Shown piece after piece: positions 1 to 64,000 of a stretch of 64,000 nt of DNA. The position numbers were made by a program, and so were the translations under genes. Origin of the DNA: Massilia violaceinigra. Its GTDB lineage: Bacteria; Pseudomonadota; Gammaproteobacteria; Burkholderiales; Burkholderiaceae_D. Position 1 is the stretch's first letter. Each line of letters begins with the position of its first letter. The DNA lies in NCBI RefSeq assembly GCF_002752675.1, contig NZ_CP024608.1, positions 6,324,001 to 6,388,000 of the forward strand, in the 5' to 3' direction. The notes below the pieces were generated by a model. It worked only from the letters and a program-made list of their open reading frames with translations. It ran no database searches and was not told the origin of the DNA.

Positions 1-751
1 AGAAGGCAACACGGCGGTTTTCCACATCGCCGTCTCCGGCAAGGCGGGTCAGTCGCATCCTTCCGCGACCGGAAAACTGCCCGCCGGCAGCGTGTTTTCA
101 TATGTCTGGCCAACCACGCTCGACCCATCGGTGGTCGGCTTCGACAAGGGCGCCGGCATCCTGGCCCTTGCCGTGACCTCGCACCCCGATTTCGACGATA
201 CGCCCCTGTATGACGAAAATGGCGATGGCGACCTGAAAAACGATGGCGACCTCTGGCATTCGCACTGGGTGGTCCTGAAACCGGACGCCGCCTGCGGCAA
301 GGGCGCGCTCAAGGTGGTCGACATTCCCGCCGGGACCACGCCGGCACTGCCGAAAACCTGGCGCGGGCTGCCGCTGCTGATCGATAGCCCGCGTTACAGT
401 CCGGTGTTCAAGGACGCGACGCTGGAAGTGCGGGTGCCGTTCAACGACGCCGGCGTGCTGCCGGACGTCGGTTTCGACGGCGTGACGGCCGCGCTGCGGG
501 TCAACGCCAGCATGCATAGCCCGCTGCTGTGCGTGGCGCACGTGTTCAAGGTCGCCTCGGGTTCGCTGAGCCTGCCCGGAAAGGTCGGCAAGTGGACTCT
601 CCGGCGCGCCCCCCCTCAGGTGGGGTGCGCCGCGTGTCAGGCCCGCTCAGTTGGGCGGCAACACTGTCTGCATCACCGCACCGGCCGTCATGCCGTACAG
701 TTTTCCCTGGCTGTAGACCATGCTGTGGATGTCCACATTGCCCCACCCTAA
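1..751 (+). CDS. 3' end of an unknown protein, start outside window
   Basis: The reading frame is open from base 2, so the gene begins before the window. About 200 residues with normal composition are visible, including an acidic stretch near positions 200-250 (DENGDGDLKNDGD) that resembles a calcium-loop-like segment. I do not recognise the family. The natural-looking protein seems to finish near base 600, but no stop codon follows there. The frame runs through a GC-rich hairpin and 105 bases into the convergent NHL gene before the TAA at 749-751. The tail after about base 600 is rich in Cys, His and Arg and looks like antisense read-through. Either the original stop was lost by a small indel or the protein really has this tail. 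Confidence 0.6.
   Translation, partial: EGNTAVFHIAVSGKAGQSHPSATGKLPAGSVFSYVWPTTLDPSVVGFDKGAGILALAVTSHPDFDDTPLYDENGDGDLKNDGDLWHSHWVVLKPDAACGKGALKVVDIPAGTTPALPKTWRGLPLLIDSPRYSPVFKDATLEVRVPFNDAGVLPDVGFDGVTAALRVNASMHSPLLCVAHVFKVASGSLSLPGKVGKWTLRRAPPQVGCAACQARSVGRQHCLHHRTGRHAVQFSLAVDHAVDVHIAPP
603..631. terminator. GC-rich hairpin between convergent genes
   Basis: Two arms of about 12 bases (GGCGCGCCCCCC and GGTGGGGTGCGCC) can pair with two mismatches around a CTCA loop. The hairpin lies between the partial rightward gene and the stop of the leftward NHL gene at 647. There is no clear T-run, so a bidirectional terminator role is inferred from position only. Confidence 0.4.
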
Positions 752-2845
752 CTGCGGTGTCGACAGCCAGCCATCCGGACTGATCTTGCGCACCTTGCCG
801 TGCCCGCTCATATACAGATCGCCATTCGGCGCGAAGCTCATTTGCACCGGGGAGTAAAAGCCCAGCGCCGTCGAGCGCGCGGGGCCATCTGCACTCCCGT
901 GCCGGCCCGGCACGCCGGCAAAGACCGACAGCACGTCCTGCTTGTCGAGCTTGAGGATGGTCGCACTGACTGTGTCCGCAATGTACAGGTTCCCCGCCGC
1001 GTCCAGCGTCAGGCCGGTCGGATTGAATCCATCCGACGGATCGGTCAGGCCGGTGGCTTTGAGCATGCGCTGGACGTCGACCAGCACGCTGACCTGGCCC
1101 GATGGCGTGATCCTGACCACTTTTTCCGGCATCGAGGCCAGCACGTTGCCCTGCGCATCGATCCGCATTTCCACGATCCGCGGCAGGGCCGGCGTGGGGG
1201 TGATCGCGGTCATTTTCCCGGCCACGATCTTGCCGATCCAGCGCGTGTCGGCCACATACACGGCGCCGGCCGCGTCGAGCGCGACCGCCCTTGGAAAGAC
1301 GAACTGGATCGGATCGAGGCTGGCGCTCCACGATCCGCGCGAACCGGCGAACGTCGTGACGACACCTTCGGGAATAATCTTGCGCACGACCCTGTAATTG
1401 GAATCGGCGAAGTACAGGCTGCCGGCGGCGTCAACCGACAGGCGCGCGGTTTGCAGGAACCTCGCATTCGAGCCCGCGCCGTCGCTGCTACCCATGTAGT
1501 ACGGCGTTGCAGCCGAGGTAGTCACGACGCCCGACCTGGTGATAGTCTGTAACACATCATCGTCGCCCAGGCGTGCGATATTCCCCGCCGGATCGAATGC
1601 CAGCATTCCTGAGAAAGCAAGGCGGGGCCCATTGCCATAGCCCGGTGGTCCGATATTCGAGTCCGCGCCACCGGCCAGCGTACTGACCAGGCCAGCGGGC
1701 GTCATCTTGCGTACCATTCCCACATCCGAGAGAAACAGGTCGCCGACCGCATCGACCTTCATCGACGACAGAGCACCGAACACCGCCGACCTGCCCATGC
1801 CATCGCTCAACTGTTTCGTATCGTCGCCGTCGCCCGCCAGCAGGGTCGCCACGCCGCCCGCGATCGTGTAGACCTTGCTGTAGTCGGCGGCGTACAGCGT
1901 GCCATCTTTTCCCATCGCCACGAGGTGCGGCTGGGTCAGCGGCGCCGCACTGCCGGCCGGGTTGGTCCAGCCGACCGTGGTGACGACGCCGGCCGGGGTC
2001 ACGCGCCGATAACGCGCGCCCTGCTCCAGCACCAGATAGTCGCCGTTGGTCGCGAGCGCCAGTTCGAAAGGCTGGTCGAACAGCGCCGCCGCGCCGGCAC
2101 CGTCGCGTATCTCGACCGCTTTTTTGGCGTAGACGCAGACCCGGCGTGGCGTGCCCGCGATCGTGCTGACCAAGCCCGCCGGCGTGATCTTGCGCAGCGT
2201 ATTGTTACAGGTATCGGCCAGGATCAGGTTACCGACGCCATCGACGATCATGCGCGAGCGGCGGTCGAAATGAAAACTGGCCGCGCCGGCGGCCCCATCC
2301 TGGGCGCCGAACACACTGGCCGAACCGGCCAGGGTGGAGATGGCGCCGGCCGGCGTGATTCTGAGCACGACCTGACGCCCGAGATCCATGATGAAGGTAT
2401 TGCCCGACTTGTCCATCGACATGCCGGACGAGGTGTGCAGCGGCACCGCCGTGCCGGCCAGGATGAGCGGGAAGCAATTGACCCTGATGTTGCTCACGGC
2501 GCCCTTGCCGACCGTACCGGCGCCATCGGTGACGCTGCACGAACGCCCCGCAGGCGCGGTCACGGCAACCGCATACGGCGCACCCTCGCGTCCCCGCTGA
2601 CGAAATTGGAACGTTCCATCGCGGTCCACCACGACGCTGTCGCCACCGTTCGCCAGCGACAGCGGGACGCCCCACTCCAGGCCGGCGACCGTGCCGCCTA
2701 TCTCGTAGCTCTGGACGCTTGTCGGCGGCGCGGGATTGCCGCCCCCACCACCGCCGCCGCAGGCGGCCAGGGCGGCGCACAGTGCCAGCGAGAGCGAATG
2801 GTTCAGGATGACCTGACGGCCCGGTGTAGAAGGTTTGCTTGTCAT
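647..2845 (-). CDS. NHL-repeat (SMP-30-like beta-propeller) lipoprotein
   Basis: This 732-residue protein begins with a lipoprotein signal (ALCAALAAC, followed by a glycine run), so it is probably anchored in the outer membrane or periplasm. After a short N-terminal beta domain (about residues 45-130) come many repeats of the type 'DGxGNLxxADTxNNTLRKITPAG-VSTxAG', the hallmark of NHL beta-propellers. There are roughly nine to ten repeats, enough for one propeller plus extra blades. Such proteins are usually binding scaffolds; no catalytic motif is visible. It is transcribed alone, convergent with the partial gene to its left. The ATG at 2845 is the only start that leaves an intact signal peptide. 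The specific ligand is unknown. Confidence 0.85.
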   Translation of the reverse strand: MTSKPSTPGRQVILNHSLSLALCAALAACGGGGGGGNPAPPTSVQSYEIGGTVAGLEWGVPLSLANGGDSVVVDRDGTFQFRQRGREGAPYAVAVTAPAGRSCSVTDGAGTVGKGAVSNIRVNCFPLILAGTAVPLHTSSGMSMDKSGNTFIMDLGRQVVLRITPAGAISTLAGSASVFGAQDGAAGAASFHFDRRSRMIVDGVGNLILADTCNNTLRKITPAGLVSTIAGTPRRVCVYAKKAVEIRDGAGAAALFDQPFELALATNGDYLVLEQGARYRRVTPAGVVTTVGWTNPAGSAAPLTQPHLVAMGKDGTLYAADYSKVYTIAGGVATLLAGDGDDTKQLSDGMGRSAVFGALSSMKVDAVGDLFLSDVGMVRKMTPAGLVSTLAGGADSNIGPPGYGNGPRLAFSGMLAFDPAGNIARLGDDDVLQTITRSGVVTTSAATPYYMGSSDGAGSNARFLQTARLSVDAAGSLYFADSNYRVVRKIIPEGVVTTFAGSRGSWSASLDPIQFVFPRAVALDAAGAVYVADTRWIGKIVAGKMTAITPTPALPRIVEMRIDAQGNVLASMPEKVVRITPSGQVSVLVDVQRMLKATGLTDPSDGFNPTGLTLDAAGNLYIADTVSATILKLDKQDVLSVFAGVPGRHGSADGPARSTALGFYSPVQMSFAPNGDLYMSGHGKVRKISPDGWLSTPQLGWGNVDIHSMVYSQGKLYGMTAGAVMQTVLPPN

Positions 2846-3101
2846 GGATGGTACGAAGGAAAGTCAGGTTGGTCGGAGAAGCACTCACGCGAGCACGGCG
2901 GGCTGCGGCGCGCGGCGAAGCGCGTCATGCGCAGTGGCGGCGGCGCGCAATGACAGCCGTTTTTTCGGAAGGAAAACGCCCGTGAATATAACAGAACACC
3001 ACTGAATATTTACACAAGGAAAATAATATAGTCACTTTCGGGCAGTACCTGCTCAGTGGCAGCCTGGGTCATTGCTCCTTATTTATTTCACATGCATACG
3101 C

Positions 3102-3129
3102 TTGTCGGCAACAGGATCAGTGTTATAGT
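3102..3129 (+). promoter_or_regulatory. Predicted promoter of the GntR-ABC operon
   Basis: A TTGTCG hexamer (3102-3107) is followed after 16 bases by TATAGT (3124-3129), a plausible sigma-70 promoter about 45 bases upstream of the small uORF. The -10 overlaps the palindromic site at 3120-3141. The preceding stretch 2846-3101 holds no gene that I can support. Confidence 0.5.
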
Positions 3130-3141
3130 TCACTACATCAC
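3120..3141. promoter_or_regulatory. Palindromic operator candidate for the YtrA-type GntR regulator
   Basis: The site has the symmetric form GTG-N3-TAGT-TC-ACTA-N3-CAC, a 22-bp inverted repeat covering the predicted -10. GntR-family regulators of the YtrA subgroup commonly autoregulate their operon through such a palindrome. The link to the downstream regulator is inferred. Confidence 0.5.
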
Positions 3142-3172
3142 CAAATCATCACCTCACCAACAGGGAGGACAC

Positions 3173-3217
3173 ATGTCTCACCAGGCAGCACCACACCACC
3201 GGAAGGGCCCGCCATGA
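3173..3217 (+). CDS. 14-codon leader ORF coupled to the GntR gene
   Basis: An ATG at 3173 follows a strong Shine-Dalgarno (AGGGAGG at 3162-3168). It encodes MSHQAAPHHRKGPP and then a TGA at 3215-3217. That stop overlaps the ATG of the GntR gene as ATGA, the same overlap used by the next two genes of the operon. The GntR gene has only a weaker purine stretch (GGAAGGG, 3201-3207) of its own, inside the uORF, so the uORF may carry ribosomes to it by translational coupling. The peptide contains three His and a basic/proline C-terminus. Whether it is functional is not known. Confidence 0.5.
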   Translation: MSHQAAPHHRKGPP

Positions 3218-3579
3218 CAATCGGCTGGAACGACAACACGCCCATCTACCGCCAGCTCAAGGACAAGGTCATCGGCATGATGCTCGATGGCGCCCTGAAA
3301 GCCGGCGACGCCCTGCCCTCGGTCCGCCAGGTGGCGGCCGAATACCAGCTCAATCCGATCACGGTTTCGCGCGCCTACCAGGAATTGGTGGACGAGAACC
3401 TTGTAGAAAAACGAAGGGGAATTGGCATGTATGTGACTGAAGGCGCGAGCGAAAAACTGCTCGCCAGCGAACGCGAGCGCTTCGTGCGTGAAGAATGGCC
3501 GGCCATGCTCGAACGCATCCGCCGCCTCGGCCTCGACGTCGACCAGCTGCCGCGCGCGCAAGACGGAGGCAAATCATGA
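3214..3579 (+). CDS. GntR family (YtrA subfamily) transcriptional regulator
   Basis: This protein has 121 residues, the short YtrA size: a winged-helix DNA-binding domain (about residues 8-77) and a helical tail of about 40 residues with no ligand-binding domain. Typical motifs are PIYRQLKDKV, LPSVRQVAAEYQLNPITVSRAYQEL and the wing RRGIGMYV. It is the first full gene of an operon with an ABC ATPase (ATGA overlap) and permease, the standard setting for YtrA regulators, which repress their own transporter operon until a signal (often cell-envelope stress) arrives. A 22-bp palindrome over the promoter is the likely operator. Confidence 0.92.
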   Translation: MTIGWNDNTPIYRQLKDKVIGMMLDGALKAGDALPSVRQVAAEYQLNPITVSRAYQELVDENLVEKRRGIGMYVTEGASEKLLASERERFVREEWPAMLERIRRLGLDVDQLPRAQDGGKS

Positions 3580-4445
3580 GCGCCGTGGCGAAGCCCGTCA
3601 TGAGCGCGCGCGGCTTGAGCAAGCGCTACGGCAAGTCGGTGGCGATCGACAACATCAGCTTCGATATCCCGGCCGGCAAGATCGTCGGCCTGATCGGCCC
3701 CAACGGCTCCGGCAAGACTACTACCCTCAAGGCCGCGCTCGGCCTGACCGCCTTCGAGGGCGAACTGTCGGTGCTCGGCTTGGACCCGCGCACCGAGCGC
3801 GATGAACTGATGCAGCAAGTGTGCTTCATCGCCGACGTGGCGATCTTGCCGCGCTGGCTGCGCGTGTCGGAAGCCATCGACTTCGTCGCCGGCGTGCATC
3901 CCCGCTTCGACCGCGCCAAGGCCGAACACTATCTGGCCGCGACCAAGCTCAAGCCGGATATGCAGGTCAAGTCCATGTCCAAGGGCATGATCGTGCAGCT
4001 GCACCTGGCGCTGGTGATGGCCATCGACGCCAAATTGCTGGTGCTCGACGAACCGACCCTGGGCCTGGACATTTTGTACCGCAAGCAGTTCTACCAAAAC
4101 TTGCTGGAAGACTATTTTGACGAGAACAAGACCATCATCATCACCACCCACCAGGTCGAGGAAGTCGAGCACATCCTCACCGACCTGATGTTCATCCGCG
4201 ACGGCAAGATCGTGCTGGCGGCCTCGATGGACGAGGTCGGCGAACGCTTCGTCGAGGTGATGGTCGCGCCCGACAAAGTCATCGCCGCCAATGCCTTGCA
4301 GCCGATCGACCAGCGCACCGTGTTCGGCAAGGCCGTCATGCTGTTCGACGGCGTGGCGCGCGAGCAGCTCGCCGTCCTCGGCGAAACCCGCAACCCCAGC
4401 GTCGCCGACCTGTTCGTCGCGACCATGAAAGGAAGCTACGCATGA
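3576..4445 (+). CDS. ABC transporter ATP-binding protein
   Basis: An ATPase of 289 residues, starting at the ATG that overlaps the GntR stop. Visible motifs are Walker A GPNGSGKTTTL (about residue 43), a weakly conserved signature (SMSKGMIVQ in place of LSGGQ), Walker B LLVLDEPTLGLD and a switch histidine in TTHQVEEVEH. The architecture matches ATPases of YtrBC/EcsA-type exporters that pair with one polytopic permease. The next gene overlaps by ATGA. The substrate cannot be read from the sequence; the YtrA-type regulator suggests export of a toxic or envelope-active compound. Confidence 0.93.
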   Translation: MSAVAKPVMSARGLSKRYGKSVAIDNISFDIPAGKIVGLIGPNGSGKTTTLKAALGLTAFEGELSVLGLDPRTERDELMQQVCFIADVAILPRWLRVSEAIDFVAGVHPRFDRAKAEHYLAATKLKPDMQVKSMSKGMIVQLHLALVMAIDAKLLVLDEPTLGLDILYRKQFYQNLLEDYFDENKTIIITTHQVEEVEHILTDLMFIRDGKIVLAASMDEVGERFVEVMVAPDKVIAANALQPIDQRTVFGKAVMLFDGVAREQLAVLGETRNPSVADLFVATMKGSYA

Positions 4446-5400
4446 ACACACTGACTTGGCTGCTCAAGCGCGAGTACTGGGAGCACAAGGGATCGTTCCT
4501 GCGCGCGCCCGCCATTCTGGCCATCGTGATGGTCGCCGTCACGGTCCTGACGGTCGGCTTCGGCATCGGCTCGTCGGACTCGCCGTTCCGGCGCCTGCTG
4601 ACCGGCACCTTGCAGGGCCAGGCGCTGGTGCCCGGTGCCCTCAAGGGCGTGGCCGACGTCTGGCCATGCTCAGCCTGGTCGGCACCCTGCCGCTGCTGCT
4701 GATGCTGACCGCCACCACGTTCTTCTACTGCCTGGGCGCGCTGTACGACGAGCGGCGCGACCGCAGCATCCTGTTCTGGAAGTCGCTGCCGCTCTCGGAC
4801 ACGCACACGGTGCTGTCGAAAGTGATCACGGTGACCATCGTGGCGCCCCTGATCGTCATCGGCGTGAGCACGGCAACCGCGGTGCTGCTGGTGCTGTTCG
4901 CCGGCGTGATCGCCGCCCTGAACGGTGTGAACGTGTTCGGCGCCCTGCTGACCAACCCGATTATCCTGCTGGCGCCGCTGCGGGCGCTGGGCATGCTGCC
5001 GGTGTACCTGATCTGGGCGCTGCCGACGGTCGGCTGGCTGCTGATGGTGTCGGCCTGGGCCAGGTCCAAGGTGTTTCTGTGGGCGGTGGGCGTGCCGGTG
5101 ATTGCGCTGGTGCTCGTCAAGTGGATCGTGTACGTGCTGGGCGCCGGGCACGCCGCACTAACGCTGATGGAAACGGTAGTGGTGCGCATCCTGTTCGGCC
5201 TGGTGCCCGGCAGCTGGCTGGGCGGTGAGGCGAGCGCCATGGATGGGCGCGGCGGACAGATCACAATCGAACGCGTGAGCAGTCTGCTGTCCGAATCATG
5301 GACCAGCCTGGCGACACCGGGCGTGTGGGTCGGGGCGGTTGCGGGGATGGCGATGATTTACGCGGCGATCCGGCTGCGCCGGTTCCGGGACGAAGGCTGA
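4442..5400 (+). pseudogene. ABC transporter permease, interrupted by a one-base frameshift
   Basis: The gene starts in frame with an ATGA overlap to the ATPase gene (MNTLTWLLKREYWEHKG). After GVADV, near base 4660, the frame changes: downstream LAMLSLVGTLPLLLMLTATTF continues in another frame to the TGA at 5400. Insertion of one C at GACGTC|TGG would restore a continuous protein of about 319 residues with six or so hydrophobic segments, typical of ABC-2 type permeases. As written, the first frame ends at 4702 after 86 residues. It is either a true inactivating mutation or a sequencing error, because the rest of the gene has kept its coding character. Confidence 0.85.
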
Positions 5401-5414
5401 CACCCGGGGCCACT

Positions 5415-5446
5415 GCTGACGTTTCTGCGAGGGCAGAAACGTCAGC
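5415..5446. terminator. Perfect 14-bp hairpin between convergent genes
   Basis: GCTGACGTTTCTGC and its exact complement flank a GAGG loop, between the permease stop (5400) and the yceH stop (5452). The perfect stem and convergent position suggest a bidirectional terminator, although there is no long T-run. Confidence 0.55.
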
Positions 5447-5451
5447 GCCAG

Positions 5452-6132
5452 TTACTCGAACTGCGTCTTGAAGGCGATGAACTGCAGCTTGAGGTCGTCG
5501 ACCTCGGCGCGCAGCGCTGCAACTTCCTGTTCCAGCTGCGCCACCCTGCTGCCCTGGGCCGGCGCGCTGACCACCCCGAACGACGATTCCTGCTGCGACA
5601 GCGCCGCGTCACCGCCCAGGAGCTGGCCATAGCGCGGCTCCTTGGTCCCCGGCGCGAGCGCCAGGCGTGCCACGATCGGCGGGTATTTATCGATCAAAAA
5701 TTGCAGGCACGCCTCGACATCGGCCACCGACTTGAATTCGTGCAGGCGCCCGCTGCGGGTACGTATCTCGCCTGCCGTCTGCAAGCCGCGCAGCATCAGG
5801 ATCGTCAGCACGGCCAGCTTGTCCTGCTCCAGCGACCATTTGATGCGCATGCGGTGCTCGTACTTGGTCACGCGCGCGCCGGCCTGGGTGATGCCGTTGA
5901 CGAACTTGCGCTGCATCAGGCGCTGCAGCACGTCCTGCACCGTTTCGTCGGACAGCTGCATCACCGGATCGCGGCTCGAGAGCTGGTTGCAGCCGTTGGT
6001 GATGGCGTTGAGCGACATCGGATAATTGTCCGGCGTGAGGCCTTCTTTTTCGGCCAGCACCGCCAGCACGCGGATTTCGAACGGGTCCAGCAAGGCAGCG
6101 CCGTCGGCGCCGCCCGTTGTTTCTAGTGTCAT
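5452..6132 (-). CDS. yceH: YceH family protein (UPF0502/DUF480)
   Basis: This 226-residue protein matches the YceH family: two winged-helix-like domains starting with LDPFEIRVLAVLAEKEGLTPDNYPMSLNAITNGCNQ, and a C-terminal coiled coil (about residues 193-225) with alternating Glu/Leu. The family is conserved in proteobacteria; its biochemical function is not established and a DNA-binding role is inferred from fold. The gene begins 10 bases after the cysE-like stop, so the two are probably co-transcribed in the order cysE-yceH. Confidence 0.9.
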   Translation of the reverse strand: MTLETTGGADGAALLDPFEIRVLAVLAEKEGLTPDNYPMSLNAITNGCNQLSSRDPVMQLSDETVQDVLQRLMQRKFVNGITQAGARVTKYEHRMRIKWSLEQDKLAVLTILMLRGLQTAGEIRTRSGRLHEFKSVADVEACLQFLIDKYPPIVARLALAPGTKEPRYGQLLGGDAALSQQESSFGVVSAPAQGSRVAQLEQEVAALRAEVDDLKLQFIAFKTQFE

Positions 6133-6142
6133 GCGTATGTCC

Positions 6143-6883
6143 TTACTCGACCAGTTTATTGAGCTTTACCGAATCCAATTTATCACACTCGGGCGTGCTC
6201 GGGCAGGCGATTCCGGCCGTCTTCATCAGGGCCATCAGCCGGTCGAGCTGTTCGTCCTGGCGCGCCGCGTGATTGATCAGGCCATGCAAGGCCTTCGAGA
6301 GCGGATCGTCGCCGTTCGGGGTAACCCCATAGGCCGAGAACAGATGCGCGCTCGAGCGCGTATCGGCCTCTTTCTGCACGATGTGAGCCGGGTTGCCGAC
6401 CGCCGTGGCGCCGGCCGGCACCGGCTTGATCACCACCGCGTTCGAGCCGACCTTGGCGTACTCGCCCACCGTAAACGAACCGAGCACCTTGGCGCCGGCG
6501 CCGATGATGACGCCGCGTTCCAGCGTCGGATGGCGCTTGGTGCCGCTGTTGAGCGAGGTCCCGCCCAGGGTCACGCCCTGGTAGATGGTGCAGTCGTCGC
6601 CGACGATGGCGGTCTCGCCGATGACCACGCCGAAGCCGTGGTCGATGAAGACGCGGCGGCCGATGGTCGCACCCGGGTGGATCTCGATGCCGGTGAGAAT
6701 GCGCGCCAAATAAGAGATGAAGCGCCCGATCCACTTCAGGTTGCGGGTCCAGCAAGCCTGCGCCCAGCGATGCATCATGATGGCCTGAAAGCCAGGATAA
6801 CAAGTGAGCACTTCCCATCCGTTACGGGCGGCCGGGTCGCGTTCAATGATGCTCTTGATATCTTCGCGCAGGTGTAAAAACAT
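6143..6883 (-). CDS. cysE: Serine O-acetyltransferase
   Basis: This 246-residue enzyme transfers an acetyl group from acetyl-CoA to L-serine to give O-acetylserine, the first step of cysteine synthesis in the cytoplasm. The N-terminus (MFLHLREDIKSIIERDPAAR) and the central hexapeptide-repeat helix (IHPGATIGRRVFIDHGFGVVIGE, TIYQGVTLGG, KRHPTLERGVIIGAGAKVLG) are typical of the short EpsC/CysE class. The active-site His of DHGFG (about residue 100) is present. The gene is followed 10 bases later by yceH. The C-terminal tail (about residues 180-246) is longer than in the shortest members and less conserved. Confidence 0.93.
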   Translation of the reverse strand: MFLHLREDIKSIIERDPAARNGWEVLTCYPGFQAIMMHRWAQACWTRNLKWIGRFISYLARILTGIEIHPGATIGRRVFIDHGFGVVIGETAIVGDDCTIYQGVTLGGTSLNSGTKRHPTLERGVIIGAGAKVLGSFTVGEYAKVGSNAVVIKPVPAGATAVGNPAHIVQKEADTRSSAHLFSAYGVTPNGDDPLSKALHGLINHAARQDEQLDRLMALMKTAGIACPSTPECDKLDSVKLNKLVE

Positions 6884-7161
6884 AAACAGGGACGTGGGGA
6901 CAGTTGCGATACAGGCATGGTAGCGTATCCGACCGTCTCCCGCTTATGTACGGTCAATTTGCCCGATCCGCATAAACATGCTTGCGAGAATCGCGCACGA
7001 TGGAAGTGGACTACATTGCCGCGTATACGGACGTGACGGATGCCGGCAAGTTCACGACGGACAGCAGCAACAAGATGAAAACTTGCAAGTGAGAACATGC
7101 AAGTAAGGAGGAGATGACACGCCGGCAGGATGTTGCGCGCCGTCGTGCCCGGGTAGTAGCT
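6884..7161. other. Intergenic region upstream of cysE
   Basis: This region of 278 bases holds the cysE promoter and the end of the rlmB transcript. A very strong purine stretch (AAGGAGGAG at 7105-7113) sits directly before an ATG, but the frame that follows is only the complement of rlmB. No supported gene. Confidence 0.4.
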
Positions 7162-7905
7162 TTAGCCTTCGCGCGCGATGCGCTGGCGGCGTGCTTCGTA
7201 CAGGCACACGCCCGATGCGACCGAGACGTTCAGACTCTCGACGGAGCCGAACATCGGGATGCCGACGAGCACGTCGCAGGTTTCGCGGGTGAGGCGGCGC
7301 ATGCCCTCGCCTTCCGAACCCATGACGAGCGCGGCCGGGCCACTGAAATCGGCTTCGTACAAGCCCTTGTCCGCGTCGTCGGTGGTGCCGATCAGCAGGA
7401 TGTCGCGCTCTTTGAGCTCGCGCATGGTGCGCGCCAGGTTCGTGACCGTGATGTACGGCACGGTTTCGGCCGCACCGCTGGCGACCTTGGCCGCCGTGGC
7501 ATTCAAGCCGACCGCGCGGTCCTTCGGCACGATGACCGCGTGCGCGCCGACACCGTCGGCCACGCGCAGGCAGGCGCCCAGGTTGTGCGGATCGGTGATG
7601 CCGTCGAGGATCAGCAGCAGCGGCGGACCTTCGATGGCGTCGAGCAGTTCATCCAGGTTGCGCGCCAGCGCCAGCTGGCTGGCAAAGGCAATCACGCCCT
7701 GGTGGCGCCGGGTTCCGACGATCTTGTCGAGGCGGGCCGAATCGACCGGCATGACGCGCACGCCCAATGCCTTGGCATTGGCGACGAGATCGTGCATGCG
7801 GCGATCCTGGCGGGTCGCATCGACAAAAATTTCTTCCACCGACGAGGCCTCGTGACGCAGACGCGAGGTCACCGCGTGGAACCCGAAAATCATTTTATTC
7901 TTCAT
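7162..7905 (-). CDS. rlmB: 23S rRNA (guanosine-2'-O-)-methyltransferase RlmB
   Basis: A SpoU/TrmH-family enzyme of 247 residues that methylates the 2'-OH of G2251 (E. coli numbering) in 23S rRNA using SAM. The N-terminal SpoU substrate-binding domain (about 1-80) is followed by the trefoil-knot methyltransferase. Motif 1 is [25 protein letters not shown] (catalytic Asn/Arg), motif 2 is [10 protein letters not shown], and motif 3 is [22 protein letters not shown]. The gene starts three bases after the rnr stop, so it is the second gene of an rnr-rlmB operon, the common arrangement. Confidence 0.95.
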
Positions 7906-7908
7906 GTG

Positions 7909-10407
7909 TTATCGCTTGCTCTTGTTCGATTTGCTTGTTGATTTTGCTGCTGGTTTTGCGGAACGGCTCGGCGCCTTGCTGGCCGTCGAACCGGACTTGC
8001 TGCGTTTTGGCTTGCTGCCCGATGCTTCGGCGCCGACGCTCTCGTCGAGTTCGTAGCGCGATGGCGTATTACCCGCGCCGCCGCCCGACGTGCGGCCCGA
8101 CTTGCCCGACTTGGCCGGCTTGGCATCGAGCGCCTTGTGCGCGGCGCTTTTCGGCTTGCCCGCGCCGCTATCGGCCTGCACGCTGCTACCAGCGAGCACC
8201 AGGTCGATCTTGCGCGCTTCCAGATCGACGCGCGAGACTTGCACCGTCACGCGGTCGGTCAGCTGGTAGCGCTTGCCGGTGCGTTCGCCGCGCAGTTCGT
8301 GGCGCGCGTCGTCGTACTGGAAGTAATCGGTACCCAGTTCGGTGATGTGCACCAGGCCTTCGACGAACAGCGCGTCGAGCTGCACGAAGATGCCGAAGGT
8401 GGTCACGCCCGAGACCACGCCGGTGAATTCTTCACCGAGCTTGTCCTTGATGAAGTAGCACTTGAGCCAGGCTTCGACGTCGCGCGAGGCTTCGTCGGCG
8501 CGGCGCTCGTTGGCCGAGCAGTGCACGCCCAGGGCATCCCAGATGGTCAGGTCTTTTTCGTTCTTTTGCTTGCCGTCCGCCTTGTCCTTGGCCTGCTGCT
8601 TGCGCGCGGCGTTCGACACGGTCGAATTCAAACCGGTCAGGTCGATGCCCTTCGGCTCATATTTTTTACCGAGCAGGATCGCCTTGATGGCGCGGTGCGT
8701 CAGCAAGTCGGGATAGCGGCGGATCGGGCTGGTGAAGTGGGCATAGGCCTCGTACGCCAGGCCGAAGTGGCCGATATTGTCGGGGCTGTAGACCGCTTGC
8801 TGCATCGAACGCAGCAGCATGGTTTGCAGCAGCGACGCGTCCGGACGGTCCTTGATCTGCTTCATCAGTTCGGCGTAATCGTTGGCGGTCGGCTTGTCGC
8901 CGCCGTTCAGATTCAAGCCGACCTGCTTGAGGAAGGTGCGCACTTGCGTGAGCTTTTCCTTGGTCGGCGAAGCGTGGATGCGGTAGGTGCCCGGATGCTT
9001 GTGGCGGATCAGGAGGTCGGCCGCGCAGACGTTGGCGGCCAGCATGCATTCCTCGATCACCTTGTGCGCATCGTTGCGGGTGCGCGGAATGATCTTTTCG
9101 ATCTTGCCCAGCGCATTGCAGACGATATAGGTTTCGGTGGTTTCGAAGTCGATCGCACCGCGTACCTGGCGCGCCTTGTGCAGCGCGTGGTACACATCGT
9201 ACAGATTGAGCAGGTGCGGCACGATGGCCGGGCGGCGCGCCGCTTCGGGACCGGCGGTGTTGCCGAGGATATCGGCCACTTCGTTATAGGTCAGGCGCGC
9301 AGCCGAGTGGATCACGGCCGGATAGAACTGGTAAGCCTTGATCTCGCCCTTGTCCGAAATGACGGCGTCGCACACCAGCGTGAGGCGGTCGACGGCCGGG
9401 TTCAGCGAACACAGGCCGTTCGAGAGCTTCTCGGGCAGCATGGGAATCACGCGGCGCGGGAAATACACCGAAGTGCTGCGTTCGAGCGCATCGGCGTCGA
9501 GCGCATCGTTCGGCTTGACATAGTGGCTGACGTCGGCAATGGCCACGATCAGGCGGAAGCAGTTGGCCTTGCCGACCTTGACCGGCTCGCAGTACACCGC
9601 ATCGTCGAAGTCGCGCGCGTCTTCGCCGTCGATGGTGACCAGCGGCACATCGCGCAGGTCGACCCGGTCTTGCAGGTCGGCTTCGCGTACTTCGCCGGGC
9701 AGCTTGGCAGCCGATTTGAGCGCGGCGGCGGAAAAGATATGCGGCACGCCGAACTTGCGCACGGCAATTTCGATTTCCATGCCGGGATCGTCCAGGTCGC
9801 CGAGCACTTCGACCACGCGGCCGGCCGGCTGCTTGAAGCGCGACGGCTGCTCGCTCAGCTCGACGCTGACGATCTGCCCTGCCTTGGCCTTGCCCGGCGA
9901 ACCGGCAACCAGGATGTCCTGGCCGATGCGCTTGTCTTCGGGAGCGACGATCCAGACGCCGTTCTCGTTGAGCAGGCGGCCGATCACATGACTGTTTCCG
10001 CGCGTGACGACTTCGACGATGGTGCCTTCAAGGCGGCCGCGGCGATCGGTTCCTGTGACTTTGGCGAGTACACGGTCGCCATGCAGAACTTTCTGCATCT
10101 CTTTGTCGGACAGGAACAGGTCTTCGCCCGGTTCGTCGGGAATGACGAAGCCGAAACCGTCGCGGTGCGCGCTGACCTTACCGGCGATAAAGCCGGAATG
10201 GTCGGCCAGGGCGTAATTGCCATCGGCGTCGGCATGAATCTGGCCGTCGCGCTGCATGGCATTCAAGCGCCTGGTTAACACCTCCAGCGCGGCTGGCTTG
10301 ACCTTGAGCGTGCGCGCGATGGCTTCAAGATCAAGCGTCGTGCCCGCGTTGCGGAAAATGCCGAGAATGTCCTCGCGGCTGGGAATGGTATGAGTAATTT
10401 GGTTCAA
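7909..10407 (-). CDS. rnr: Ribonuclease R (3'-5' exoribonuclease)
   Basis: This 832-residue enzyme degrades structured RNA processively from the 3' end. Domains in order are an N-terminal winged helix (about 1-80), two cold-shock/OB domains (about 85-250), the RNB catalytic domain (about 265-590; DVPLVTIDGEDARDFDDAVYC and AIADVSHYV carry the metal-binding Asp residues), an S1 domain (about 640-725; EFTGVVSGVTTFGIFVQLD), and a long Lys/Ser/Ala-rich basic tail (about 740-832), as in betaproteobacterial RNase R. rlmB follows three bases later. The start at 10407 leaves the full winged-helix domain. Confidence 0.96.
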   Translation of the reverse strand: MNQITHTIPSREDILGIFRNAGTTLDLEAIARTLKVKPAALEVLTRRLNAMQRDGQIHADADGNYALADHSGFIAGKVSAHRDGFGFVIPDEPGEDLFLSDKEMQKVLHGDRVLAKVTGTDRRGRLEGTIVEVVTRGNSHVIGRLLNENGVWIVAPEDKRIGQDILVAGSPGKAKAGQIVSVELSEQPSRFKQPAGRVVEVLGDLDDPGMEIEIAVRKFGVPHIFSAAALKSAAKLPGEVREADLQDRVDLRDVPLVTIDGEDARDFDDAVYCEPVKVGKANCFRLIVAIADVSHYVKPNDALDADALERSTSVYFPRRVIPMLPEKLSNGLCSLNPAVDRLTLVCDAVISDKGEIKAYQFYPAVIHSAARLTYNEVADILGNTAGPEAARRPAIVPHLLNLYDVYHALHKARQVRGAIDFETTETYIVCNALGKIEKIIPRTRNDAHKVIEECMLAANVCAADLLIRHKHPGTYRIHASPTKEKLTQVRTFLKQVGLNLNGGDKPTANDYAELMKQIKDRPDASLLQTMLLRSMQQAVYSPDNIGHFGLAYEAYAHFTSPIRRYPDLLTHRAIKAILLGKKYEPKGIDLTGLNSTVSNAARKQQAKDKADGKQKNEKDLTIWDALGVHCSANERRADEASRDVEAWLKCYFIKDKLGEEFTGVVSGVTTFGIFVQLDALFVEGLVHITELGTDYFQYDDARHELRGERTGKRYQLTDRVTVQVSRVDLEARKIDLVLAGSSVQADSGAGKPKSAAHKALDAKPAKSGKSGRTSGGGAGNTPSRYELDESVGAEASGSKPKRSKSGSTASKAPSRSAKPAAKSTSKSNKSKR

Positions 10408-10762
10408 ATGGTTTTCTATATTTGTTTTTGGCAGCGCTCACGGGAAATGCCTGACCGGATAGCTGACACAGTGATTATTGACACGGTGATAGGCGTAGTG
10501 TAACGGAGTACGGTCCGATTCGCCTAACGAAGCGTGCTTTGAAAGATTCTTCGGCCAGGGCTGTGACATTTCCAAATCTTCGGCTATAATTTTGGTCTTT
10601 CGCGGAAACGTAACGTCGAGGCGGAAGAAAAAAGCAGCATATTCGCATGGTGTGGAGCAAAAAGAGTAACGAAAGTTAGTCTGGCGCAAAACTCCGAAAG
10701 CGAGTATGATAGCAGAAGTCGGCGGCAACGCCGGTTTGCAGTAAAGAAGCAGGCAACACAAT
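10408..10762. other. Intergenic region between rnr and the tRNA-Leu array
   Basis: This region of 355 bases has no supported gene. It must contain the leftward rnr promoter and the rightward tRNA promoter. A TATGAT hexamer at 10705-10710, about 50 bases before the first tRNA, is a possible -10, but no convincing -35 is seen at the right distance. Confidence 0.4.
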
Positions 10763-10847
10763 GCCCACGTGGCGGAATTGGTAGACGCGCATGGTTCAGG
10801 TCCATGTGCCGCGAGGTGTGGGGGTTCGAGTCCCTCCGTGGGCACCA
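10763..10847 (+). tRNA. tRNA-Leu (anticodon CAG), copy 1 of 3
   Basis: This 85-base tRNA has a complete cloverleaf: acceptor arm GCCCACG paired with CGTGGGC, an encoded CCA end, the anticodon stem CATGG/CCATG around loop TTCAGGT (anticodon CAG), a long class II variable arm, and T-loop GGTTCGAGTCC. It reads CUG codons, very frequent in this GC-rich genome. Confidence 0.97.
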
Positions 10848-10913
10848 CTCCATGGAAGAGTTTTTCCTAAGAGTACCAAGTAGCAAAGTAGTTGTTGTAG
10901 CAGCTGTATCAAT

Positions 10914-10998
10914 GCCCACGTGGCGGAATTGGTAGACGCGCATGGTTCAGGTCCATGTGCCGCGAGGTGTGGGGGTTCGAGTCCCTCCGTGGGCACCA
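10914..10998 (+). tRNA. tRNA-Leu (anticodon CAG), copy 2 of 3
   Basis: The sequence is the same 85 bases as copy 1, after a 66-base spacer. The two spacers share blocks such as AGAGTACCAAGTAG and TAGCTGTATCA, showing that the array arose by tandem duplication of a unit of about 151 bases. Confidence 0.97.
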
Positions 10999-11065
10999 CT
11001 CCCTGGAAGATGTTTTCCGAGAGTACCAAGTAGTCGGTAGTAACTGTTGTAGTAGCTGTATCAGT

Positions 11066-11150
11066 GCCCACGTGGCGGAATTGGTAGACGCGCATGGTTC
11101 AGGTCCATGTGCCGCGAGGTGTGGGGGTTCGAGTCCCTCCGTGGGCACCA
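11066..11150 (+). tRNA. tRNA-Leu (anticodon CAG), copy 3 of 3
   Basis: The third identical copy, after a 67-base spacer. It is followed within 75 bases by a strong terminator hairpin, so the three tRNAs probably form one transcript. Confidence 0.97.
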
Positions 11151-11188
11151 CTCTACCGGGTTAGCATATTCCCGCAAAATTCCACAAG

Positions 11189-11224
11189 CGCCGCAGTCCT
11201 TGCATAAAGGCTGCGGCGTTTTGC
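11189..11224 (+). terminator. Rho-independent terminator of the tRNA-Leu array
   Basis: CGCCGCAG and CTGCGGCG form a perfect stem, extended by CCTT/AAGG inside, followed by TTTT. It lies 38 bases after the last tRNA. Confidence 0.8.
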
Positions 11225-11276
11225 GTTGTGCGGCCGCTTTCATGCAGCGCACAGATGCTTCATTCAGAAAGACGCC

Positions 11277-12332
11277 ATGCGCTCTCGTTTTCTCGGCCCC
11301 CTGTTGGCCGTTGCCGTGTTTGCCTTGTCCGGCGCCGTGCGCGCCGACCCCGTCGACGATATCGTCAACGCCGAAATCGCGCGCCAGCAGATTCCCGGCG
11401 CCAGCATTGCCGTCATCAAGAACGGCCAAGTCATCAAGCAAGCCGGTTACGGCATGGCCAACCTGGAGCACCAGGTTGCCGTCACGCCCGACACCGTGTT
11501 CCAATCCGGCTCGGTCGGCAAGCAATTTACCGCCGCGCTGGTCTTGCTGCTGGCCGCGGACGGCAAACTGCGGCTCGACGATCCCATCTCGCGCCACCTT
11601 GCGGGCACGCCGCCGGCCTGGAAAAAGATCACGGTGCGCCATTTGCTCAATCACACCGCCGGCTTGCGCGATCCGGACGACATCCTCAAGATGAACCAGG
11701 ATTACACCGATACGCAGTTGCAACGCGCGGGCAGTACGCTGCCGCTGCAGTGGGCGCCGGGCACGAAATGGGCTTACAGTAATTTCGGCTACCAGTTGCT
11801 GGGCATCCTGTGCACCCGGGTTGGCGGCAAGTTTTACGGCGAGCAGCTGCGCGAGCGCATCTTTGCACCGGCGGGCATGCAGGCGCGCGTCATCAGCGAA
11901 CGCGACATCGTGCCGCACCGCGCCGCCGGCTATGACGTGGTCAAGGGCGAATTCAAGAACCAGCAATGGGTGTCGCCCACGCTCAACACCACCGCCGACG
12001 GGAGCTTGTACCTGACCGTGCGCGACCTGGCCAAGTGGCATATCGCGCTCGATGGCGACCAGCTGCTGGGCGCGGCAATCAAGCAAGCCATGTGGACGCC
12101 CCCCACGCTCAAGAATGGCAGCACGGTGCCCTATGGCTTCGGCTGGGAGACGTCGCCGACCCTGGAGCGGCGCTCGCTCTGGCACGATGGCGCGTGGCAG
12201 GGCTTTACCACGCAAGGCACGCGCTTCGTCGACGATGGCCTGGCGGTGGTGGTGCTGACCAACCGCTCGGAAGCGAATGTCGACAAGCTGCTCGAACTGG
12301 TCGCCGCACACTACCTGCGCGCGCCGCGCTGA
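11277..12332 (+). CDS. Serine hydrolase of the beta-lactamase (class C/PBP-like) family
   Basis: A 351-residue secreted protein: the ATG at 11277 gives a clean signal peptide (FLGPLLAVAVFALSGAVRA, cleavage before DPVDD). The catalytic triad motifs of the serine beta-lactamase/PBP4*-type fold are present: SVGK (S about residue 79, the SxxK motif), YSN (about 166), and HDG (about 302) in the place of KTG. Members hydrolyse peptides, esters or D-amino-acid substrates in the periplasm; true beta-lactamase activity is not implied. The gene follows the tRNA terminator and is probably transcribed alone or with the next gene 66 bases downstream. Confidence 0.88.
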   Translation: MRSRFLGPLLAVAVFALSGAVRADPVDDIVNAEIARQQIPGASIAVIKNGQVIKQAGYGMANLEHQVAVTPDTVFQSGSVGKQFTAALVLLLAADGKLRLDDPISRHLAGTPPAWKKITVRHLLNHTAGLRDPDDILKMNQDYTDTQLQRAGSTLPLQWAPGTKWAYSNFGYQLLGILCTRVGGKFYGEQLRERIFAPAGMQARVISERDIVPHRAAGYDVVKGEFKNQQWVSPTLNTTADGSLYLTVRDLAKWHIALDGDQLLGAAIKQAMWTPPTLKNGSTVPYGFGWETSPTLERRSLWHDGAWQGFTTQGTRFVDDGLAVVVLTNRSEANVDKLLELVAAHYLRAPR

Positions 12333-12398
12333 CATTTGCGCTGGCGGCGCGGCTTGACTACACTGACAGTCTGTCCGGATGCCATGGTCTGGGTCTGT

Positions 12399-13742
12399 AT
12401 GGTGAAGTCGCCGTCCGAAACCGAGTGCAGCAACGTCCCCGTTCCGCCGCCCGATGCGCGCGAGAGCGCCGAATTGCATGTCAACTACCGCGCCATGCTC
12501 GCGCGCTTGCCCGATAATGTCATCCTCATCGACGTGGCCAGCGGCTGCCTGGTCGATGCCAATCACGGTGCGTACGAGCTGTTCGGCATGAGCGAACAGA
12601 TGCTGCTGACGCGCGCATTCGTCGAATTGTGCCCGCCATGCCAGCCGGACGGGCAAGCGTCGGCGCAGCTGCTGGCCACGCAGATCGAACGCGCGCTGGC
12701 CGGCCAGGCGGTCCTGTTCGAGGCCCATTTTCTCCCCGCCGACGGGCGCGAGATGAGGTGCGAAGTGCGGCGGCTGCCGCTGCCGCCGCCGCACGCGCAC
12801 CTGGTGCACGCGCGCTTTGTCGACGTCACGCGCCGCGTTCTCGACGAGGAACTGCGGCGCGGCCAGAATCGCCTGCTCGACATGATCGCGCGCGGCGCCC
12901 CGCTCAAGGACATTCTCGACAGCCTGATGCTGCTGATCGAGCGCCAGTGCGACGGCGTGCTGTGCTCGGTGATGCTGCTCGACGACGACAGCGTGACGGT
13001 TCATCCGGCATCCGGCCCCAGCCTGCCGGCGGACTACCTGGCCGCGCTCGACGGCGCCATGATCGGGCCCAGCGCGGGTTCCTGCGGCACCGCCATCTAC
13101 CGCGGGGAAACGGTGATCGTCACCGACGTGATGAGCGCTCCCCTGTGGGACGATTACCGCGCGCTGATCGCGCCGCATGGCTTGCGGGCATGCTGGTCGA
13201 CCCCGATCCGCCTCGACCGGGACCGGATCCTCGGCTCCTTCACCATGTATTACCGCGATGTGCGCGCCCCCGGCCAGGACGAGCTGCGCCTGATCGGCGT
13301 GGCGACCCACCTGGCGGCGATTGCCATCGAACGCACGCGGCGCGAAGCGGAACTGTCCCGGCACCGCGACCACCTGCAGGAACTGGAAGTGCTGACCCAT
13401 CTGGTGGACAATTGCCTGGTGCATGCTTTTGCCGACGATGCGCGCGGCACCATCGTGATCGGCGCGAGCGCCGGGCCGGAGGCGAGCGTGGTCGTGTCGG
13501 TCGCCGACAATGGCGCCGGCATCGCCCCGCCGCTGCTGCCGCGCGTGTACGATCCCTTCGTTACCACCAGGCTCGGCTCGGGCGGATCGGGACTGGGACT
13601 GGGACTGCATGTGGTGCACAACATCGTCAGCGGCGTGCTGGGCGGCACCATCGAACTCGATAGCGAACTGGACAAAGGTTCCACCTTCCGCCTGCGCCTG
13701 CCTGTGATCGCACCCGCCATGAGCAGGCAGGACAGCGACTGA
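12399..13742 (+). CDS. PAS-GAF-HATPase protein lacking a DHp/His-box (degenerate sensor kinase)
   Basis: About 447 residues from the chosen ATG (another in-frame ATG is at 12384; neither has a convincing RBS). Order: PAS (about 15-140; DNVILIDVASGCLVDANHGAYELFGMS), GAF (about 155-310), a short linker, then HATPase_c with the N box (HLVDNCLVHAF), G1 (DNGAGI), F (YDPFVTT) and G2 (GSGLGLGLHVV) boxes. The usual dimerisation and phospho-acceptor helices are absent: the coiled coil SRHRDHLQELE runs directly into the N box, and there is no H box (HExxN/P). An in-frame loss of about 100-150 residues relative to a normal kinase is inferred. It may be an ATP-binding sensor without autophosphorylation, or a decayed gene. 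No response regulator is adjacent. Confidence 0.8.
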   Translation: MVKSPSETECSNVPVPPPDARESAELHVNYRAMLARLPDNVILIDVASGCLVDANHGAYELFGMSEQMLLTRAFVELCPPCQPDGQASAQLLATQIERALAGQAVLFEAHFLPADGREMRCEVRRLPLPPPHAHLVHARFVDVTRRVLDEELRRGQNRLLDMIARGAPLKDILDSLMLLIERQCDGVLCSVMLLDDDSVTVHPASGPSLPADYLAALDGAMIGPSAGSCGTAIYRGETVIVTDVMSAPLWDDYRALIAPHGLRACWSTPIRLDRDRILGSFTMYYRDVRAPGQDELRLIGVATHLAAIAIERTRREAELSRHRDHLQELEVLTHLVDNCLVHAFADDARGTIVIGASAGPEASVVVSVADNGAGIAPPLLPRVYDPFVTTRLGSGGSGLGLGLHVVHNIVSGVLGGTIELDSELDKGSTFRLRLPVIAPAMSRQDSD

Positions 13743-13806
13743 CGGCCGGGTCCGGCACGCGGCACGCTTGACTTGCGGCGCGAAGAGACTATGCTCGCTC
13801 TGGCAT

Positions 13807-14013
13807 ATGATAACTTTCCGCAAACTCGGTGTAACCGCCCTGCTCGCCTGCGCCTGCGCAGCGCTGCTTGCCGCGCCCGCACCCTGGTTCACCTGGCGCA
13901 GCAAGGCCGACGGCAAACTGGTCTGTCACCAGACGCCGCTCGGACCCGGCTGGGAAAAAGCCGGCGGCCCCTATCGAGATAGCCATTGCATGAAGTTGCT
14001 TATTGCTAAATAA
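13807..14013 (+). CDS. Small secreted or membrane-anchored protein of unknown function
   Basis: The 68-residue product begins with a signal-like segment (KLGVTALLACACAALLAAPAPWF) and ends with a short region holding two Cys (LVCHQTPLGPGWEKAGGPY and SHCMKLLIAK) that could form a disulfide in the periplasm. The start at 13807 is chosen because it puts the hydrophobic stretch at the N-terminus. It lies 64 bases after the sensor-like gene and 80 before the phasin gene. The family is not recognised. Confidence 0.55.
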   Translation: MITFRKLGVTALLACACAALLAAPAPWFTWRSKADGKLVCHQTPLGPGWEKAGGPYRDSHCMKLLIAK

Positions 14014-14093
14014 TAGCCAAATGATAGGTAAAAAAACACAGAGGAGAAGACTGAAAGCTGTCCGTTGCATCCATTCCAACTGAGGAGAAGTCA

Positions 14094-14639
14094 ATGTTTA
14101 CGAATCCCGAACAATTTGCATCCGCCACCAAGACGCTTTTTGAACTCCAGATGATGACCTTTAACGCCCTGACCAGCAAAGCGGTACAGGGCGTGGAACA
14201 GGTTGTCTCGCTGAACATGACGACTGCAAAAAATTCGGTGCAAGGCACCATGGCCATGGGCAAGGAAATGAGCCAGGCCAAGGACCCGAAAGCGGCGATG
14301 GACGTGGCGGCGGCCCACGCCAAGCCGATGGCGGGCGCGGTGGTGTACGGCGAACAGCTCAAGGTGATCATCGACGACATCCACAGCGAATTCACGCAGG
14401 CCGCCGATGCCCATATCGCCGAAGCCAAAAGCACCCTCACGGCGCTGATCTACGACGTGACGCAGAACGTCAAGCCCGGCAGCGAAAATGCGGTGGAAAT
14501 CATCAAGACCGCGATCGACAATGCGTTCCAGGGCTACGAACAGGTAACCAAGGCAACGCGCCAGGCGGTGCAGGTGGTGGAAGACCAGATTGCCAAGGCC
14601 ACCGCCCAGGTGGCGCCGGCGGAAAAGAACGCGGCGTAA
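14094..14639 (+). CDS. phaP: Phasin family protein (PHA granule-associated)
   Basis: This 181-residue, mostly helical, amphipathic protein begins MFTNPEQFASATKTLFELQMMTFNALTSKA, the typical start of betaproteobacterial phasins (phasin_2 family). Phasins coat polyhydroxyalkanoate granules in the cytoplasm and control their number and size. A good RBS (GAGGAG) precedes the ATG, and a strong terminator follows 25 bases after the stop, so this is a single-gene unit. The presence of a phasin implies that the organism stores PHB. Confidence 0.93.
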   Translation: MFTNPEQFASATKTLFELQMMTFNALTSKAVQGVEQVVSLNMTTAKNSVQGTMAMGKEMSQAKDPKAAMDVAAAHAKPMAGAVVYGEQLKVIIDDIHSEFTQAADAHIAEAKSTLTALIYDVTQNVKPGSENAVEIIKTAIDNAFQGYEQVTKATRQAVQVVEDQIAKATAQVAPAEKNAA

Positions 14640-14663
14640 CTAACCTCATTCCGGCCTGTCAAT

Positions 14664-14707
14664 AAAAAAACCGTCGTTGCCGCACTTGCGGTAACGACGG
14701 TTTTTTT
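14664..14707 (+). terminator. Strong rho-independent terminator after the phasin gene
   Basis: ACCGTCGTTGCCGCA and TGCGGTAACGACGGT form a near-perfect stem of about 14 bp flanked by an A-run and a run of seven T, so it can act on both strands. It separates the phasin gene from the small leftward ORF ending at 14721. Confidence 0.9.
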
Positions 14708-14720
14708 GTCCGGCAGCGCG

Positions 14721-14822
14721 TCAGGCCACAACGCCCCCGCATACCACCAAAACCAGCACCAGCAAGGTAATGCGCTTGCGTGTGGCGAGGCGGTCGACCG
14801 CCTTGTGTGCAAAATTTCTCAA
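14721..14822 (-). CDS. Candidate 33-residue single-membrane-span protein
   Basis: Read leftward, a TTG start follows AGGAGA with a spacing of six bases. The ORF encodes a basic amphipathic start (RNFAHKAVDRLATRKR) and then a single hydrophobic segment (ITLLVLVLVVCGGVVA), and stops just before the bidirectional terminator. The composition (positive N-terminus, one membrane span) and the terminator on its 3' side support a real small membrane protein. No family is recognised and the TTG start makes it uncertain. Confidence 0.4.
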   Translation of the reverse strand: MRNFAHKAVDRLATRKRITLLVLVLVVCGGVVA

Positions 14823-15079
14823 TGTGTTCTCCTGGTGGTGCCGCGCCCTGCGCCGCGGCATGTGCGTGCAAACACCATTATTGGATCAGCGACGCAACCA
14901 TCGGTTGCGCTTGATCAAGCCACTATTGGTTCCCTTCACAGTGTTGCAAAATCTGCCGACGTTTGATGCAGCTCAAAGGGCATGGCCGCTGGACCCGAAA
15001 GCACGACAAATATCAGAAGCATTCCGACCAGAATTGTTTCTAATCGGAATGTCCGTGTTCTCACCTCCAGGAGTTGTCC

Positions 15080-15853
15080 GTGTCCATTCCCGCCCAAAAC
15101 AGCAATTCCAACACCGTGTCCGACCAGCGCCTGAGCACCCGGCGGGCCTACGATATCGAGCAGCGAGCCTATGCCGCTGTCGGGCGCAGCTTCGCCGCCG
15201 GCAGCGAGGCAAGGAGCCGCCATCTGCGCATCGTCTTCGCCTCGGTGGCGGTGGTGACGATCATGATCCTGATTGCAATGCTGGCCATGCTCACCCAGGA
15301 AAACATCAGCTCGCCCCATGCGCTCAAGATCGCCGCCGCCGGCAAAGCCGCGCCCGAGCCGGCCAAGGGCAAGCCGGTGGTGATCATCGATGAAAAGGAC
15401 GATGCGCCCAAGCGGCCGGTGGTTGCCTCCGGGCCGATTCCACCGCTGGTACTGCTCACGCCCGCCGAGGCGCGCCCTGCCCCGGCGATGGTCCAGGCGC
15501 GGCCGGCCGCGGTGGTCAAAACGAGCGTCAAGGTACGCGAACGCGGCAAGCTGGCCGCCGCGACGCTCAAGCATGCCGCCTTGAAGGCGGGAAAAACGGC
15601 ACATCCGCAGGCCGCGAACAGCGTGGCGGCGCGCAAGGCCGCGCGCAAGACATCCGCACCAGCCCCGGTGAAGCGCAGGGTGTCGGCCTCCGCTGCCGCC
15701 AGCCCGGTGCAGCAAGCCCGGCATGCCGACACCGGTGCGCTCGACACCCTGTTCTCCTTCGCCAGCCTGCCGCGGCGCTACCTGGGCCAACCGGTGCCGG
15801 TGATGGCGTCCCGGCAGACGCTGTCGCGCCGGCACTACCTGAGCAAACCCTGA
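15080..15853 (+). CDS. Single-pass membrane protein with an Ala/Pro/Lys-rich periplasmic tail
   Basis: About 257 residues. The GTG at 15080 is chosen because CCAGGAG lies at the right distance; a TTG six bases upstream is too close to it. A soluble N-terminus of about 50 residues (VSDQRLSTRRAYDIEQRAYAAVGRSF) is followed by one transmembrane helix (about 52-75; IVFASVAVVTIMILIAMLAML). The rest is a low-complexity tail rich in Ala, Pro, Lys and Arg. Function unknown; the layout resembles envelope-spanning linker proteins. It precedes the LexA-box promoter of the FAN1 operon and is probably a separate unit. Confidence 0.6.
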   Translation: MSIPAQNSNSNTVSDQRLSTRRAYDIEQRAYAAVGRSFAAGSEARSRHLRIVFASVAVVTIMILIAMLAMLTQENISSPHALKIAAAGKAAPEPAKGKPVVIIDEKDDAPKRPVVASGPIPPLVLLTPAEARPAPAMVQARPAAVVKTSVKVRERGKLAAATLKHAALKAGKTAHPQAANSVAARKAARKTSAPAPVKRRVSASAAASPVQQARHADTGALDTLFSFASLPRRYLGQPVPVMASRQTLSRRHYLSKP

Positions 15854-15912
15854 AAACCACGGCCAGACGCACGCGAACCGATTTTGCTGGGGTTTGACGG
15901 TCACTGACGATA

Positions 15913-15932
15913 TACTGTACATAATTACAGGT
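15913..15932 (+). promoter_or_regulatory. LexA (SOS) box upstream of the FAN1-helicase operon
   Basis: The site contains CTGT-N8-ACAG (15915-15930) with an AT-rich centre and flanking TA/GT, a close match to the gammaproteobacterial/betaproteobacterial LexA consensus. It starts 43 bases before the nuclease ATG. A TTGACG at 15894-15899 with TACATA 18 bases later suggests that the box overlaps the -10, so LexA would block the promoter and DNA damage would release it. Confidence 0.75.
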
Positions 15933-15955
15933 ATCGGTCGATTGCCCGCAGTGCG

Positions 15956-17608
15956 ATGCGCAAAGTTCTTGAGAATGAGTTCTACTACCTGGACAACTTC
16001 CATCAGGTATTGGAATGGATTGCCGGGCGTTACAGCGACTTGCTCACCGATGAGGAGCAAGCGTTCATCGCCACGTTCCCGTCGCTGCCGCAAGCATCGC
16101 GCGCGCTGCTGGTGCGCATGGTCATGCGCAAGGGCATGGTCTTCCGCGCGAGCAAGCTGAATTATGCGGAAATCGGCTGCGCGGTCGAGGCCGCGCGCCA
16201 CCTGCTGCCCACCGGCTGGGTCCAGTGCGACCCGGTGATCACGCTCGACGAACTGTTCGAGCTGCTGCTCAAGGCCGAAATCGGGACCATTTTCAGCCTG
16301 TCCCTGCACGAGAAAAACGCGCGCAAGGCCGAGCAGCTGGCCGCCCTGCGCGAGGCGTTCGGCGATGCCCGCGCGTTTTCGGCGTGGTACCGCGATTCGC
16401 CCGACACCGTCTACAGCATCCCCGTCAAGGCCCTGTGCGACCGCCTGCGCCTGATCTTCTTCGGCAACCTGCGCCAGGACTGGACCGAATTCGTGCTGTC
16501 CGACCTCGGCTTCTTCCAGTACGAAAAGGTCGAGTTTTCGGCCTCCTCGCGCGGATTTCGCACCCGGCGCGATGTCGACGACTACCTGGCGCTACACCAG
16601 TGCAAGGAGCGCTTTCGCGCCGGCGACGCCCTGCCCGAGGTGCTGGCCAGCCTGCCGCGCGACCAATTCGACAACGAATGGATCGACAGCCGGCGCGAAC
16701 GGCTGATGTTCCAGATCGCCCAGCATGTGGAAAAGCAAAAAGACTGGGGCCAGGCGTTCGAGCTCTACGCCTGCTGCAACTATCCCGGTGCGCGGGCGCG
16801 CGCCATCCGCGTACTGGAAAAGCACGAGCGCCATGCCGAGGCGCATGCGCTGCTCGAACGGGCCCAGGCCGCCCCCGAAAGCGACGCCGAGCGCCAGCAA
16901 CTGCTGCGCATCGCGCCGCGCCTGCGCCGCAAACTCGGTCACCAGCCGCTGCCGTCGCGCCGCAATCCGTTCGTCGCGCGGCTCGACCTGAGCCTGCCGA
17001 TGCCGCCTGAACCCGGCTGGTGGGTCGAAGGCATCGTGCGCGACCACCTGGCGCGCGCCGACGCGCCCGTGTACTACGTCGAGAATGCGCTGATCAATTC
17101 CCTGTTCGGCCTGCTGTGCTGGCGCCCGATCTTCAGCGCCATTCCCGGGGCGTTTTTCCACCCGTTCCACCGCGGCCCGGCCGACCTGCACAGCGCCGAT
17201 TTTTACCGCCGGCGCGAGCGCGAGTTCCGCGCCTGCCTCGACCAGCTCGACGACGGCCGCTACCAGGACACGATCCGCGCCAACTACGACAGCAAGCGCG
17301 GTATCCAGTCGCCGTTCGTGGCGTGGGAAGCGCTCAGCGCCGAACTGCTGGACATGGCGCTGGCCTGCATCCCCGCACTGCACCTGAAAAAATGGTGCGA
17401 GCGCATCCTGCTCGACATCAAGGCCAACCGCAACGGCTTCCCCGACCTGATCCAGTTCTGGCCCGTCGAGCGGCGCTACAACATGATCGAAGTGAAGGGC
17501 CCGGGCGACCGCCTGCAGGACAACCAGCTGCGCTGGATCGAATACTGCGCCGCGCACCAGATGCCCATTTCGGTATGCTACCTGCAGTGGGCGCAGCCGT
17601 GTTCGTGA
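15956..17608 (+). CDS. FAN1-type VRR-NUC structure-specific nuclease
   Basis: This 550-residue protein matches bacterial FAN1 homologues in length and layout. A long helical N-terminal and TPR-like region (about 1-430; starts FYYLDNFHQVLEWIAGRYSDLL) binds branched DNA, and a C-terminal VRR-NUC domain carries the PD-(D/E)XK centre: PDLIQFWP (D about residue 496) and IEVKGPGDRLQDNQ (E-V-K about 512-514). FAN1 cleaves 5' flaps and helps unhook interstrand cross-links. The helicase gene starts seven bases after its stop. A LexA box 24 bases before the ATG predicts SOS induction. The RBS is weak. Confidence 0.9.
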   Translation: MRKVLENEFYYLDNFHQVLEWIAGRYSDLLTDEEQAFIATFPSLPQASRALLVRMVMRKGMVFRASKLNYAEIGCAVEAARHLLPTGWVQCDPVITLDELFELLLKAEIGTIFSLSLHEKNARKAEQLAALREAFGDARAFSAWYRDSPDTVYSIPVKALCDRLRLIFFGNLRQDWTEFVLSDLGFFQYEKVEFSASSRGFRTRRDVDDYLALHQCKERFRAGDALPEVLASLPRDQFDNEWIDSRRERLMFQIAQHVEKQKDWGQAFELYACCNYPGARARAIRVLEKHERHAEAHALLERAQAAPESDAERQQLLRIAPRLRRKLGHQPLPSRRNPFVARLDLSLPMPPEPGWWVEGIVRDHLARADAPVYYVENALINSLFGLLCWRPIFSAIPGAFFHPFHRGPADLHSADFYRRREREFRACLDQLDDGRYQDTIRANYDSKRGIQSPFVAWEALSAELLDMALACIPALHLKKWCERILLDIKANRNGFPDLIQFWPVERRYNMIEVKGPGDRLQDNQLRWIEYCAAHQMPISVCYLQWAQPCS

Positions 17609-17615
17609 GGCGCGC

Positions 17616-19871
17616 GTGAGCTACGTTGTGGCGGTGCGCGCCCTGTGCGAATTTTCAGCCAAGCAGGGCGACCTCGATCTGCGCTTCACGCCCTCGCCCA
17701 CGGCCCAGGAAGGCATCACCGGCCATGCCATGGTGGCCGAGCGGCGCGGCCCGGGCTACCAGAAAGAGGTCAGCCTGTCCGGCGAATACGGCCCGCTGCT
17801 GGTGCGCGGACGGGCCGACGGCTACGATCCGGCCCAGAACCTGATCGAAGAAATCAAGACTTACCGCGGCGACCTTGAGCGGATGCCGGCCAACCACCGC
17901 CACCTGCACTGGGCGCAGGTGCGCGTGTACGGGCACCTGCTGTGCGCGCAGCTCGGTCTGGACGAGGTGTCGCTGGCCCTGGTGTATTTCGACATCGGCA
18001 AGCAGACCGAAACCGTGCTGCGCGAAACCCGCAGCGCCGTCGACCTGCGCACGATGTTCGCCGAACAGTGCGAGCGCTTCGTGGCGTGGGCCGCGCAGGA
18101 ACTGGCGCACCGCGCAGCGCGCGACGCGGCGCTGGGCGCGCTGCGGTTCCCGCATCCGGATTTTCGTCCAGGCCAGCGCGACTTGGCCGAAACCATCTTC
18201 CGCGCCAACAGCAGCGCGCGCTGCGTGCTGGCGCAGGCCCCGACCGGCATCGGCAAGACCGTCGGCACCCTGTTCCCGGTGCTCAAAGCGGCGCCGCTGC
18301 ATCGCCTGGACAAGGTGTTTTACCTCGCAGCCAAAACCCCCGGGCGCAAGCTGGCGCTCGACGCGGCGCAGGCGATCAAGCGCAGCGCGCCCGGCATGCC
18401 GCTGCGCGTACTCGAACTGGTCGCGCGCGACAAGGCGTGCGAGCATCCCGACAAAGCCTGTCACGGCGACTCCTGCCCACTGGCCAAGGGCTTCTACGAC
18501 CGGCTGCCCGCGGCGCGCAGCGCGGCGCGCGAGGTAACGCTGCTCGACCGCGAAGGCCTGCGCGAAGTCGCGCTGGCGCACCAGGTGTGCCCGTACTACC
18601 TGGGCAGCGAAATGGCGCGCTGGAGCGACGTGGTGGTGGGCGACTACAACTACTACTTCGACATGGGCGCGATGCTGTACGGGCTCGCGCTGGCCAACCA
18701 GTGGCGGGTCAGCGTGCTGGTGGACGAGGCGCACAACATGGTGTCGCGCGCGCGCAAGATGTATTCGGCCGACCTGGAACGCGGCGCGTTGCGGGCCGCA
18801 CGCGCGGTAGCACCGGCGCACCTGAAAAAGGCGCTCGACAAGGTGGGCCGCAGCTGGCCGTCCAAGGATGGCGCGGACTACGAGGTGCTTGACGCGCCCC
18901 CCGAGAAGCTGCTCGATGCGCTGCAGGGCGCATCGAGCGCGATCACCGATTTTTTGGCGGCGAACCCGGGGCCGATGGAGCCGGACCTGCAGCGCTTTTA
19001 CTTCAACGCCCTGCACTTCGCCCGGCTGGCCGAGACCTTTGCCGAGCACTCCATGGTCGACTGCACGCGCGATGGTGCGCACGCATCCACGCTCGCGATC
19101 CGCAACATCGTGCCGGCGCCGTTTCTGAAACCGCGCTTTGCGCTGGCCCACGCGACGGCCCTGTTTTCGGCCACGCTCAGTCCCTGGAACTATTACAGCG
19201 ATGCGCTTGGCCTGCCGCCGGACACGGCCTGGGTCGACATCGACTCGCCCTTCGTGGCCGATCAGTTAAGCGTGCATGTGGTGCGCGACATCTCCACGCG
19301 CTTTACCCACCGCGCCAGATCGGTGGAGCCGATTGCGGCGCTGATCGCGCGCCAGTACGCGCAGGAACCGGGCAATTACCTGGCGTTTTTCAGCAGCTTC
19401 GATTACCTCGACCAGGTGGCCGACCGCGTGGAACGCGATTTTCCCGACATTCCCGTGTTCCGCCAGCCGCGCCGCATGGCCGAAACGGAGCGCGACGCTT
19501 TTCTGGGACGCTTCACGCTCGAGAGCCGCGGGGTCGGCTTTGCGGTGCTGGGCGGCTCCTTCGGCGAAGGCATCGACCTGCCGGGTGCGCGCCTGATCGG
19601 CGCCTTCATCGCCACGCTCGGGCTGCCGCAAATGAATCCGGTCAATGAGCAGATACGCCAGCGCATGCAGGCGACGTTCGGTGCTGGCTACGACTACACC
19701 TATCTGTATCCGGGCATGCAGAAGGTGGTGCAGGCAGCCGGCCGCGTGATCCGCACCGAGGGCGACCGCGGCGTGGTGTACCTGATCGACGACCGTTTCG
19801 CCCAGCCCGAGGTGCGCGCACTGCTGCCGCGCTGGTGGCATGTGGACCAGAGCCGCATTGCGTTGACTTGA
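17616..19871 (+). CDS. Rad3/DinG-type Fe-S DNA helicase with N-terminal RecB-like nuclease domain
   Basis: A 751-residue protein with a GTG start, seven bases after the FAN1 gene. Residues about 1-160 contain a Cas4/RecB-like PD-(D/E)XK set: GRADGYDP (Asp), IEEIKTYRG (E-x-K about 77-79) and the QxxxY motif in WAQVRVYGHLL. The XPD/DinG-type superfamily 2 helicase follows: Walker A QAPTGIGKTVGT (about 205-216), four Cys for a 4Fe-4S cluster (about 273, 281, 286, 324), the DEAH box VDEAHN (about 368), and motif VI QAAGRVIRTEGDRGVVYLID near the end. It probably unwinds and trims DNA at lesions together with the FAN1 protein. Co-regulation by the shared LexA box is inferred. Confidence 0.92.
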   Translation: MSYVVAVRALCEFSAKQGDLDLRFTPSPTAQEGITGHAMVAERRGPGYQKEVSLSGEYGPLLVRGRADGYDPAQNLIEEIKTYRGDLERMPANHRHLHWAQVRVYGHLLCAQLGLDEVSLALVYFDIGKQTETVLRETRSAVDLRTMFAEQCERFVAWAAQELAHRAARDAALGALRFPHPDFRPGQRDLAETIFRANSSARCVLAQAPTGIGKTVGTLFPVLKAAPLHRLDKVFYLAAKTPGRKLALDAAQAIKRSAPGMPLRVLELVARDKACEHPDKACHGDSCPLAKGFYDRLPAARSAAREVTLLDREGLREVALAHQVCPYYLGSEMARWSDVVVGDYNYYFDMGAMLYGLALANQWRVSVLVDEAHNMVSRARKMYSADLERGALRAARAVAPAHLKKALDKVGRSWPSKDGADYEVLDAPPEKLLDALQGASSAITDFLAANPGPMEPDLQRFYFNALHFARLAETFAEHSMVDCTRDGAHASTLAIRNIVPAPFLKPRFALAHATALFSATLSPWNYYSDALGLPPDTAWVDIDSPFVADQLSVHVVRDISTRFTHRARSVEPIAALIARQYAQEPGNYLAFFSSFDYLDQVADRVERDFPDIPVFRQPRRMAETERDAFLGRFTLESRGVGFAVLGGSFGEGIDLPGARLIGAFIATLGLPQMNPVNEQIRQRMQATFGAGYDYTYLYPGMQKVVQAAGRVIRTEGDRGVVYLIDDRFAQPEVRALLPRWWHVDQSRIALT

Positions 19872-19900
19872 AAATTCACCCTCGTCGTTTCTGCGCAGGT

Positions 19901-20400
19901 CCCAGTTTCTAAGAAACTCCTCCAATTCCGTGGAACAAGGCAAGTCCAGGGGTAAATTCCGATAACGCAAGCTCCGTCATTCCTGCCATTGGCAGAAATG
20001 ACTTCCCGCGCCAAGGCGGCACTCGGCGGGAATCCAAGTTCAATGAGGCGCCTGCAACTGCGCTACGGAATTGGATTCCCGCCTCTCCAGGAGCTGGCCT
20101 CTGGACTCGATGGCGTTAGGCTCAGCGTTATTCTGACCACAAACTTCAAAACCGTCTTTCCCGCGCAGGCGGGAATCCAATTTCCCCCGCGTAACTGAGA
20201 AACCTTGGATTCCCGCCTGCGCGGGAATGACGGAGCTTAAATCATCGGCATTTTCATCTGGACTTGGCTCGTTCCAAGGAACTGGAGGAGTTTCTGAGAA
20301 ACTGGAGGCTGCGCGGGAATGACGGTTTTGAAGTTTATGGTCAGAAACCGCTGAGCCTAACGCCATCGAATCGAGCGGCCAGTCCCTGGAGAGGCGGGAA
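19901..20400. repeat. Nested inverted-repeat element (dRS3-like palindromes)
   Basis: This gene-free stretch (19872-20433) is built of repeats. An outer pair, 19901-19948 and 20259-20305, is an inverted copy of about 47 bases (key words TTTCTNAGAAACT and AACTGGAGGAG). A second pair, 20075-20156 and 20321-20400, is an inverted copy of about 80 bases with close to 90 percent identity by eye (key word GATGGCGTTAGGCTCAGCG). Between and within them are several palindromes of the type ATTCCCGCNNNGCGGGAAT (near 20160, 20208, 20311), like neisserial dRS3 repeats. It may be a non-autonomous mobile repeat; it could fold into large stems and end both converging transcripts. Confidence 0.75.
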
Positions 20401-20433
20401 GTCGTTTCTGGCAATGCCAGGAACGACGGGGGC

Positions 20434-21156
20434 TCAGCCGATCAGCGCCCTGACCTTCTGGTAGCCGCTGCGGCTGACCGGCAGGCGGGTGCCGTCCCTG
20501 AGGATCGCGGTGTGGCTGTCCCTGCCCTGCTCGATGCGCTCGATGGCGCCGAGGTTGAGCAGCCGGGAACGGTGGATGCGCACGAAGAGGGCCGGATCGA
20601 GCTGGCTTTCGAGTTCCGACAGGCGCTGGTTTTTCAGATAATGCTTGCCTTCCGCGCTGATGCGCACGTAGTCATCCTGCGCTTCGATATAGTCGATCTG
20701 GCCGGCGGCGATGATGTGGACGCGCGCTCCGTCGCGAATCAGGACCCGCTCCAGCGGCTTGCTGCGCTGCGCGGCCTCGCGCAGCACGGCGTCGACCCCG
20801 ACTTTGGCGACACTGGTGCGCGCATGCGCCAGCGCGGCGTCGAGGCGCTGCTGGCTGAAGGGTTTGAGCAGGTAGTCGACGGCGTGGATATCGAAGGCCT
20901 TGAGCGCGTACTGGTCGAAAGCGGTAACAAATATATAGCGTGCCTTGGCGCCGGCCAGTTCCACGACCTCGAAACCATTCAGCTTGGGCATCTGGATATC
21001 GAGGAAAACCAGGTCCGGTTCCAGTTCGGTAATGGCCTTGACAGCGTCGAAGCCGTTCGCGCATTCGGCCACGATGTCGATATCGGCATGCTTACCCAAA
21101 AACTCGCGCACCAGAGCGCGCGCGAGGTCTTCATCGTCGACGATTATGACGCGCAT
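20434..21156 (-). CDS. LytTR-family response regulator
   Basis: This 240-residue regulator has a receiver domain (about 1-120; acidic pocket VDDED, phospho-Asp in VFLDIQMPKL about residue 55, Lys in YLLKPF) and a LytTR DNA-binding domain (about 140-238; EAQDDYVRISAEGKHYL and FVRIHRSRLLNLGAI). It is the last gene of a four-gene leftward operon. Its start overlaps the sensor kinase stop by 13 bases, so the two form a two-component pair of the LytSR/AlgZR type. Confidence 0.94.
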   Translation of the reverse strand: MRVIIVDDEDLARALVREFLGKHADIDIVAECANGFDAVKAITELEPDLVFLDIQMPKLNGFEVVELAGAKARYIFVTAFDQYALKAFDIHAVDYLLKPFSQQRLDAALAHARTSVAKVGVDAVLREAAQRSKPLERVLIRDGARVHIIAAGQIDYIEAQDDYVRISAEGKHYLKNQRLSELESQLDPALFVRIHRSRLLNLGAIERIEQGRDSHTAILRDGTRLPVSRSGYQKVRALIG

Positions 21157-22226
21157 GATGGTTCCAGTTCTTTCGTAAGGGCGGGCAGCGACAGCGCGAC
21201 CCGGAACAGGCGCGCCTCGCGCGTCCAGTGGATGCCGGCCTCGTGGCCGTAGGCGACGGCGAGGCGCTGGCGTACGTTGGCCAGTCCAATCCCCTTTCCT
21301 GCGACCGGCGGATCGTCGTCGATGTCATTTTCCACGACGATTTTCAGGACCGAGCCGGCGCGCTGCGCCGCGATGCGGATGGTGCCGCCGCCGGTCAGGT
21401 TGGCGATGCCATGCTTGACCGCGTTTTCGACCAGCGGCTGCAGGATCATTGGCGGCAGCAGGCAATCGAGCGCGCCGGCGTCGATGGCCTGCTCGACGTT
21501 CAGGCGCGCGCCGAAGCGCACTTTTTCGATGGCGATGAAGTGCATCACCAACGTCACTTCCGCTTCCAGGGTAACTTTGCGGTTCGCTTCCAGTCCCAGG
21601 CTGTGACGGAAAAAGTCCGCAAGGCGCAAGGTCATGTCGCGCGCGCGGGCAGGGTCGATGGACGTGAGTGCGCTGATCGAATTGAGGCTGTTGAACAGAA
21701 AGTGCGGATCGATCTGGGTGCGCAGCATGCGCAGCTCGGCGTCCTGCGCCATCAGCGCCGCTTCGAGTCCGCGCCGTTCGGCAGCGCGCGCGCGTTGGAA
21801 TTCGAGCGCCAGGTAGTGCGCCACCGCGGCCATCGCGTACAAAATCACCCCCAGGCCAACGATCATCGCCTGTAAGGGGGCGGTCATGGGAACGCCGGCC
21901 CAGAGCAGGCCAAGCGATTCGCAGGCGCTGTTCCACCCGGCGCACAGCATGGTCCACAGCAAACCGGCAAATAGCGATGCCACGAAAAAGACCAGCAGCA
22001 CGGAGATGGCGCTGCGTTCGCCCAGCGGATAGGCGCGGCACAGGTAATAGCTGGAAAAGCCGGTGGCACAGGCATATACCAGCGTCACCGGTACAGCAAA
22101 GAGCAAGCCGTTGGTCCACGCGGCGCCGGTGGCGGCCACGATCAGGCCCGCGAACACAATCGCCAGCAGCAGCCACGCGAGCAGGTACAGGCCCGCGCCG
22201 CGCCGCGTGGAAAACGGCCCCTGCAT
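21144..22226 (-). CDS. Sensor histidine kinase of the LytS/AlgZ (His_kinase) family
   Basis: The 360-residue protein has about five or six transmembrane helices in residues 10-150 and no large periplasmic domain. The cytoplasmic part holds the His_kinase motif RTQIDPHFLFNSLNSISALT (phospho-His about residue 183), N box PLVENAVKHG and G box GKGIGLANVRQRL. Its ATG overlaps the stop of the LiaF-like gene (TGATG), and the response regulator overlaps its own 3' end. The signal is unknown; the linked LiaF-like proteins suggest envelope sensing. Confidence 0.93.
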   Translation of the reverse strand: MQGPFSTRRGAGLYLLAWLLLAIVFAGLIVAATGAAWTNGLLFAVPVTLVYACATGFSSYYLCRAYPLGERSAISVLLVFFVASLFAGLLWTMLCAGWNSACESLGLLWAGVPMTAPLQAMIVGLGVILYAMAAVAHYLALEFQRARAAERRGLEAALMAQDAELRMLRTQIDPHFLFNSLNSISALTSIDPARARDMTLRLADFFRHSLGLEANRKVTLEAEVTLVMHFIAIEKVRFGARLNVEQAIDAGALDCLLPPMILQPLVENAVKHGIANLTGGGTIRIAAQRAGSVLKIVVENDIDDDPPVAGKGIGLANVRQRLAVAYGHEAGIHWTREARLFRVALSLPALTKELEPSCAS

Positions 22227-22960
22227 CAGTTGCGCACTTCCACGCCACCCATGATCGCGTAGCCCCGGATGGTGAGGCGCTTGCCGGTGCCTGGCGCGGG
22301 CGAGGTTTTTTCCTCGAAGCCGCCGAGAATCGGCACCCCTTCGAGCACGATGCTCCAGTCAGGCGGGCACTTGATGGTGATGCCGCCCATGACGGCGAAC
22401 ACATTCAGTTCGGCCTCGCCGACGATGGACGATTCGCGCAGGTCCAGCACGCAGTCGCCCATGATGGCGCTGACGTTGCCGCCGCGAAAGGCCGGGGTGC
22501 TGATGCGACGCTGGAAGGCGCCCAGAATGGCCGTGATGTCGACGACTGAGTCGGCATCGGCGTCGGCATCCGGCGCGGCCGCGCCGCCGGCCTTGAGCGG
22601 TGTGCCCGGCGGCGCGACGCGCTTGCGCATGGCTTTGTGGATCACACCGATGCCGAACAAGATGATCAGCACCGGCCACAGGGTGCGGACGTTGAAAAAG
22701 TAACCGTAGCCGAGCCGGTTGAGGGTGAGGACGGCGCCGGCGGCGGCGATCAGGCCGAACACCAGGCGTTCGTGGCGCGATTCGGCGCCGGCAAACTTGA
22801 CCAGTCCGGCGATGACGACCAGCACCGGCCAGAAGTACAGTACGCGGTGGCGGTCGATGATGTTCAGGTTATCGAGCAGGAACAGCAAGCCGAAGCCGAT
22901 CACCGCCAGGCCAATCCAGACCTGGTTGGGCACGCCGGAGGTGCGGGGATCATTTTTCAT
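22226..22960 (-). CDS. LiaF-like membrane protein (DUF5668 plus LiaF C-terminal domain)
   Basis: This 244-residue protein has four transmembrane helices (about 13-115) of the LiaF-TM type (WIGLAVIGFGLLFLLDNLNII). A Asp/Ala-rich linker (about 125-145) leads into a C-terminal beta-strand domain like that of LiaF/YvqF (DITAILGAFQRRI, VSAIMGDCVLDLRES, VFAVMGGITIKCP). LiaF proteins inhibit a sensor kinase in Firmicutes; here the partner would be the LytS-type kinase directly downstream (TGATG overlap). The role is inferred from that coupling. Confidence 0.85.
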   Translation of the reverse strand: MKNDPRTSGVPNQVWIGLAVIGFGLLFLLDNLNIIDRHRVLYFWPVLVVIAGLVKFAGAESRHERLVFGLIAAAGAVLTLNRLGYGYFFNVRTLWPVLIILFGIGVIHKAMRKRVAPPGTPLKAGGAAAPDADADADSVVDITAILGAFQRRISTPAFRGGNVSAIMGDCVLDLRESSIVGEAELNVFAVMGGITIKCPPDWSIVLEGVPILGGFEEKTSPAPGTGKRLTIRGYAIMGGVEVRN

Positions 22961-23324
22961 CGTGGGTCTCCTGCTCGGGCGCGAGGCGGCGTTCGATGAA
23001 CGGTTCGAGGATCATGGTGACGCCGCAGAAAATGACCGGGATCGGCCAGCCGTTGCTGAAGGTCAGTCCGAACAGGTTTTCGAACGTGGACAGCAGCCAC
23101 AGGCTCAGGAACACCATCCACAGCCCGGTGGTGAAGTCTTTCGCGGTCGGAAAGCCGATCATTTTGTTCAGGCCCATGACCGTCAGCACCAGCGGTGCGT
23201 AATGCCAAAGGCCGTCGACGTGAATCACGTCCATCTGCTCGAGCAGGACGATGGTGCCGAAGCCGATCAGCAGCAAGCCCCACATCAATTGCTTGCGCCA
23301 CTCGTAAGAGGATTTATTGGACAC
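22950..23324 (-). CDS. Small LiaF-TM domain protein
   Basis: This 124-residue protein of four transmembrane helices (KQLMWGLLLIGFGTIVLLEQM and three more) is a stand-alone version of the N-terminal membrane domain of the next gene. It is the first gene of the four-gene operon and overlaps the second by 11 bases. The two membrane proteins may form a hetero-oligomer controlling the kinase. Confidence 0.82.
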   Translation of the reverse strand: MSNKSSYEWRKQLMWGLLLIGFGTIVLLEQMDVIHVDGLWHYAPLVLTVMGLNKMIGFPTAKDFTTGLWMVFLSLWLLSTFENLFGLTFSNGWPIPVIFCGVTMILEPFIERRLAPEQETHDEK

Positions 23325-23432
23325 GTTTGCTCCTGTAGTCAGTTCAGGCGCAACGATACAACGGCGCGGCGGCGATGCCCAGCGGATTTCGGCGAATGGC
23401 GTATGGCGGCCGGTGAATGACGCTGCCGGCCG

Positions 23433-24053
23433 TCAGGCGCCGAAGGCAATCGAGGCGGACAGCGCCAGCATCATGGTGCCGGTCAGACCGTCGATCCACT
23501 TCCACGCGGCGGGACGGGCAAACAGGCCGGACAGCCGCGTGGCGCCATAACCGAGCGCGCAGAACCACACGGCCGAAGCGCTCATCGCCCCCAGCGCAAA
23601 GGCCGGGCGTTCTGGCGGAGTAAAGTTGCCGCCGATGGCACCGAGCAGCACCACCGTATCGAGATAGACATGCGGATTGAGCAGCGACAGCGCCACCACG
23701 CTGACCAGGGCCTGGCGCGCGCCGGTGCGGGCAGCCTCGGGCGCCACCGTCAGCGCGGCGCTCGCGAACACGGCGCGCCAGCTGCGCAGGCCGTACCAGA
23801 GCAGAAACGCCGCCCCGCCCCAGCGCGCCGCACCCAGGAGCAGCGGCGACGATTGCACCAGGGTCCCGACGCCGGCCACGCCAAGCCCGATCAGCACGGC
23901 ATCGATGACGATGCAGGCAGCCACGGTCAGACCCACGTGTTCGCGCTTGAGGCCGGTGCGCAGGACGTGCGCGTTCTGCGATCCGATGGCGACGATCAGC
24001 CCGGAACACAAGACGAGGCCGTTGAAAAAAGGGGATACGTAGGACATGCACAC
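23433..24053 (-). CDS. argO: LysE/ArgO family amino acid exporter
   Basis: A 206-residue inner membrane protein with about six helices and the LysE-family motif GLIVAIGSQNAHVLRTGLKREHV near the N-terminus. Family members export basic amino acids such as arginine, lysine or the toxic analogue canavanine. A LysR-type regulator of the ArgP type is encoded divergently 108 bases away, the standard argO-argP arrangement, so arginine/lysine-dependent control is likely. Confidence 0.88.
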   Translation of the reverse strand: MCMSYVSPFFNGLVLCSGLIVAIGSQNAHVLRTGLKREHVGLTVAACIVIDAVLIGLGVAGVGTLVQSSPLLLGAARWGGAAFLLWYGLRSWRAVFASAALTVAPEAARTGARQALVSVVALSLLNPHVYLDTVVLLGAIGGNFTPPERPAFALGAMSASAVWFCALGYGATRLSGLFARPAAWKWIDGLTGTMMLALSASIAFGA

Positions 24054-24120
24054 TCCTGGCGGTAGCTGGATGAGCTGGAAGTTTGCAGCAGAGAAACCCG
24101 CAGGTGAAGCAGATTTAATC

Positions 24121-24136
24121 CAATTACGTATAATTG
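24121..24136. promoter_or_regulatory. Palindrome CAATTA-CGTA-TAATTG in the argO/argP intergenic region
   Basis: A perfect 6-bp inverted repeat with a 4-base centre overlaps a TATAAT (24130-24135) that fits the -10 of the rightward LysR gene. It contains the T-N11-A spacing favoured by LysR-type regulators, so it may be the ArgP autoregulatory site. This is inference from position. Confidence 0.45.
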
Positions 24137-24161
24137 AATGTTTCTAATCTAGGAGAGGCGT

Positions 24162-25055
24162 ATGCTCGATGCGCGCAAAGGGGAAGCGCTGCTGGCCGTC
24201 ATCGACAGCGGCAGTTTCGAGCAGGCCGCCGCCCTGCTCCACCTCACGCCGTCGGCCGTATCGCAACGGGTCAGCGCCATGGAGAACGAACTGGGCACGC
24301 CGCTGCTGATCCGAAGCAAGCCCTGCCGCGCGACCCCGGCCGGCCAGCGCCTGGTGCAATACCTGCGCCGCAGCCGGCTGCTGGAGGCCGAATTCCTGGC
24401 CGAATCGGCCGACAGCGATGCGCATCCGCTGACGATCGCCCTGGCCGTCAACAACGATACCCTGGCCACCTGGCTGCTGCCGGGACTGGCGTCGTTCCTG
24501 ATCGAGGAACAGATCCTGCTCGACATCGCGCTGGACGACCAGGATCACACCTATACCTTGTTGTCGCAGGGATCGGCGCTGGCCGGGGTGTCGAGCGAAG
24601 CGCAGCCGATGCGCGGCTGCACGGTGGAGCGGCTGGGCGCGATGCGCTACCGCCTGCTTGCCACGCCCGCGTTCGTGGCGCGCTGGTTTCCCGACGGCTT
24701 GCAGCGCGAGGCGGCGCGGCGCGCACCGCTGATGGTGTTCGACCGCAAGGATGCCTTGCAGTCGGCATTTCTGCTGCGCGAGCTGGGATTGCCGGCCGGG
24801 AGCTATCCCTGCCACTACATTCCGTCGAGCGACGCATTCACGCATGCTGTGCGGCTGGGGCTGGGGTATGGCATGGTGCCGGAACAGCAGTTTGGCGACG
24901 ACATCGACAATGGCACGCTGATCGACCTGGCGCCCGGCAAGCCGACCGACGTGATGCTGTACTGGCATGCGTGGCGGGTTCAGTCGCCCAAGCTGGAGCG
25001 GCTCAGTGCGCGCCTGATCGCGGTCACACGGGCGGCCTTGCGGCAGCCTGCGTGA
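24162..25055 (+). CDS. argP: LysR-type regulator ArgP (IciA)
   Basis: This 297-residue protein has an N-terminal winged helix (about 5-62; LLAVIDSGSFEQAAALLHLTPSAVSQRV) and a periplasmic-binding-protein-like effector domain (about 85-290). The close match of start and helix to ArgP, and the divergent argO-like exporter, support the call. ArgP activates argO when arginine is present and is antagonised by lysine. AGGAGAGG lies seven or so bases before the ATG. It ends 19 bases before the convergent lipoprotein gene. Confidence 0.9.
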   Translation: MLDARKGEALLAVIDSGSFEQAAALLHLTPSAVSQRVSAMENELGTPLLIRSKPCRATPAGQRLVQYLRRSRLLEAEFLAESADSDAHPLTIALAVNNDTLATWLLPGLASFLIEEQILLDIALDDQDHTYTLLSQGSALAGVSSEAQPMRGCTVERLGAMRYRLLATPAFVARWFPDGLQREAARRAPLMVFDRKDALQSAFLLRELGLPAGSYPCHYIPSSDAFTHAVRLGLGYGMVPEQQFGDDIDNGTLIDLAPGKPTDVMLYWHAWRVQSPKLERLSARLIAVTRAALRQPA

Positions 25056-25074
25056 GCGGCGGCACCGGTGTGGC

Positions 25075-25902
25075 TTACGGGCTGACGTCGCACGCGAACG
25101 CCTTGTCGCCCTTGCCGTTCACCTGGAGATTGCTCACCTTACCCTGCGGGTCCAGAAAGACCATGATCGATCTTTCGTCCGGTGTCTGTCCAAGGTAGGA
25201 CATACGCTTGTCGCTGCCAATGTTCACCGTTTCCATCTTCAGTGTGTTCAGATCATAAGTCTCATCACCGATCTTCAACACGCCTTTCGCCACCTGATAG
25301 GCGACGTCGTCGAAGCTGAACGTACCGCTGTTGAGGCACTTGATCGTGGTCTTGGCATCCATCAGGTAGGCATACGAGGCGTACAGACTCTGGCTGGACA
25401 GTTTGATCGGTTTGGTGACCTTGCACTGAGTCATGTTGGGTGGAATCCCGAACCCGGCTTGTTTTTTTCCGTCATCGTGCTCCATCAGCGAGAGCATGAA
25501 TTTGTCATTCTGGACCGTCATCGCCAGCGTCGGGGCAGCGTTTCCCTCGCGCTGGCGCACCAACAGGACTTCCATGTCCGCCGTCAATTCTCCGGCGATA
25601 CCGGCACCGCTGACCTTGCCATTCGCAGCGACCACGGCCGACCCACCGGCCTTCAAACCCGCTGCAGCCCCCCTACCGATCGCCTCGCACTCGCTGTACG
25701 TGCCCTCGGCCGTGGCCAGGATGGGTGCGAAGTAGTCGGCTGTCGGCAATGCCGGTTCATTGTCGGCCACTTCCTCGACGGCGGTCTCGGCCGCCTCCGT
25801 ATTTTCCGACGCAACTTCCTTGGACTTGTCACTGCACGCGGACAATACCAACGTGGCCGTTAAAAACATCAACAGCGCATGGCGCTGGGGGGACTTGCTC
25901 AT
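25075..25902 (-). CDS. Lipoprotein of unknown function
   Basis: This 275-residue protein has a lipoprotein signal (LMFLTATLVLSACSDKSKE) followed by an acidic Glu/Ala linker. The mature part (about 55-275) contains several Cys (YSECEAIG, NMTQCKV, IKCLNSG, DKAFACDVS) that may form two disulfides in the periplasm. I do not recognise a family. It is convergent with argP and separated by 19 bases, without an obvious terminator. Confidence 0.75.
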   Translation of the reverse strand: MSKSPQRHALLMFLTATLVLSACSDKSKEVASENTEAAETAVEEVADNEPALPTADYFAPILATAEGTYSECEAIGRGAAAGLKAGGSAVVAANGKVSGAGIAGELTADMEVLLVRQREGNAAPTLAMTVQNDKFMLSLMEHDDGKKQAGFGIPPNMTQCKVTKPIKLSSQSLYASYAYLMDAKTTIKCLNSGTFSFDDVAYQVAKGVLKIGDETYDLNTLKMETVNIGSDKRMSYLGQTPDERSIMVFLDPQGKVSNLQVNGKGDKAFACDVSP

Positions 25903-25981
25903 CGACTTGCTCCGGTTTAAGCTGCAAAATTAACAAATTTGCACTGGCGTGCCGGCGGATTGTACTTGATGAGTGACGGAC

Positions 25982-26013
25982 AACAAAAAACCCGCAGCGT
26001 TGCCGGTGCGGGT
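25982..26013 (-). terminator. Rho-independent terminator of the 58-residue gene
   Basis: Read leftward, AACCCGCA pairs with TGCGGGTT around a 10-base loop and is followed by TTTTTT. It lies 26 bases after the stop of the small gene at 26039. Confidence 0.8.
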
Positions 26014-26038
26014 TGTCGGTGCTGCGGTCAGGCGGCGA

Positions 26039-26215
26039 TCAGGCAGGTGGCAGGAATGCCTCTGGCGCTGGCTGATTGCGGACCTGGTTGCGGTACTTGG
26101 AAGCGGCGATTGCTTTCTTGATGGCTTCACGCGCGATGTTGGTGCGCTTGATGTCTTTTTTCTCGGCTTTGCCACGATGCTGGGCTTCGTCTTTGTTACC
26201 GATTCGATTTGTCAT
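26039..26215 (-). CDS. Small basic protein, 58 residues
   Basis: This ORF begins with MTNRIGNKDEAQHRGKAEKK and is rich in Lys, Arg and Glu, with a predicted helix (IKRTNIAREAIKKAIAASKY) and a Pro-rich end. CAGGAG is correctly spaced before the ATG at 26215, and a clear terminator follows. The gene is supported by its own RBS and terminator. No family recognised; composition suggests a nucleic-acid-binding or stress-type small protein, which is a guess. Confidence 0.7.
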   Translation of the reverse strand: MTNRIGNKDEAQHRGKAEKKDIKRTNIAREAIKKAIAASKYRNQVRNQPAPEAFLPPA

Positions 26216-26310
26216 GTGAGACTCCTGTGTTGATGTTTTTAGGATTATGGTAGAGCGGTGCTACAGAAAAAATAGGACAAAGTGCAAGATTCTTGTAGGA
26301 CAGGAGGAGG

Positions 26311-26469
26311 TCAGCTGCGGCGCTGGGCCAGCTTGAAGCCTGGAAGCAGCAAAGACCATCCAAGCTCGCGCCGGATTTCTTCCGGCGATGGCGGCGGTTT
26401 GGGATCACACGAGCGGCGCTGAAGGTATTCGCGCACGAGGTGCTTGGGTGGCTGGATAATGGCAGGCAT
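26311..26469 (-). CDS. Small protein of unknown function, 52 residues
   Basis: From the ATG at 26469, preceded by GGAGG at good distance, it encodes MPAIIQPPKHLVREYLQRRS followed by a Pro-rich turn and a short helix (PEEIRRELGWSLL). The frame is open further upstream, but the RBS favours this start. It lies 95 bases upstream of the 58-residue gene, in the same direction. Function unknown. Confidence 0.5.
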   Translation of the reverse strand: MPAIIQPPKHLVREYLQRRSCDPKPPPSPEEIRRELGWSLLLPGFKLAQRRS

Positions 26470-26898
26470 GATGACCTCCGCGTCGTTCTGTTGATCAAGG
26501 CCAGCGCGATACTTGGCGCAGGCATGAAGAATTGGTGCCGATCCTCGAGGCGACCGGCTAACCTGCTGAGGAGGTGTCACCTTTGGACTTTGCCGCTGGC
26601 CCCTCACTCACACAGCTTCATCTTAAGGGCTGGGCGGCAACTCAACCGTTCGTTGCCGCACACTTGCGCGAAAATTAGCATCAAGATCGTGGCGGCGAAT
26701 CACAGAGCGCCCGTACCTGAAGGCGCCACGCGATGACGCACTGTTACCGGCTGCGCTATCGCTGCGCTGCAATGAACGGCGCGGGACGCCATTGGTCGCC
26801 TCATCCGCGCCATGGTGATGCCAGGTCTGGCGGGCGACGCGCATGATCGTGCGAGTCGATTCAGGCTTTTGCCGCCCCGCTGTCTGCGCCACGCGGTG
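26470..26898. other. Gene-free stretch
   Basis: This stretch has 429 bases. Open frames exist on both strands, but they have Arg/His/Ser-rich composition of the antisense type and no RBS. I see nothing supportable apart from the promoter region for the small leftward genes. Confidence 0.4.
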
Positions 26899-27826
26899 TC
26901 AGCTGATGCCGACCGGTCCTTGCCACGCACCACCGCCGTGGACCCACATTACCTTCACGACGCCATTACCGTCCACGAAGAGCGCGTCGAGCTGATTCGT
27001 GCTGCCCTGATAATGCAGGGCCACTGGCGTACCCGGCCGCGCGGTGTCGGTGGGCGTCAGTCCGGCCGGTCCTTGCCACGCACCACCGCCGATCACCCAC
27101 ATCACGTTCACGACGCCATTGCGGTCCACGAACACGGCGTCGAGCTGATTGGCATCGACCTGATAATGCAAGGCCACTGGCGCGCCGGCTGGTGCGGTGT
27201 TGGGCGGCGTCAGTCCCACCGGCCCTTGCCACGTGCCACCGCCGATGACCCACATCACGCTCACGACGCCATTGCGGTCCACGAACACGGCGTCGAGCTG
27301 ATTGCCATCGACCTGATGGTGCAAGGTCACTGGCGCACCCGGTGGGGCGGTGTCGGGAGGCGTCAGTCCCGCCGGTCCTTGCCACGCTCCGCCGCCGATC
27401 ACCCACATCACGTTCACGACGCCATGGCGCTCCACGAACACGGCGTCGAGCTGATTGCCTCCACATCACGTAAACGGCGCCATCGGTGCCGACGAAGACG
27501 CAATCGACCTGCGTGTCGCCCTGGCGTTCGAAGGCCAGCCATGAACCCTCCGGCACGACGGGCGTGATGGGAAATTCGCATCCCACCATCTGCCGCCCTC
27601 CGACGCGGCCCACCGCGGAAAAGCATTCGTCGTTCCTGACATTGAAAATGAGGACGTCGTTTTCGTCTGTATGTTCCACGAAGCGCACCGGCGCCACATT
27701 GCTCCAGTGCGCCATCGCCGTGGTGATCTGTTGGCGCCCGATCTGGCTGATTGCAGCGTCGATGGAATATGGCACGACGCCATTCGGCCACCGCGTGATA
27801 CGACGGTCATTACGGATATTTCCCAT
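26899..27826 (-). pseudogene. Astacin-like protein without zinc site, fused to 51-residue repeats, frameshifted
   Basis: The gene starts with a good RBS (AAAGGAATTATC before ATG at 27826). Residues 1-80 resemble the N-terminal half of an astacin (M12A) protease (ITRWPNGVVPYSIDAAI, ECFSAVGRVGGRQMVGCEFP), but the HExxHxxGxxH zinc site that should follow is missing. The protein instead continues into the first of several beta-propeller/lectin-like repeats (QVDCVFVGTDGAVYVMW). Near base 27455 the frame breaks inside a repeat, and three full plus one partial repeats (NQLDAVFVDRNGVVNVMWVI type) continue in another frame to the stop at 26899. A partial-repeat deletion explains the break. It is likely non-functional as a protease. 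Confidence 0.75.
26915..27455. repeat. Tandem 153-bp coding repeats
   Basis: The word GGTCCTTGCCACG (or a one-base variant) recurs at 26915, 27068, 27221 and 27374, an exact 153-base period. Each unit encodes 51 residues with AVFVDRNGVV, VMWVIGGG and WQGPxGLTP. High identity between units indicates recent expansion or gene conversion. Confidence 0.85.
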
Positions 27827-28192
27827 GATAATTCCTTTGTGTTATTTCCATCTGCAATGACGACGTCGTTCGGTGCGCCTGGATGGTCACTCCAACGTAT
27901 CGAAGCCATCAGCGACATGCAAGGCAGACCTGAGCGCTAGTTGAGCGCTCTCTAGCGTGTTTCCGTTCTTTGCCGGGCTTTTTCGTTGTGGCATCGGCTT
28001 GCCCCATGTTGCGCAGCCGTGTTCCGACAATGACAGGCGGGCCACGACATCGCTGGTGTCATTTCATCTATCAAAGTGGGCAATGCCGGATCGGCAAGCC
28101 TGCAATTTCCTTGTGTTCGCGCAACACATTTCCATTGTCAAACACCGTGCCAGAGGTTAGCGTGTCGCTTTAGCGTTCAATATTGGTTTCCA
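27827..28192. other. Divergent intergenic region
   Basis: 366 bases between the leftward astacin-like gene and the rightward amidase-like gene. It should hold both promoters. No gene, repeat or strong promoter was identified. Confidence 0.4.
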
Positions 28193-29272
28193 ATGCGTCT
28201 TGCTCCCCTCGTTTTGCTCAGTGCCGTCCTGGCTGGTTGCGCAAGCGCGCCACCCGCTCCCCCTGTCGTGGCGCCGGTTGCCGTGGCACCGCCGCCGGCT
28301 GCACCGGCACCGGTGGCGCTGCCAATACCCGAGCCTGTCGCTGCGGCGCCGCTGGCCCCTGCCGCAGCGCCGTTCGACCTCGCCACCTTGCAGCGCAAGC
28401 AGATTTATCAGATGACGCCGGCCGAAGTCGGGCGTTACATCGCTTATATGCATACCGCCGAACCGGACCTGCGCAAGCGCATTGCCGCGATCGGACGCAA
28501 GAATATCGGCCAGCCGTATGTGCTCAATCTGTTGGGCGAGTATCCCTATGAGCTGCACGACAACTTGCCGATGTTCAGCCTGCAGGCGAGCGACTGCGTG
28601 GTGTTCGCCGAGCACACGTACGCGATGGCGCTGAGCCAGTCGTGGGAAGAATTTTTCTGGATGCTGCAGCGCATCCGCTACAAGGATGGCGTGATCGGCG
28701 TGGCAACGCGCAATCATTACACCGAGGTGGACTGGAATATCAATAATGCCTGGCTGGTGTCCGACGTCAGCGTGCTGCTGGCCGGACCCGATGGCCCGGT
28801 GTATGACATGAAGATCGACCGCACGGCTTTTCTCAAGATGCGGCATAACACGGCCAGCAATATTCCCGTGCAGCTCAGTCAGGAAGCGTATGTGACCAAG
28901 GACAAGGTGGCAAGCGTGGTCGGGCAATTGCAGGATGGCGACCTGGTCAACGTGATATCCACGCGCGGGGGCAAGTTCTGGGCCTCGCACGTCGGCTTCA
29001 TCGTGGTGGATGCCAGCGGGCAGCGCAATTTCCTGAACTCGGCCGAGCCGCAGGTACGCGAAGAAAGCTTCGAGGCATTTTTTGCGCGGACGGCGGCGCG
29101 CGAGGAGCGCAGTGGCAAGAATGGACAAAAGCTGGCGGGGTTCAAGTTCTTGCGCTTGAATGACCATATCGTGGTGCCGCCGGCCGCCCCCCAGCCACGT
29201 CCGGGCGCGCCGGTGGCGGCGGTGGCGACCGCCACAACGACGGCGGCCATCAAAGGCCAGCTGGCGCGGTGA
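28193..29272 (+). CDS. Lipoprotein with N-acetylmuramoyl-L-alanine amidase-like (DUF1460) domain
   Basis: 359 residues from the ATG at 28193, chosen because it creates a lipoprotein signal (LVLLSAVLAGCASAP). A Pro/Ala-rich linker follows (about 17-60), then a DUF1460-type NlpC/P60-like domain (about 65-320). The likely nucleophile is Cys in QASDCVVFAEHTYA, and a His lies in WASHVGFIVVD. Family members are thought to cleave the muramyl-peptide bond in peptidoglycan. The protein ends in an Ala/Thr-rich tail. It is a single gene, followed 72 bases later by the IS3 element. Confidence 0.85.
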   Translation: MRLAPLVLLSAVLAGCASAPPAPPVVAPVAVAPPPAAPAPVALPIPEPVAAAPLAPAAAPFDLATLQRKQIYQMTPAEVGRYIAYMHTAEPDLRKRIAAIGRKNIGQPYVLNLLGEYPYELHDNLPMFSLQASDCVVFAEHTYAMALSQSWEEFFWMLQRIRYKDGVIGVATRNHYTEVDWNINNAWLVSDVSVLLAGPDGPVYDMKIDRTAFLKMRHNTASNIPVQLSQEAYVTKDKVASVVGQLQDGDLVNVISTRGGKFWASHVGFIVVDASGQRNFLNSAEPQVREESFEAFFARTAAREERSGKNGQKLAGFKFLRLNDHIVVPPAAPQPRPGAPVAAVATATTTAAIKGQLAR

Positions 29273-29399
29273 CGCGCTGATTGTAAAACCGGCGACAGAC
29301 ACGGATGGCCTTGCCGTAAGTGCCAGCGCCCCCGCGCCCGGAGCGTGTCAATGATTTTGAAACACCATATTGAACTTGTGAGAGTCTAAATCTCGGGTT

Positions 29400-30477
29400 T
29401 CAGGCGGCCTTTTTCTCAGTGGCCGGTGGGTTGATCCAGGCTGCAGTTGGCAGTCTTTGCGTCTGCGGCATGCGGTGCTTGAAACGATTCGGCGTGCGCT
29501 GGAAGGCGTCCGCCAGAGTGGCTTGGCGTTGTTTGCCCACTTCGGCCGCGCGGCCCGTGTGGACGCTCTCAGGCGTCATCATGGCGATGCCGGAATGGCG
29601 ATGCTGGTGGTTGTACCACGTAAAGAACGTGGCGCAGTGAACGCGCGCATCGGCCAGCGATCCGAAGCGTGCAGGAAACCCCGGCTGGTACTTCATGGTC
29701 TTGAACTGCGCCTCCGAGTACGGATTGTCGTCGGAGACGTAGGGCCTGCTGTGGGACTTGACGATGCCCAGGTCTGACAGCAGCGTCGCTACCGGCTTGG
29801 AACGCATGCTGCTGCCCCGGTCGGCATGCAAGGTCAGCGTGCCTGGCATGATGTCTTCCTTCGCGGCGGTGTCGGCAATGAGTTGCTCTGCCAGTTCGGC
29901 GGTTTCCTGCTCGGCCACCATCCAGCCGACGACGTAGCGGCTGAAGATGTCGAGGATGACATACAGATGGAAACACGTTCCTCTGACCGGGCCCTTCAGT
30001 TTGGTGATATCCCAGCTCCAGACTTGATTGGGCACCACGGCCAGCAGCTCCGGTTTGGCGTATTCAGGATGACGCAACTGGTTGCGGCGCTCGCGCACGG
30101 CAGCACATCCTTGCAGCAAGCGGTACATGGTGCGCACCGAAGCCACGTAGCGTCCTTCGTCGAGCAACTGGGCGTGGATCGCTGCCGGCGCGCAATTGGC
30201 GAAACGAGGGCTGTTGAGCACGTCGAGCACGACGCGGCGCTCCAGCTCCGATAGCGCCAGCGGTGGCCGCCGCGCGGGTGCTGCGACGCAAGCAAGCGGC
30301 AGCGTGCAGACGCGGCGCGCGGCGCGGTCCCGATACAGGGCGCTGCGTGGCAAACGCAAGGCCCGACAGGCAGCGGCGACGCCGACGCGATCAGCCAGGT
30401 TGTTGGCGGCGTCGATCACTTCGGCTCGCTCAGTCTGTCGCTGGTACTCAGTCCCAGCAGAGTGGAAAGTTTTTTTT
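29400..30477 (-). CDS. IS3-family transposase OrfB (DDE integrase), made by -1 frameshift from OrfA
   Basis: From the frameshift site the protein reads KKTFHSAGTEYQRQTERAE and continues for about 355 residues. An HTH_21-like region (RVGVAAACRALRLPRSALYRD) precedes the rve integrase core with D (VWSWDITKLKG), D (TLHADRGSSM) and E (NPYSEAQFKTMKY). There is no convincing own start, so it depends on slippage at the A8 run (30470-30477). All catalytic residues are present and the frame is intact, so the element may be active. Confidence 0.92.
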
Positions 30478-30877
30478 GGACGTCGATGATCAGGTCCGCC
30501 TTGACCAGTTTGGCACGCAGGCGCTCGACCTCTTTTTCCAGTTCCAGCACGCGCCGCGTTTGCGCGGCGGCGGGATCTGCTTTCGGCCCGCGCTTGCGCT
30601 CCAGTGCTGCCGCTTCTCCGACGGCTTGACGCTGCTTGCGCCATGTCGCCAAATGCGACGAGTAGATGCCCTCACGCCTGAGCAATGCGCCGATGTCACC
30701 TGGTGCCGCGCAGGCATCGGCGGCGGCCAGAATGCGCAATTTCTCGGCTGCGGAAAAGGCACGCCGCTTGGCCGTCGGGACTACCTCCGGATCGGGGCGC
30801 TGCACTTCGGAGGACGCTACGTCTTTCCTGTCATGGGAAGTTGCTGGGGTGCTGATTTTTTGCTTTCTGTTGTGCAT
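30416..30877 (-). CDS. IS3-family transposase OrfA (helix-turn-helix)
   Basis: This 153-residue protein has an HTH domain (RRAFSAAEKLRILAAADACA, LLRREGIYSSHLATWRKQ) and a leucine-zipper-like coiled coil near the end (LELEKEVERLRAKLVKADL). It binds the IS ends and joins OrfB through ribosomal slippage at CAA-AAA-AAA-CTT. Without slippage it ends at 30416. Confidence 0.9.
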   Translation of the reverse strand: MHNRKQKISTPATSHDRKDVASSEVQRPDPEVVPTAKRRAFSAAEKLRILAAADACAAPGDIGALLRREGIYSSHLATWRKQRQAVGEAAALERKRGPKADPAAAQTRRVLELEKEVERLRAKLVKADLIIDVQKKLSTLLGLSTSDRLSEPK

Positions 30878-31013
30878 GTTGGGAACCTACCGCTGTACTT
30901 TAAATTAATCGGGTAGGTGTCTCAAGTTATATTGACACAGGGGGGCCGAGGCCGCATTCAGCGGGGGCGGCGGCGCCGCGCTGGCGAAAGCCACACTCGG
31001 CTCCCGCCCCACT

Positions 31014-31112
31014 TCAGCCCCGCCACACTGCCCGCGTACGCGCCATCGAGCGGCGGCGCTCGGCCAGTCCCACCGTGCCGCCGTTGATGCGCGTCGTTAT
31101 CTCCACGATTTA
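31014..31112 (-). pseudogene. 3' remnant of a GH19-type lysozyme/chitinase gene
   Basis: This fragment encodes the last 30 or so residues of a GH19-like protein (VEITTRINGGTVGLAERRR...AVWRG, stop TGA). It is about 90 percent identical to the C-terminus of the intact gene at 34655-35305, but ends with its own stop. Its 5' side is cut exactly by the left inverted repeat at 31113. It is the relic of a second, paralogous copy removed by IS activity. Confidence 0.85.
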
Positions 31113-31361
31113 GAGTGCCTAACAAAACCGGTCACTTATCCTGAGAGCAACAACGGCGTACATTGAGCCACTGCGACCTGCCGCTTTCGCTCAGGAGCTG
31201 CCATTGCGCTGTTGGAGGCCAAGCCGGATCTCAACTTGGAACTGGAATGATATGACCCAACACATGGCGTGTTTCTCTCAGCATTGTCGCGTTGGACTCG
31301 AAGACACCCGACGAGTAATCGCCCCGCCCTTGCAATGCTGCGCAAACAAGGAAAAAAATAA

Positions 31362-31664
31362 GTGACCGAAGAACAAAATCGCTTGGCATCGCTGCGAGAA
31401 ATTGTAGACCAACAACTTGAACTCGTTACGCTGAGCCTGCATGTCGCCACACAAGGGCCAACATCCTTCCGGGGTGAGTCATTGGAGTGCCACCTTGGTG
31501 AACTGAAGCTCACAACTTCCCAGCACATTGCCATGTGTGCTGGGCAATCCGTGACGACAATCCTGCGGTTTGAACGGGCGCTGGTCCAATGCGAACCTGG
31601 AAAAAATCCGCTATCGAGCAGGTATCAACCAACGCTACCCAATGGAGCACTTTCTCGAACTTGA
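31362..31664 (+). CDS. Small hypothetical protein
   Basis: GTG-started frame of 100 residues (starts MTEEQNRLASLREIVDQQLE when read as Met), with AAGGA about 11 bases upstream. The first 65 residues look protein-like and helical; the end looks random, so it may be truncated. No family recognised. It lies inside the IS5-bounded segment. Confidence 0.35.
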   Translation: MTEEQNRLASLREIVDQQLELVTLSLHVATQGPTSFRGESLECHLGELKLTTSQHIAMCAGQSVTTILRFERALVQCEPGKNPLSSRYQPTLPNGALSRT

Positions 31665-31787
31665 AACATGAGGACAATGCGCTGAGCGGCCGGGTAACGA
31701 TTCGGTGCTAGAGTGGCCTCCTTCACCACATTGCAAGCATGCGCGGCGCCGGTAAACAGCGCATCCTGCTTGCTACGCCCAATGTTT

Positions 31788-33203
31788 ATGTCGACGACTC
31801 GCCGCACTTTCCTAGCCCAGGCATTAGGGTCTGCGGGGCTGCTCTCACTCTGCCACGTTTCGGTGCTGGCCCGTCCTACGTTCCGGATCTCCAATGTCAG
31901 CCAGCTGTACCCCGTCGAAGTAGCCCGCATCGTCGTCCCGTTGTCTACCGAAGAAGTGGCGCGTGAAGTCTTGGGATGGACAGGAAAAGTGGCAGTCGGC
32001 GGGGGACGATACAGCATGGGCGGCCAGACTGCTGTCGCCCTTGGGTTGCACCTCGACATGCGGCGGATGAATCGGTTACTGCACTTTGACCCGACAGCGC
32101 GCACGGCGCGGGTACAGGCAGGCATGACCTGGCGCGACCTGCAAGACACACTCGATCCCGCTGGACTGGCGGTGAAAAGCATGCAAAGCTTTTCGAACTT
32201 CACGATTGGCGGCGCCGTCTCCGTCAATGCGCATGGGCGATACACTGATACCGGTCCGGTAGGGAGCACGGTGCGATCGCTGCGCCTTGTGCTGGCCGAT
32301 GGTTCGATCATCGACGCGAGTGCCAATGAAAACATCGAACTATTTCGCGCCGCTATCGGCGGATATGGCGCTGTCGGCGTCATCACTGAGATTGAACTTG
32401 AGTTGACGGAGAACTGCCGTATCGAACGCCTGGTTGTGCCGCTCAAGCTGGCAACCTATCGTGCGTACTTCACCCGTCACGTGCGCGATGCGGCCGATGT
32501 CATTATGCATAACGCAGACCTTCTACCGCCTCGTTTCGATCAACCAGTAGCCGTCTCGTGGCGCCGCACCGGCAAAGCGCTGACCGAATCGGCGCGCCTG
32601 GTCCCACGCGGCCTGTCCTATCGGCTTAGCCAAAGCGCGCTACAAGTGGCCACCGAGGTGCCGGGTGGTGATCTCTTGGTCCGACACGTATTGCATCCTC
32701 TGTTTCGCTCGCAAGGCACGGTAAAGTGGCGTAACCACGAGGCCAGCCTGGACGTGCGCGAACTAGAGCCACCATCCCGCGCAATTTCCACTTATGCCCT
32801 GCAGGAATACTTTATCCCAGTAGTTCATTTCGAGTCCTTTACCCGAGCAATGGCAGCGCTGATCCTTCAGCATCGTGCGCAAGTGTTGAGCGTATCTGTG
32901 CGACACGCAAACCCTGATCCAGTTCCACTTCTGCCATGGGCTAAAGAGGAAGTATTTTCGTTCGTGGTGTACTACAAGCAAAAGACCAATGCAGCTACAT
33001 GTGCCGCCGTGGGTGAGTGGACGCGGGCAATGATCGAGATGGCATTGCGCTATGGCGGACGGTACTATCTCCCCTATCAGTTGCACGCTACGAGAGCCCA
33101 ATTTGCACTCGCATATCCCGAAATTGAAGCGCTCCGACGCTTGAAGCGGACGGTGGACCCTGATGGAAAATTCTCAAACGCGATGTGGGCGAAATATCTC
33201 TGA
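31788..33203 (+). CDS. FAD-binding oxidase (VAO/ALO type) with Tat-like signal
   Basis: 471 residues from the ATG at 31788, which yields a twin-arginine-like leader (STTRRTFLAQALGSAGLLSL). The FAD_binding_4 domain (about 40-215) shows VAVGGGRYSMGGQT, RVQAGMTWRDL and the FTIGGAVSVNAHGR loop. A C-terminal substrate domain ends in LKRTVDPDGKFSNAMWAKYL, typical of sugar-lactone oxidases and related enzymes. The usual covalent-FAD His of GHS is replaced by RYS, so the cofactor is probably non-covalent. Substrate unknown. The neighbourhood (an IS-bounded segment) suggests horizontal transfer. Confidence 0.82.
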   Translation: MSTTRRTFLAQALGSAGLLSLCHVSVLARPTFRISNVSQLYPVEVARIVVPLSTEEVAREVLGWTGKVAVGGGRYSMGGQTAVALGLHLDMRRMNRLLHFDPTARTARVQAGMTWRDLQDTLDPAGLAVKSMQSFSNFTIGGAVSVNAHGRYTDTGPVGSTVRSLRLVLADGSIIDASANENIELFRAAIGGYGAVGVITEIELELTENCRIERLVVPLKLATYRAYFTRHVRDAADVIMHNADLLPPRFDQPVAVSWRRTGKALTESARLVPRGLSYRLSQSALQVATEVPGGDLLVRHVLHPLFRSQGTVKWRNHEASLDVRELEPPSRAISTYALQEYFIPVVHFESFTRAMAALILQHRAQVLSVSVRHANPDPVPLLPWAKEEVFSFVVYYKQKTNAATCAAVGEWTRAMIEMALRYGGRYYLPYQLHATRAQFALAYPEIEALRRLKRTVDPDGKFSNAMWAKYL

Positions 33204-33378
33204 TTGGGCGCCGACCGAATCCCTACATATCTCGCTTAGCTTGAGCTATTCCAGCTTGACGATTGAAAGGTGAATTTCTGTTCAGGGCGGTATCGGCCGA
33301 GGCTGTCACCGCAGCGCAAGCGTCAAGTACAATTGGCAGGAATCGGCCAATAGAGGACGGTCGTGGGCCAGCGCCCGC

Positions 33379-33903
33379 TTACGCATCTTCGACAGGAAAA
33401 CCGTAGTGCGGCAACCTGTCATCCGGCAACCAAGGCCAGTCCGAGCGCCTTGCAATAGCTTGCCTAGCAGCAATGAATTCCTGTTCGGTCAGGAACATCC
33501 CGAAAAGATCGTTGCCGCCATTGATTGCGTAAAAATGGTAAGTAGAAGCCTCGAGACTTGCATTCACGATCTGGAAAAAGGCAACCGTGGCACGCTCCCA
33601 GCCATCGTTGTTCTGCTTACCGCTCTCCAGCACCTCCCAGATTACAAATTGCCTGCCACCGGCTTCAACGGTGTACCCAAGACCATCGTTGCTTTGGACC
33701 TCAGTGACTTTAAGTGGTGCCGCAGAATACTCCTTAAGCCGGGGCAACAACTCACTATAAGAGGTCAGGATACCCTGCTCCGCCAAACTTTCCGCGTCCA
33801 AAGTTACTAGCTGCTCGTAGTCCAGTGGGTTTACTGACACAGGCGGGGATGCTGGCTGGCTGACGCCCCACAGGCTTTTCAGGAGATCGACAAGTCGTTT
33901 CAT
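33379..33903 (-). CDS. Hypothetical protein, 174 residues
   Basis: A soluble protein with a mixed, normal composition. It begins MKRLVDLLKSLWGVSQPASP, and the conserved-looking end reads INGGNDLFGMFLTEQEFIAA and RRSDWPWLPDDRLPHYGFP. It has no signal peptide after the amphipathic start. The general look (acidic, small, single-domain, in an accessory island) resembles immunity-type proteins, but no toxin is adjacent and I cannot assign a family. Confidence 0.65.
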   Translation of the reverse strand: MKRLVDLLKSLWGVSQPASPPVSVNPLDYEQLVTLDAESLAEQGILTSYSELLPRLKEYSAAPLKVTEVQSNDGLGYTVEAGGRQFVIWEVLESGKQNNDGWERATVAFFQIVNASLEASTYHFYAINGGNDLFGMFLTEQEFIAARQAIARRSDWPWLPDDRLPHYGFPVEDA

Positions 33904-33906
33904 ACT

Positions 33907-34648
33907 TTGATTATAACGGGGTGGTTTGCTTATCTGGGCATCGTCCGGCCAAGTAAAAGCCGCCCGAGCAATAGGACTGCTTTGGGGCGGAAACTGTCAT
34001 ACGTGCCCGCGGTCCGCGCTAAGATGACGGCCGTATTCCCAGACAGACGTCGCCTTCACGAATGGATGCGAGCAGGTGTTTGGCAGAGCGTCCACGAGGC
34101 GCTCCTGCGGCGGCTCCGAGAGTATGACCAGATGTGGGATCGAGCCTGCATTGACGCAGCCAGCGTGCCGGCACCGGCTGGTGGCGAACATACTGCCCGA
34201 AACCCGACTGATCGCGGCAAGCTCGGCTGCAAACACCATTTACTGGTAGATCAGCGTGGACTGCCGCTGGTAGCCCAAATCACAGGGGCGCAGGTCCATG
34301 ATTCGCGCATGCTCATCCCTCTCCTGGAATCGATTCCGGCTGTTAAAGGGCTATCCGGCCGCGCGCGCAAACGTCCAAGTCAGCTACATGCTGATCGAGC
34401 CTACGCTTCAAGAGCACATCGGGCCTGGCTGCGCCGGCGAGGAATCTCAGCACGGATCGCACGCTACGGCGTCGAGTCACGCGAAGGGCTTGGCCGATGG
34501 CGTTGGGTTGTTGAACGCACCCTCGGGCGGCTACACCGTTTTTCGCAGACTGCGCATCCGTTATGAACGGCGAGCCGACATCCACCAGGCCTTTCGTTCG
34601 CTAGCCTGCTCACTCATCTGTTGGAGGTACGTCGAGAGGTTTTGTTAG
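33907..34648 (+). pseudogene. IS5-family (IS427-like) transposase, truncated and frameshifted
   Basis: The conserved part starts near 34030 (FPDRRRLHEWMRAGVWQSVHE). DDE elements are visible: D in CIDAASVPAP, D in LHADRAYASR, and E in WVVERTLGRLHRF. The normal N-terminal part of about 60 residues is missing. After HRF, near base 34545, the frame shifts: RRLRIRYERRADIHQAF and LACSLICWRY continue in another frame to 34648. It lies against the right inverted repeat. Confidence 0.85.
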
Positions 34649-34654
34649 GCGCTC

Positions 34655-35305
34655 TTAGCCCCGCCACACTGCCCGCGTACGCGCCAGCCAGCGGCGGCGC
34701 TCGGCCAGTCCCGCCGTGCCGCCGTTGATGCGCCTCGTTATCTCCACGACATCGTCGTCATCCGCCGCCTCGTTGCAGCCTTTCGCGACCCAGATGGCAG
34801 CCGCCGCGCCCAGGCACCAGCGGGCCGACAGCACCGCGTCGGGGTCGGCAACAAAATCCGGGGCCGACGGATAGCCCGTTCTCAACGTCGCCGTCGCCTG
34901 TGCATAGCTGTCCTTTCCAGTCAGCTGCAACAATCCGCGACCGCGGTACAGGTAGCCGTCGCCGGGAAGGTCGTTACCCAAACGGCCGCCGTACACCGCG
35001 TTGGCGAGCCGGACTTCATCGTTGGCGTACAAGGCCGGATCCAGCGGCCCACGCGGCAAGAAACGCTGCGGCCATACCTTGGGCAAACGCTGCGCGCTGT
35101 AGCGCAGGTTTTCCACCGCACGCGCGAGGGCGACGGTTTCATGCAGCACCTGCGCCATGAAATGGCTTACCCGCAATGCTGACGCGGCGATGCCGAAATG
35201 AACCAGGAAATGTTGCTCCATGCTGAAGGCGGTGCGGTAGACGGGGAGCGCGCGCGGGGCGAGCTGCTCGACCTGGCCGAGCGTGATAACGACGGGCTCG
35301 GCCAT
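34655..35305 (-). CDS. GH19-type lysozyme/chitinase-like protein
   Basis: 216 residues from the ATG at 35305 (AAGGAG upstream). It resembles endolysin-type GH19 enzymes: FMAQVLHETVALARAVENLRYSAQ carries the catalytic Glu (HET), followed by YLYRGRGLLQLTGKDSY and the ITRRINGG end. These enzymes cut the beta-1,4 bond of peptidoglycan or chitin. There is no signal peptide, as in phage-derived or T6SS-linked members. Its TAA stop is part of the TTA next to the IS5-type repeat. No holin or other phage genes are nearby. Confidence 0.85.
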   Translation of the reverse strand: MAEPVVITLGQVEQLAPRALPVYRTAFSMEQHFLVHFGIAASALRVSHFMAQVLHETVALARAVENLRYSAQRLPKVWPQRFLPRGPLDPALYANDEVRLANAVYGGRLGNDLPGDGYLYRGRGLLQLTGKDSYAQATATLRTGYPSAPDFVADPDAVLSARWCLGAAAAIWVAKGCNEAADDDDVVEITRRINGGTAGLAERRRWLARTRAVWRG

Positions 35306-35414
35306 GGCGGGCTCCTTCGCGGTGCGGTAGCTCCCATCGTATTGACTCTGCCGCCGCCGGACACCAAGCGTATCAAATGATGGGACGTTAGCGCCCAGCC
35401 CTTCCTCATCGTCT

Positions 35415-37352
35415 TCAGCTCCCACCCACCTCCCGGAAATCGGCATCGACCACGTCGTCGCCCCGGCCCGCGCCCGCCTGCCCGGAACCGGCCTGCGCAC
35501 CGCCCTGCTGTCCCTGCCCCGCCCCGTCGCCTTGCTGCTGGTACAGTTTTTCGCCAATGCCCTGCGCCGCGGTGGAGAAGGCTGCGATGCGTGTGTCTAT
35601 CTCGTCCTTGCTGCCGGTAAGCAAGGCGGCGTCGAGGCGGTCGATGGCTGCCTGGATGCGCTCGCGCACCGGGGCGTCCAGGCCCGCGCCATGCTCGTCG
35701 AGTTGCTTGCGGGTTGCATGGACCAGCGCATCGCCACGGTTGCGGGCGTCGGCCAGTTCGCGCGCGCGGCGGTCTTCGTCGGCGTGGGCCAGCGCGTCCT
35801 GCACCATTTTCTGGATCTCGGCTTCGCTCAGCCCCGAATTGGCCTTGATGGTGACCTGGTTGGCCTTGCCGGTAGCCTTGTCCACCGCGCTGACGTGCAG
35901 GATGCCGTTGGCGTCGATATCGAAGCTGACCTCGATCTGCGGCATGCCGCGCGGCGCCGGCGCAATGCCGACCAGATTGAATTCGCCCAGCAACTTGTTG
36001 CCCGCGACAATTTCGCGTTCGCCCTGGTAGACCTTGACCGTCACGGCCGGCTGGTTGTCGTCGGCGGTCGAGAACACCTGGCTGAATTTGGTGGGAATGG
36101 TGGTGTTGCGGGGGATCATTTTGGTCATCACCCCACCCAGGGTTTCAATGCCGAGCGAGAGCGGAGTCACGTCCATCAGCAGCACGTCGGAGCGCTCGCC
36201 GGAGAGCACCGCGCCCTGGATGGCCGCGCCTACCGCCACCGCCTCGTCGGGATTGACATCCTTGCGGGCGTCGCGCCCGAAAAATTCGCGCACCTTTTCC
36301 TGCACCTTGGGCATGCGCGTCATGCCGCCTACCAGGATGACGTCGCCGATCTGCTCCCTGGCCAGGTTGGCATCCTTGAGCGCAAGCCGGCACGGCGCGA
36401 TGGTGCGGTCGATCAGCTCGTCGACCAGGGCTTCCAGGGTCGCACGCGACAGACGCAGGTTGAGGTGGGCCGGGGCGCCGCTGGACATGGCAATGTAGGG
36501 CTCGTTGATGTCGGTCTGCTGGGTCGAGGACAGTTCGATCTTGGCGCGCTCGGCCGCGCTCTTAATGCGCTGCAATGCAATCGGGTCGCGCCCCAGGTCG
36601 ATGCCGCTGTGCTTCTTGAATTCGGCGATGATGTGGTCGATCACGCGCTGGTCGAAATCTTCGCCGCCGAGGAAGGTGTCGCCATTGGTGGACAGCACCT
36701 CGAACTGCTTGTCGCCTTCCAGCTCGGCGATCTCGATGATGGAGATGTCGAAGGTGCCGCCGCCCAGGTCGTACACGGCCACCTTGCGGTCGCCGCGCGC
36801 GGCCTTGTCGAGGCCGAAGGCGAGCGCGGCGGCGGTCGGTTCGTTGATGATGCGGCGCACTTCCAGGCCGGCGATGCGGCCGGCATCTTTCGTGGCCTGG
36901 CGCTGGGCGTCATTGAAATAGGCGGGCACCGTGATGACGGCGTCGCCGACGGGCCCGCCCAGATAATCCTCGGCCGTCTTTTTCATCTTGCGCAGCACCT
37001 CGGCCGACACCTGCTGGGGCGCCAGGCGCTTGCCGCGCACTTCGACCCAGGCGTCGCCATTATCGGCGCGCACGATCTTGAAAGGCATCAGATGGATGTC
37101 TTTCTGCACTTCCGCCTCGTCGAACTTGCGCCCGATCAGGCGCTTGACGGCGAACAGCGTATTTTGCGGATTGGTCACCGCCTGGCGCCTGGCCGGCGCC
37201 CCCACCAGAATTTCGCCATGGTCCTGGTAGGCCACCACCGAGGGCGTGGTGCGCGCGCCCTCCGCGTTCTCGATCACCCGGGCCTGGCCGCCTTCCATCA
37301 CGGCGACGCAGGAGTTGGTGGTGCCGAGATCGATACCGATGATCTTGCTCAT
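35415..37352 (-). CDS. dnaK: Hsp70 chaperone DnaK, stand-alone copy
   Basis: 645 residues from the ATG at 37352 (GGAGGAGG RBS). It has the complete nucleotide-binding domain ([45 protein letters not shown]), the linker [14 protein letters not shown], the substrate-binding domain ([21 protein letters not shown]) and a helical lid with a Gly/Gln-rich tail ending [11 protein letters not shown]. It refolds proteins with DnaJ and GrpE. Neither dnaJ nor grpE is adjacent, so this is likely an extra copy rather than the main heat-shock operon. A GC-rich inverted repeat lies 46-76 bases upstream. Confidence 0.95.
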
Positions 37353-37843
37353 GTCCTCCTCCGTGGATGAGTTTGCCAACGCGCCCCCCAGACGTGCGCG
37401 CGCGGTCACATATAAATAGACCGCGCGCCCGCCAAAACGCTCCCGCTAACGTTCGCGGACACGATCTATATCAAACTTAGCGGTTTTCACGATAGGCATC
37501 TCGGCCGAGTCCGATTGCCTTATGCCGCTCATTCTCGCGCGCTTTCCCACAGGTCGTCGGATAATCCTTCACTTCCCCCTCCAAGCCGCCATTAATAATA
37601 TTTCCAATTGCAACTGATTCTAAATACCAATCAAATCCGGTTAGCAATTTTTACGCTAAGTCAGCCGTTGACGATTATCAAATCAACCACATCAAGCCGG
37701 CAGGATAATAAACTAACACGTGGAAAGTGCTCTAAGCCGCCGCGTGACGCTGATTATAAAGACGTGAATACGTGAATACGCAGCACCAGTATTTCATGAT
37801 ATTCGCCATCTAAACCCAAGCTATTTCATTCTTCAATCCCGCC
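37353..37843. other. Divergent intergenic region between dnaK and the polysaccharide locus
   Basis: 491 bases, AT-rich in the middle. It holds the dnaK upstream repeat (37398-37428) and, near the first polysaccharide gene, a short direct repeat ACGTGAATACGTGAATACG (37762-37780). No classical promoter is obvious for the rightward gene, and no gene is supported. Confidence 0.4.
37398..37428. promoter_or_regulatory. 10-bp perfect inverted repeat upstream of dnaK
   Basis: GCGCGCGGTC and GACCGCGCGC flank an 11-base AT-only-like centre (TATTTATATGT on the dnaK strand). The AT centre inside GC arms is unlike the CIRCE element. It may be an operator overlapping a -10, or an RNA hairpin in the 5' leader; which one cannot be told from sequence. 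Confidence 0.5.
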
Positions 37844-39823
37844 ATGCAGACCCCCATTACAAATCCGCTTAGCCAATTCTGTACCGGATTGGTCACCATG
37901 AACCGGACTGCCAAAATCGCGCTGATGGTCATGGTCGATCTGCTCGCCCTGCCGGCGTGCTTTCTGGTGGCCATGCTGCTGCGGCTGGGCGACACCGCAT
38001 CGGCGCTGCAGTACCCGGCCGCCTATCTGCTGGTGCCGCTGCTGACGGTCGGCGCATTTTCGCTGTCGGACCTGTACCGCGCCGTCATCCGCTTTATCGA
38101 CCAGCGCATGCTGGCCGTGACCGGCTTCACCCTGGCGCTGGCGACGCTGTCGGTGTACCTGATCATGGTCGGCATCAACTACGACACGTTCCCGCGCAGT
38201 GCGCTGGTCATTTACTGGTTTATCGCGTTTTCCTACGTGCTCACCTCGCGCATGACGGTGCGCAATTTCCTGCGCAAGCAGATGAACGACGCGCCCGCGG
38301 CCGACCACGCGGTGGCCATCTACGGCGCCGGCGAGCCGGGCGCACAGCTGGCGCTGACAATGCGTACCAGCAATCAATACCGCCCCGTATGCTTTTTCGA
38401 CGACAAGCGCGCATTCAACGAGCGCACCATCGCCGGCCTGCGCGTGTTCCATACGGAACGCCTGGCGGACGCGGTGCGCAGCCTGGGCGTGCGTTCGGTG
38501 ATCATCGCCCTGCCCTCGGTATCGCCCCAGCGCCTGCGCGACATCATGGAGCGCCTGGCGCTGGCCGGCGTGAACACGCGCATCCTGTGCCGCCTGCTCG
38601 ACCTGGCCGACGGCGCCACGCCCCTGCAAGCGGTGCGCGACCTCAAGTTCGAGGACTTGCTGGGCCGCAAACCGGTGCCGCCGCGCACCGACCTGGTCGA
38701 CCGCTGCGTGCGCGGCAAGCGCGTGCTGGTGACCGGCGCCGGCGGCTCCATCGGAAGCGAGCTGTGCCGCCAGATCGTCACCCTGGCCCCGGCCCACCTG
38801 CATCTGGTCGACCATTCCGAATTCGCGCTGTACACCATCCGCCAGGAATTGCTGGGCCGGCATCCGGAGATGCGCATCAGCGCGCACCTGGGCTCGGTAT
38901 GCAGCGCGCGCCTGGTCGAGCGCATCCTGCAGGAAAACACCATCGACACCATCTACCACGCCGCCGCCTACAAGCATGTACCCCTGGTCGAAAGCAACAT
39001 CGTCGCCGGCCTGCGCAACAACGTGCTCGGTTCACAAGTGATCGCGGCCGCCGCCGCCAAGTTCAAGGTGCGCACCTGCGTGCTCATTTCCAGCGACAAG
39101 GCGGTGCGCCCGACCAACATCATGGGGGCGAGCAAGCGTATCGCCGAACTGATCTTCCAGGCGGCCGCCACCACCCACGGGACGGACACCACCTTTTGCA
39201 TGGTGCGTTTTGGCAACGTTCTAGGCTCGTCGGGCTCGGTGATTCCCCTGTTCCAGCGCCAGTTGGCGCATGGCGGACCGCTGACGATTACCCATCCGGA
39301 CGTGTCGCGCTATTTCATGCTGATCGCCGAGGCGGCGCAACTGGTGATCCAGGCCGGCGCCATGGCCGAGGGCGGCGACGTGTTCGTGCTCGATATGGGC
39401 GAGCCGGTCCGCATCGTCGATCTGGCGCGCAGCATGATCATGATGTCGGGACTGACCGAAAAGACGGCGCAGAACCCCGAAGGCGACATCGGCCTCAAGT
39501 TCGTGGGCCTGTTTCCCGGCGAAAAACTGTACGAGGAATTGCTTACGGAGGGAAAGGTTTTTCCCAGCGACCATCCGCGCATCATGCGCATGAAAGAACA
39601 CGCGCTCGATCCCGGCGTGCTCGACACTTATATTACCTGCCTGATGCTGGCTTGTAATACCCACGATCGCGGCATGATCGAATCGATGGTCAAGGCAATT
39701 GTGTCCGAATATACGCCGCAGCCGCATGGCGCGCCAGTCCAGCGTTCACCGGCGGCGGTGGCCCCGCCCGATAAAAACCGGCCCGCACTATTACGCAGTT
39801 TCTCGCCCGACCGCATCGAATAA
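37844..39823 (+). CDS. Membrane-bound nucleotide-sugar 4,6-dehydratase (WbpM/PglF/CapD type)
   Basis: A 659-residue protein with four transmembrane helices (about 20-140), an N-terminal Rossmann-like CoA-binding region (about 150-280) and the SDR dehydratase domain starting at GAGGSIGSELCRQI (about 296). The motif ISSDKAVRPTNIMGASKR has Met in place of the usual Tyr, as in the WbpM subfamily. It converts UDP-GlcNAc to the 4-keto-6-deoxy intermediate used for bacillosamine, QuiNAc or FucNAc synthesis. It is the first gene of the rightward locus, 88 bases from the next. Confidence 0.92.
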   Translation: MQTPITNPLSQFCTGLVTMNRTAKIALMVMVDLLALPACFLVAMLLRLGDTASALQYPAAYLLVPLLTVGAFSLSDLYRAVIRFIDQRMLAVTGFTLALATLSVYLIMVGINYDTFPRSALVIYWFIAFSYVLTSRMTVRNFLRKQMNDAPAADHAVAIYGAGEPGAQLALTMRTSNQYRPVCFFDDKRAFNERTIAGLRVFHTERLADAVRSLGVRSVIIALPSVSPQRLRDIMERLALAGVNTRILCRLLDLADGATPLQAVRDLKFEDLLGRKPVPPRTDLVDRCVRGKRVLVTGAGGSIGSELCRQIVTLAPAHLHLVDHSEFALYTIRQELLGRHPEMRISAHLGSVCSARLVERILQENTIDTIYHAAAYKHVPLVESNIVAGLRNNVLGSQVIAAAAAKFKVRTCVLISSDKAVRPTNIMGASKRIAELIFQAAATTHGTDTTFCMVRFGNVLGSSGSVIPLFQRQLAHGGPLTITHPDVSRYFMLIAEAAQLVIQAGAMAEGGDVFVLDMGEPVRIVDLARSMIMMSGLTEKTAQNPEGDIGLKFVGLFPGEKLYEELLTEGKVFPSDHPRIMRMKEHALDPGVLDTYITCLMLACNTHDRGMIESMVKAIVSEYTPQPHGAPVQRSPAAVAPPDKNRPALLRSFSPDRIE

Positions 39824-39911
39824 ATAAGGTCCGGCATAACCAAGATCGGCCCGTAACGCTTTCCGGCGCCTGATCCGGATTTACCCAATTTTCAGTACGG
39901 AGATAATATCC

Positions 39912-41240
39912 ATGCGCGACCAACATGCAAGCCGCCATTTAGTGCAGTTAATCGAGAAACTCGATCAACGCAGCGCTGTCATCGGCATTATCGGGCTGGG
40001 CTATGTGGGCTTGCCGCTCAGCCTGCGCTATGCCCAGGCCGGCTTCCGGGTGCTCGGCATCGATATCGATCCGGCCAAGGTGGCGCGCCTGAACGCCGGC
40101 GCCAGCTACATCGAGCATATTTCCGCTACCGCCATCGGGGCGGCGCTGGCGGCCGGCTTCGAGGCCACCAGCGACTTTGCGCGCGCGGCCGAGGCCGACG
40201 CCCTGATCATCTGCGTACCGACCCCGCTCAACGCCTACCGCGAACCGGACCTGTCGTTCGTGCTGGCCACGGCCGACGCCCTGCTGCCCCACTTGCACGC
40301 CGGCCAGGTGGTTTCGCTCGAAAGCACCACCTACCCCGGCACCACCGACGAGGAACTGCGCCCGCGCATCGCTTCACGCGGCCTGACCGTCGGCGACGAC
40401 ATCTTCCTGGTGTTTTCGCCGGAGCGCGAAGACCCCGGCAACCCCGATTACGAAACGCGCACCATTCCCAAGGTCTGCGGCGGCGACACGCCGGACTGCC
40501 TGCGCGCCGGCATCGCGCTCTACAGCCCGGCAATCGACCAGGTGGTGCCGGTCAGTTCCACCCGCGCCGCCGAACTGACCAAGCTGCTCGAAAACATCCA
40601 CCGCGCCGTCAACATCGGCCTGGTCAATGAAATGAAGATTATCGCCGACAAGATGGATATCGATATCCACGAGGTGATCCGCGCCGCCGCCACCAAGCCG
40701 TTCGGCTTCACGCCCTACTATCCGGGGCCCGGCCTGGGCGGGCACTGCATTCCGATCGACCCCTTTTACCTGACCTGGAAGGCGCGCCAGTACGGCCTGC
40801 ACACCCGTTTCATCGAACTGGCCGGCGAAATCAACAGCGACATGCCGCATTGGGTCATCGGCAAGCTGGCCGACGCGCTCAACGAGCGGTCGCGCTCGAT
40901 CCGCGGCAGCCGCGTGCTGGTGCTTGGCATCGCCTACAAGAAAAACGTCGAGGACATGCGCGAATCGCCGTCAGTCGAGCTGATGGAAATCCTGCGCGCC
41001 AAGGGTGCCCTGGTCGACTATTCCGATCCGCACGTGCCGGTGTTTCCGCCCATGCGAGAACACCATTTCGACCTCGCCAGCGTGCCTCTGACGCCAGCGT
41101 CGATCGCGTCCTACGACGTGCTGCTCTTGGCCACCAGCCACAGCGCCTTCGATTACGCGCTGATACAGCAGCACGCCGCCTTGATCATCGACACGCGCGG
41201 GGTCTACCTGGACCGGCTGCCGAATGTCGTCAAGGCTTGA
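39912..41240 (+). CDS. wbpA: UDP-N-acetylglucosamine 6-dehydrogenase (WbpA/WbpO type)
   Basis: This 442-residue nucleotide-sugar dehydrogenase has an NAD-binding Rossmann start ([20 protein letters not shown]), the catalytic Cys in [16 protein letters not shown] (about residue 278) and the C-terminal UDP-binding domain. It oxidises C6 of UDP-GlcNAc to the uronic acid with two NAD+. Because the following genes are of the WbpB-WbpD-WbpE type, UDP-GlcNAcA is the likely product, rather than UDP-glucuronate. Confidence 0.9.
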
Positions 41241-41262
41241 ACCTTCGATTTGGAGAGTGATC

Positions 41263-42324
41263 ATGCACTATTTCCCGCCCCCCGTTCTCGACCGCCGCAT
41301 CCGCTTTGCGCTGGTCGGTTGCGGCCGTATTGCCCACAACCATTTCAATGCCATCGTCCAGCACCAGGACCGTTGCGAGCTGACCGGCGTGTGCGACATC
41401 GACCCGGTGGCGCTGGCCGCGGCCAGCAAGCGCACCGGCGCGCGGCCCTACCGCGGCCTGGGCGAGATGCTGGCCAAGTGCAATGCCGACGCCTTCATCA
41501 TCTGCACCCCGTCCGGCCTGCATCCGGAGCAGGCGGTGCAAATCGCCGCCAGCGGGCGCCACGTGATCACCGAAAAACCCATGGCCACGCGCTGGGAAGA
41601 CGGCAAGCGCATGGTGGCCGCCTGCGACGCGGCGGGTGTGCGCATGTTCGTGGTCAAGCAGAACCGGCGCAACGCCACCTTGCAGCTGCTCAAAAGTGCG
41701 GTCGATAAAAGGCGTTTCGGGCGCATCTACATGGTCAACCTGAACGTGTTCTGGACCCGCCCGGACGACTATTACAACAGCGCCAAATGGCGCGGCACCT
41801 GGGAATACGATGGCGGCGCCTTCATGAACCAGGCCAGCCACTACGTCGACCTGATCGACTGGATCGTCGGCCCGGTCGAGAGCCTGCAAGCCTACACGGC
41901 GACCCTGGCGCGCGATATCGAGGTCGAGGACACCGGCGTCATCAGCCTGCGCTGGCGCAACGGCGCGCTGGGGTCGATGAACGTGACCATGCTGACTTAT
42001 CCGCGCAACCTGGAAGGCTCGATCACCATCCTGGGCGAACGCGGCACGGTGCGCATCGGCGGCGTGGCGGTCAATGAGGTGCAGCAATGGGAGTTCGCCG
42101 AACCGGACGAGGACGATGCGCGGGTGCACGACGCCAGCTACCAGACCACCTCGGTCTACGGCTTCGGCCATCCGCTGTATTACGACAATGTGATCAAGGT
42201 GCTGCGCGGCGAAGCCGAGCCGGAAACCGATGGCCGCGAGGGACTCAAGTCGCTCGAAGTGCTTATTGCCGCCTACAAGTCGGCGCGCGACGGCAAGCGC
42301 GTGGCCTTGCCGCTGGAGTACTGA
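41263..42324 (+). CDS. wbpB: Gfo/Idh/MocA oxidoreductase (WbpB type)
   Basis: 353 residues from the ATG at 41263. The NAD-binding start is [20 protein letters not shown], and [14 protein letters not shown] carries the family EKP motif. The middle shows the [23 protein letters not shown] region with a His typical of sugar-acid 3-dehydrogenases. It would oxidise C3 of UDP-GlcNAcA to give the 3-keto substrate of the aminotransferase two genes downstream. It is separated by 22 bases from wbpA and two from the acetyltransferase. Confidence 0.9.
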
Positions 42325-42326
42325 AC

Positions 42327-42932
42327 ATGGACCAGGCCATCATTGAAGCGAGCGCCATCGTCGACCCCGGCGCCACCCTGGGCGCGGGCACCCGAGTCTG
42401 GCACTTCTCCCACGTGTGCGGCGGCGCGCGCATCGGCGCGGGCTGCTCGCTGGGGCAGAACGTGTTCGTCGGTAACGACGTGCTGATCGGCGACCGGGTC
42501 AGGATCCAGAACAATGTGTCGGTGTACGACGCCGTAACCATCGAGGACGAGGTGTTCTGCGGCCCCAGCATGGTGTTTACCAACGTCTGGAATCCGCGCG
42601 CGGCCATCGTGCGCAAGGATGCCTACCGGCGCACCCTGGTGCGGCGCGGGGCCAGCATCGGCGCCAACGCCACCATCGTGTGCGGCGTCACCATCGGGCG
42701 CTATGCATTCATCGGCGCCGGGGCCGTGGTCACGCGCGACGTGCCCGATTTCGCGCTGATGGTGGGCGTGCCGGCGCGCCAGAGCGGCTGGATCGGGCGC
42801 CATGGCGAGCGCCTGGCCCTGCCCATGGGACAGGACGGCGAGGCCACCTGCCCCCATACGGGCGAACGCTACCGGGTGCGCGGCGGGGTGTGCACCCTGG
42901 CCGGCGAGCGCGCCTCTTTATTGATCGATTGA
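42327..42932 (+). CDS. wbpD: Hexapeptide-repeat N-acetyltransferase (WbpD type)
   Basis: A 201-residue left-handed beta-helix protein. Repeats such as [38 protein letters not shown] and [11 protein letters not shown] are typical of the enzyme that acetylates the C3 amino group of UDP-2-acetamido-3-amino-uronic acid. A short C-terminal segment with Cys pairs ([16 protein letters not shown]) resembles a small metal-binding extension. Its start lies two bases after the wbpB-like stop, indicating translational coupling. Confidence 0.88.
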
Positions 42933-42957
42933 CCTGCCAGCGAACGGACCGACCATC

Positions 42958-44073
42958 ATGGAATTTATCGACCTCAAAGCGCAATACCAGGCTGGACGCG
43001 AAAACATCAATGCCCGCATCCAGGCCGTGCTCGACCACGGCCAGTACATCATGGGACCGGAAGTGGACGAGCTCGAAGCGCGCCTGGCCGCGTTTACCGG
43101 AGCCAGGCACTGCATCACGGTGTCGTCGGGCACCGAAGCGCTGCTCATTTCGCTGATGGCGCTCGGCGTCAAAGCCGGCGACGAAGTCATCACCACGCCG
43201 TTTTCCTTCATCGCCACGGCCGAAGCCATCGTGCTGCTGGGGGCCACGCCGGTGTTCGTGGACATCGATCCGGCCACCTGCAATATCGATCCTACCCTGA
43301 TCGAAGAAAACATCACGCAGCGCACGCGCGCCATCATGCCGGTATCGCTGTACGGCCAGCCGGCCGACATGGAAGCGATCAATGCGATTGCGTACCGCCA
43401 TGGCTTGAGCGTGATCGAAGACGCGGCCCAGAGCTTCGGCGCCACCTACGGCGGCAAGCGCAGCTGCAATCTGTCGGCCATCGGCTGCACCAGCTTTTTC
43501 CCCAGCAAGCCGCTCGGCTGCTACGGCGACGGCGGCGCCATCTTCACCAGCGATGCCGGGCTGGCCACGGCCATGCGCGAAATCCGCGTCCACGGACAGT
43601 CGCAGCGCTACGTGCATACGCGCATCGGCGTGGGCGGACGCATGGATACCTTGCAATGCGCCATCGTGCTGGCCAAGCTCGACAATTTCGACTGGGAACT
43701 GAAGCAACGCGCGCGCGCCGCCGCCAGCTACGATGCCCTGCTGTCGGGAAAAATCGGCAAGGTGGCGCGTCCGCGCGACCGCAGCAGCGTGTTTGCCCAG
43801 TACACGGTGGTGGTGGACGAGCGCGACCGGGTGCGCGCCGCACTGCACGAGGCCGGCATTCCGACCGCCGTGCATTATCCCGTGCCCATGCATCTGCAGC
43901 CGGCCTATGCGCGCTGGAGCGCCCCGGACAGCGCGCCAGTCGCGCAAGCCATGGCCGCCAGGGTGCTCAGCCTGCCGATGGGTCCCTACCTCGACGACGA
44001 CAGCATCGGCCAGGTGTGCGCGGCGCTGCTGCGCGCCACGGGCAGCGGCGCGGCATCGTGCCGGCAGGATTGA
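42958..44073 (+). CDS. wbpE: DegT/DnrJ/EryC1 aminotransferase (WbpE type)
   Basis: A 371-residue PLP-dependent aminotransferase that begins MEFIDLKAQYQAGRENINAR. Hallmarks are VSSGTEALLISLMAL, VIEDAAQSFGATYGGKR and the PLP Lys in FFPSKPLGCYGDGGA (about residue 185). It would transfer an amino group to C3 of the 3-keto-uronic acid nucleotide, completing the WbpABED set. The flippase gene follows directly. Confidence 0.92.
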   Translation: MEFIDLKAQYQAGRENINARIQAVLDHGQYIMGPEVDELEARLAAFTGARHCITVSSGTEALLISLMALGVKAGDEVITTPFSFIATAEAIVLLGATPVFVDIDPATCNIDPTLIEENITQRTRAIMPVSLYGQPADMEAINAIAYRHGLSVIEDAAQSFGATYGGKRSCNLSAIGCTSFFPSKPLGCYGDGGAIFTSDAGLATAMREIRVHGQSQRYVHTRIGVGGRMDTLQCAIVLAKLDNFDWELKQRARAAASYDALLSGKIGKVARPRDRSSVFAQYTVVVDERDRVRAALHEAGIPTAVHYPVPMHLQPAYARWSAPDSAPVAQAMAARVLSLPMGPYLDDDSIGQVCAALLRATGSGAASCRQD

Positions 44074-44074
44074 C

Positions 44075-45337
44075 GTGGACACGGCCATGACAGCGCGGCT
44101 ACCGGCCTACTGGCGCAATGTGATGACCGTGCTCGGCGGCGCGCTCGGGGCCCAGGCCCTGCCGCTGCTGGCGGCGCCCCTCATCACCCGCCTGTGCACG
44201 CCGGCCGACGTGGGCGCGTTCAGCGTCTGGCTGGGCGTGGTGGCGGTGGCGGCCATCGGCGCCACGCTGCGGCTGGAAGCGGCGATGATCCTCGACCACG
44301 AAAGCGAGGCGCAGCGCACCTGTTTTTCGGTGGTGGCCTACAGCGCCAGCCTCACCGCCATCCTGATGAGCGCGTGCGCGGTACTGGCGCGCCTGCTGGA
44401 GCTGCCCATCGCCGCACACCTGTCGTGGCCGGCGCTACTGACCCTCGGCCTGGCCACCTGGATGACGGCCTACATGCAGACCACGTTGGCCTACGCCACC
44501 TCGCGCAATGCCTTCGGCAAGGCCGCGCGTGCGCGCATCTGGAGCGCGGGCGGGATCGCCCTGGCGCAGGTGGGCCTGCTGGCGGTGGGCGTGGGCGGCG
44601 TGGCCCTGATCGCCGGCCAGCTGATCGGGCTGGCGGCGGGCTTGCTGGCCGCCATCCTGCTGCTGGCGCCGCCCCAGGCATGGCCGGGCTGGCGCCTGGA
44701 CGATGGGCAGCGCCGCTACCTGCGCCGCCACGACAAGTTCTGGCGCTTCTCGCTGCCCTCGAACCTGCTCAACGTGATCGTCGGACAATTGCCGCTGCTG
44801 ATGATCGGCGCGCGCCACGGCGCCCTGGCGGCCGGCCTGTTCGCCCTCACCCAGCGCGTGCTGGGCGCGCCGATTGCGCTGCTGGCCTCATCCGTGCTGG
44901 AAGTGTTCAAGCGCCAGTCGGTGCATGACTTCCAGACCCAGGGCAATTGCCGCGATGCCTACCGTTACACCTTCAAGGCCCTCGTGCTGCTGGGCATCGG
45001 CCCCTCGCTGGTACTGCTGCTGTTCTCGCCGCAACTGTTCGCTTTCGTGTTCGGAGAAAACTGGCGCGCCGCCGGCGAGCTGGCGCAAATCCTGGCGCCG
45101 CTGTACTTCCTCAATTTCATCGCCAGCCCGCTGAGCTATGTGTTCTTTGTCGCCGGCAAGCAGAAGATCGACCTGCTGTGGCAGGTGGCGCTGTTCGTGA
45201 TGACGGTGTCGGTATTCGCCACGCCCGGCACCTTGCAGCAAAGCGTGCTGTGGTATGCGGTCGGCTACTCCCTGCTCTATTTTGTCTACTTGCACATGTC
45301 GTACCAGTGCTCGCAAAACCGCATGGCGGCCCTATGA
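44075..45337 (+). CDS. wzx: Polysaccharide repeat-unit flippase (Wzx-like)
   Basis: About 420 residues with roughly 12 transmembrane helices, beginning near PAYWRNVMTVLGGALGAQALP and containing APLITRLCTPADVGAF, a standard Wzx/MATE-like start. It moves the undecaprenyl-linked repeat unit across the inner membrane. The GTG at 44075 is chosen because AGGA lies five bases upstream; an ATG at 44087 is possible. Its stop overlaps the wzy start (ATGA). Confidence 0.88.
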   Translation: MDTAMTARLPAYWRNVMTVLGGALGAQALPLLAAPLITRLCTPADVGAFSVWLGVVAVAAIGATLRLEAAMILDHESEAQRTCFSVVAYSASLTAILMSACAVLARLLELPIAAHLSWPALLTLGLATWMTAYMQTTLAYATSRNAFGKAARARIWSAGGIALAQVGLLAVGVGGVALIAGQLIGLAAGLLAAILLLAPPQAWPGWRLDDGQRRYLRRHDKFWRFSLPSNLLNVIVGQLPLLMIGARHGALAAGLFALTQRVLGAPIALLASSVLEVFKRQSVHDFQTQGNCRDAYRYTFKALVLLGIGPSLVLLLFSPQLFAFVFGENWRAAGELAQILAPLYFLNFIASPLSYVFFVAGKQKIDLLWQVALFVMTVSVFATPGTLQQSVLWYAVGYSLLYFVYLHMSYQCSQNRMAAL

Positions 45338-46548
45338 AACCGATCGCGCGCACCACGGGACACGAGCAGTGGGCCGGCATGCTGGCCTTCTTTGCGTTGT
45401 TTCCCGGCTTCTTCTTTTATCACACGGCACTGGGGCTGGGAAAGATTCCGGCCGTACTGGGCGGCTATTTCGCGTCGGTATCGCTGCTGCTCTTGCCCAT
45501 GCTGTTTTTCTTTTACGCGGCCAAGGTCCGGCGCGACTGCGATTACCTGGGCAAGAGCGATGTCGCTTTCTTCCTGTACCTGGCCTACTTCGCGCTGATT
45601 GTCGCCGTCAATGCCGTGGCCGGCGGGAATACGCTGATCGTCACCAATCATGTGCTGGGGATCATCTTCATGTTGAACGTGTTCTTCGCCTTCCGCCTGT
45701 GCGACCCGGGCCGGCGGCGCTTTCGCCAGATGGCGCTGGGCAGCCTGCTGGGCATGTCGGCCATCGTGTTCACCTACGCCGTCGATGGATCGTTCTACCT
45801 GGCGCCGCTCGGCACGGCCAGGAACCCGGAGAGCCTGGCCTCGTACCAGGGGTTTTCGCGCTCGTATTTGTTTACCTTTGCGGTGGCCATCGCGTACACC
45901 CGCTCCTTGCCGCTGCGCGTGTTGCTGTATTGCCTGGCCGCGCTGACCCTGTTCATGAATACGGCGCGCAGCGAATTTGCCGCCATGCTGTTCATGATTC
46001 CCATCATCGAGCTGTATCACGCGCGCCAGAGGTTGTTAATGACCTGCGTTTTTATCATCCTGTTCCTTGTGATGTTCTCCAATCTGGAGCAACTATTGGC
46101 CATGCTGCCCAATAACCGGGTACTCGAACTGCTTGATTTATCACATTCGACCTCGGCCAACAAGCGCCATCATCTGAGCGCGTATGCGATGAATACGATC
46201 GCGCAGTTTCCGCTGTTCGGCGACTACGCCAGTTATTCGCCGGGCCTGTATTCGCACAATGTGCTGTCGGCCTGGGTCGATACCGGCCTGTTCGGATTTC
46301 TGTTTGTGCTGAGCATATTGATCGTGCCCGCGATTCCCATGTTTTTCAAAGGATATTTCGCACGCCAGCGCTCCGGCGAATTCATTCTGGGTTTTTCCTT
46401 TTGCTGCATCACGCTGCTGCTCCTGATTACCTCGCATTATTTTACCGACATGCTCATCGGCGCCACCATGGCGGCGTATTCATCCTACCGGTATGGAATG
46501 ACACATGCTCTCAATCGCACATCTGACCTCGGCCCATCCGCGCCGTGA
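45334..46548 (+). CDS. wzy: O-antigen/exopolysaccharide polymerase (Wzy-like)
   Basis: A 404-residue membrane protein with about 10-11 helices and a larger periplasmic loop before the final helices (around SHSTSANKRHHLSAYAMNTI...GDYASYSPGLYSHNVLSAWVDTG). The 'YSHNxxL' type motif is typical of Wzy/WaaL-family polymerases. It starts inside the wzx stop (ATGA) and overlaps the next glycosyltransferase gene by 44 bases. Wzy is assigned by topology and position because primary sequence is poorly conserved. Confidence 0.82.
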   Translation: MKPIARTTGHEQWAGMLAFFALFPGFFFYHTALGLGKIPAVLGGYFASVSLLLLPMLFFFYAAKVRRDCDYLGKSDVAFFLYLAYFALIVAVNAVAGGNTLIVTNHVLGIIFMLNVFFAFRLCDPGRRRFRQMALGSLLGMSAIVFTYAVDGSFYLAPLGTARNPESLASYQGFSRSYLFTFAVAIAYTRSLPLRVLLYCLAALTLFMNTARSEFAAMLFMIPIIELYHARQRLLMTCVFIILFLVMFSNLEQLLAMLPNNRVLELLDLSHSTSANKRHHLSAYAMNTIAQFPLFGDYASYSPGLYSHNVLSAWVDTGLFGFLFVLSILIVPAIPMFFKGYFARQRSGEFILGFSFCCITLLLLITSHYFTDMLIGATMAAYSSYRYGMTHALNRTSDLGPSAP

Positions 46549-47656
46549 CACCCGGATCTTCGTCAAGCAATGCCGGACGCTGGCGCGGCAAGGATATAAG
46601 GTCACCCTGGTCGTCGCGGACGGCCTCGGGGACGAACGCGACAGCGGCGTCCACATCACCGACGTCGGGCATCACCCGGGCCGCCTGGGACGCATGCTGC
46701 TCAGCACGCGCCGCGTCTTGCAGCGCGCGCGCCTGATCGATGCCGACGTTTATCACCTGCACGATCCGGAACTGATTCCCATCGGGCTGCGCCTCAAGCG
46801 CCAGGGCAAAATCGTCATTTTCGACGCCCATGAAGATTTGCCGCTGCAAATACTAAGCAAGCCCTACCTCGCGCCATCCCTGCGGGGCTTGCTCGCCAGC
46901 ACATGCGCCGCCTATGAACGCCACGCCTGCCGCCGTTTCGATGCGATCGTTGCCGCAACGCCGTTTATCCGGGATAAGTTCTTGCAGATCAACCCGAACA
47001 CGGTCGATGTCAACAATTACCCGATGCCCGCCGAATTCGACGCCGATGCCCCGTGGGGCGAAAAACAGCAGGAGGTGTGCTACGTCGGCGGCCTGTCCGC
47101 GATGCGCGGCATCGGCGAGCTGGTCAACGCAGCGCAGTTGCTGCAATCGCCTGCCCGCATCACCGTGGCCGGACGTTTTTCGGAGGAGACGCTGGAAAAC
47201 GCCCTGAGCGCACTGCCCGGCTGGCAGCGCCTGAATCGTCCGGGCCACCTGGACCGCGACGGCGTGTGCGCGCTCATGGCGCGCAGCCTCGCCGGCCTGG
47301 TGACCCTGCATCCCGAACCCAATTACCTTGAGGCCCTGCCCGTCAAGATGTTCGAATATATGGCGGCTGGCATTCCCGTCATCGCCTCCGACATCCCCCT
47401 ATGGCACGTAATTATCCAAAGTAATCAATGCGGCGTGTGTGTCGATCCGTTCGATCCGGCCGCCATTGCCGCCGCCATCGATTATTTCGTGCGCCATCCG
47501 CACATCGCCCGCCGCATGGGACGCAATGGCCGGCGCGCGATTCTCGAAAAATATAACTGGCCGGGCGAGGCGGAAAAACTGATCAGGCTTTATCAGGAGC
47601 TGCAAGCGCCGGCGGGGAATCGGCGCATTGCCGACCGCCACGGCGCATCCGGATAG
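46505..47656 (+). CDS. Glycosyltransferase family 4
   Basis: 383 residues with a GT-B fold. The N-terminal domain starts MLSIAHLTSAHPRRDTRIFV and contains DVYHLHDPELIPIGLRLKRQ; the C-terminal nucleotide-sugar binding part has NYLEALPVKMFEYMAAGIPV with the family E-x7-E-like acidic pair. It adds one sugar to the lipid-linked repeat on the cytoplasmic face. The donor is not readable. The gene overlaps wzy by 44 bases. The following 223 bases (47657-47879) hold no supported gene. Confidence 0.9.
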   Translation: MLSIAHLTSAHPRRDTRIFVKQCRTLARQGYKVTLVVADGLGDERDSGVHITDVGHHPGRLGRMLLSTRRVLQRARLIDADVYHLHDPELIPIGLRLKRQGKIVIFDAHEDLPLQILSKPYLAPSLRGLLASTCAAYERHACRRFDAIVAATPFIRDKFLQINPNTVDVNNYPMPAEFDADAPWGEKQQEVCYVGGLSAMRGIGELVNAAQLLQSPARITVAGRFSEETLENALSALPGWQRLNRPGHLDRDGVCALMARSLAGLVTLHPEPNYLEALPVKMFEYMAAGIPVIASDIPLWHVIIQSNQCGVCVDPFDPAAIAAAIDYFVRHPHIARRMGRNGRRAILEKYNWPGEAEKLIRLYQELQAPAGNRRIADRHGASG

Positions 47657-47879
47657 CTCTGCGTGTCTTCACCGAAATAAGAACCTGCAGCACCCCTGAT
47701 GAATAACAAAGAAGCGCGCTTGCGCCGTATCGACTTACGCAACTTCAAATACCCTCCCGCTTCATCTGGCTACAGTAAGAAAAGCCCGAACCATTTCCGG
47801 CCAGGAGGCGCAAGACTTAACGCGCCTGGCACTTAAATCAACCAACAAGAAAAGGCGGTTTCAAGCCGCGACGACTGCT

Positions 47880-48584
47880 ATGAAAAGCCTACTCTCCACC
47901 GTTTCGAATCACGTTGCCACCGTCAGGCAAGTGCTGCGGCTTCCTGTCGCGCATTTATATTTCGACCTGGCCATCGCCCCCGTCAATGTGCGCTCGACCT
48001 ACCGGTATTACACCAAGCGCCATCCACGCTACAAAATCATCCAGCACAAAAGCTGGGGCGCCGCGCTGATCGACCTGCAGCGTTTCCAGGGGCGCAGCGA
48101 CTATGTCGACAGCATCAAAGGCAAGAACTGGGGCGCCCACCACATCAAGCGGGCGCGCTCGCGCGGCTACACCCTGGCGCGGATCGACCGCAACGACCAT
48201 GTGGATGCCATCCACGCCATCAACACCTCGGTCGAGGCGCGCCAGGGGCGTCCCATGGACCAGCATTACCTTGCAAAACAGCGCTGCTACGACAAGCTGA
48301 GCAACTTCACCTACTACGGCGTGCTCGATTCCGACGGCAAGCTGGTGGCATACGCCAATGTCGGGCACTACGGCAATTTCCATGCATTCGAGCAGCTCAT
48401 GGGTTACCGCAACAACGACGGCATCATGCATTTGCTGGTGGGCGACATTGCAGCCGAGCTGATCGACCAGGGCCTGGCGCGCTACCTGATGTACGACACC
48501 TACTACGGCGCCTTGCCCGGGCTGCGCCAGTTCAAGACCGTGCTCGGCTTCATTCCCCACCGCGCGATTTACCACCTCCGATGA
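47880..48584 (+). CDS. GNAT/FemAB-like acyltransferase-type protein
   Basis: A 234-residue soluble protein. The middle and end (RIDRNDHVDAIHAINTSVEARQGRPM, YGVLDSDGKLVAYANVGHYGN, MHLLVGDIAAELIDQGLARYLMYDTYYGALPGLRQFKTVLGFIPHRA) follow the GNAT order of strands and helices. It may acetylate an amino sugar or another acceptor of the polysaccharide. A bacillosamine-type pathway here would need such an acetyltransferase, but the match to PglD-type enzymes is not close. The next small gene overlaps its stop by ATGA. Confidence 0.65.
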   Translation: MKSLLSTVSNHVATVRQVLRLPVAHLYFDLAIAPVNVRSTYRYYTKRHPRYKIIQHKSWGAALIDLQRFQGRSDYVDSIKGKNWGAHHIKRARSRGYTLARIDRNDHVDAIHAINTSVEARQGRPMDQHYLAKQRCYDKLSNFTYYGVLDSDGKLVAYANVGHYGNFHAFEQLMGYRNNDGIMHLLVGDIAAELIDQGLARYLMYDTYYGALPGLRQFKTVLGFIPHRAIYHLR

Positions 48585-48881
48585 ACCAACGTGTCCGACG
48601 CCTGTACGGCGATTACCTGATGCCGTCGCGCCTGCCTGAGTCGAGGCCCTGCGCGCGCTGCGGCATCGCCTGCGAAACGCATGACAGTGGTCTCCTCGAA
48701 CAGGTCGACATGGTCATCGGACCGCCCGCCGCCCCAGCTATGCCACCCGATGGCGCCACGGGGCGCGCTGGGGCGCTACCGCACCATGTGCCGGCTGGCC
48801 CATCCGGTCCAGTGGGAAACCAACTGGCGCGAAAACTCGCGCTGCAACATGCGCCGCCTGGCCGAGGGGCTGACATGGTAA
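48581..48881 (+). pseudogene. Small coupled ORF, probably frameshifted
   Basis: The start overlaps the previous stop as ATGA. The first 45 residues (MNQRVRRLYGDYLMPSRLPE, then CARCGIACE with a CxxC-x3-C pattern) look coded in one frame. The natural-looking end (ALGRYRTMCRLAHPVQWETN, NSRCNMRRLAEGLTW) lies in another frame and stops at 48881, 28 bases before the next gene. One indel between about 48700 and 48760 would join them into a protein of roughly 100 residues with six or so Cys. Read without a shift, the ORF would end at 48913, inside the next gene. Function unknown. Confidence 0.45.
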
Positions 48882-48909
48882 GCGCGCACCACCTGTGGGA
48901 GATTCCAGC

Positions 48910-50139
48910 ATGAACATTCTCCTCATCAACCACTACGCCGGCTCCCTGCGGCACGGCATGGAATACCGCCCCTTCTACCTGGCGCGCGAATGGGTACGGC
49001 TGGGACACACGGTGCGCATCATCGCCTCGTCCCAGTCGCACATCCGGGCCCAGGCGCCGCAGCTGCACGGCCAGCCCCGGCTGGACGAAACCATCGACGG
49101 CGTCGGCTACCGCTGGATCGCCACGCCCGCCTACCGCGGCAACGGCGCGGCGCGCGTGATCAATATGCTTGCCTTCGTCGCCCACCTGCAACGGCACGCG
49201 CGCCAGCTCGCCGCCGAGTTTGCGCCCGACGTCGTCATTGCCTCAAGTACCTATCCGCTCGACATCTGGCCGGCACACCGCATTGCCCGGCTGGCCGGCG
49301 CGCGCCTGCTGTTCGAGCTGCACGACCTGTGGCCGCTCTCGCCCATCGAACTGGGCGGCTATTCGCGCTGGCATCCTTTTATCATGTTGCTGCAGGCGGC
49401 AGAAAACTATGCTTGCCACCACGCCTGCGCCATCGTATCGATCCTGCCCAAGGTGCGCGATCATCTGGAAGCGCACGGCATGGCCCCGCATAAACTGCAT
49501 ATCGTGCCCAACGGCGCCGACCCGGCCGAATGGCTGGCCGAGCCGCCGGCCCTTTCGGGGCAGGCCGGCACCGTCCTGGCGGCGCTGCGGCACGAGGGCA
49601 AATTCGTCGTCGGCTATGCCGGCACGCATGGCGTCGCCAATGCCCTCGACACCCTGCTCGACGCCGCCGCCCTGGTGGCCGACCAGCGCATCGCCTTCAT
49701 ACTGGCCGGTGGCGGTCCCGACAAGCCCCGGCTGGTGCAACTGGCGCGCGAACGCGGCTTGTACAACATACATTTTCTCGATCCGGTACCCAAGGACCAG
49801 GTGCCGGCCTTGCTGGCCTGCTTCGACGTCGCCTACATTGGCTGGCAGCGCCAGCGCCTGTACCGGTATGGCATCGCGCCCAACAAACTGATCGACTACA
49901 TGATGGCTGGCCGGCCCATCCTGCATTCGGTCGAGGCGGGCAACGATCCGGTGACCGACGCGCGCTGCGGCCTGACCGTTGCGCCGCAGGACCCCGCCGC
50001 CGTGGCGCACGGTCTGCTGGCCCTGTTCACGCTCGACCCGTACGAGCGCGAAGCGGCCGGACAACGCGGCCGCGCCTACGCCACGGCTAACCTGAGCTAC
50101 CCGGTACTGGGGCGGCGCTTTTTGCAGGCGTGCGCATGA
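48910..50139 (+). CDS. Glycosyltransferase family 4 (WbuB-like)
   Basis: 409 residues from the ATG at 48910. The N-terminus MNILLINHYAGSLRHGMEYR and HTVRIIASSQSHIRAQAP, and the later LFELHDLWPLSPIELGGYS, are very typical of WbuB-like GT4 enzymes of O-antigen clusters (transfer of FucNAc or related amino sugars is known for WbuB). The C-terminal domain carries GYAGTHGVANALDTLLDAAA and NKLIDYMMAGRPI. It ends 282 bases before the next aminotransferase gene; that gap (50140-50421) has no supported gene. Confidence 0.9.
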   Translation: MNILLINHYAGSLRHGMEYRPFYLAREWVRLGHTVRIIASSQSHIRAQAPQLHGQPRLDETIDGVGYRWIATPAYRGNGAARVINMLAFVAHLQRHARQLAAEFAPDVVIASSTYPLDIWPAHRIARLAGARLLFELHDLWPLSPIELGGYSRWHPFIMLLQAAENYACHHACAIVSILPKVRDHLEAHGMAPHKLHIVPNGADPAEWLAEPPALSGQAGTVLAALRHEGKFVVGYAGTHGVANALDTLLDAAALVADQRIAFILAGGGPDKPRLVQLARERGLYNIHFLDPVPKDQVPALLACFDVAYIGWQRQRLYRYGIAPNKLIDYMMAGRPILHSVEAGNDPVTDARCGLTVAPQDPAAVAHGLLALFTLDPYEREAAGQRGRAYATANLSYPVLGRRFLQACA

Positions 50140-50421
50140 TGGCTACCGTTCATTCCCAGCGACGATCACAAGACGGCGCTGCCATGTCCGATGCGGGCCG
50201 GCGCTGCAGCGCCAATCAGCCACCGCATCTGTGTGCGATGCGCCTGCACAAGCTGCGTGCACCCTCCACCCATACCCGCAGGACGCTGGGTAGTGCCATG
50301 TCAGCAGCCACGCGTGCCCTCCTTCCTGCACGATCTACCTGCGGCGCTGCAGCGCAAGGCAAGCAACGCATCGGCGCGCGGAGCACCCGCACGCGGCCAC
50401 CAACTTCACGGAGCACCCATC

Positions 50422-51618
50422 ATGCCTGAAGACCTGACACCCAAGCCGGACCCGGCCGTGCCCATTGCACCTCCCTTCCTGCCTTTCGCCCTGCCCGACA
50501 TCGGCGACGAGGAAATCGCCGCCGTGGTCGAGTGCCTGCGCTCGGGCTGGGTCACGACCGGTCCGCGCACGCGCCAGTTCGAGCACGACTTCGCCGCCTA
50601 CCTCGGCGACGGCGTAGACGCCATTTCGGTCAACTCCGCCACCGCCGGCCTGCACCTGGCGCTTGAAGCGCTCGGCATCGGCCCTGGCGACGAAGTCATC
50701 GTGCCGACCCTGACCTTTACCGCCACCGCCGAAGTCGTGCACTACCTCGGCGCGCACCCGGTCCTGGTCGACGCCGACCCGGATACCCTCAATCTCGACC
50801 TGGCAGCGGTCGAGGCCGCCATTGGGCCTCGCACCCGCGCCATCATTCCCGTGCATTACGCCGGCCTGGCCTGCGACATGGACGCCGTGCAGGCCCTGGC
50901 CGCTACCTACCAGCTCAAAGTCGTGGAAGACGCCGCGCACGCCTTCCCGACGCACTACAAGGGCCGGCTGGTCGGCACCCTGGCGAGCGACGCCACCGTA
51001 TTCAGCTTCTACGCCAACAAGACCATGACCACCGGCGAAGGCGGCATGGTGGTCACCCGCGACGCCAATCTGGCGCGCCGCGTACGGCTGATGCGCATCC
51101 ACGGCATCAGCCAGGACGCCTTCGACCGCTACACCTCGCGCACCCCGGCCTGGTTCTACGACGTGGTGGCCGCCGGCTTCAAGTACAACCTGACCGATCT
51201 GGCTTCCGCCATGGGCATCGAGCAGTTGCGCAAGATCGACCGTTTCCTTCTGCGCCGCCAGGAACTGGCGCAGGCCTACGCCATCGGCCTGCAAGGCTTG
51301 CCGCTGCGCCTGCCCTGCGTGCCCGGCCCGGGCAGCAGCCACGCCTGGCACCTGTACGTGGTGCGGCTGGAAGCTAACGCCCGGTTCGGCCGCGACGAAC
51401 TGATCGCCCGCCTCTCCGAGCGCGGCATCGGTACCAGCGTGCACTTCATTCCACTGCACCGCCATCCGTTCTGGCGCGACAGCTGCCGCCTGAGCCCGGA
51501 ACAGTTCCCCGTGGCGGAGGCCAGCTTTGCCTGCATGCTGTCGCTGCCCCTGTACACGCGCATGAGCGACGCCGACCAGCAGCGGATCATCGACACCCTG
51601 CGCGAGTTACTGACATGA
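50422..51618 (+). CDS. Second DegT/DnrJ/EryC1 aminotransferase (PglE/ArnB-like)
   Basis: 398 residues from the ATG at 50422. Features are [59 protein letters not shown] and the PLP Lys in [14 protein letters not shown]. The last motif places it with the 4-aminotransferases that act on 4-keto-6-deoxy sugars. It is the likely partner of the WbpM-type dehydratase at 37844. It overlaps the sugar transferase by ATGA, so aminotransferase and initiating enzyme are coupled. Confidence 0.9.
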
Positions 51619-52217
51619 GCAAGCGCCGTTTCGACATCGTGGCGGCGCTGGCCGGGCTGGTGGTGCTGGCCCCGCTGTTTGCCGTCATCGCCATCTGTAT
51701 TCGATTGGACTCGCCAGGGCCGGCTTGGTTCCGTCAACAACGCGTCGGGCGTTTCGGCGTGCCGTTCGACATCATCAAATTCCGCACCATGCGCGTCGAC
51801 AGCGGACACGGCTCCCAGCTCACCGTCGGCGCCGATGCGCGCATTACCCGCATTGGCAAGTTTTTGCGCCGCTACAAGATCGACGAATTGCCGCAGCTAA
51901 TCAATGTGGTCCTGGGGAGCATGAGCCTGGTTGGGCCGCGTCCCGAAGTGCCGCGCTATGTCGCCTGCTATCCGGCTGAGGTGCGCGCTATCGTGCTCTC
52001 GGTCAAGCCTGGCATCACGGACTGGGCGTCGATCTGCTACAAGGACGAGAACGCCATCCTCGGACGCAGCGCCGACCCGGAACGGGCTTACCTCGACATC
52101 ATCCTTCCGGCCAAGCTCGACTACAACGTGCGCTACGTGCGCGAACGCGGGTTCTGGACCGACCTGCGCATCATTTTCAGCACCTTGGCCGCGCTGACGC
52201 GCCAGCGACTGCCATGA
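51615..52217 (+). CDS. Undecaprenyl-phosphate sugar-1-phosphate transferase (PglC-like short form)
   Basis: A 200-residue bacterial sugar transferase of the small monotopic class: one N-terminal membrane hairpin ([20 protein letters not shown]), then the catalytic core [30 protein letters not shown] and PRPEVPRYV. It links the first sugar-1-phosphate to undecaprenyl phosphate on the cytoplasmic face. PglC of this size uses UDP-diNAc-bacillosamine; a similar amino sugar is inferred here. Confidence 0.9.
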
Positions 52218-52816
52218 ACATGCTCACGCCCCTGCTGCACCTTGGCGATCCGCGCCTGGCCATCGCGCTCGGCGCCGCCCTGTTCGCCTGGCTGCTGGCT
52301 GCGCGCGCCTGGCGCATGGCATTGTGCTGGGGCGTGCTGCTGTGCGGCGGGCTGGGACTGGTCGCCGCCAGCAAGATCTTGTTTCTCGCCTGGGGAGGCG
52401 GTGTGCCGTCGCTCGGCTTCAAGGCGCTCAGCGGCCACGCGGCCGGGGCCAGCGCCGTCTTTCCGATGCTGTTCTGGATGCTCCTGCATGGATGCGCCGC
52501 CGGCTGGCGCCGCGCCGGGATCGCGCTCGGCCTCGCCCTCGGCGGCCTGGTCGGCGTGCTGCTGGTCGCCGATGGGCAGCACAGTCTGGCGGAAGCCGTG
52601 GCCGGCTGGGTGCTGGGCGCGGCGGTCGGCCTCGCCAGCATCCGGCTCGGCGCCGCCAGCGTGCCGGCCCTGCCGCTGCACGGCCTGCTGTGGGGCGTAC
52701 TGGCCCTGCTCGCCGCGGCGTGGCTGATGAAGTTCGCCCACCTCGGCTACTGGATGATCCGCGCCGCGCGCCTGCTGTCCGGCAACGCGCGCCTTTATCC
52801 GCTCTCAATCGACTAA
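52214..52816 (+). CDS. PAP2-like membrane phosphatase
   Basis: A 200-residue protein with about six transmembrane helices. PAP2-type motifs are visible in reduced form: KALSGHAAG (motif with SGH) and ADGQHSLAEAVAGW (His with a downstream acidic residue). It may recycle undecaprenyl pyrophosphate or dephosphorylate a lipid carrier during polymer synthesis. The first PAP2 motif (KxxxxxxRP) is poor, so activity is uncertain. Its ATGA overlap with the sugar transferase gene supports a joint role. Confidence 0.7.
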   Translation: MNMLTPLLHLGDPRLAIALGAALFAWLLAARAWRMALCWGVLLCGGLGLVAASKILFLAWGGGVPSLGFKALSGHAAGASAVFPMLFWMLLHGCAAGWRRAGIALGLALGGLVGVLLVADGQHSLAEAVAGWVLGAAVGLASIRLGAASVPALPLHGLLWGVLALLAAAWLMKFAHLGYWMIRAARLLSGNARLYPLSID

Positions 52817-52835
52817 TTCACCGGGATACCGCACC

Positions 52836-54032
52836 ATGAACTCGCATCCGATGCCCAGCATCCGCTTCTTGAAGGAAAGCCAGCTGGGGGAAGATTCCTG
52901 GCATTCCTTGCTCATTTCGCTGTTGCGCGGCCTGGCGGCCATCCAGGTGGCCGCCGCCCACCTGCGCAGCGAATTTTTTCCCGGCCTGCGCACCCTGGAA
53001 AATCCCGCCTTGTGGTACCAGGGCCTGGCGTTCCTGACCGGCTTCGCGCACCAGGCCGTGGTCGTGTTTTTCCTGATCAGCGGCTGGCTGGTCGGCGGCA
53101 GCCTGCTCAACAAGCTGGGCCAGCCGCAAGCCATCAGGCTGTACGCGATCGACCGCATCACGCGCCTTTGGACGGTGCTGCTGCCCACGTTTGTGCTCAT
53201 TCTTGCCGCCGGTATCGCCAGCGGCGTGATCGATCCGCGTGCGCCCGACTTTTCGCCAGCCAACGACTATTCGGTGGCCGCGCTGGCCGGCAATCTGGTC
53301 GGACTACAAACCATTGTCGTTCCTGAATTCGGAGGGAACTTCCCGCTCTGGAGCCTGTCGAACGAAACATGGTACTACGTGATGTTTCCACTGCTGCTCA
53401 TGTGTGTGGCGGCCAGTTCGGGCGTGCGGCGGGCCCTGGCAGCAAGTTCCTTGCTGTTAGTGGGCGTGCTGTTGCCTGTCGAGATGGTGCTGTATTTTAC
53501 GATCTGGCTGCTCGGTGCAGCGTTTTCGCGCGTGCGGGTGGAGTGCGGTACGCCCTTGCGCATGATGATGCTGGTGGTGCTGGTGATCGCATCGGTCGTC
53601 TTCAGGTTAAAGGGCAGCAATGACGATATGGTGTTCGCGTCGTACCCGCAGGATTTGCTGCTGAGCGTCTTGTTCCTGCTGTTTCTGTCGAGTACGGTGA
53701 CCCCGCTTCCTAGGGCGCAAAAATTCGTCGGGCCGCTGCAGCGGGTGGCGGTGTTTTTCTCTAACTTTTCGTTCACGCTGTATGTGGTGCACGTGCCTGT
53801 ACTCGGCATCATTGGCTACGTTGGCATGACCCTGTTCGGTTGCCGGCAGATGGCGGCGAACAGTCTGGCCGACCTGGGCGTTTACCTCGCCATGCTTGCC
53901 GTGGTGCTTGCTTCTGCGTACGGCTTTTACCTGATGTTCGAGGCGCGTACGTATGCGGTGCGGCGCTGGGTGAAGAACCTGTTGATGGGCAAGGAGGCGG
54001 TAGCGCAGAAAACGGCGCCAGCGAAGCAGTAA
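52836..54032 (+). CDS. Acyltransferase 3 family protein (OafA/NodX-like)
   Basis: A 398-residue membrane protein with about ten helices. The N-terminal RGLAAIQVAAAHLRSEFFPG carries the family His, and VVVFFLISGWLVGGSLLNK the FFxISGxL motif. Members O-acetylate (or succinylate) surface polysaccharides from the periplasmic side. It is the last gene of the rightward part. The following 277 bases (54033-54309) contain no supported gene. Confidence 0.88.
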   Translation: MNSHPMPSIRFLKESQLGEDSWHSLLISLLRGLAAIQVAAAHLRSEFFPGLRTLENPALWYQGLAFLTGFAHQAVVVFFLISGWLVGGSLLNKLGQPQAIRLYAIDRITRLWTVLLPTFVLILAAGIASGVIDPRAPDFSPANDYSVAALAGNLVGLQTIVVPEFGGNFPLWSLSNETWYYVMFPLLLMCVAASSGVRRALAASSLLLVGVLLPVEMVLYFTIWLLGAAFSRVRVECGTPLRMMMLVVLVIASVVFRLKGSNDDMVFASYPQDLLLSVLFLLFLSSTVTPLPRAQKFVGPLQRVAVFFSNFSFTLYVVHVPVLGIIGYVGMTLFGCRQMAANSLADLGVYLAMLAVVLASAYGFYLMFEARTYAVRRWVKNLLMGKEAVAQKTAPAKQ

Positions 54033-54309
54033 ACGCCAGGTCGGATTATAACGATTCAATCCGGCCGGCCGATCTGTATGACGTGCGATGCCGAGCGGCG
54101 CGACGCTGGCCTGCGTCTTGGGGACGTGGCACGGGCCGTAGACGCTGCGCGGCCCGCGCATGCGGTGCATGTGGCGCAGGCGGCTGATGCAGTTGACTGG
54201 GGCCGTCGTCACGGCGTATGAGGAAATCCGACTGAGGAGCATGATCGGCTGTGCGGCAATATCGCGCATGCCGACAGGACGGGCGCAGAGTCGGACGGTC
54301 AGGATAACG

Positions 54310-55032
54310 TCAGGCCGGCTTGCGCGCCATGTAGATGAAGTGCGAGCGCAGCGGCGGCGCCAGCGTGGCAAGCAGTTCGGCCACGATGCGCGGGGCGCCC
54401 AGCAGCCGCCGCGCGATAGGCGGCGCCAGCAGCAGGCTGCGATAGTGGCTTTCCTCCCCCGGCCACATCCGGCGCAGTTCGTCGCGCGTCACGCGGCGCA
54501 CGTTGGGGTTGCGTGGGTTGTTGTAGCGGAAGTCGAACAGCATGCACCAGCCACCGGGCGCCACGCTGCGCCACATGTCGCGCGCCAGCGCCGCTCTGAG
54601 GTCCGGGGCGAGGATCGATGAAAAGACGGTATTGGCCACGGCCAGGTCGAAGCTGCCCGGCTCTGCAAAGTCGAGGTCGCCAAGGTGCCAGTGGATGCCC
54701 GGCGCGCTGCGCATGCGCGCCAGCACCAGCCGCTGTTCCTGGTACTCGGTGCCCGCCAGCCTGCAGGGGTCGGCGCCCCAGTCGATCAGTTGACGCAGAA
54801 AGCCGCCCGAGCCGCAACCGACATCGACCACGCGCAGCTTGCCCAGTTCCGGCCCCAGCGTGCGCGCGAGCAAGGCGCCGGCCACGCGGCGCCGCGCCGC
54901 GTCCTGTTCCATGACGTCTTCCCGGTGCCAGGCGTACGAGGAAATGCGCTCGTCCGCCAGCCAGTCGCGGTAGACGGAACGGATACGTTCCTGTTCTGAT
55001 GAGTGATCGTCAAGAGGGTCCATGTCCACCAT
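54310..55032 (-). CDS. SAM-dependent methyltransferase
   Basis: 240 residues from the ATG at 55032 (another in-frame ATG is at 55023). The Rossmann SAM motif I is LRVVDVGCGSGGFLRQLIDWG (about 70-90), with the LAGTEYQEQRL acidic residue, and motif IV FDLAVANTVFSSI. The C-terminus resembles small-molecule or polysaccharide-linked methyltransferases of Wzx/Wzy loci. It starts 46 bases after the beta-helix gene stop and probably shares its transcript. It might methylate a sugar of the polymer; the substrate is inferred from context. Confidence 0.85.
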   Translation of the reverse strand: MVDMDPLDDHSSEQERIRSVYRDWLADERISSYAWHREDVMEQDAARRRVAGALLARTLGPELGKLRVVDVGCGSGGFLRQLIDWGADPCRLAGTEYQEQRLVLARMRSAPGIHWHLGDLDFAEPGSFDLAVANTVFSSILAPDLRAALARDMWRSVAPGGWCMLFDFRYNNPRNPNVRRVTRDELRRMWPGEESHYRSLLLAPPIARRLLGAPRIVAELLATLAPPLRSHFIYMARKPA

Positions 55033-55078
55033 CTTAGCCACGAAGGCATGGACCTCCTTGACGCCGACCGCAAGCCGG

Positions 55079-57463
55079 TCAGTGCTGGTATGCCCCCATG
55101 TCAAAGCCGGTGGTCGCATTGCGCGGCTTGCCGTCGAAATCGGTTGGCGGCGCGTTGGTGGGCGTGCCTTTCCCGATGGCGGGAGAGGTAGGCCGCAGAT
55201 GCAAATCCGGCGTACCGGTGTGCGTATAGGCGACGAATTGCGGGTCGGCACTGATGGTGCCGCTGTGCGTCAATCCGTTCTTGAGGCTGAAGTTGTACGT
55301 CGTGTTATTGAACACGAGGTTATTCGTGTAGCGGTTGCGCGTGCCGGTCTGGCCCTGCTCCGAAATTCCCATCGCATTGTCGTACACGATGTTGTTGGCG
55401 ACGATGGTGTCATTGTTGGGGCCGGTGGTGTGGTAGTAGTCGCCACCGCCGACAATGATGCCGGTGTGCGATGCGGTCACCGTGTTGTTGGTGATGATCA
55501 CATTGTTCGCATCATGCCAGAGGTGAATCGCCCCTTCGGCAACCCGGTACACCACATTATTCTTGACGGTTCCCGAGGTGCTGACGTAAATCCCCTGAAC
55601 GAATCGGCAGCCCGCCGGTCCAATATCATGAACGAGGTTGCCCACCACATCGGACTTGATGCCGCGGTAGTAGCTGTCCACCCCAATGCCCGAGCCGCCC
55701 GCGCTTGTGCAAGGGACGTTCTTGGCAATATGGTGAACCCAGTTACCGCGCGTCATGTCGTAGGAACCGCCGTTGTAGATGCCATGCGTCCACTTGGTGC
55801 CGCTCTGTGACGTCGTGCCGTCGATGTGGAAACCGATGATGTCGGTATAGTTTCCACGGTTGTCCCACGCGGTATCGTTCGAGGAGCTTGCCGGAGGTAC
55901 GATTTTCGCACCCCATTTGGTGGTTGACACGTAATAGATACGCCCGGCCGCGGTACCGCTGACCGTGGTCTTGAAGCCGCCCGGATAGGTGCCGGCGGCC
56001 ACATGGATCGTCGTGCTGGGCAACGCGGCGCGCGAAGCCCGTGCGATCGTCTTGAAAGGCGCCGCCTTGGTGCCGGCCGCGGTATCCGAGCCGGTGGTAG
56101 TCACGTAATAGTTGTACGTGGTCGGCTCAGGCGTTGGTGTCGGCGTTGGGGTGGGCGTTGGTGTGGGCGTCGGTGTGGGCGTCGGGGTGGGCGTTGGTGT
56201 GGGCGTCGGTGTGGGCGTCGGTGTGGGCGTCGGCGTAGGTGTCGGCGTGGTCCCTCCCACATGCTGATAGGCGCCGATATCGATGCCGGTTTCCGCCGTG
56301 CGCGGCTTGCCGTCAAGGTCGGTGGCCGGTGCGTCCGCGACCAGTGCCGCGCCCTTGGCAGGCGACGTGGCGGCCGGACGGTAATCGCCGCCCCCGTTGC
56401 GCACATAGTTGACGAACTGCGGTTCGGCCGCCACCGTGCCGACCGGCTGCAGGCCGTTGTTCAGCATCACCGGCGTGCCGTTACGGAAAATCAGATTGTT
56501 GCTGTAGCGATTGTTCACGCCCGTTGACCCGACTTCCAGCAAGCCATAGCGAGCATTGTCGTAAAGAATATTATTGCTGACCCGGGTGTTGTCGTTGGGC
56601 ACGCTGCCGTTGTAGCCGCCGTCGCCGCTGATCACAATCCCCGTGCTGGCGTTAAACACGGTGTTGTTGACCACGATTCCCTGCGTGGCGTCATGCCACA
56701 TGCGGATGCCGGCATCGCTGATGGCGTACACCAGGTTGTTGTCCACCCGGCTGCCAGCCGTGTTGATGAAGATGCCGAGATACGTAGGGCAGCCCGCCGG
56801 CCCGACGTCGTGCACGACATTCGCGCTGACATCGTTGGCGGTTCCCTTGTAATAGCTGTCCGATCCGATGCCGCCGCCGCTGCCGGCGCACGGGACCGTG
56901 CGCGCGATGTGATGCACGTGATTGTTGCGCACGGTGCTGTAGGAGCCGGCGGTGTACAGGCCGAGCAGCCATTTGGTGCCGGCCTGGGTAGAGCTGCCGT
57001 CAACCTCGAAGCCGTCGATCTCCACATAGCTGCCGCGGTTGTCCCAGGCCGAGGTGGTGGCCGAGTTGGCCGGAGGAACGATTTTGGCGCCCCACTTCAC
57101 TTCGGACACATACCGGATATGCGCTTCGGCCGTACCGCTGGCATTGGTGCGAAAGCCCCCGGCGTAGGTCCCTGGCAGCACGCGAATGGTGACGCCCGGC
57201 GTTGCCGCCTGGGCGGCGCGGGCGATGGTCTTGAACGGCGCGGCCTGGGTGCCCGCGTTGCTGTCGGCGCCGCTGGGCGAGACGAACAGGTCGAGCGGCG
57301 CCAGCGCGCCATTGTAGGTAACGGCGGCAAACTGTGGAGCCGGGGTCGCATTGTTGCCGTTGTGGCCGGTGCTGCCGCCGCAAGCGGAGAGCAGCACGGC
57401 GACACCGCCGCAGATGCTGGCGTTGAAGCGGAAATCAGACGCAAAACTGGATAGCTTATTCAT
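55079..57463 (-). CDS. Duplicated right-handed parallel beta-helix lipoprotein with Pro-Thr linker
   Basis: 794 residues from the ATG at 57463 (AGGAAC RBS). A lipoprotein signal (GGVAVLLSACGGS) is followed by two homologous domains (about 45-400 and 450-794). Each begins 'DTxAGTxAAPFKTIARA...LPGTYxGGF' (DUF1565-like) and continues as beta-helix coils (NxxVxxxxDAGIxMWHDATQ). Between them lies a (PT)n linker of about 40 residues encoded by a minisatellite. Such proteins are often polysaccharide lyases, hydrolases or mannuronan-epimerase-like enzymes, which would fit polymer processing in this locus. No catalytic residues can be named with certainty. The downstream gene is the methyltransferase. 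Confidence 0.88.
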   Translation of the reverse strand: MNKLSSFASDFRFNASICGGVAVLLSACGGSTGHNGNNATPAPQFAAVTYNGALAPLDLFVSPSGADSNAGTQAAPFKTIARAAQAATPGVTIRVLPGTYAGGFRTNASGTAEAHIRYVSEVKWGAKIVPPANSATTSAWDNRGSYVEIDGFEVDGSSTQAGTKWLLGLYTAGSYSTVRNNHVHHIARTVPCAGSGGGIGSDSYYKGTANDVSANVVHDVGPAGCPTYLGIFINTAGSRVDNNLVYAISDAGIRMWHDATQGIVVNNTVFNASTGIVISGDGGYNGSVPNDNTRVSNNILYDNARYGLLEVGSTGVNNRYSNNLIFRNGTPVMLNNGLQPVGTVAAEPQFVNYVRNGGGDYRPAATSPAKGAALVADAPATDLDGKPRTAETGIDIGAYQHVGGTTPTPTPTPTPTPTPTPTPTPTPTPTPTPTPTPTPTPTPTPEPTTYNYYVTTTGSDTAAGTKAAPFKTIARASRAALPSTTIHVAAGTYPGGFKTTVSGTAAGRIYYVSTTKWGAKIVPPASSSNDTAWDNRGNYTDIIGFHIDGTTSQSGTKWTHGIYNGGSYDMTRGNWVHHIAKNVPCTSAGGSGIGVDSYYRGIKSDVVGNLVHDIGPAGCRFVQGIYVSTSGTVKNNVVYRVAEGAIHLWHDANNVIITNNTVTASHTGIIVGGGDYYHTTGPNNDTIVANNIVYDNAMGISEQGQTGTRNRYTNNLVFNNTTYNFSLKNGLTHSGTISADPQFVAYTHTGTPDLHLRPTSPAIGKGTPTNAPPTDFDGKPRNATTGFDMGAYQH
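56130..56250. repeat. Minisatellite encoding the Pro-Thr linker
   Basis: About 120 bases of a GC-rich 6-base unit and its 12-base doublets (GGTGTGGGCGTC type) encode alternating Pro-Thr. Near-identical units make this a likely length-variable site. Confidence 0.9.
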
Positions 57464-57530
57464 CAAAAGTTCCTCATTCAATCAAGTAAATGAATAAGGT
57501 TTGATCTGCGTCAAATGTTTAGGTTCAGAG

Positions 57531-57557
57531 TTTACCCAAGTAAATTTACCTGAGTAA
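57531..57557. promoter_or_regulatory. Two adjacent TTTACCNNAGTAA palindromes
   Basis: TTTACCCAAGTAAA (57531-57544) is followed immediately by TTTACCTGAGTAA (57545-57557), two copies of the same near-palindrome in tandem, 68-94 bases upstream of the beta-helix ATG. Tandem 13-14 bp palindromes upstream of one gene are typical of a regulator operator. The regulator is not identified. Confidence 0.55.
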
Positions 57558-57600
57558 TCAAATGATCAAAGAAGTTTTCCTAGAGGTAATGTAAACGAGA

Positions 57601-57637
57601 AAAAACGCGACAGGCCGGCGCCGGCATGTCGCGTTTA
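57601..57637 (-). terminator. Rho-independent terminator of the wza-wzc operon
   Basis: Read leftward, AAACGCGACA and TGTCGCGTTT pair around a GC-rich loop that can itself fold, and TTTTTT follows. It lies 59 bases after the wzc stop and before the beta-helix promoter region. Confidence 0.85.
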
Positions 57638-57695
57638 TTAAAAAGAAGACTTGTTAAGTTGGCAGGAAAGAGCCAGCGCTATCCGCTACGGCAAC

Positions 57696-59972
57696 TCAGT
57701 GCTCCAGCTGGGGCGCGTGCGTGTATTTGAACTGATACGCATAGCTGCCGACACGCAATGCCATGTCATTGAACAGCACGCCCTGCGGCGCGATGCCGGC
57801 ATGGTTCAGGCGCTTGATCGATTCGGTGATCTCGCCCTCGGTCGTCACCCCGGCGCGCGCAAGGATGAACACGGCCCCGGCGTGCGCGCCGATAATGAGC
57901 GCATCCGACACCGCCAGGATCGGTGGCGTATCGATCAGCACGATGTCGTACTGGCTGCTGACCACGTCGAGCAAGTTGGAAAAATTCAAGTGCTGCAGGA
58001 ACTCCGACCGGTTCGGCGGCAGTGCGCCGGTCGGAATGAAGTCGAGGTTCTCCAGCACGCCCTGATGAATCACCTGGTCCAGCGGCAGCGAACCGGCAAT
58101 CGCCTTGGTCAGCCCCTGCTCGCGGCTGACGCCAAAATAGCGGTGCAGGTGGCCGTTGCGCAAATCGGCATCGATCAGCAGCACGCGCTTGCCGCTGGCC
58201 GCCATCACGGCAGCGAAATTAACCGACAGAAACGATTTGCCAAGATTCCGGCCCGGCCCGGCCAGCATCACGATGTTGTTCTTGAGGGAAGGCATCGCGT
58301 ATGTCAGTGCCGCGCGAAAACTGCGCAAGCTCTCGACGGCGATATCTTCCGGCGCCACTTGCGCCAGGATCGGCAGCACGGTGCCGCCGCGGGCCTCGCG
58401 CCGCAGGCGCTCCTGATGCGTGCTGTGGGGAATGCTGGCATACACGATCCGCGCGCCCAGCAGCGTTTCGATGCGCTGCGGATTGTCGATGCCGCCGAAA
58501 AACGCCTTGCGCGCAAACGCCAGCATCACGCCCAGAAACAGGCCGGTCACCAGCGCCAGCGCCACGATCAGCGGCCGGTTCGGCTTAAGCGCGCGTTCCG
58601 GCGCCATCGGTGCATCGATTAGGCGCACGTTGCTGACCCGGCCCACTGAAATCAGGCGCAGTTGCTGGGCCGTGTTCGACAGTGCCGTGTACAGGTCGGT
58701 ATTGACCTTGATTTCACGCAGCAGACGCGATTCGTCCTGCTCCAGCACCGGCAGGGTGCGGATGCGCCTGGCCACTTCCGCAATCTCGGCGTCCACCTCG
58801 CGCCGCTGCTGGTTGATGCCCACGATGATCGGATGGTTCTCGGTGAAGCGCGTCAGCAAGGCGGTCTTGCGCTGCTCCAGTTCGAGACGCCGGGTCTGCG
58901 CCGCGGCGGCCTGCTGCAGGCTGATGCGCGCTTCCTCGCGCATGTCGATACTGCCCTTGCTGTTTCGAAAACCGTTGTACTTTTCCTCGGACTCTTCCAG
59001 CTGGCGTTTCAGCGTCGGCAACTGCAGGTTCAGGAAGGCCAGCGATTTTTCGGCCTCCTCGGTCTTGCGCGCCAGGTTCTGGCGCATGTACTCGCGCCCG
59101 ATTTCGCCCAGCAGGCTGTTGATGCGCTGCGCATCCTCGCCCTGCAGCCGCACTTCGATGATGCCCGACTGCTTGCCCTGCTCGGTAATCACCAACGCCG
59201 TCTGGATCCGCTCGATCGCCGCCAGGCGCGAGCTGCGCATCAGGCGGAACTGGGCGCCCGGCTGCGCGCGCATCCGGTCCACCCGCAACTCCAGGCTGGC
59301 GCCACCCACCCTGGTCCTGAGCGTCGTGCCGACGATGCCTTCATAGGCCGTCGCCAGAGCGCCTCCGGACAGGTGGTAGCGCCCGTTGCCACGCGCGGTC
59401 AGCGTGAATTCGCGGTTGTACCACGCTTCCGGGACCTCGAACACCGACACCTCGGCCTTCTCCGGCCCCCACACATAGCCGCCGCGCCCGAAAATGCCCG
59501 GTTCGGACAACTCGTTCGACTTGCGGTTGGCAAACCAGAATCCGACCACAGGAAAATACTTGGGCCGCACATTGATAAACAGCTGCAAGTTGTCGACCGC
59601 ATGCGAAATCACCATGCGCGAGCGCAGCAGCTCCATTTCGGCAATCGCCGCCTTCTTGGTTTCAAACAGGGACGATACTTCGCTGAGGATATTCTTCGAT
59701 GCGTTCGGACTTTCTTCCTCGACGTGGATCATCAGGTTCGCTTCGTACACCGGGCTGACGACGAGCGCATAGATAATCGCCAGCAAGGTCACCAGCGCGG
59801 TCACCCCGCCGATCAGCCAGCGGCTGTCGTACAAGATATTCACGTAGCCCTGCAGGTCCATTTCGTGCGGCTCCGCCTCGCGCCCGGGCGGCGGCGCGGC
59901 TGGCGGCAGGCTGGGCATTGGCAAGATGTTGGGGGAAGGTGGCAGCGGTTGAGGTTGGTCGGCATGGTTCAT
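57696..59972 (-). CDS. wzc: Polysaccharide co-polymerase/BY tyrosine kinase (Wzc-like)
   Basis: 758 residues. After a Pro-rich start it has a Wzz domain (transmembrane helices about 50-72 and 462-485, periplasmic helical region between), then a bacterial tyrosine kinase domain: Walker A GPGRNLGKSF (about 572), Walker A' VLLIDADLRNG (about 594) and Walker B YDIVLIDTPP (about 675). A short Tyr-rich end (YAYQFKY) supplies the autophosphorylation cluster. It controls chain length and export with Wza; its phosphatase partner (Wzb) is not in the window. The gene starts 21 bases after the wza stop. Confidence 0.94.
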   Translation of the reverse strand: MNHADQPQPLPPSPNILPMPSLPPAAPPPGREAEPHEMDLQGYVNILYDSRWLIGGVTALVTLLAIIYALVVSPVYEANLMIHVEEESPNASKNILSEVSSLFETKKAAIAEMELLRSRMVISHAVDNLQLFINVRPKYFPVVGFWFANRKSNELSEPGIFGRGGYVWGPEKAEVSVFEVPEAWYNREFTLTARGNGRYHLSGGALATAYEGIVGTTLRTRVGGASLELRVDRMRAQPGAQFRLMRSSRLAAIERIQTALVITEQGKQSGIIEVRLQGEDAQRINSLLGEIGREYMRQNLARKTEEAEKSLAFLNLQLPTLKRQLEESEEKYNGFRNSKGSIDMREEARISLQQAAAAQTRRLELEQRKTALLTRFTENHPIIVGINQQRREVDAEIAEVARRIRTLPVLEQDESRLLREIKVNTDLYTALSNTAQQLRLISVGRVSNVRLIDAPMAPERALKPNRPLIVALALVTGLFLGVMLAFARKAFFGGIDNPQRIETLLGARIVYASIPHSTHQERLRREARGGTVLPILAQVAPEDIAVESLRSFRAALTYAMPSLKNNIVMLAGPGRNLGKSFLSVNFAAVMAASGKRVLLIDADLRNGHLHRYFGVSREQGLTKAIAGSLPLDQVIHQGVLENLDFIPTGALPPNRSEFLQHLNFSNLLDVVSSQYDIVLIDTPPILAVSDALIIGAHAGAVFILARAGVTTEGEITESIKRLNHAGIAPQGVLFNDMALRVGSYAYQFKYTHAPQLEH

Positions 59973-59993
59973 GGCAAGGTCCTTGAAGCGGGG

Positions 59994-61100
59994 TCAGGGG
60001 CGGCTGATATTGACCACTTGCGTCAGCGCGCCCGGGAACAGCATGCTGACGCTGCGGTACCAGTTGGCCAACGGAGAGGCAGCCACATAGATCAGATCGC
60101 GCGGTTCGAGCTCGAAGGCCTCGGCCATCGCCAGCGCGCCGGCGCGCCGCGCGTCGAGCTGGTAGACGCGGGTGCCGTCCACCGCCCTGCGGATCACATA
60201 GATCTGGCGCGCATCGCCGCTGATCGGACTGATCCCGCCCGACTCGCCCAGCGCTTCGTTCAGGCTCAGGCGGCCGTCGTGCATGGTCAGCGCCTTGGGG
60301 GTCACAACCTCGCCCGACACGAACACCTTGCTCTCGTCGCGCGAATGGACGCGCACCACGTCGCCGGGCGCCAGCAGGATGCTGCCCGGATTGATGCCGC
60401 GCGCTACCAGGCCGCGCAAGCCGACCTGGTAGCGCGCATCGCCCCGTTCCAGCACGATGCGGCTCTGGTCGGCGCTGGGCAGCATGCCGCCGGCGCGGTT
60501 GAGCGCCTCGACCAGGGTCATGGGAATATCGTTAATCGACTGCAAGCCCGGCAAGCGCACCTCGCCATCGATATACACGCGCTTGCTGCGGTAGGACTGT
60601 ACCCGCAGGGTCACCAGCGGATTGGTGATGTAGCGCGCCAGGCGCTTGGTCAGCAGCGCGCGCGCCTCATCCTCGGTCAGCCCGGCCAGGGTAAGCGCAC
60701 CGGCGAACGGGAACTGCACGCGCCCGTCGTGGTCCACCACAAAGCCGGCCGGCGGCGCGCTTGGGCTCTGGGCGTCGGCCGCCGTGGCCGAGGCGGCCAC
60801 GCCCTGGCCCGCCAGTTCCGGATGGTCCCACACCACGATCGACAGGATGTCGCCGCGGCCGATGGCGTACGGCGGCGGATTGCGTACGATCAGATGGGAC
60901 ACGCTTTCGCTGCTGCGCCGGGCGCGCAAGGCTTTCTCGGCTTCTATCAGCTGCGCGGTGATCAGCTGGGTGGGCGGCGCCGGCTCGCTGGCGATGCCCG
61001 AACGGGGGTCACCCGTGATGCGGAAGCCGGCGCAGCCGGCCAGGCTGGCCAGCAAAAGCAGGGCTGGCAGCGTTCTCAGGAGGGATTTGTGTGTTTTCAT
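59994..61100 (-). CDS. wza: Polysaccharide export lipoprotein Wza
   Basis: 368 residues from the ATG at 61100. It has a lipoprotein signal (LPALLLLASLAGCAGF), the Poly_export domain (about 65-160; YAIGRGDILSIVVWDHPELA) and SLBB domains (VYIDGEVRLPGLQSI and VFVSGEVVTPKALTM), plus a C-terminal amphipathic helix for the outer-membrane pore. It forms the export channel with Wzc. Probably the first gene of the wza-wzc operon; a divergent sensor kinase gene lies 178 bases away. Confidence 0.94.
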   Translation of the reverse strand: MKTHKSLLRTLPALLLLASLAGCAGFRITGDPRSGIASEPAPPTQLITAQLIEAEKALRARRSSESVSHLIVRNPPPYAIGRGDILSIVVWDHPELAGQGVAASATAADAQSPSAPPAGFVVDHDGRVQFPFAGALTLAGLTEDEARALLTKRLARYITNPLVTLRVQSYRSKRVYIDGEVRLPGLQSINDIPMTLVEALNRAGGMLPSADQSRIVLERGDARYQVGLRGLVARGINPGSILLAPGDVVRVHSRDESKVFVSGEVVTPKALTMHDGRLSLNEALGESGGISPISGDARQIYVIRRAVDGTRVYQLDARRAGALAMAEAFELEPRDLIYVAASPLANWYRSVSMLFPGALTQVVNISRP

Positions 61101-61278
61101 GGTGCTTATCAAAATAAACATTGTCCAGTTCAGAGTAAGTGAGCGCACCCGGCCGGGTCTTGCTGCACATCAAACCCCGGCTGCGAGCATTTTTTTACAG
61201 CAGTGGCGACAGGAAAAACCTTTTTCTGGCAAGCTCATGGTTAAATGCGACCGATGTCATCTCCGTACAAAACGAACC

Positions 61279-63327
61279 ATGTCCCAAGCCTTGCCCCCGC
61301 CTGACCCGAGCACGTCCAGCGCCGCCGATGAACTGCGCTCCAGCGAGGCGCGCTACCGCTCGCTGGTGCAGGCCAGCAGCACCATCATGTGGCTGGCCTC
61401 GGCGGCCGGCCGTCTTGAGGGAGCCCAACCGAGTTGGACTGTATATACCGGGCAGTCCAGCGATCAGCTCGGCGGCTGGGGGTGGCTCGACGCCATCCAT
61501 CCCGACGACCGCGCCCGCACGGCGGCCGCCTGGCGCGCCGCGCTCGACGCCAGCAGCATGTACCAGATCGAACACCGCCTGCGCCGCGCCGACGGCCAGT
61601 ACCGCTACATGAATGCGCGCGCGGTGCCGATTTTCGACGCCGCCGGCGCCATCACCGAGTGGGTCGGCATCCATATCGACATCGACGAGCGCAAACGGGT
61701 CGAAGAACGCCTGCGCCTGCTCGACGCCATGAGCCAGGCCACCCGCAACGCGGACGACCCCAAGACCATCATGGAGGTCACCACGCGCCTGCTCGGCCAG
61801 CACCTGAGCGTCACGCGCTGTCCTTACGCCGACGTGGAAGGCGACAACGACCGCTTCACCATCCGCCACGACTGGACCGCACCGGGCGCCATGAGCACCG
61901 TCGGGGTCTACTCGCTCGACCTGTTCGGTGCGCGCGCCGCCAGCGACATGCGCGAGGGCCGCACCCTGCGCATCTGCGACGTCGACCGCGAACTGGACGA
62001 AGCCGGCGGCGGCGCCATGTTCAACGCCATCGCTTGCCGCGCCATCATCTGCTGCCCGCTGGTCAAGGAAGGCAAATTGGTAGCGATGATGGCGGTGCAC
62101 CAGGACCGTCCGCGCCAATGGACCGATGCCGAAGTGGCGCTGGTCGAACAGACCGTCGAACGCTCGTGGGCTCACATCGAACGGGTACGCGCCACCGAGG
62201 CGCTGCGCGAGGCCGACCGCCGCAAGACCGAATTTCTGGCCATCCTCGCGCACGAACTGCGCAATCCGCTCGCCCCCATCCGCAACGGCCTGCAGGTCAT
62301 GCGCATGGCCGAACATGACCAGGCCACTGTGGCGCGCGTGCGCGACATGATGGAACGCCAGGTCACGCAGATGGTCACCCTGGTCAACGACCTGCTCGAC
62401 ATCGCCCGCATCACGCGCGGCAACCTGGAACTGAAGCCGGTGCGCGTCGAGCTGCGCGAATTGATCGCCAGCGCCGTCGAAACGTCCATGCCGCTGATCG
62501 ACGCCAACCGCCACACGCTGACGGTCGATGTCGCGCCAGAGTCGCTCATGCTCGACGCCGACCCGACCCGCATCGCCCAGGTGATCGGCAACGTGCTCAA
62601 TAACGCCGCCAAGTACACGCCGGCCGGCGGGCGCATCACGCTGGCGGCGTGGCGCGATGGCGCACAGGCGGTGCTGTCGGTGCGCGATACCGGCATCGGC
62701 ATCCCGCCCGAAGCGGCGCTGACGGTGTTCGAAATGTTTTCGCAGGTGGGTGCCTCGCTCGACCGCGCCCAGGGCGGACTCGGAATCGGCTTGTCGCTGG
62801 CGCGGCGGCTGGTGGAACTCCATGGCGGCACGATCGACCTGGTACGCGACGAGACGGTCAGCGGCAGCCGCTTCGACATCCGCCTGCCGCTCGCGCCCGA
62901 AGTGGCGGCGCAGGCGCCCGGCGACGGCTTGATCGCCGATACGCGCTCAAGCGGCCTGCGCGTGCTGGTGGTCGACGACAATCTCGACGCCGCCGACATG
63001 CTCTCGGAGCTGATGGACATCATCGGCCACACCAGCCGCGTCGCCAACGACGGCCCGCGCGCATTGGCGCTGGCCGAACAGTTCCGGCCCGAGGTGATTT
63101 TTCTCGATATCGGCATGCCCGGCATGAATGGCTATGAAGTCGCGCGAGCGCTGCGCACCATGGCGCACCTGGAACCGCTGGTGCTGGTGGCGCTGACCGG
63201 CTGGGGCGACGATAACGACCGCGCGCGCAGCAAGGAAGCAGGCTTCGACCATCACCTCATCAAACCGGCCAACCTGGAAGCGGTCGAACGCCTGCTGGCC
63301 GACCTGGTGGCCAGCCGCAAAGGCTAG
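61279..63327 (+). CDS. Hybrid sensor histidine kinase/response regulator (PAS-GAF-HK-REC)
   Basis: 682 residues from the ATG at 61279; an earlier in-frame ATG at 61237 is possible. Order: PAS with PAC (about 20-140), GAF (about 150-300), HisKA with ILAHELRNPLAPI (phospho-His about 324), HATPase_c (NVLNNAAKYTP, DTGIGIPPEA, GGLGIGLSLARRL) and a C-terminal receiver with VVDDNLDAADM and phospho-Asp in IFLDIGMPGMNG (about 609). It has no transmembrane helix. The divergent wza-wzc operon beside it suggests a possible link to polysaccharide control, which is only positional. It overlaps the convergent TonB-like gene by four bases. Confidence 0.93.
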   Translation: MSQALPPPDPSTSSAADELRSSEARYRSLVQASSTIMWLASAAGRLEGAQPSWTVYTGQSSDQLGGWGWLDAIHPDDRARTAAAWRAALDASSMYQIEHRLRRADGQYRYMNARAVPIFDAAGAITEWVGIHIDIDERKRVEERLRLLDAMSQATRNADDPKTIMEVTTRLLGQHLSVTRCPYADVEGDNDRFTIRHDWTAPGAMSTVGVYSLDLFGARAASDMREGRTLRICDVDRELDEAGGGAMFNAIACRAIICCPLVKEGKLVAMMAVHQDRPRQWTDAEVALVEQTVERSWAHIERVRATEALREADRRKTEFLAILAHELRNPLAPIRNGLQVMRMAEHDQATVARVRDMMERQVTQMVTLVNDLLDIARITRGNLELKPVRVELRELIASAVETSMPLIDANRHTLTVDVAPESLMLDADPTRIAQVIGNVLNNAAKYTPAGGRITLAAWRDGAQAVLSVRDTGIGIPPEAALTVFEMFSQVGASLDRAQGGLGIGLSLARRLVELHGGTIDLVRDETVSGSRFDIRLPLAPEVAAQAPGDGLIADTRSSGLRVLVVDDNLDAADMLSELMDIIGHTSRVANDGPRALALAEQFRPEVIFLDIGMPGMNGYEVARALRTMAHLEPLVLVALTGWGDDNDRARSKEAGFDHHLIKPANLEAVERLLADLVASRKG

Positions 63328-64000
63328 CGCAGTTCTTCCATCAGCTTGAGGTTCTCGCCGAACTGCCATACGCGGCGGATGTCGATCACGTCGTAGCGCG
63401 AGGCGATATTCGGCGGGAACGGCGAGTAGCGCGCGTTGACGCGCACGATGCGCAGCACCGCTTCATCCATATCGGCGCGCCCGCTCGAACGCAGGATCGT
63501 CACATCCTGCACGGTGCCGTCGCTGCGCACCGCCACGTTGACCAGTGCGTGGGTATGCTCGACGTCGGCCCAATCGCGTGGATAATTCGCACTGCCATTG
63601 CGTTGGATTTTCTGGCGCCAGCTTTCCACGTACATGCGCAGCGGTACATCGCGCTCGGCCGCGCCGACTGCGACACGGCGCTCGTCGCGCATTGGCGGTG
63701 GCGGCGTGCCGGAGAGGATATCGAGACCCTTGACCATCTCTCGCGCGCGGTTCGACAGGTCGCTGCCCAGCAGGTTCTTGGGGACGATGATTTTGCCGCC
63801 CGCGCCGCTGCCGGCGCCCGCCGCGGTGCCGCCAGGCGGCGTGTTGGCGGCCTGACTGCCGCCGCCTTCGCGTCCGCGTTGCAACGCGGCTTGCTGGGCG
63901 GCTTGCGCGGCCTGGGCTGCTTGCGCGGCTTGTTTCTGAGCGGCTTGCTCGGCCAGTTTCTGTGCGGCCTGCTGTTCCGCCAGCTTCTGCGCAGCTTGTT
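63324..64000 (-). CDS. TonB/TolA-like energy transducer, C-terminal part (5' end outside window)
   Basis: The frame is open to the right window edge. The visible part starts within an Ala/Gln/Lys-rich helical stalk (repeats of AAQKLAEQ and QAAQ), passes a Gly-rich linker, and ends in a TonB-like C-terminal domain (MYVESWRQKIQRNGSANYP, LVNVAVRSDGTVQDVTILRS, DEAVLRIVRVNARYSPFPP). The Ala/Gln stalk resembles TolA, while the C-terminus is of the TonB type. It spans the periplasm and transmits proton-motive force to an outer-membrane partner. The N-terminal membrane anchor is not visible. Confidence 0.82.
   Translation of the reverse strand, partial: QAAQKLAEQQAAQKLAEQAAQKQAAQAAQAAQAAQQAALQRGREGGGSQAANTPPGGTAAGAGSGAGGKIIVPKNLLGSDLSNRAREMVKGLDILSGTPPPPMRDERRVAVGAAERDVPLRMYVESWRQKIQRNGSANYPRDWADVEHTHALVNVAVRSDGTVQDVTILRSSGRADMDEAVLRIVRVNARYSPFPPNIASRYDVIDIRRVWQFGENLKLMEELR

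Follow-up and report, generated by a model that had tools for sequence, protein, structure and literature searches.

A predicted SOS operon joining FAN1 and an EndoDinG-type nuclease-helicase in Massilia violaceinigra

The place of FAN1 in bacterial physiology is little described in the literature that we searched. In Massilia violaceinigra, a stretch of 64,000 nucleotides (64 kb; hereafter, the window) contains a FAN1 gene with a LexA-type box in front and a helicase gene behind, which raises the question of whether the two genes are a damage-induced unit and what their products do together. Our reading, to which we assign a probability of about 0.8, is that they form a two-gene SOS operon, repressed by LexA, from which FAN1 and EndoDinG would be made together upon damage and would jointly process blocked or cross-linked DNA. 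LexA control by itself we consider very likely from genome comparisons, and it would make the operon a new, predicted member of the SOS regulon. The relevant features are the following:

15915..15930, no strand assigned: LexA (SOS) box CTGTACATAATTACAG, an exact CTGT-N8-ACAG
15956..17608, + strand: FAN1 (bacterial Fanconi-associated nuclease 1), with HTH/NTD, SAP, middle region and VRR-NUC
17616..19871, + strand, GTG start: EndoDinG, an N-terminal PD-(D/E)XK nuclease plus an XPD/DinG-type Fe-S helicase, from Pfam, PDB and motifs
17616..18170, + strand: Cas4/EXO5/RecE-like nuclease domain (helicase residues 1-185), from AlphaFold2 and Foldseek

The product of 15956-17608 is predicted to be a full-length bacterial FAN1 of the KIAA1018 group, with an HTH/SAP N-terminus (FAN1_HTH, PF21315, E = 1.4e-38; FANC_SAP, PF18081, E = 6.1e-16) and a VRR-NUC C-terminus (VRR_NUC, PF08774, E = 1.9e-34). 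Across residues 5-545 it matches PDB entries 4r89 (E = 9.1e-200) and 5y7g (E = 1e-199), both of P. aeruginosa FAN1 (PaFAN1, PA1865), which has the same full-length architecture; all this agrees with the VRR-NUC (FAN1-like) gene called by an earlier, sequence-only reading. Residues P496-D497, E512 and K514 are at least 98% conserved among 113 aligned sequences, some sharing a genome, and D497, E512 and K514 align, at an offset of 10, with D507, E522 and K524, the PD-(E)XK catalytic residues of PaFAN1 given in PMC9635880. In P. aeruginosa PA7, FAN1 likewise precedes a helicase and is itself preceded, at 21 nt, by a box, CTGTATGCATGAACAG. In the T1p21 subfamily of VRR-Nuc, too, the gene of a VRR-NUC protein has been described ahead of a helicase gene; this subfamily is distinct from the KIAA1018/FAN1 group, and the passage on it in PMC9635880 (citing Iyer et al. 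2006) does not mention LexA control.

Seven bases after the FAN1 stop lies the GTG of the second gene, which had been read as a Rad3/DinG helicase with a RecB-like nuclease N-terminus; both this spacing and the motifs GRADG (65-69), E79-x-K81 and Q101-x3-Y105 were found again. These motifs, the Fe-S cysteines 275/282/287/325 and the DEAH box 370-373 (D370-E371-A372-H373) are at least 98% conserved among 59 aligned sequences. The protein matches PF13307 (E = 6e-40) and PF06733 (E = 4.1e-12), and aligns along its full length (residues 5-741) with the DinG of Finegoldia magna (PDB 9kqh, E = 2.9e-112). In Foldseek searches with the AlphaFold2 model of the nuclease domain (mean pLDDT 89.6, pTM 0.83), the best match was again 9kqh (E = 3.7e-14), then SSO0001, human EXO5 and RecE, with lambda exonuclease and AddAB lower down; H37, E51, G65-R66-D68-G69, E79, K81, Q101 and Y105 of this domain are invariant in 25 sequences. 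The E. coli DinG and YoaA proteins are SOS-linked XPD-family 5'-3' helicases, as the window helicase is predicted to be; unlike it, they are not known to have a nuclease domain. Its NCBIfam scores fall far below the cut-offs for both (84 vs 598 bits for DinG and 84 vs 680 for YoaA). By its sequence and modelled fold, the protein belongs to the named EndoDinG subgroup, which is described in a review (PMC11981726) as having an N-terminal PD-(D/E)XK domain with H-E-D-E-K residues (here H37, E51, D68, E79 and K81), a CCCC Fe-S cluster and an XPD/DinG core (here with a DEAH helicase core). For Bdellovibrio, the review refers to nuclease results that are unpublished; its section 13 says nothing of LexA control or of a partner gene, and the review as a whole contains no word starting with VRR.

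In the mechanism that we propose, LexA at 15915-15930 would repress the operon, as suggested by comparative genomics, and RecA filaments on damaged DNA would induce LexA self-cleavage, so that FAN1 and EndoDinG are made together. FAN1 would cut 5'-flap or forked DNA where a lesion, for example an interstrand cross-link, blocks the way; others have reportedly shown this for P. aeruginosa FAN1, whose PA7 copy is 57% identical to that of the window, and crystal structures and cross-link biochemistry exist for bacterial FAN1. Judging from fold, motifs and gene pairing, EndoDinG would load on single-stranded DNA, move 5'-3' by its Fe-S motor and open the junction for FAN1, and its Cas4/EXO5-like nuclease would trim the freed strand. 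We infer this role in cross-link or fork repair by analogy with published FAN1 biochemistry, and the sequence-only reading, which spoke of two nucleases and one helicase forming a unit for cross-link or flap repair, likewise inferred it.

We see a nearly even chance that FAN1 and EndoDinG go further and constitute one dedicated cross-link- and fork-processing machine. It would be central to the SOS response of many Beta- and Gammaproteobacteria and would correspond, with two bacterial proteins, to the branch of the Fanconi system that combines FAN1 with an Fe-S helicase; its operator would have been rewritten from CTGT-N8-ACAG to GAACGWWCGTTC when the LexA recognition sequence changed in two families. 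Human cross-link repair likewise uses a FAN1 nuclease and an XPD-family Fe-S helicase, FANCJ, although the two human genes are not known to be co-transcribed, the FAN1 protein there carries a UBZ domain and FANCJ has no known nuclease domain. FANCJ is a weak match of the window helicase (PDB 9ej9, E = 5.2e-8). It is also quite plausible, if short of probable, that the enzymes share LexA control and transcription and act independently, the operon being a unit of co-regulation: FAN1 on cross-links and flaps, and EndoDinG, in the manner of a Dna2/AddAB-type resector, on R-loops, stalled forks or ends. No FAN1 match was found in 21 of the 87 family genomes having EndoDinG, and FAN1 stands without an adjacent helicase in L195, where it has the box, and in four distant relatives (23–28% identity), which favours independent action. 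Against it, the helicase follows FAN1 in 65 of 66 family genomes, that is, in 65/65 where the contig permits the check, and adjoins it in all 26 loci of the Pseudomonas group, with stop and start overlapping (gap −4) in 25 of them.

Turning to the operator, the CTGT-N8-ACAG reported ahead of the VRR-NUC gene is indeed an exact match and the only one in the window; 25 bases, not 24 as first counted, separate its end (15930) from the FAN1 ATG at 15956. Could it be accidental, and the operon constitutive? By chance, 0.48 exact matches are expected in the 64 kb, and at least one occurred in 37 of 100 shuffles; a single match, taken alone, is not significant within the window. Nor did a consensus scan give a standard promoter beside the box: it found no sigma-70-like site in 15750-16050, which leaves unsupported the earlier suggestion that the box overlaps a likely −10. 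A consensus scan for terminators likewise found none. The genome as a whole contains 37 CTGT-N8-ACAG places, vs 15 for the reversed control. A weight matrix trained on eight SOS boxes of the M. violaceinigra genome, excluding that of the operon, ranked the operon box 9th of the 37 sites, just under recA and over dinB, dnaE2 and the start-proximal lexA box. The comparison with the genome's own boxes, proposed beforehand for lexA and recA, showed agreement with those of lexA (PF01726+PF00717), recA and also dinB.

Unlike the lone match, the conservation of the box across relatives is significant. FAN1 is present in 66 of 145 family genomes, and in 51 of these 66 the exact box lies ahead of the operon. 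It is within 250 nt upstream in 46, compared with 1/66 for the reversed pattern and 2/1,320 for mononucleotide shuffles; the 5 others have it ahead of an extra small upstream gene and come from a longer search, the controls covering only the 250-nt one. The 15 operons without an exact box, which speak for an accidental match, include two where the contig ends (L072 and L096, the latter, at a contig edge, being counted as boxless among the 66), and CTGTATN4ATACAG occurs elsewhere in 7/7 of the boxless FAN1 genomes checked. Only 1 of 17 testable loci with the helicase and no FAN1 is boxed, although 9 of 11 helicase-only genomes searched have CTGTATN4ATACAG elsewhere. Since helicase-only loci are nearly all without it, we rejected the box as a feature of the helicase, and it appears tied to FAN1 instead. 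At the single exception (L177, in genome G059), the box stands 134 nt upstream of the helicase and no FAN1 was detected in the interval, as if FAN1 had been lost and the box kept.

In families f187 and f202, the FAN1 operon carries instead the palindrome GAACGWWCGTTC, exact in 10 of 12 cases, and CTGTATN4ATACAG is absent from all seven genomes of these families searched. Those genomes contain 36 GAACGWWCGTTC places, 22 of them by FAN1 or other tested genes (FAN1, 6; recA, 4, all in f202; imuA, 4; a divergent LexA-like protein, 4; a radical-SAM gene, 3; dnaE2, 1) and 14 matching none of the tested genes. The palindrome precedes recA in 0/3 f187 genomes, and in G707 and G737, both of f187, FAN1 is the only tested SOS gene that has it. 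Because GAACGWWCGTTC also precedes recA, imuA, dnaE2 and the divergent LexA in some genomes, it seems that the FAN1 operator changed in step with the SOS regulon. Such a swap amounts to a natural experiment in two families, and suggests that selection keeps the operon under LexA. With conservation, position and this co-turnover against it, an accidental box is very improbable, and we rejected it on conservation.

Likewise, in all 25 sampled genomes of the Pseudomonas group (26 loci) the operon is present and is preceded at 9–32 nt by a LexA-type box, vs 0 for the reversed control; in a class-wide sample, the exact box was found in only 2 of 16 other genomes. The proposal of a LexA-controlled FAN1-helicase operon is thus supported both by the match to the genome's own boxes and by conservation, the box being kept in most family orthologues and in every Pseudomonas-group genome sampled, with a different SOS operator taking its place in two families. 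It is consistent with the published UV induction of PA1865 (PaFAN1) and PA1866. According to the passages on them in that report (PMC12796719, 2026), both are UV-C-responsive, stand outside known regulons and are not counted as LexA genes, PA1865 being absent from the listed LexA regulon, unlike our proposal for the window FAN1, and repressed by hydrogen peroxide. LexA control would explain their DNA-damage response despite this standing and, conserved and coupled to a nuclease-helicase, would put bacterial FAN1 in the SOS response. Among the matches listed from the open-licence PMC literature, we came across no mention of FAN1 being under LexA control. LexA sites were predicted earlier for a Helicase_C_2-type gene of Burkholderiaceae and Comamonadaceae (the beta-proteobacterial 'Helicase c2' genes of PMC3323433, 2012), which may be the window's helicase; in the main text of that paper, no word starts with VRR or nuclease.

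A type IV-A CRISPR-associated DinG within a defence module, suggested by a match to PADLOC typeIV_DinG PDLC01439 (described as CAS-IV-A associated; E = 3.1e-116), is highly unlikely and was rejected: the match spans only the helicase part (residues 171-741), the protein has the added nuclease domain that marks EndoDinG (PMC11981726), and an exact 20-mer scan of the 64-kb window gave no CRISPR-like repeat array, which together with nearby csf genes would characterize a CasDinG. The operon is flanked upstream by a gene without a Pfam match and downstream by a LytTR-type response regulator.

The predicted operator, the two genes of the operon and the next gene are arranged as follows (window positions):
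15915-15930: predicted LexA operator (box) CTGTACATAATTACAG, ending 25 bases before the FAN1 ATG
15956-17608, strand +: FAN1, a complete ORF with FAN1_HTH, FANC_SAP and VRR_NUC domains
17616-19871, strand +: EndoDinG helicase, XPD/DinG-type, GTG start, 751 residues
20434-21156, strand opposite to the operon: LytTR response regulator, the first gene encountered after the operon

With the following gene on the other strand, the operon seems to consist of just these two genes. Over residues 5-545, FAN1 matches two solved structures of its P. aeruginosa counterpart, 4r89 and 5y7g. The sequence-only reading had described a seven-base spacing between the genes, which agrees with the distance from the FAN1 stop to the GTG at 17616, and a RecB-like nuclease N-terminus of the helicase. 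The latter was borne out by a predicted structure and structure search, in which residues 1-185 form a Cas4/EXO5/RecE-like nuclease fold (mean pLDDT 89.6), and by alignments of relatives, where H37, E51, GR(A)DG, E79, K81, Q101 and Y105 are kept. Most of the named relatives in the top 120 helicase matches come from Massilia and Telluria, and Finegoldia magna DinG (9kqh) is a full-length solved relative. This architecture of a nuclease with an XPD/DinG helicase was named EndoDinG in a 2025 review (PMC11981726). The chromosomal EndoDinG (17616-19871) is also hit by the PADLOC model PDLC01439 (typeIV_DinG) with E 3.1e-116, a match that is likely to give rise to false type IV-A annotations.

The box itself had been correctly recognized, although its distance to FAN1 is 25 bases and not 24. 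Taken alone it is not significant in 64 kb, with 0.48 expected by chance. Across the 7.53 Mb genome, CTGT-N8-ACAG occurs at 37 places, versus 15 for the reversed pattern scanned as background. Among the other boxes, two stand before lexA and further ones before recA and dinB, with gene identities confirmed by Pfam, as well as before a radical-SAM gene and a PolIII-alpha/PHP gene that we read as dnaE2; by reading, they also appear to precede imuA and an NAD kinase gene. The proposed comparison with the genome's own lexA and recA boxes showed the same pattern and, with a matrix from those eight SOS boxes, the operon box ranks 9th of 37, next to recA.

FAN1 is present in 66 of 145 genomes of the family, and we read one locus in each. 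In 65 of these 66 loci FAN1 is followed by the helicase, encoded on the same strand; the remaining locus, L099, is cut off by the contig end. As had been suggested, these orthologous pairs were searched for a preceding exact box: 46 of the 66 loci have one no more than 250 nt from the start of FAN1, while the same search gave 1/66 with the reversed pattern and 2/1,320 with mononucleotide shuffles. Five more loci (L070, L075, L078, L085 and L098) have an exact box separated from FAN1 by an additional short gene, which suggests that the box has kept its place ahead of a lengthened transcription unit. Among the 15 remaining loci, all without an exact box, four (L049, L056, L058, L086) have a one-mismatch CTGT...CCAG box near the FAN1 start, contigs end in two (L072, L096), so that box presence cannot be judged, and the others contain no convincing box. 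These missing boxes are not due to genomes leaving the motif unused, because all seven boxless FAN1 genomes checked carry the stricter CTGTATN4ATACAG elsewhere; its reversed control was found 0 times in 17 of 18 genomes searched, and once in G115.

The helicase occurs in 87 of the 145 family genomes, and 21 of these 87 gave no match to FAN1. We examined 20 of these 21 helicase-only loci, and tblastn detected no FAN1 in any of them. A box was found at one (L177) of the 17 with enough upstream sequence (L178, L179 and L181 were too short), though 9 of 11 such genomes searched carry CTGTATN4ATACAG elsewhere; therefore, by raw genome counts that ignore kinship, the operator goes with FAN1 and not with the helicase. 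L177, from genome G059, has its exact box 134 nt before the helicase and looks like a recent loss of FAN1.

Within the order, FAN1 was found in 22 of 300 genomes, 16 of them in other families, and the helicase adjoins it in 15 of these 16. The exception, L195 (genome G650), has FAN1 and an exact box, with no helicase in the next 1.5 kb. Exact boxes lie within 350 nt in 4/16 (L192, L195, L197, L200), and four loci of family f186 (L193, L199, L201, L204) show CTG-N10-CAG forms, a loose pattern that 2/12 f187/f202 loci also match, apparently by chance. Neither form was found in the 350 nt upstream at L187. The remaining seven loci, from families f187 and f202, carry instead the palindrome GAACGWWCGTTC, exact in six. 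Class-wide, FAN1 occurs in 17 of 369 genomes, the window's own included; among the other 16, the helicase is adjacent in ten (L111-L120), L121 and L122 offer too little sequence, four distant FAN1 (23-28% identity) have no helicase within 1-1.5 kb, and the exact box appears in two (L112, L115).

When all genomes of f202 (4/10) and f187 (8/43) found to have FAN1 are considered, GAACGWWCGTTC is exact within 200 nt upstream of FAN1 in 10 of 12 loci, with one mismatch in L239 and two in L191, and the helicase adjoins FAN1 in all 12. In seven of these genomes GAACGWWCGTTC occurs only 3-9 times each (reversed control, 0-2; window's genome, 1), and CTGTATN4ATACAG is absent from all seven. We read all 36 places formed by the 39 sites, using tblastn with proteins of the window's genome. 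Six lie by FAN1, four by imuA, three by a radical-SAM gene, one by dnaE2, and four (L212, L221, L224, L235) by a LexA-like S24 protein that is divergent, sharing 27-29% identity with LexA of the window's genome; recA has one in all four f202 genomes with FAN1, and 14 places matched none of the tested genes. The simplest reading is that LexA specificity would have changed in f187 and f202, the FAN1 operon changing operator along with the regulon. Against such a switch count the lack of recA among the f187 places (0/3 genomes) and the finding of FAN1 as the sole tested gene in G707 and G737. Within the order, the evidence for this apparent switch of LexA specificity is strongest in f202 and, from f187, in G823.

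We also sampled 25 genomes, among them P. aeruginosa PA7, of the genus to which PA7 belongs. FAN1 is present in all 25 (26 loci, one genome having it in two pieces), and in all 26 loci the helicase adjoins it and a CTGT-N9-CAG box precedes it by 9-32 nt, being exact CTGT-N8-ACAG in eight and CTGT...CCAG in the remainder; the reversed control gave no exact match. The PA7 box, CTGTATGCATGAACAG, lies 21 nt upstream of FAN1. CTGTATN3TN3CAG occurs at 13 places in PA7; in tblastn with nine reference proteins, four were tied to FAN1, recA, a radical-SAM gene and, weakly, a LexA-like peptidase, and the other nine matched none. A scan of named genomes with P. aeruginosa FAN1 retrieved 11 loci, two of which (L107, L108) are apparently the same contigs as L072 and L077; the helicase is present in 11/11 and a box in ten (four exact, six one-mismatch), the eleventh having only 120 nt of upstream sequence. 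A 2026 paper describes PA1865, the P. aeruginosa FAN1, and PA1866 as responding to UV-C outside known regulons; it also reports that ciprofloxacin induced PA1865 and that hydrogen peroxide repressed it (PMC12796719). From the gene order in PA7, PA1866 would be the helicase.

Human and P. aeruginosa FAN1 cut 5' flaps (PMC9635880), and PA1865 is described as guiding the unhooking of interstrand cross-links (PMC12796719). We infer that FAN1 and EndoDinG act together on damaged forks, which is supported by the pairing of their genes and by the overlapping starts in the Pseudomonas group; that they are co-regulated with independent roles is an alternative to which we give slightly under even odds. 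FAN1, EndoDinG and SOS operons are each already known. Proteins of another VRR-NUC subfamily have been reported to be encoded upstream of helicases (PMC9635880), and LexA control of a 'Helicase c2' gene, which may or may not be EndoDinG, was predicted in beta-Proteobacteria in 2012 (PMC3323433). Among the matches listed in the literature searched, we found no report of LexA control of FAN1. We class the FAN1 operon as a probable new member of the SOS regulon, one whose operator switch is informative.

Other boxes of the window's genome precede further genes. The best-scoring CTGT-N8-ACAG, CTGTATAAATATACAG (L016, 1501-1516), stands 90 nt before a DUF4007 gene (PF13182; 487-1410, strand -), which may represent SOS-controlled defence, because DUF4007 is linked to defence loci. 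A double box (L032, 1501 and 1520) precedes a gene (1590-1799, strand +) whose 70-residue product matches no Pfam family and is a candidate for a new small SOS protein. In L085 a homologue (62 aligned columns, 47% identity) is encoded between the box and FAN1, and visual inspection suggests the same for L075, L078 and L098. The box CTGTACGTTAATACAG (L026, 1501) lies 17 nt before the start of a phage-type integrase gene (PF00589; 1534-2694, strand +), and another CTGT-N8-ACAG (L025, 1501) precedes, by 73 nt, the gene of an EAL-domain response regulator (1590-2816, strand +).
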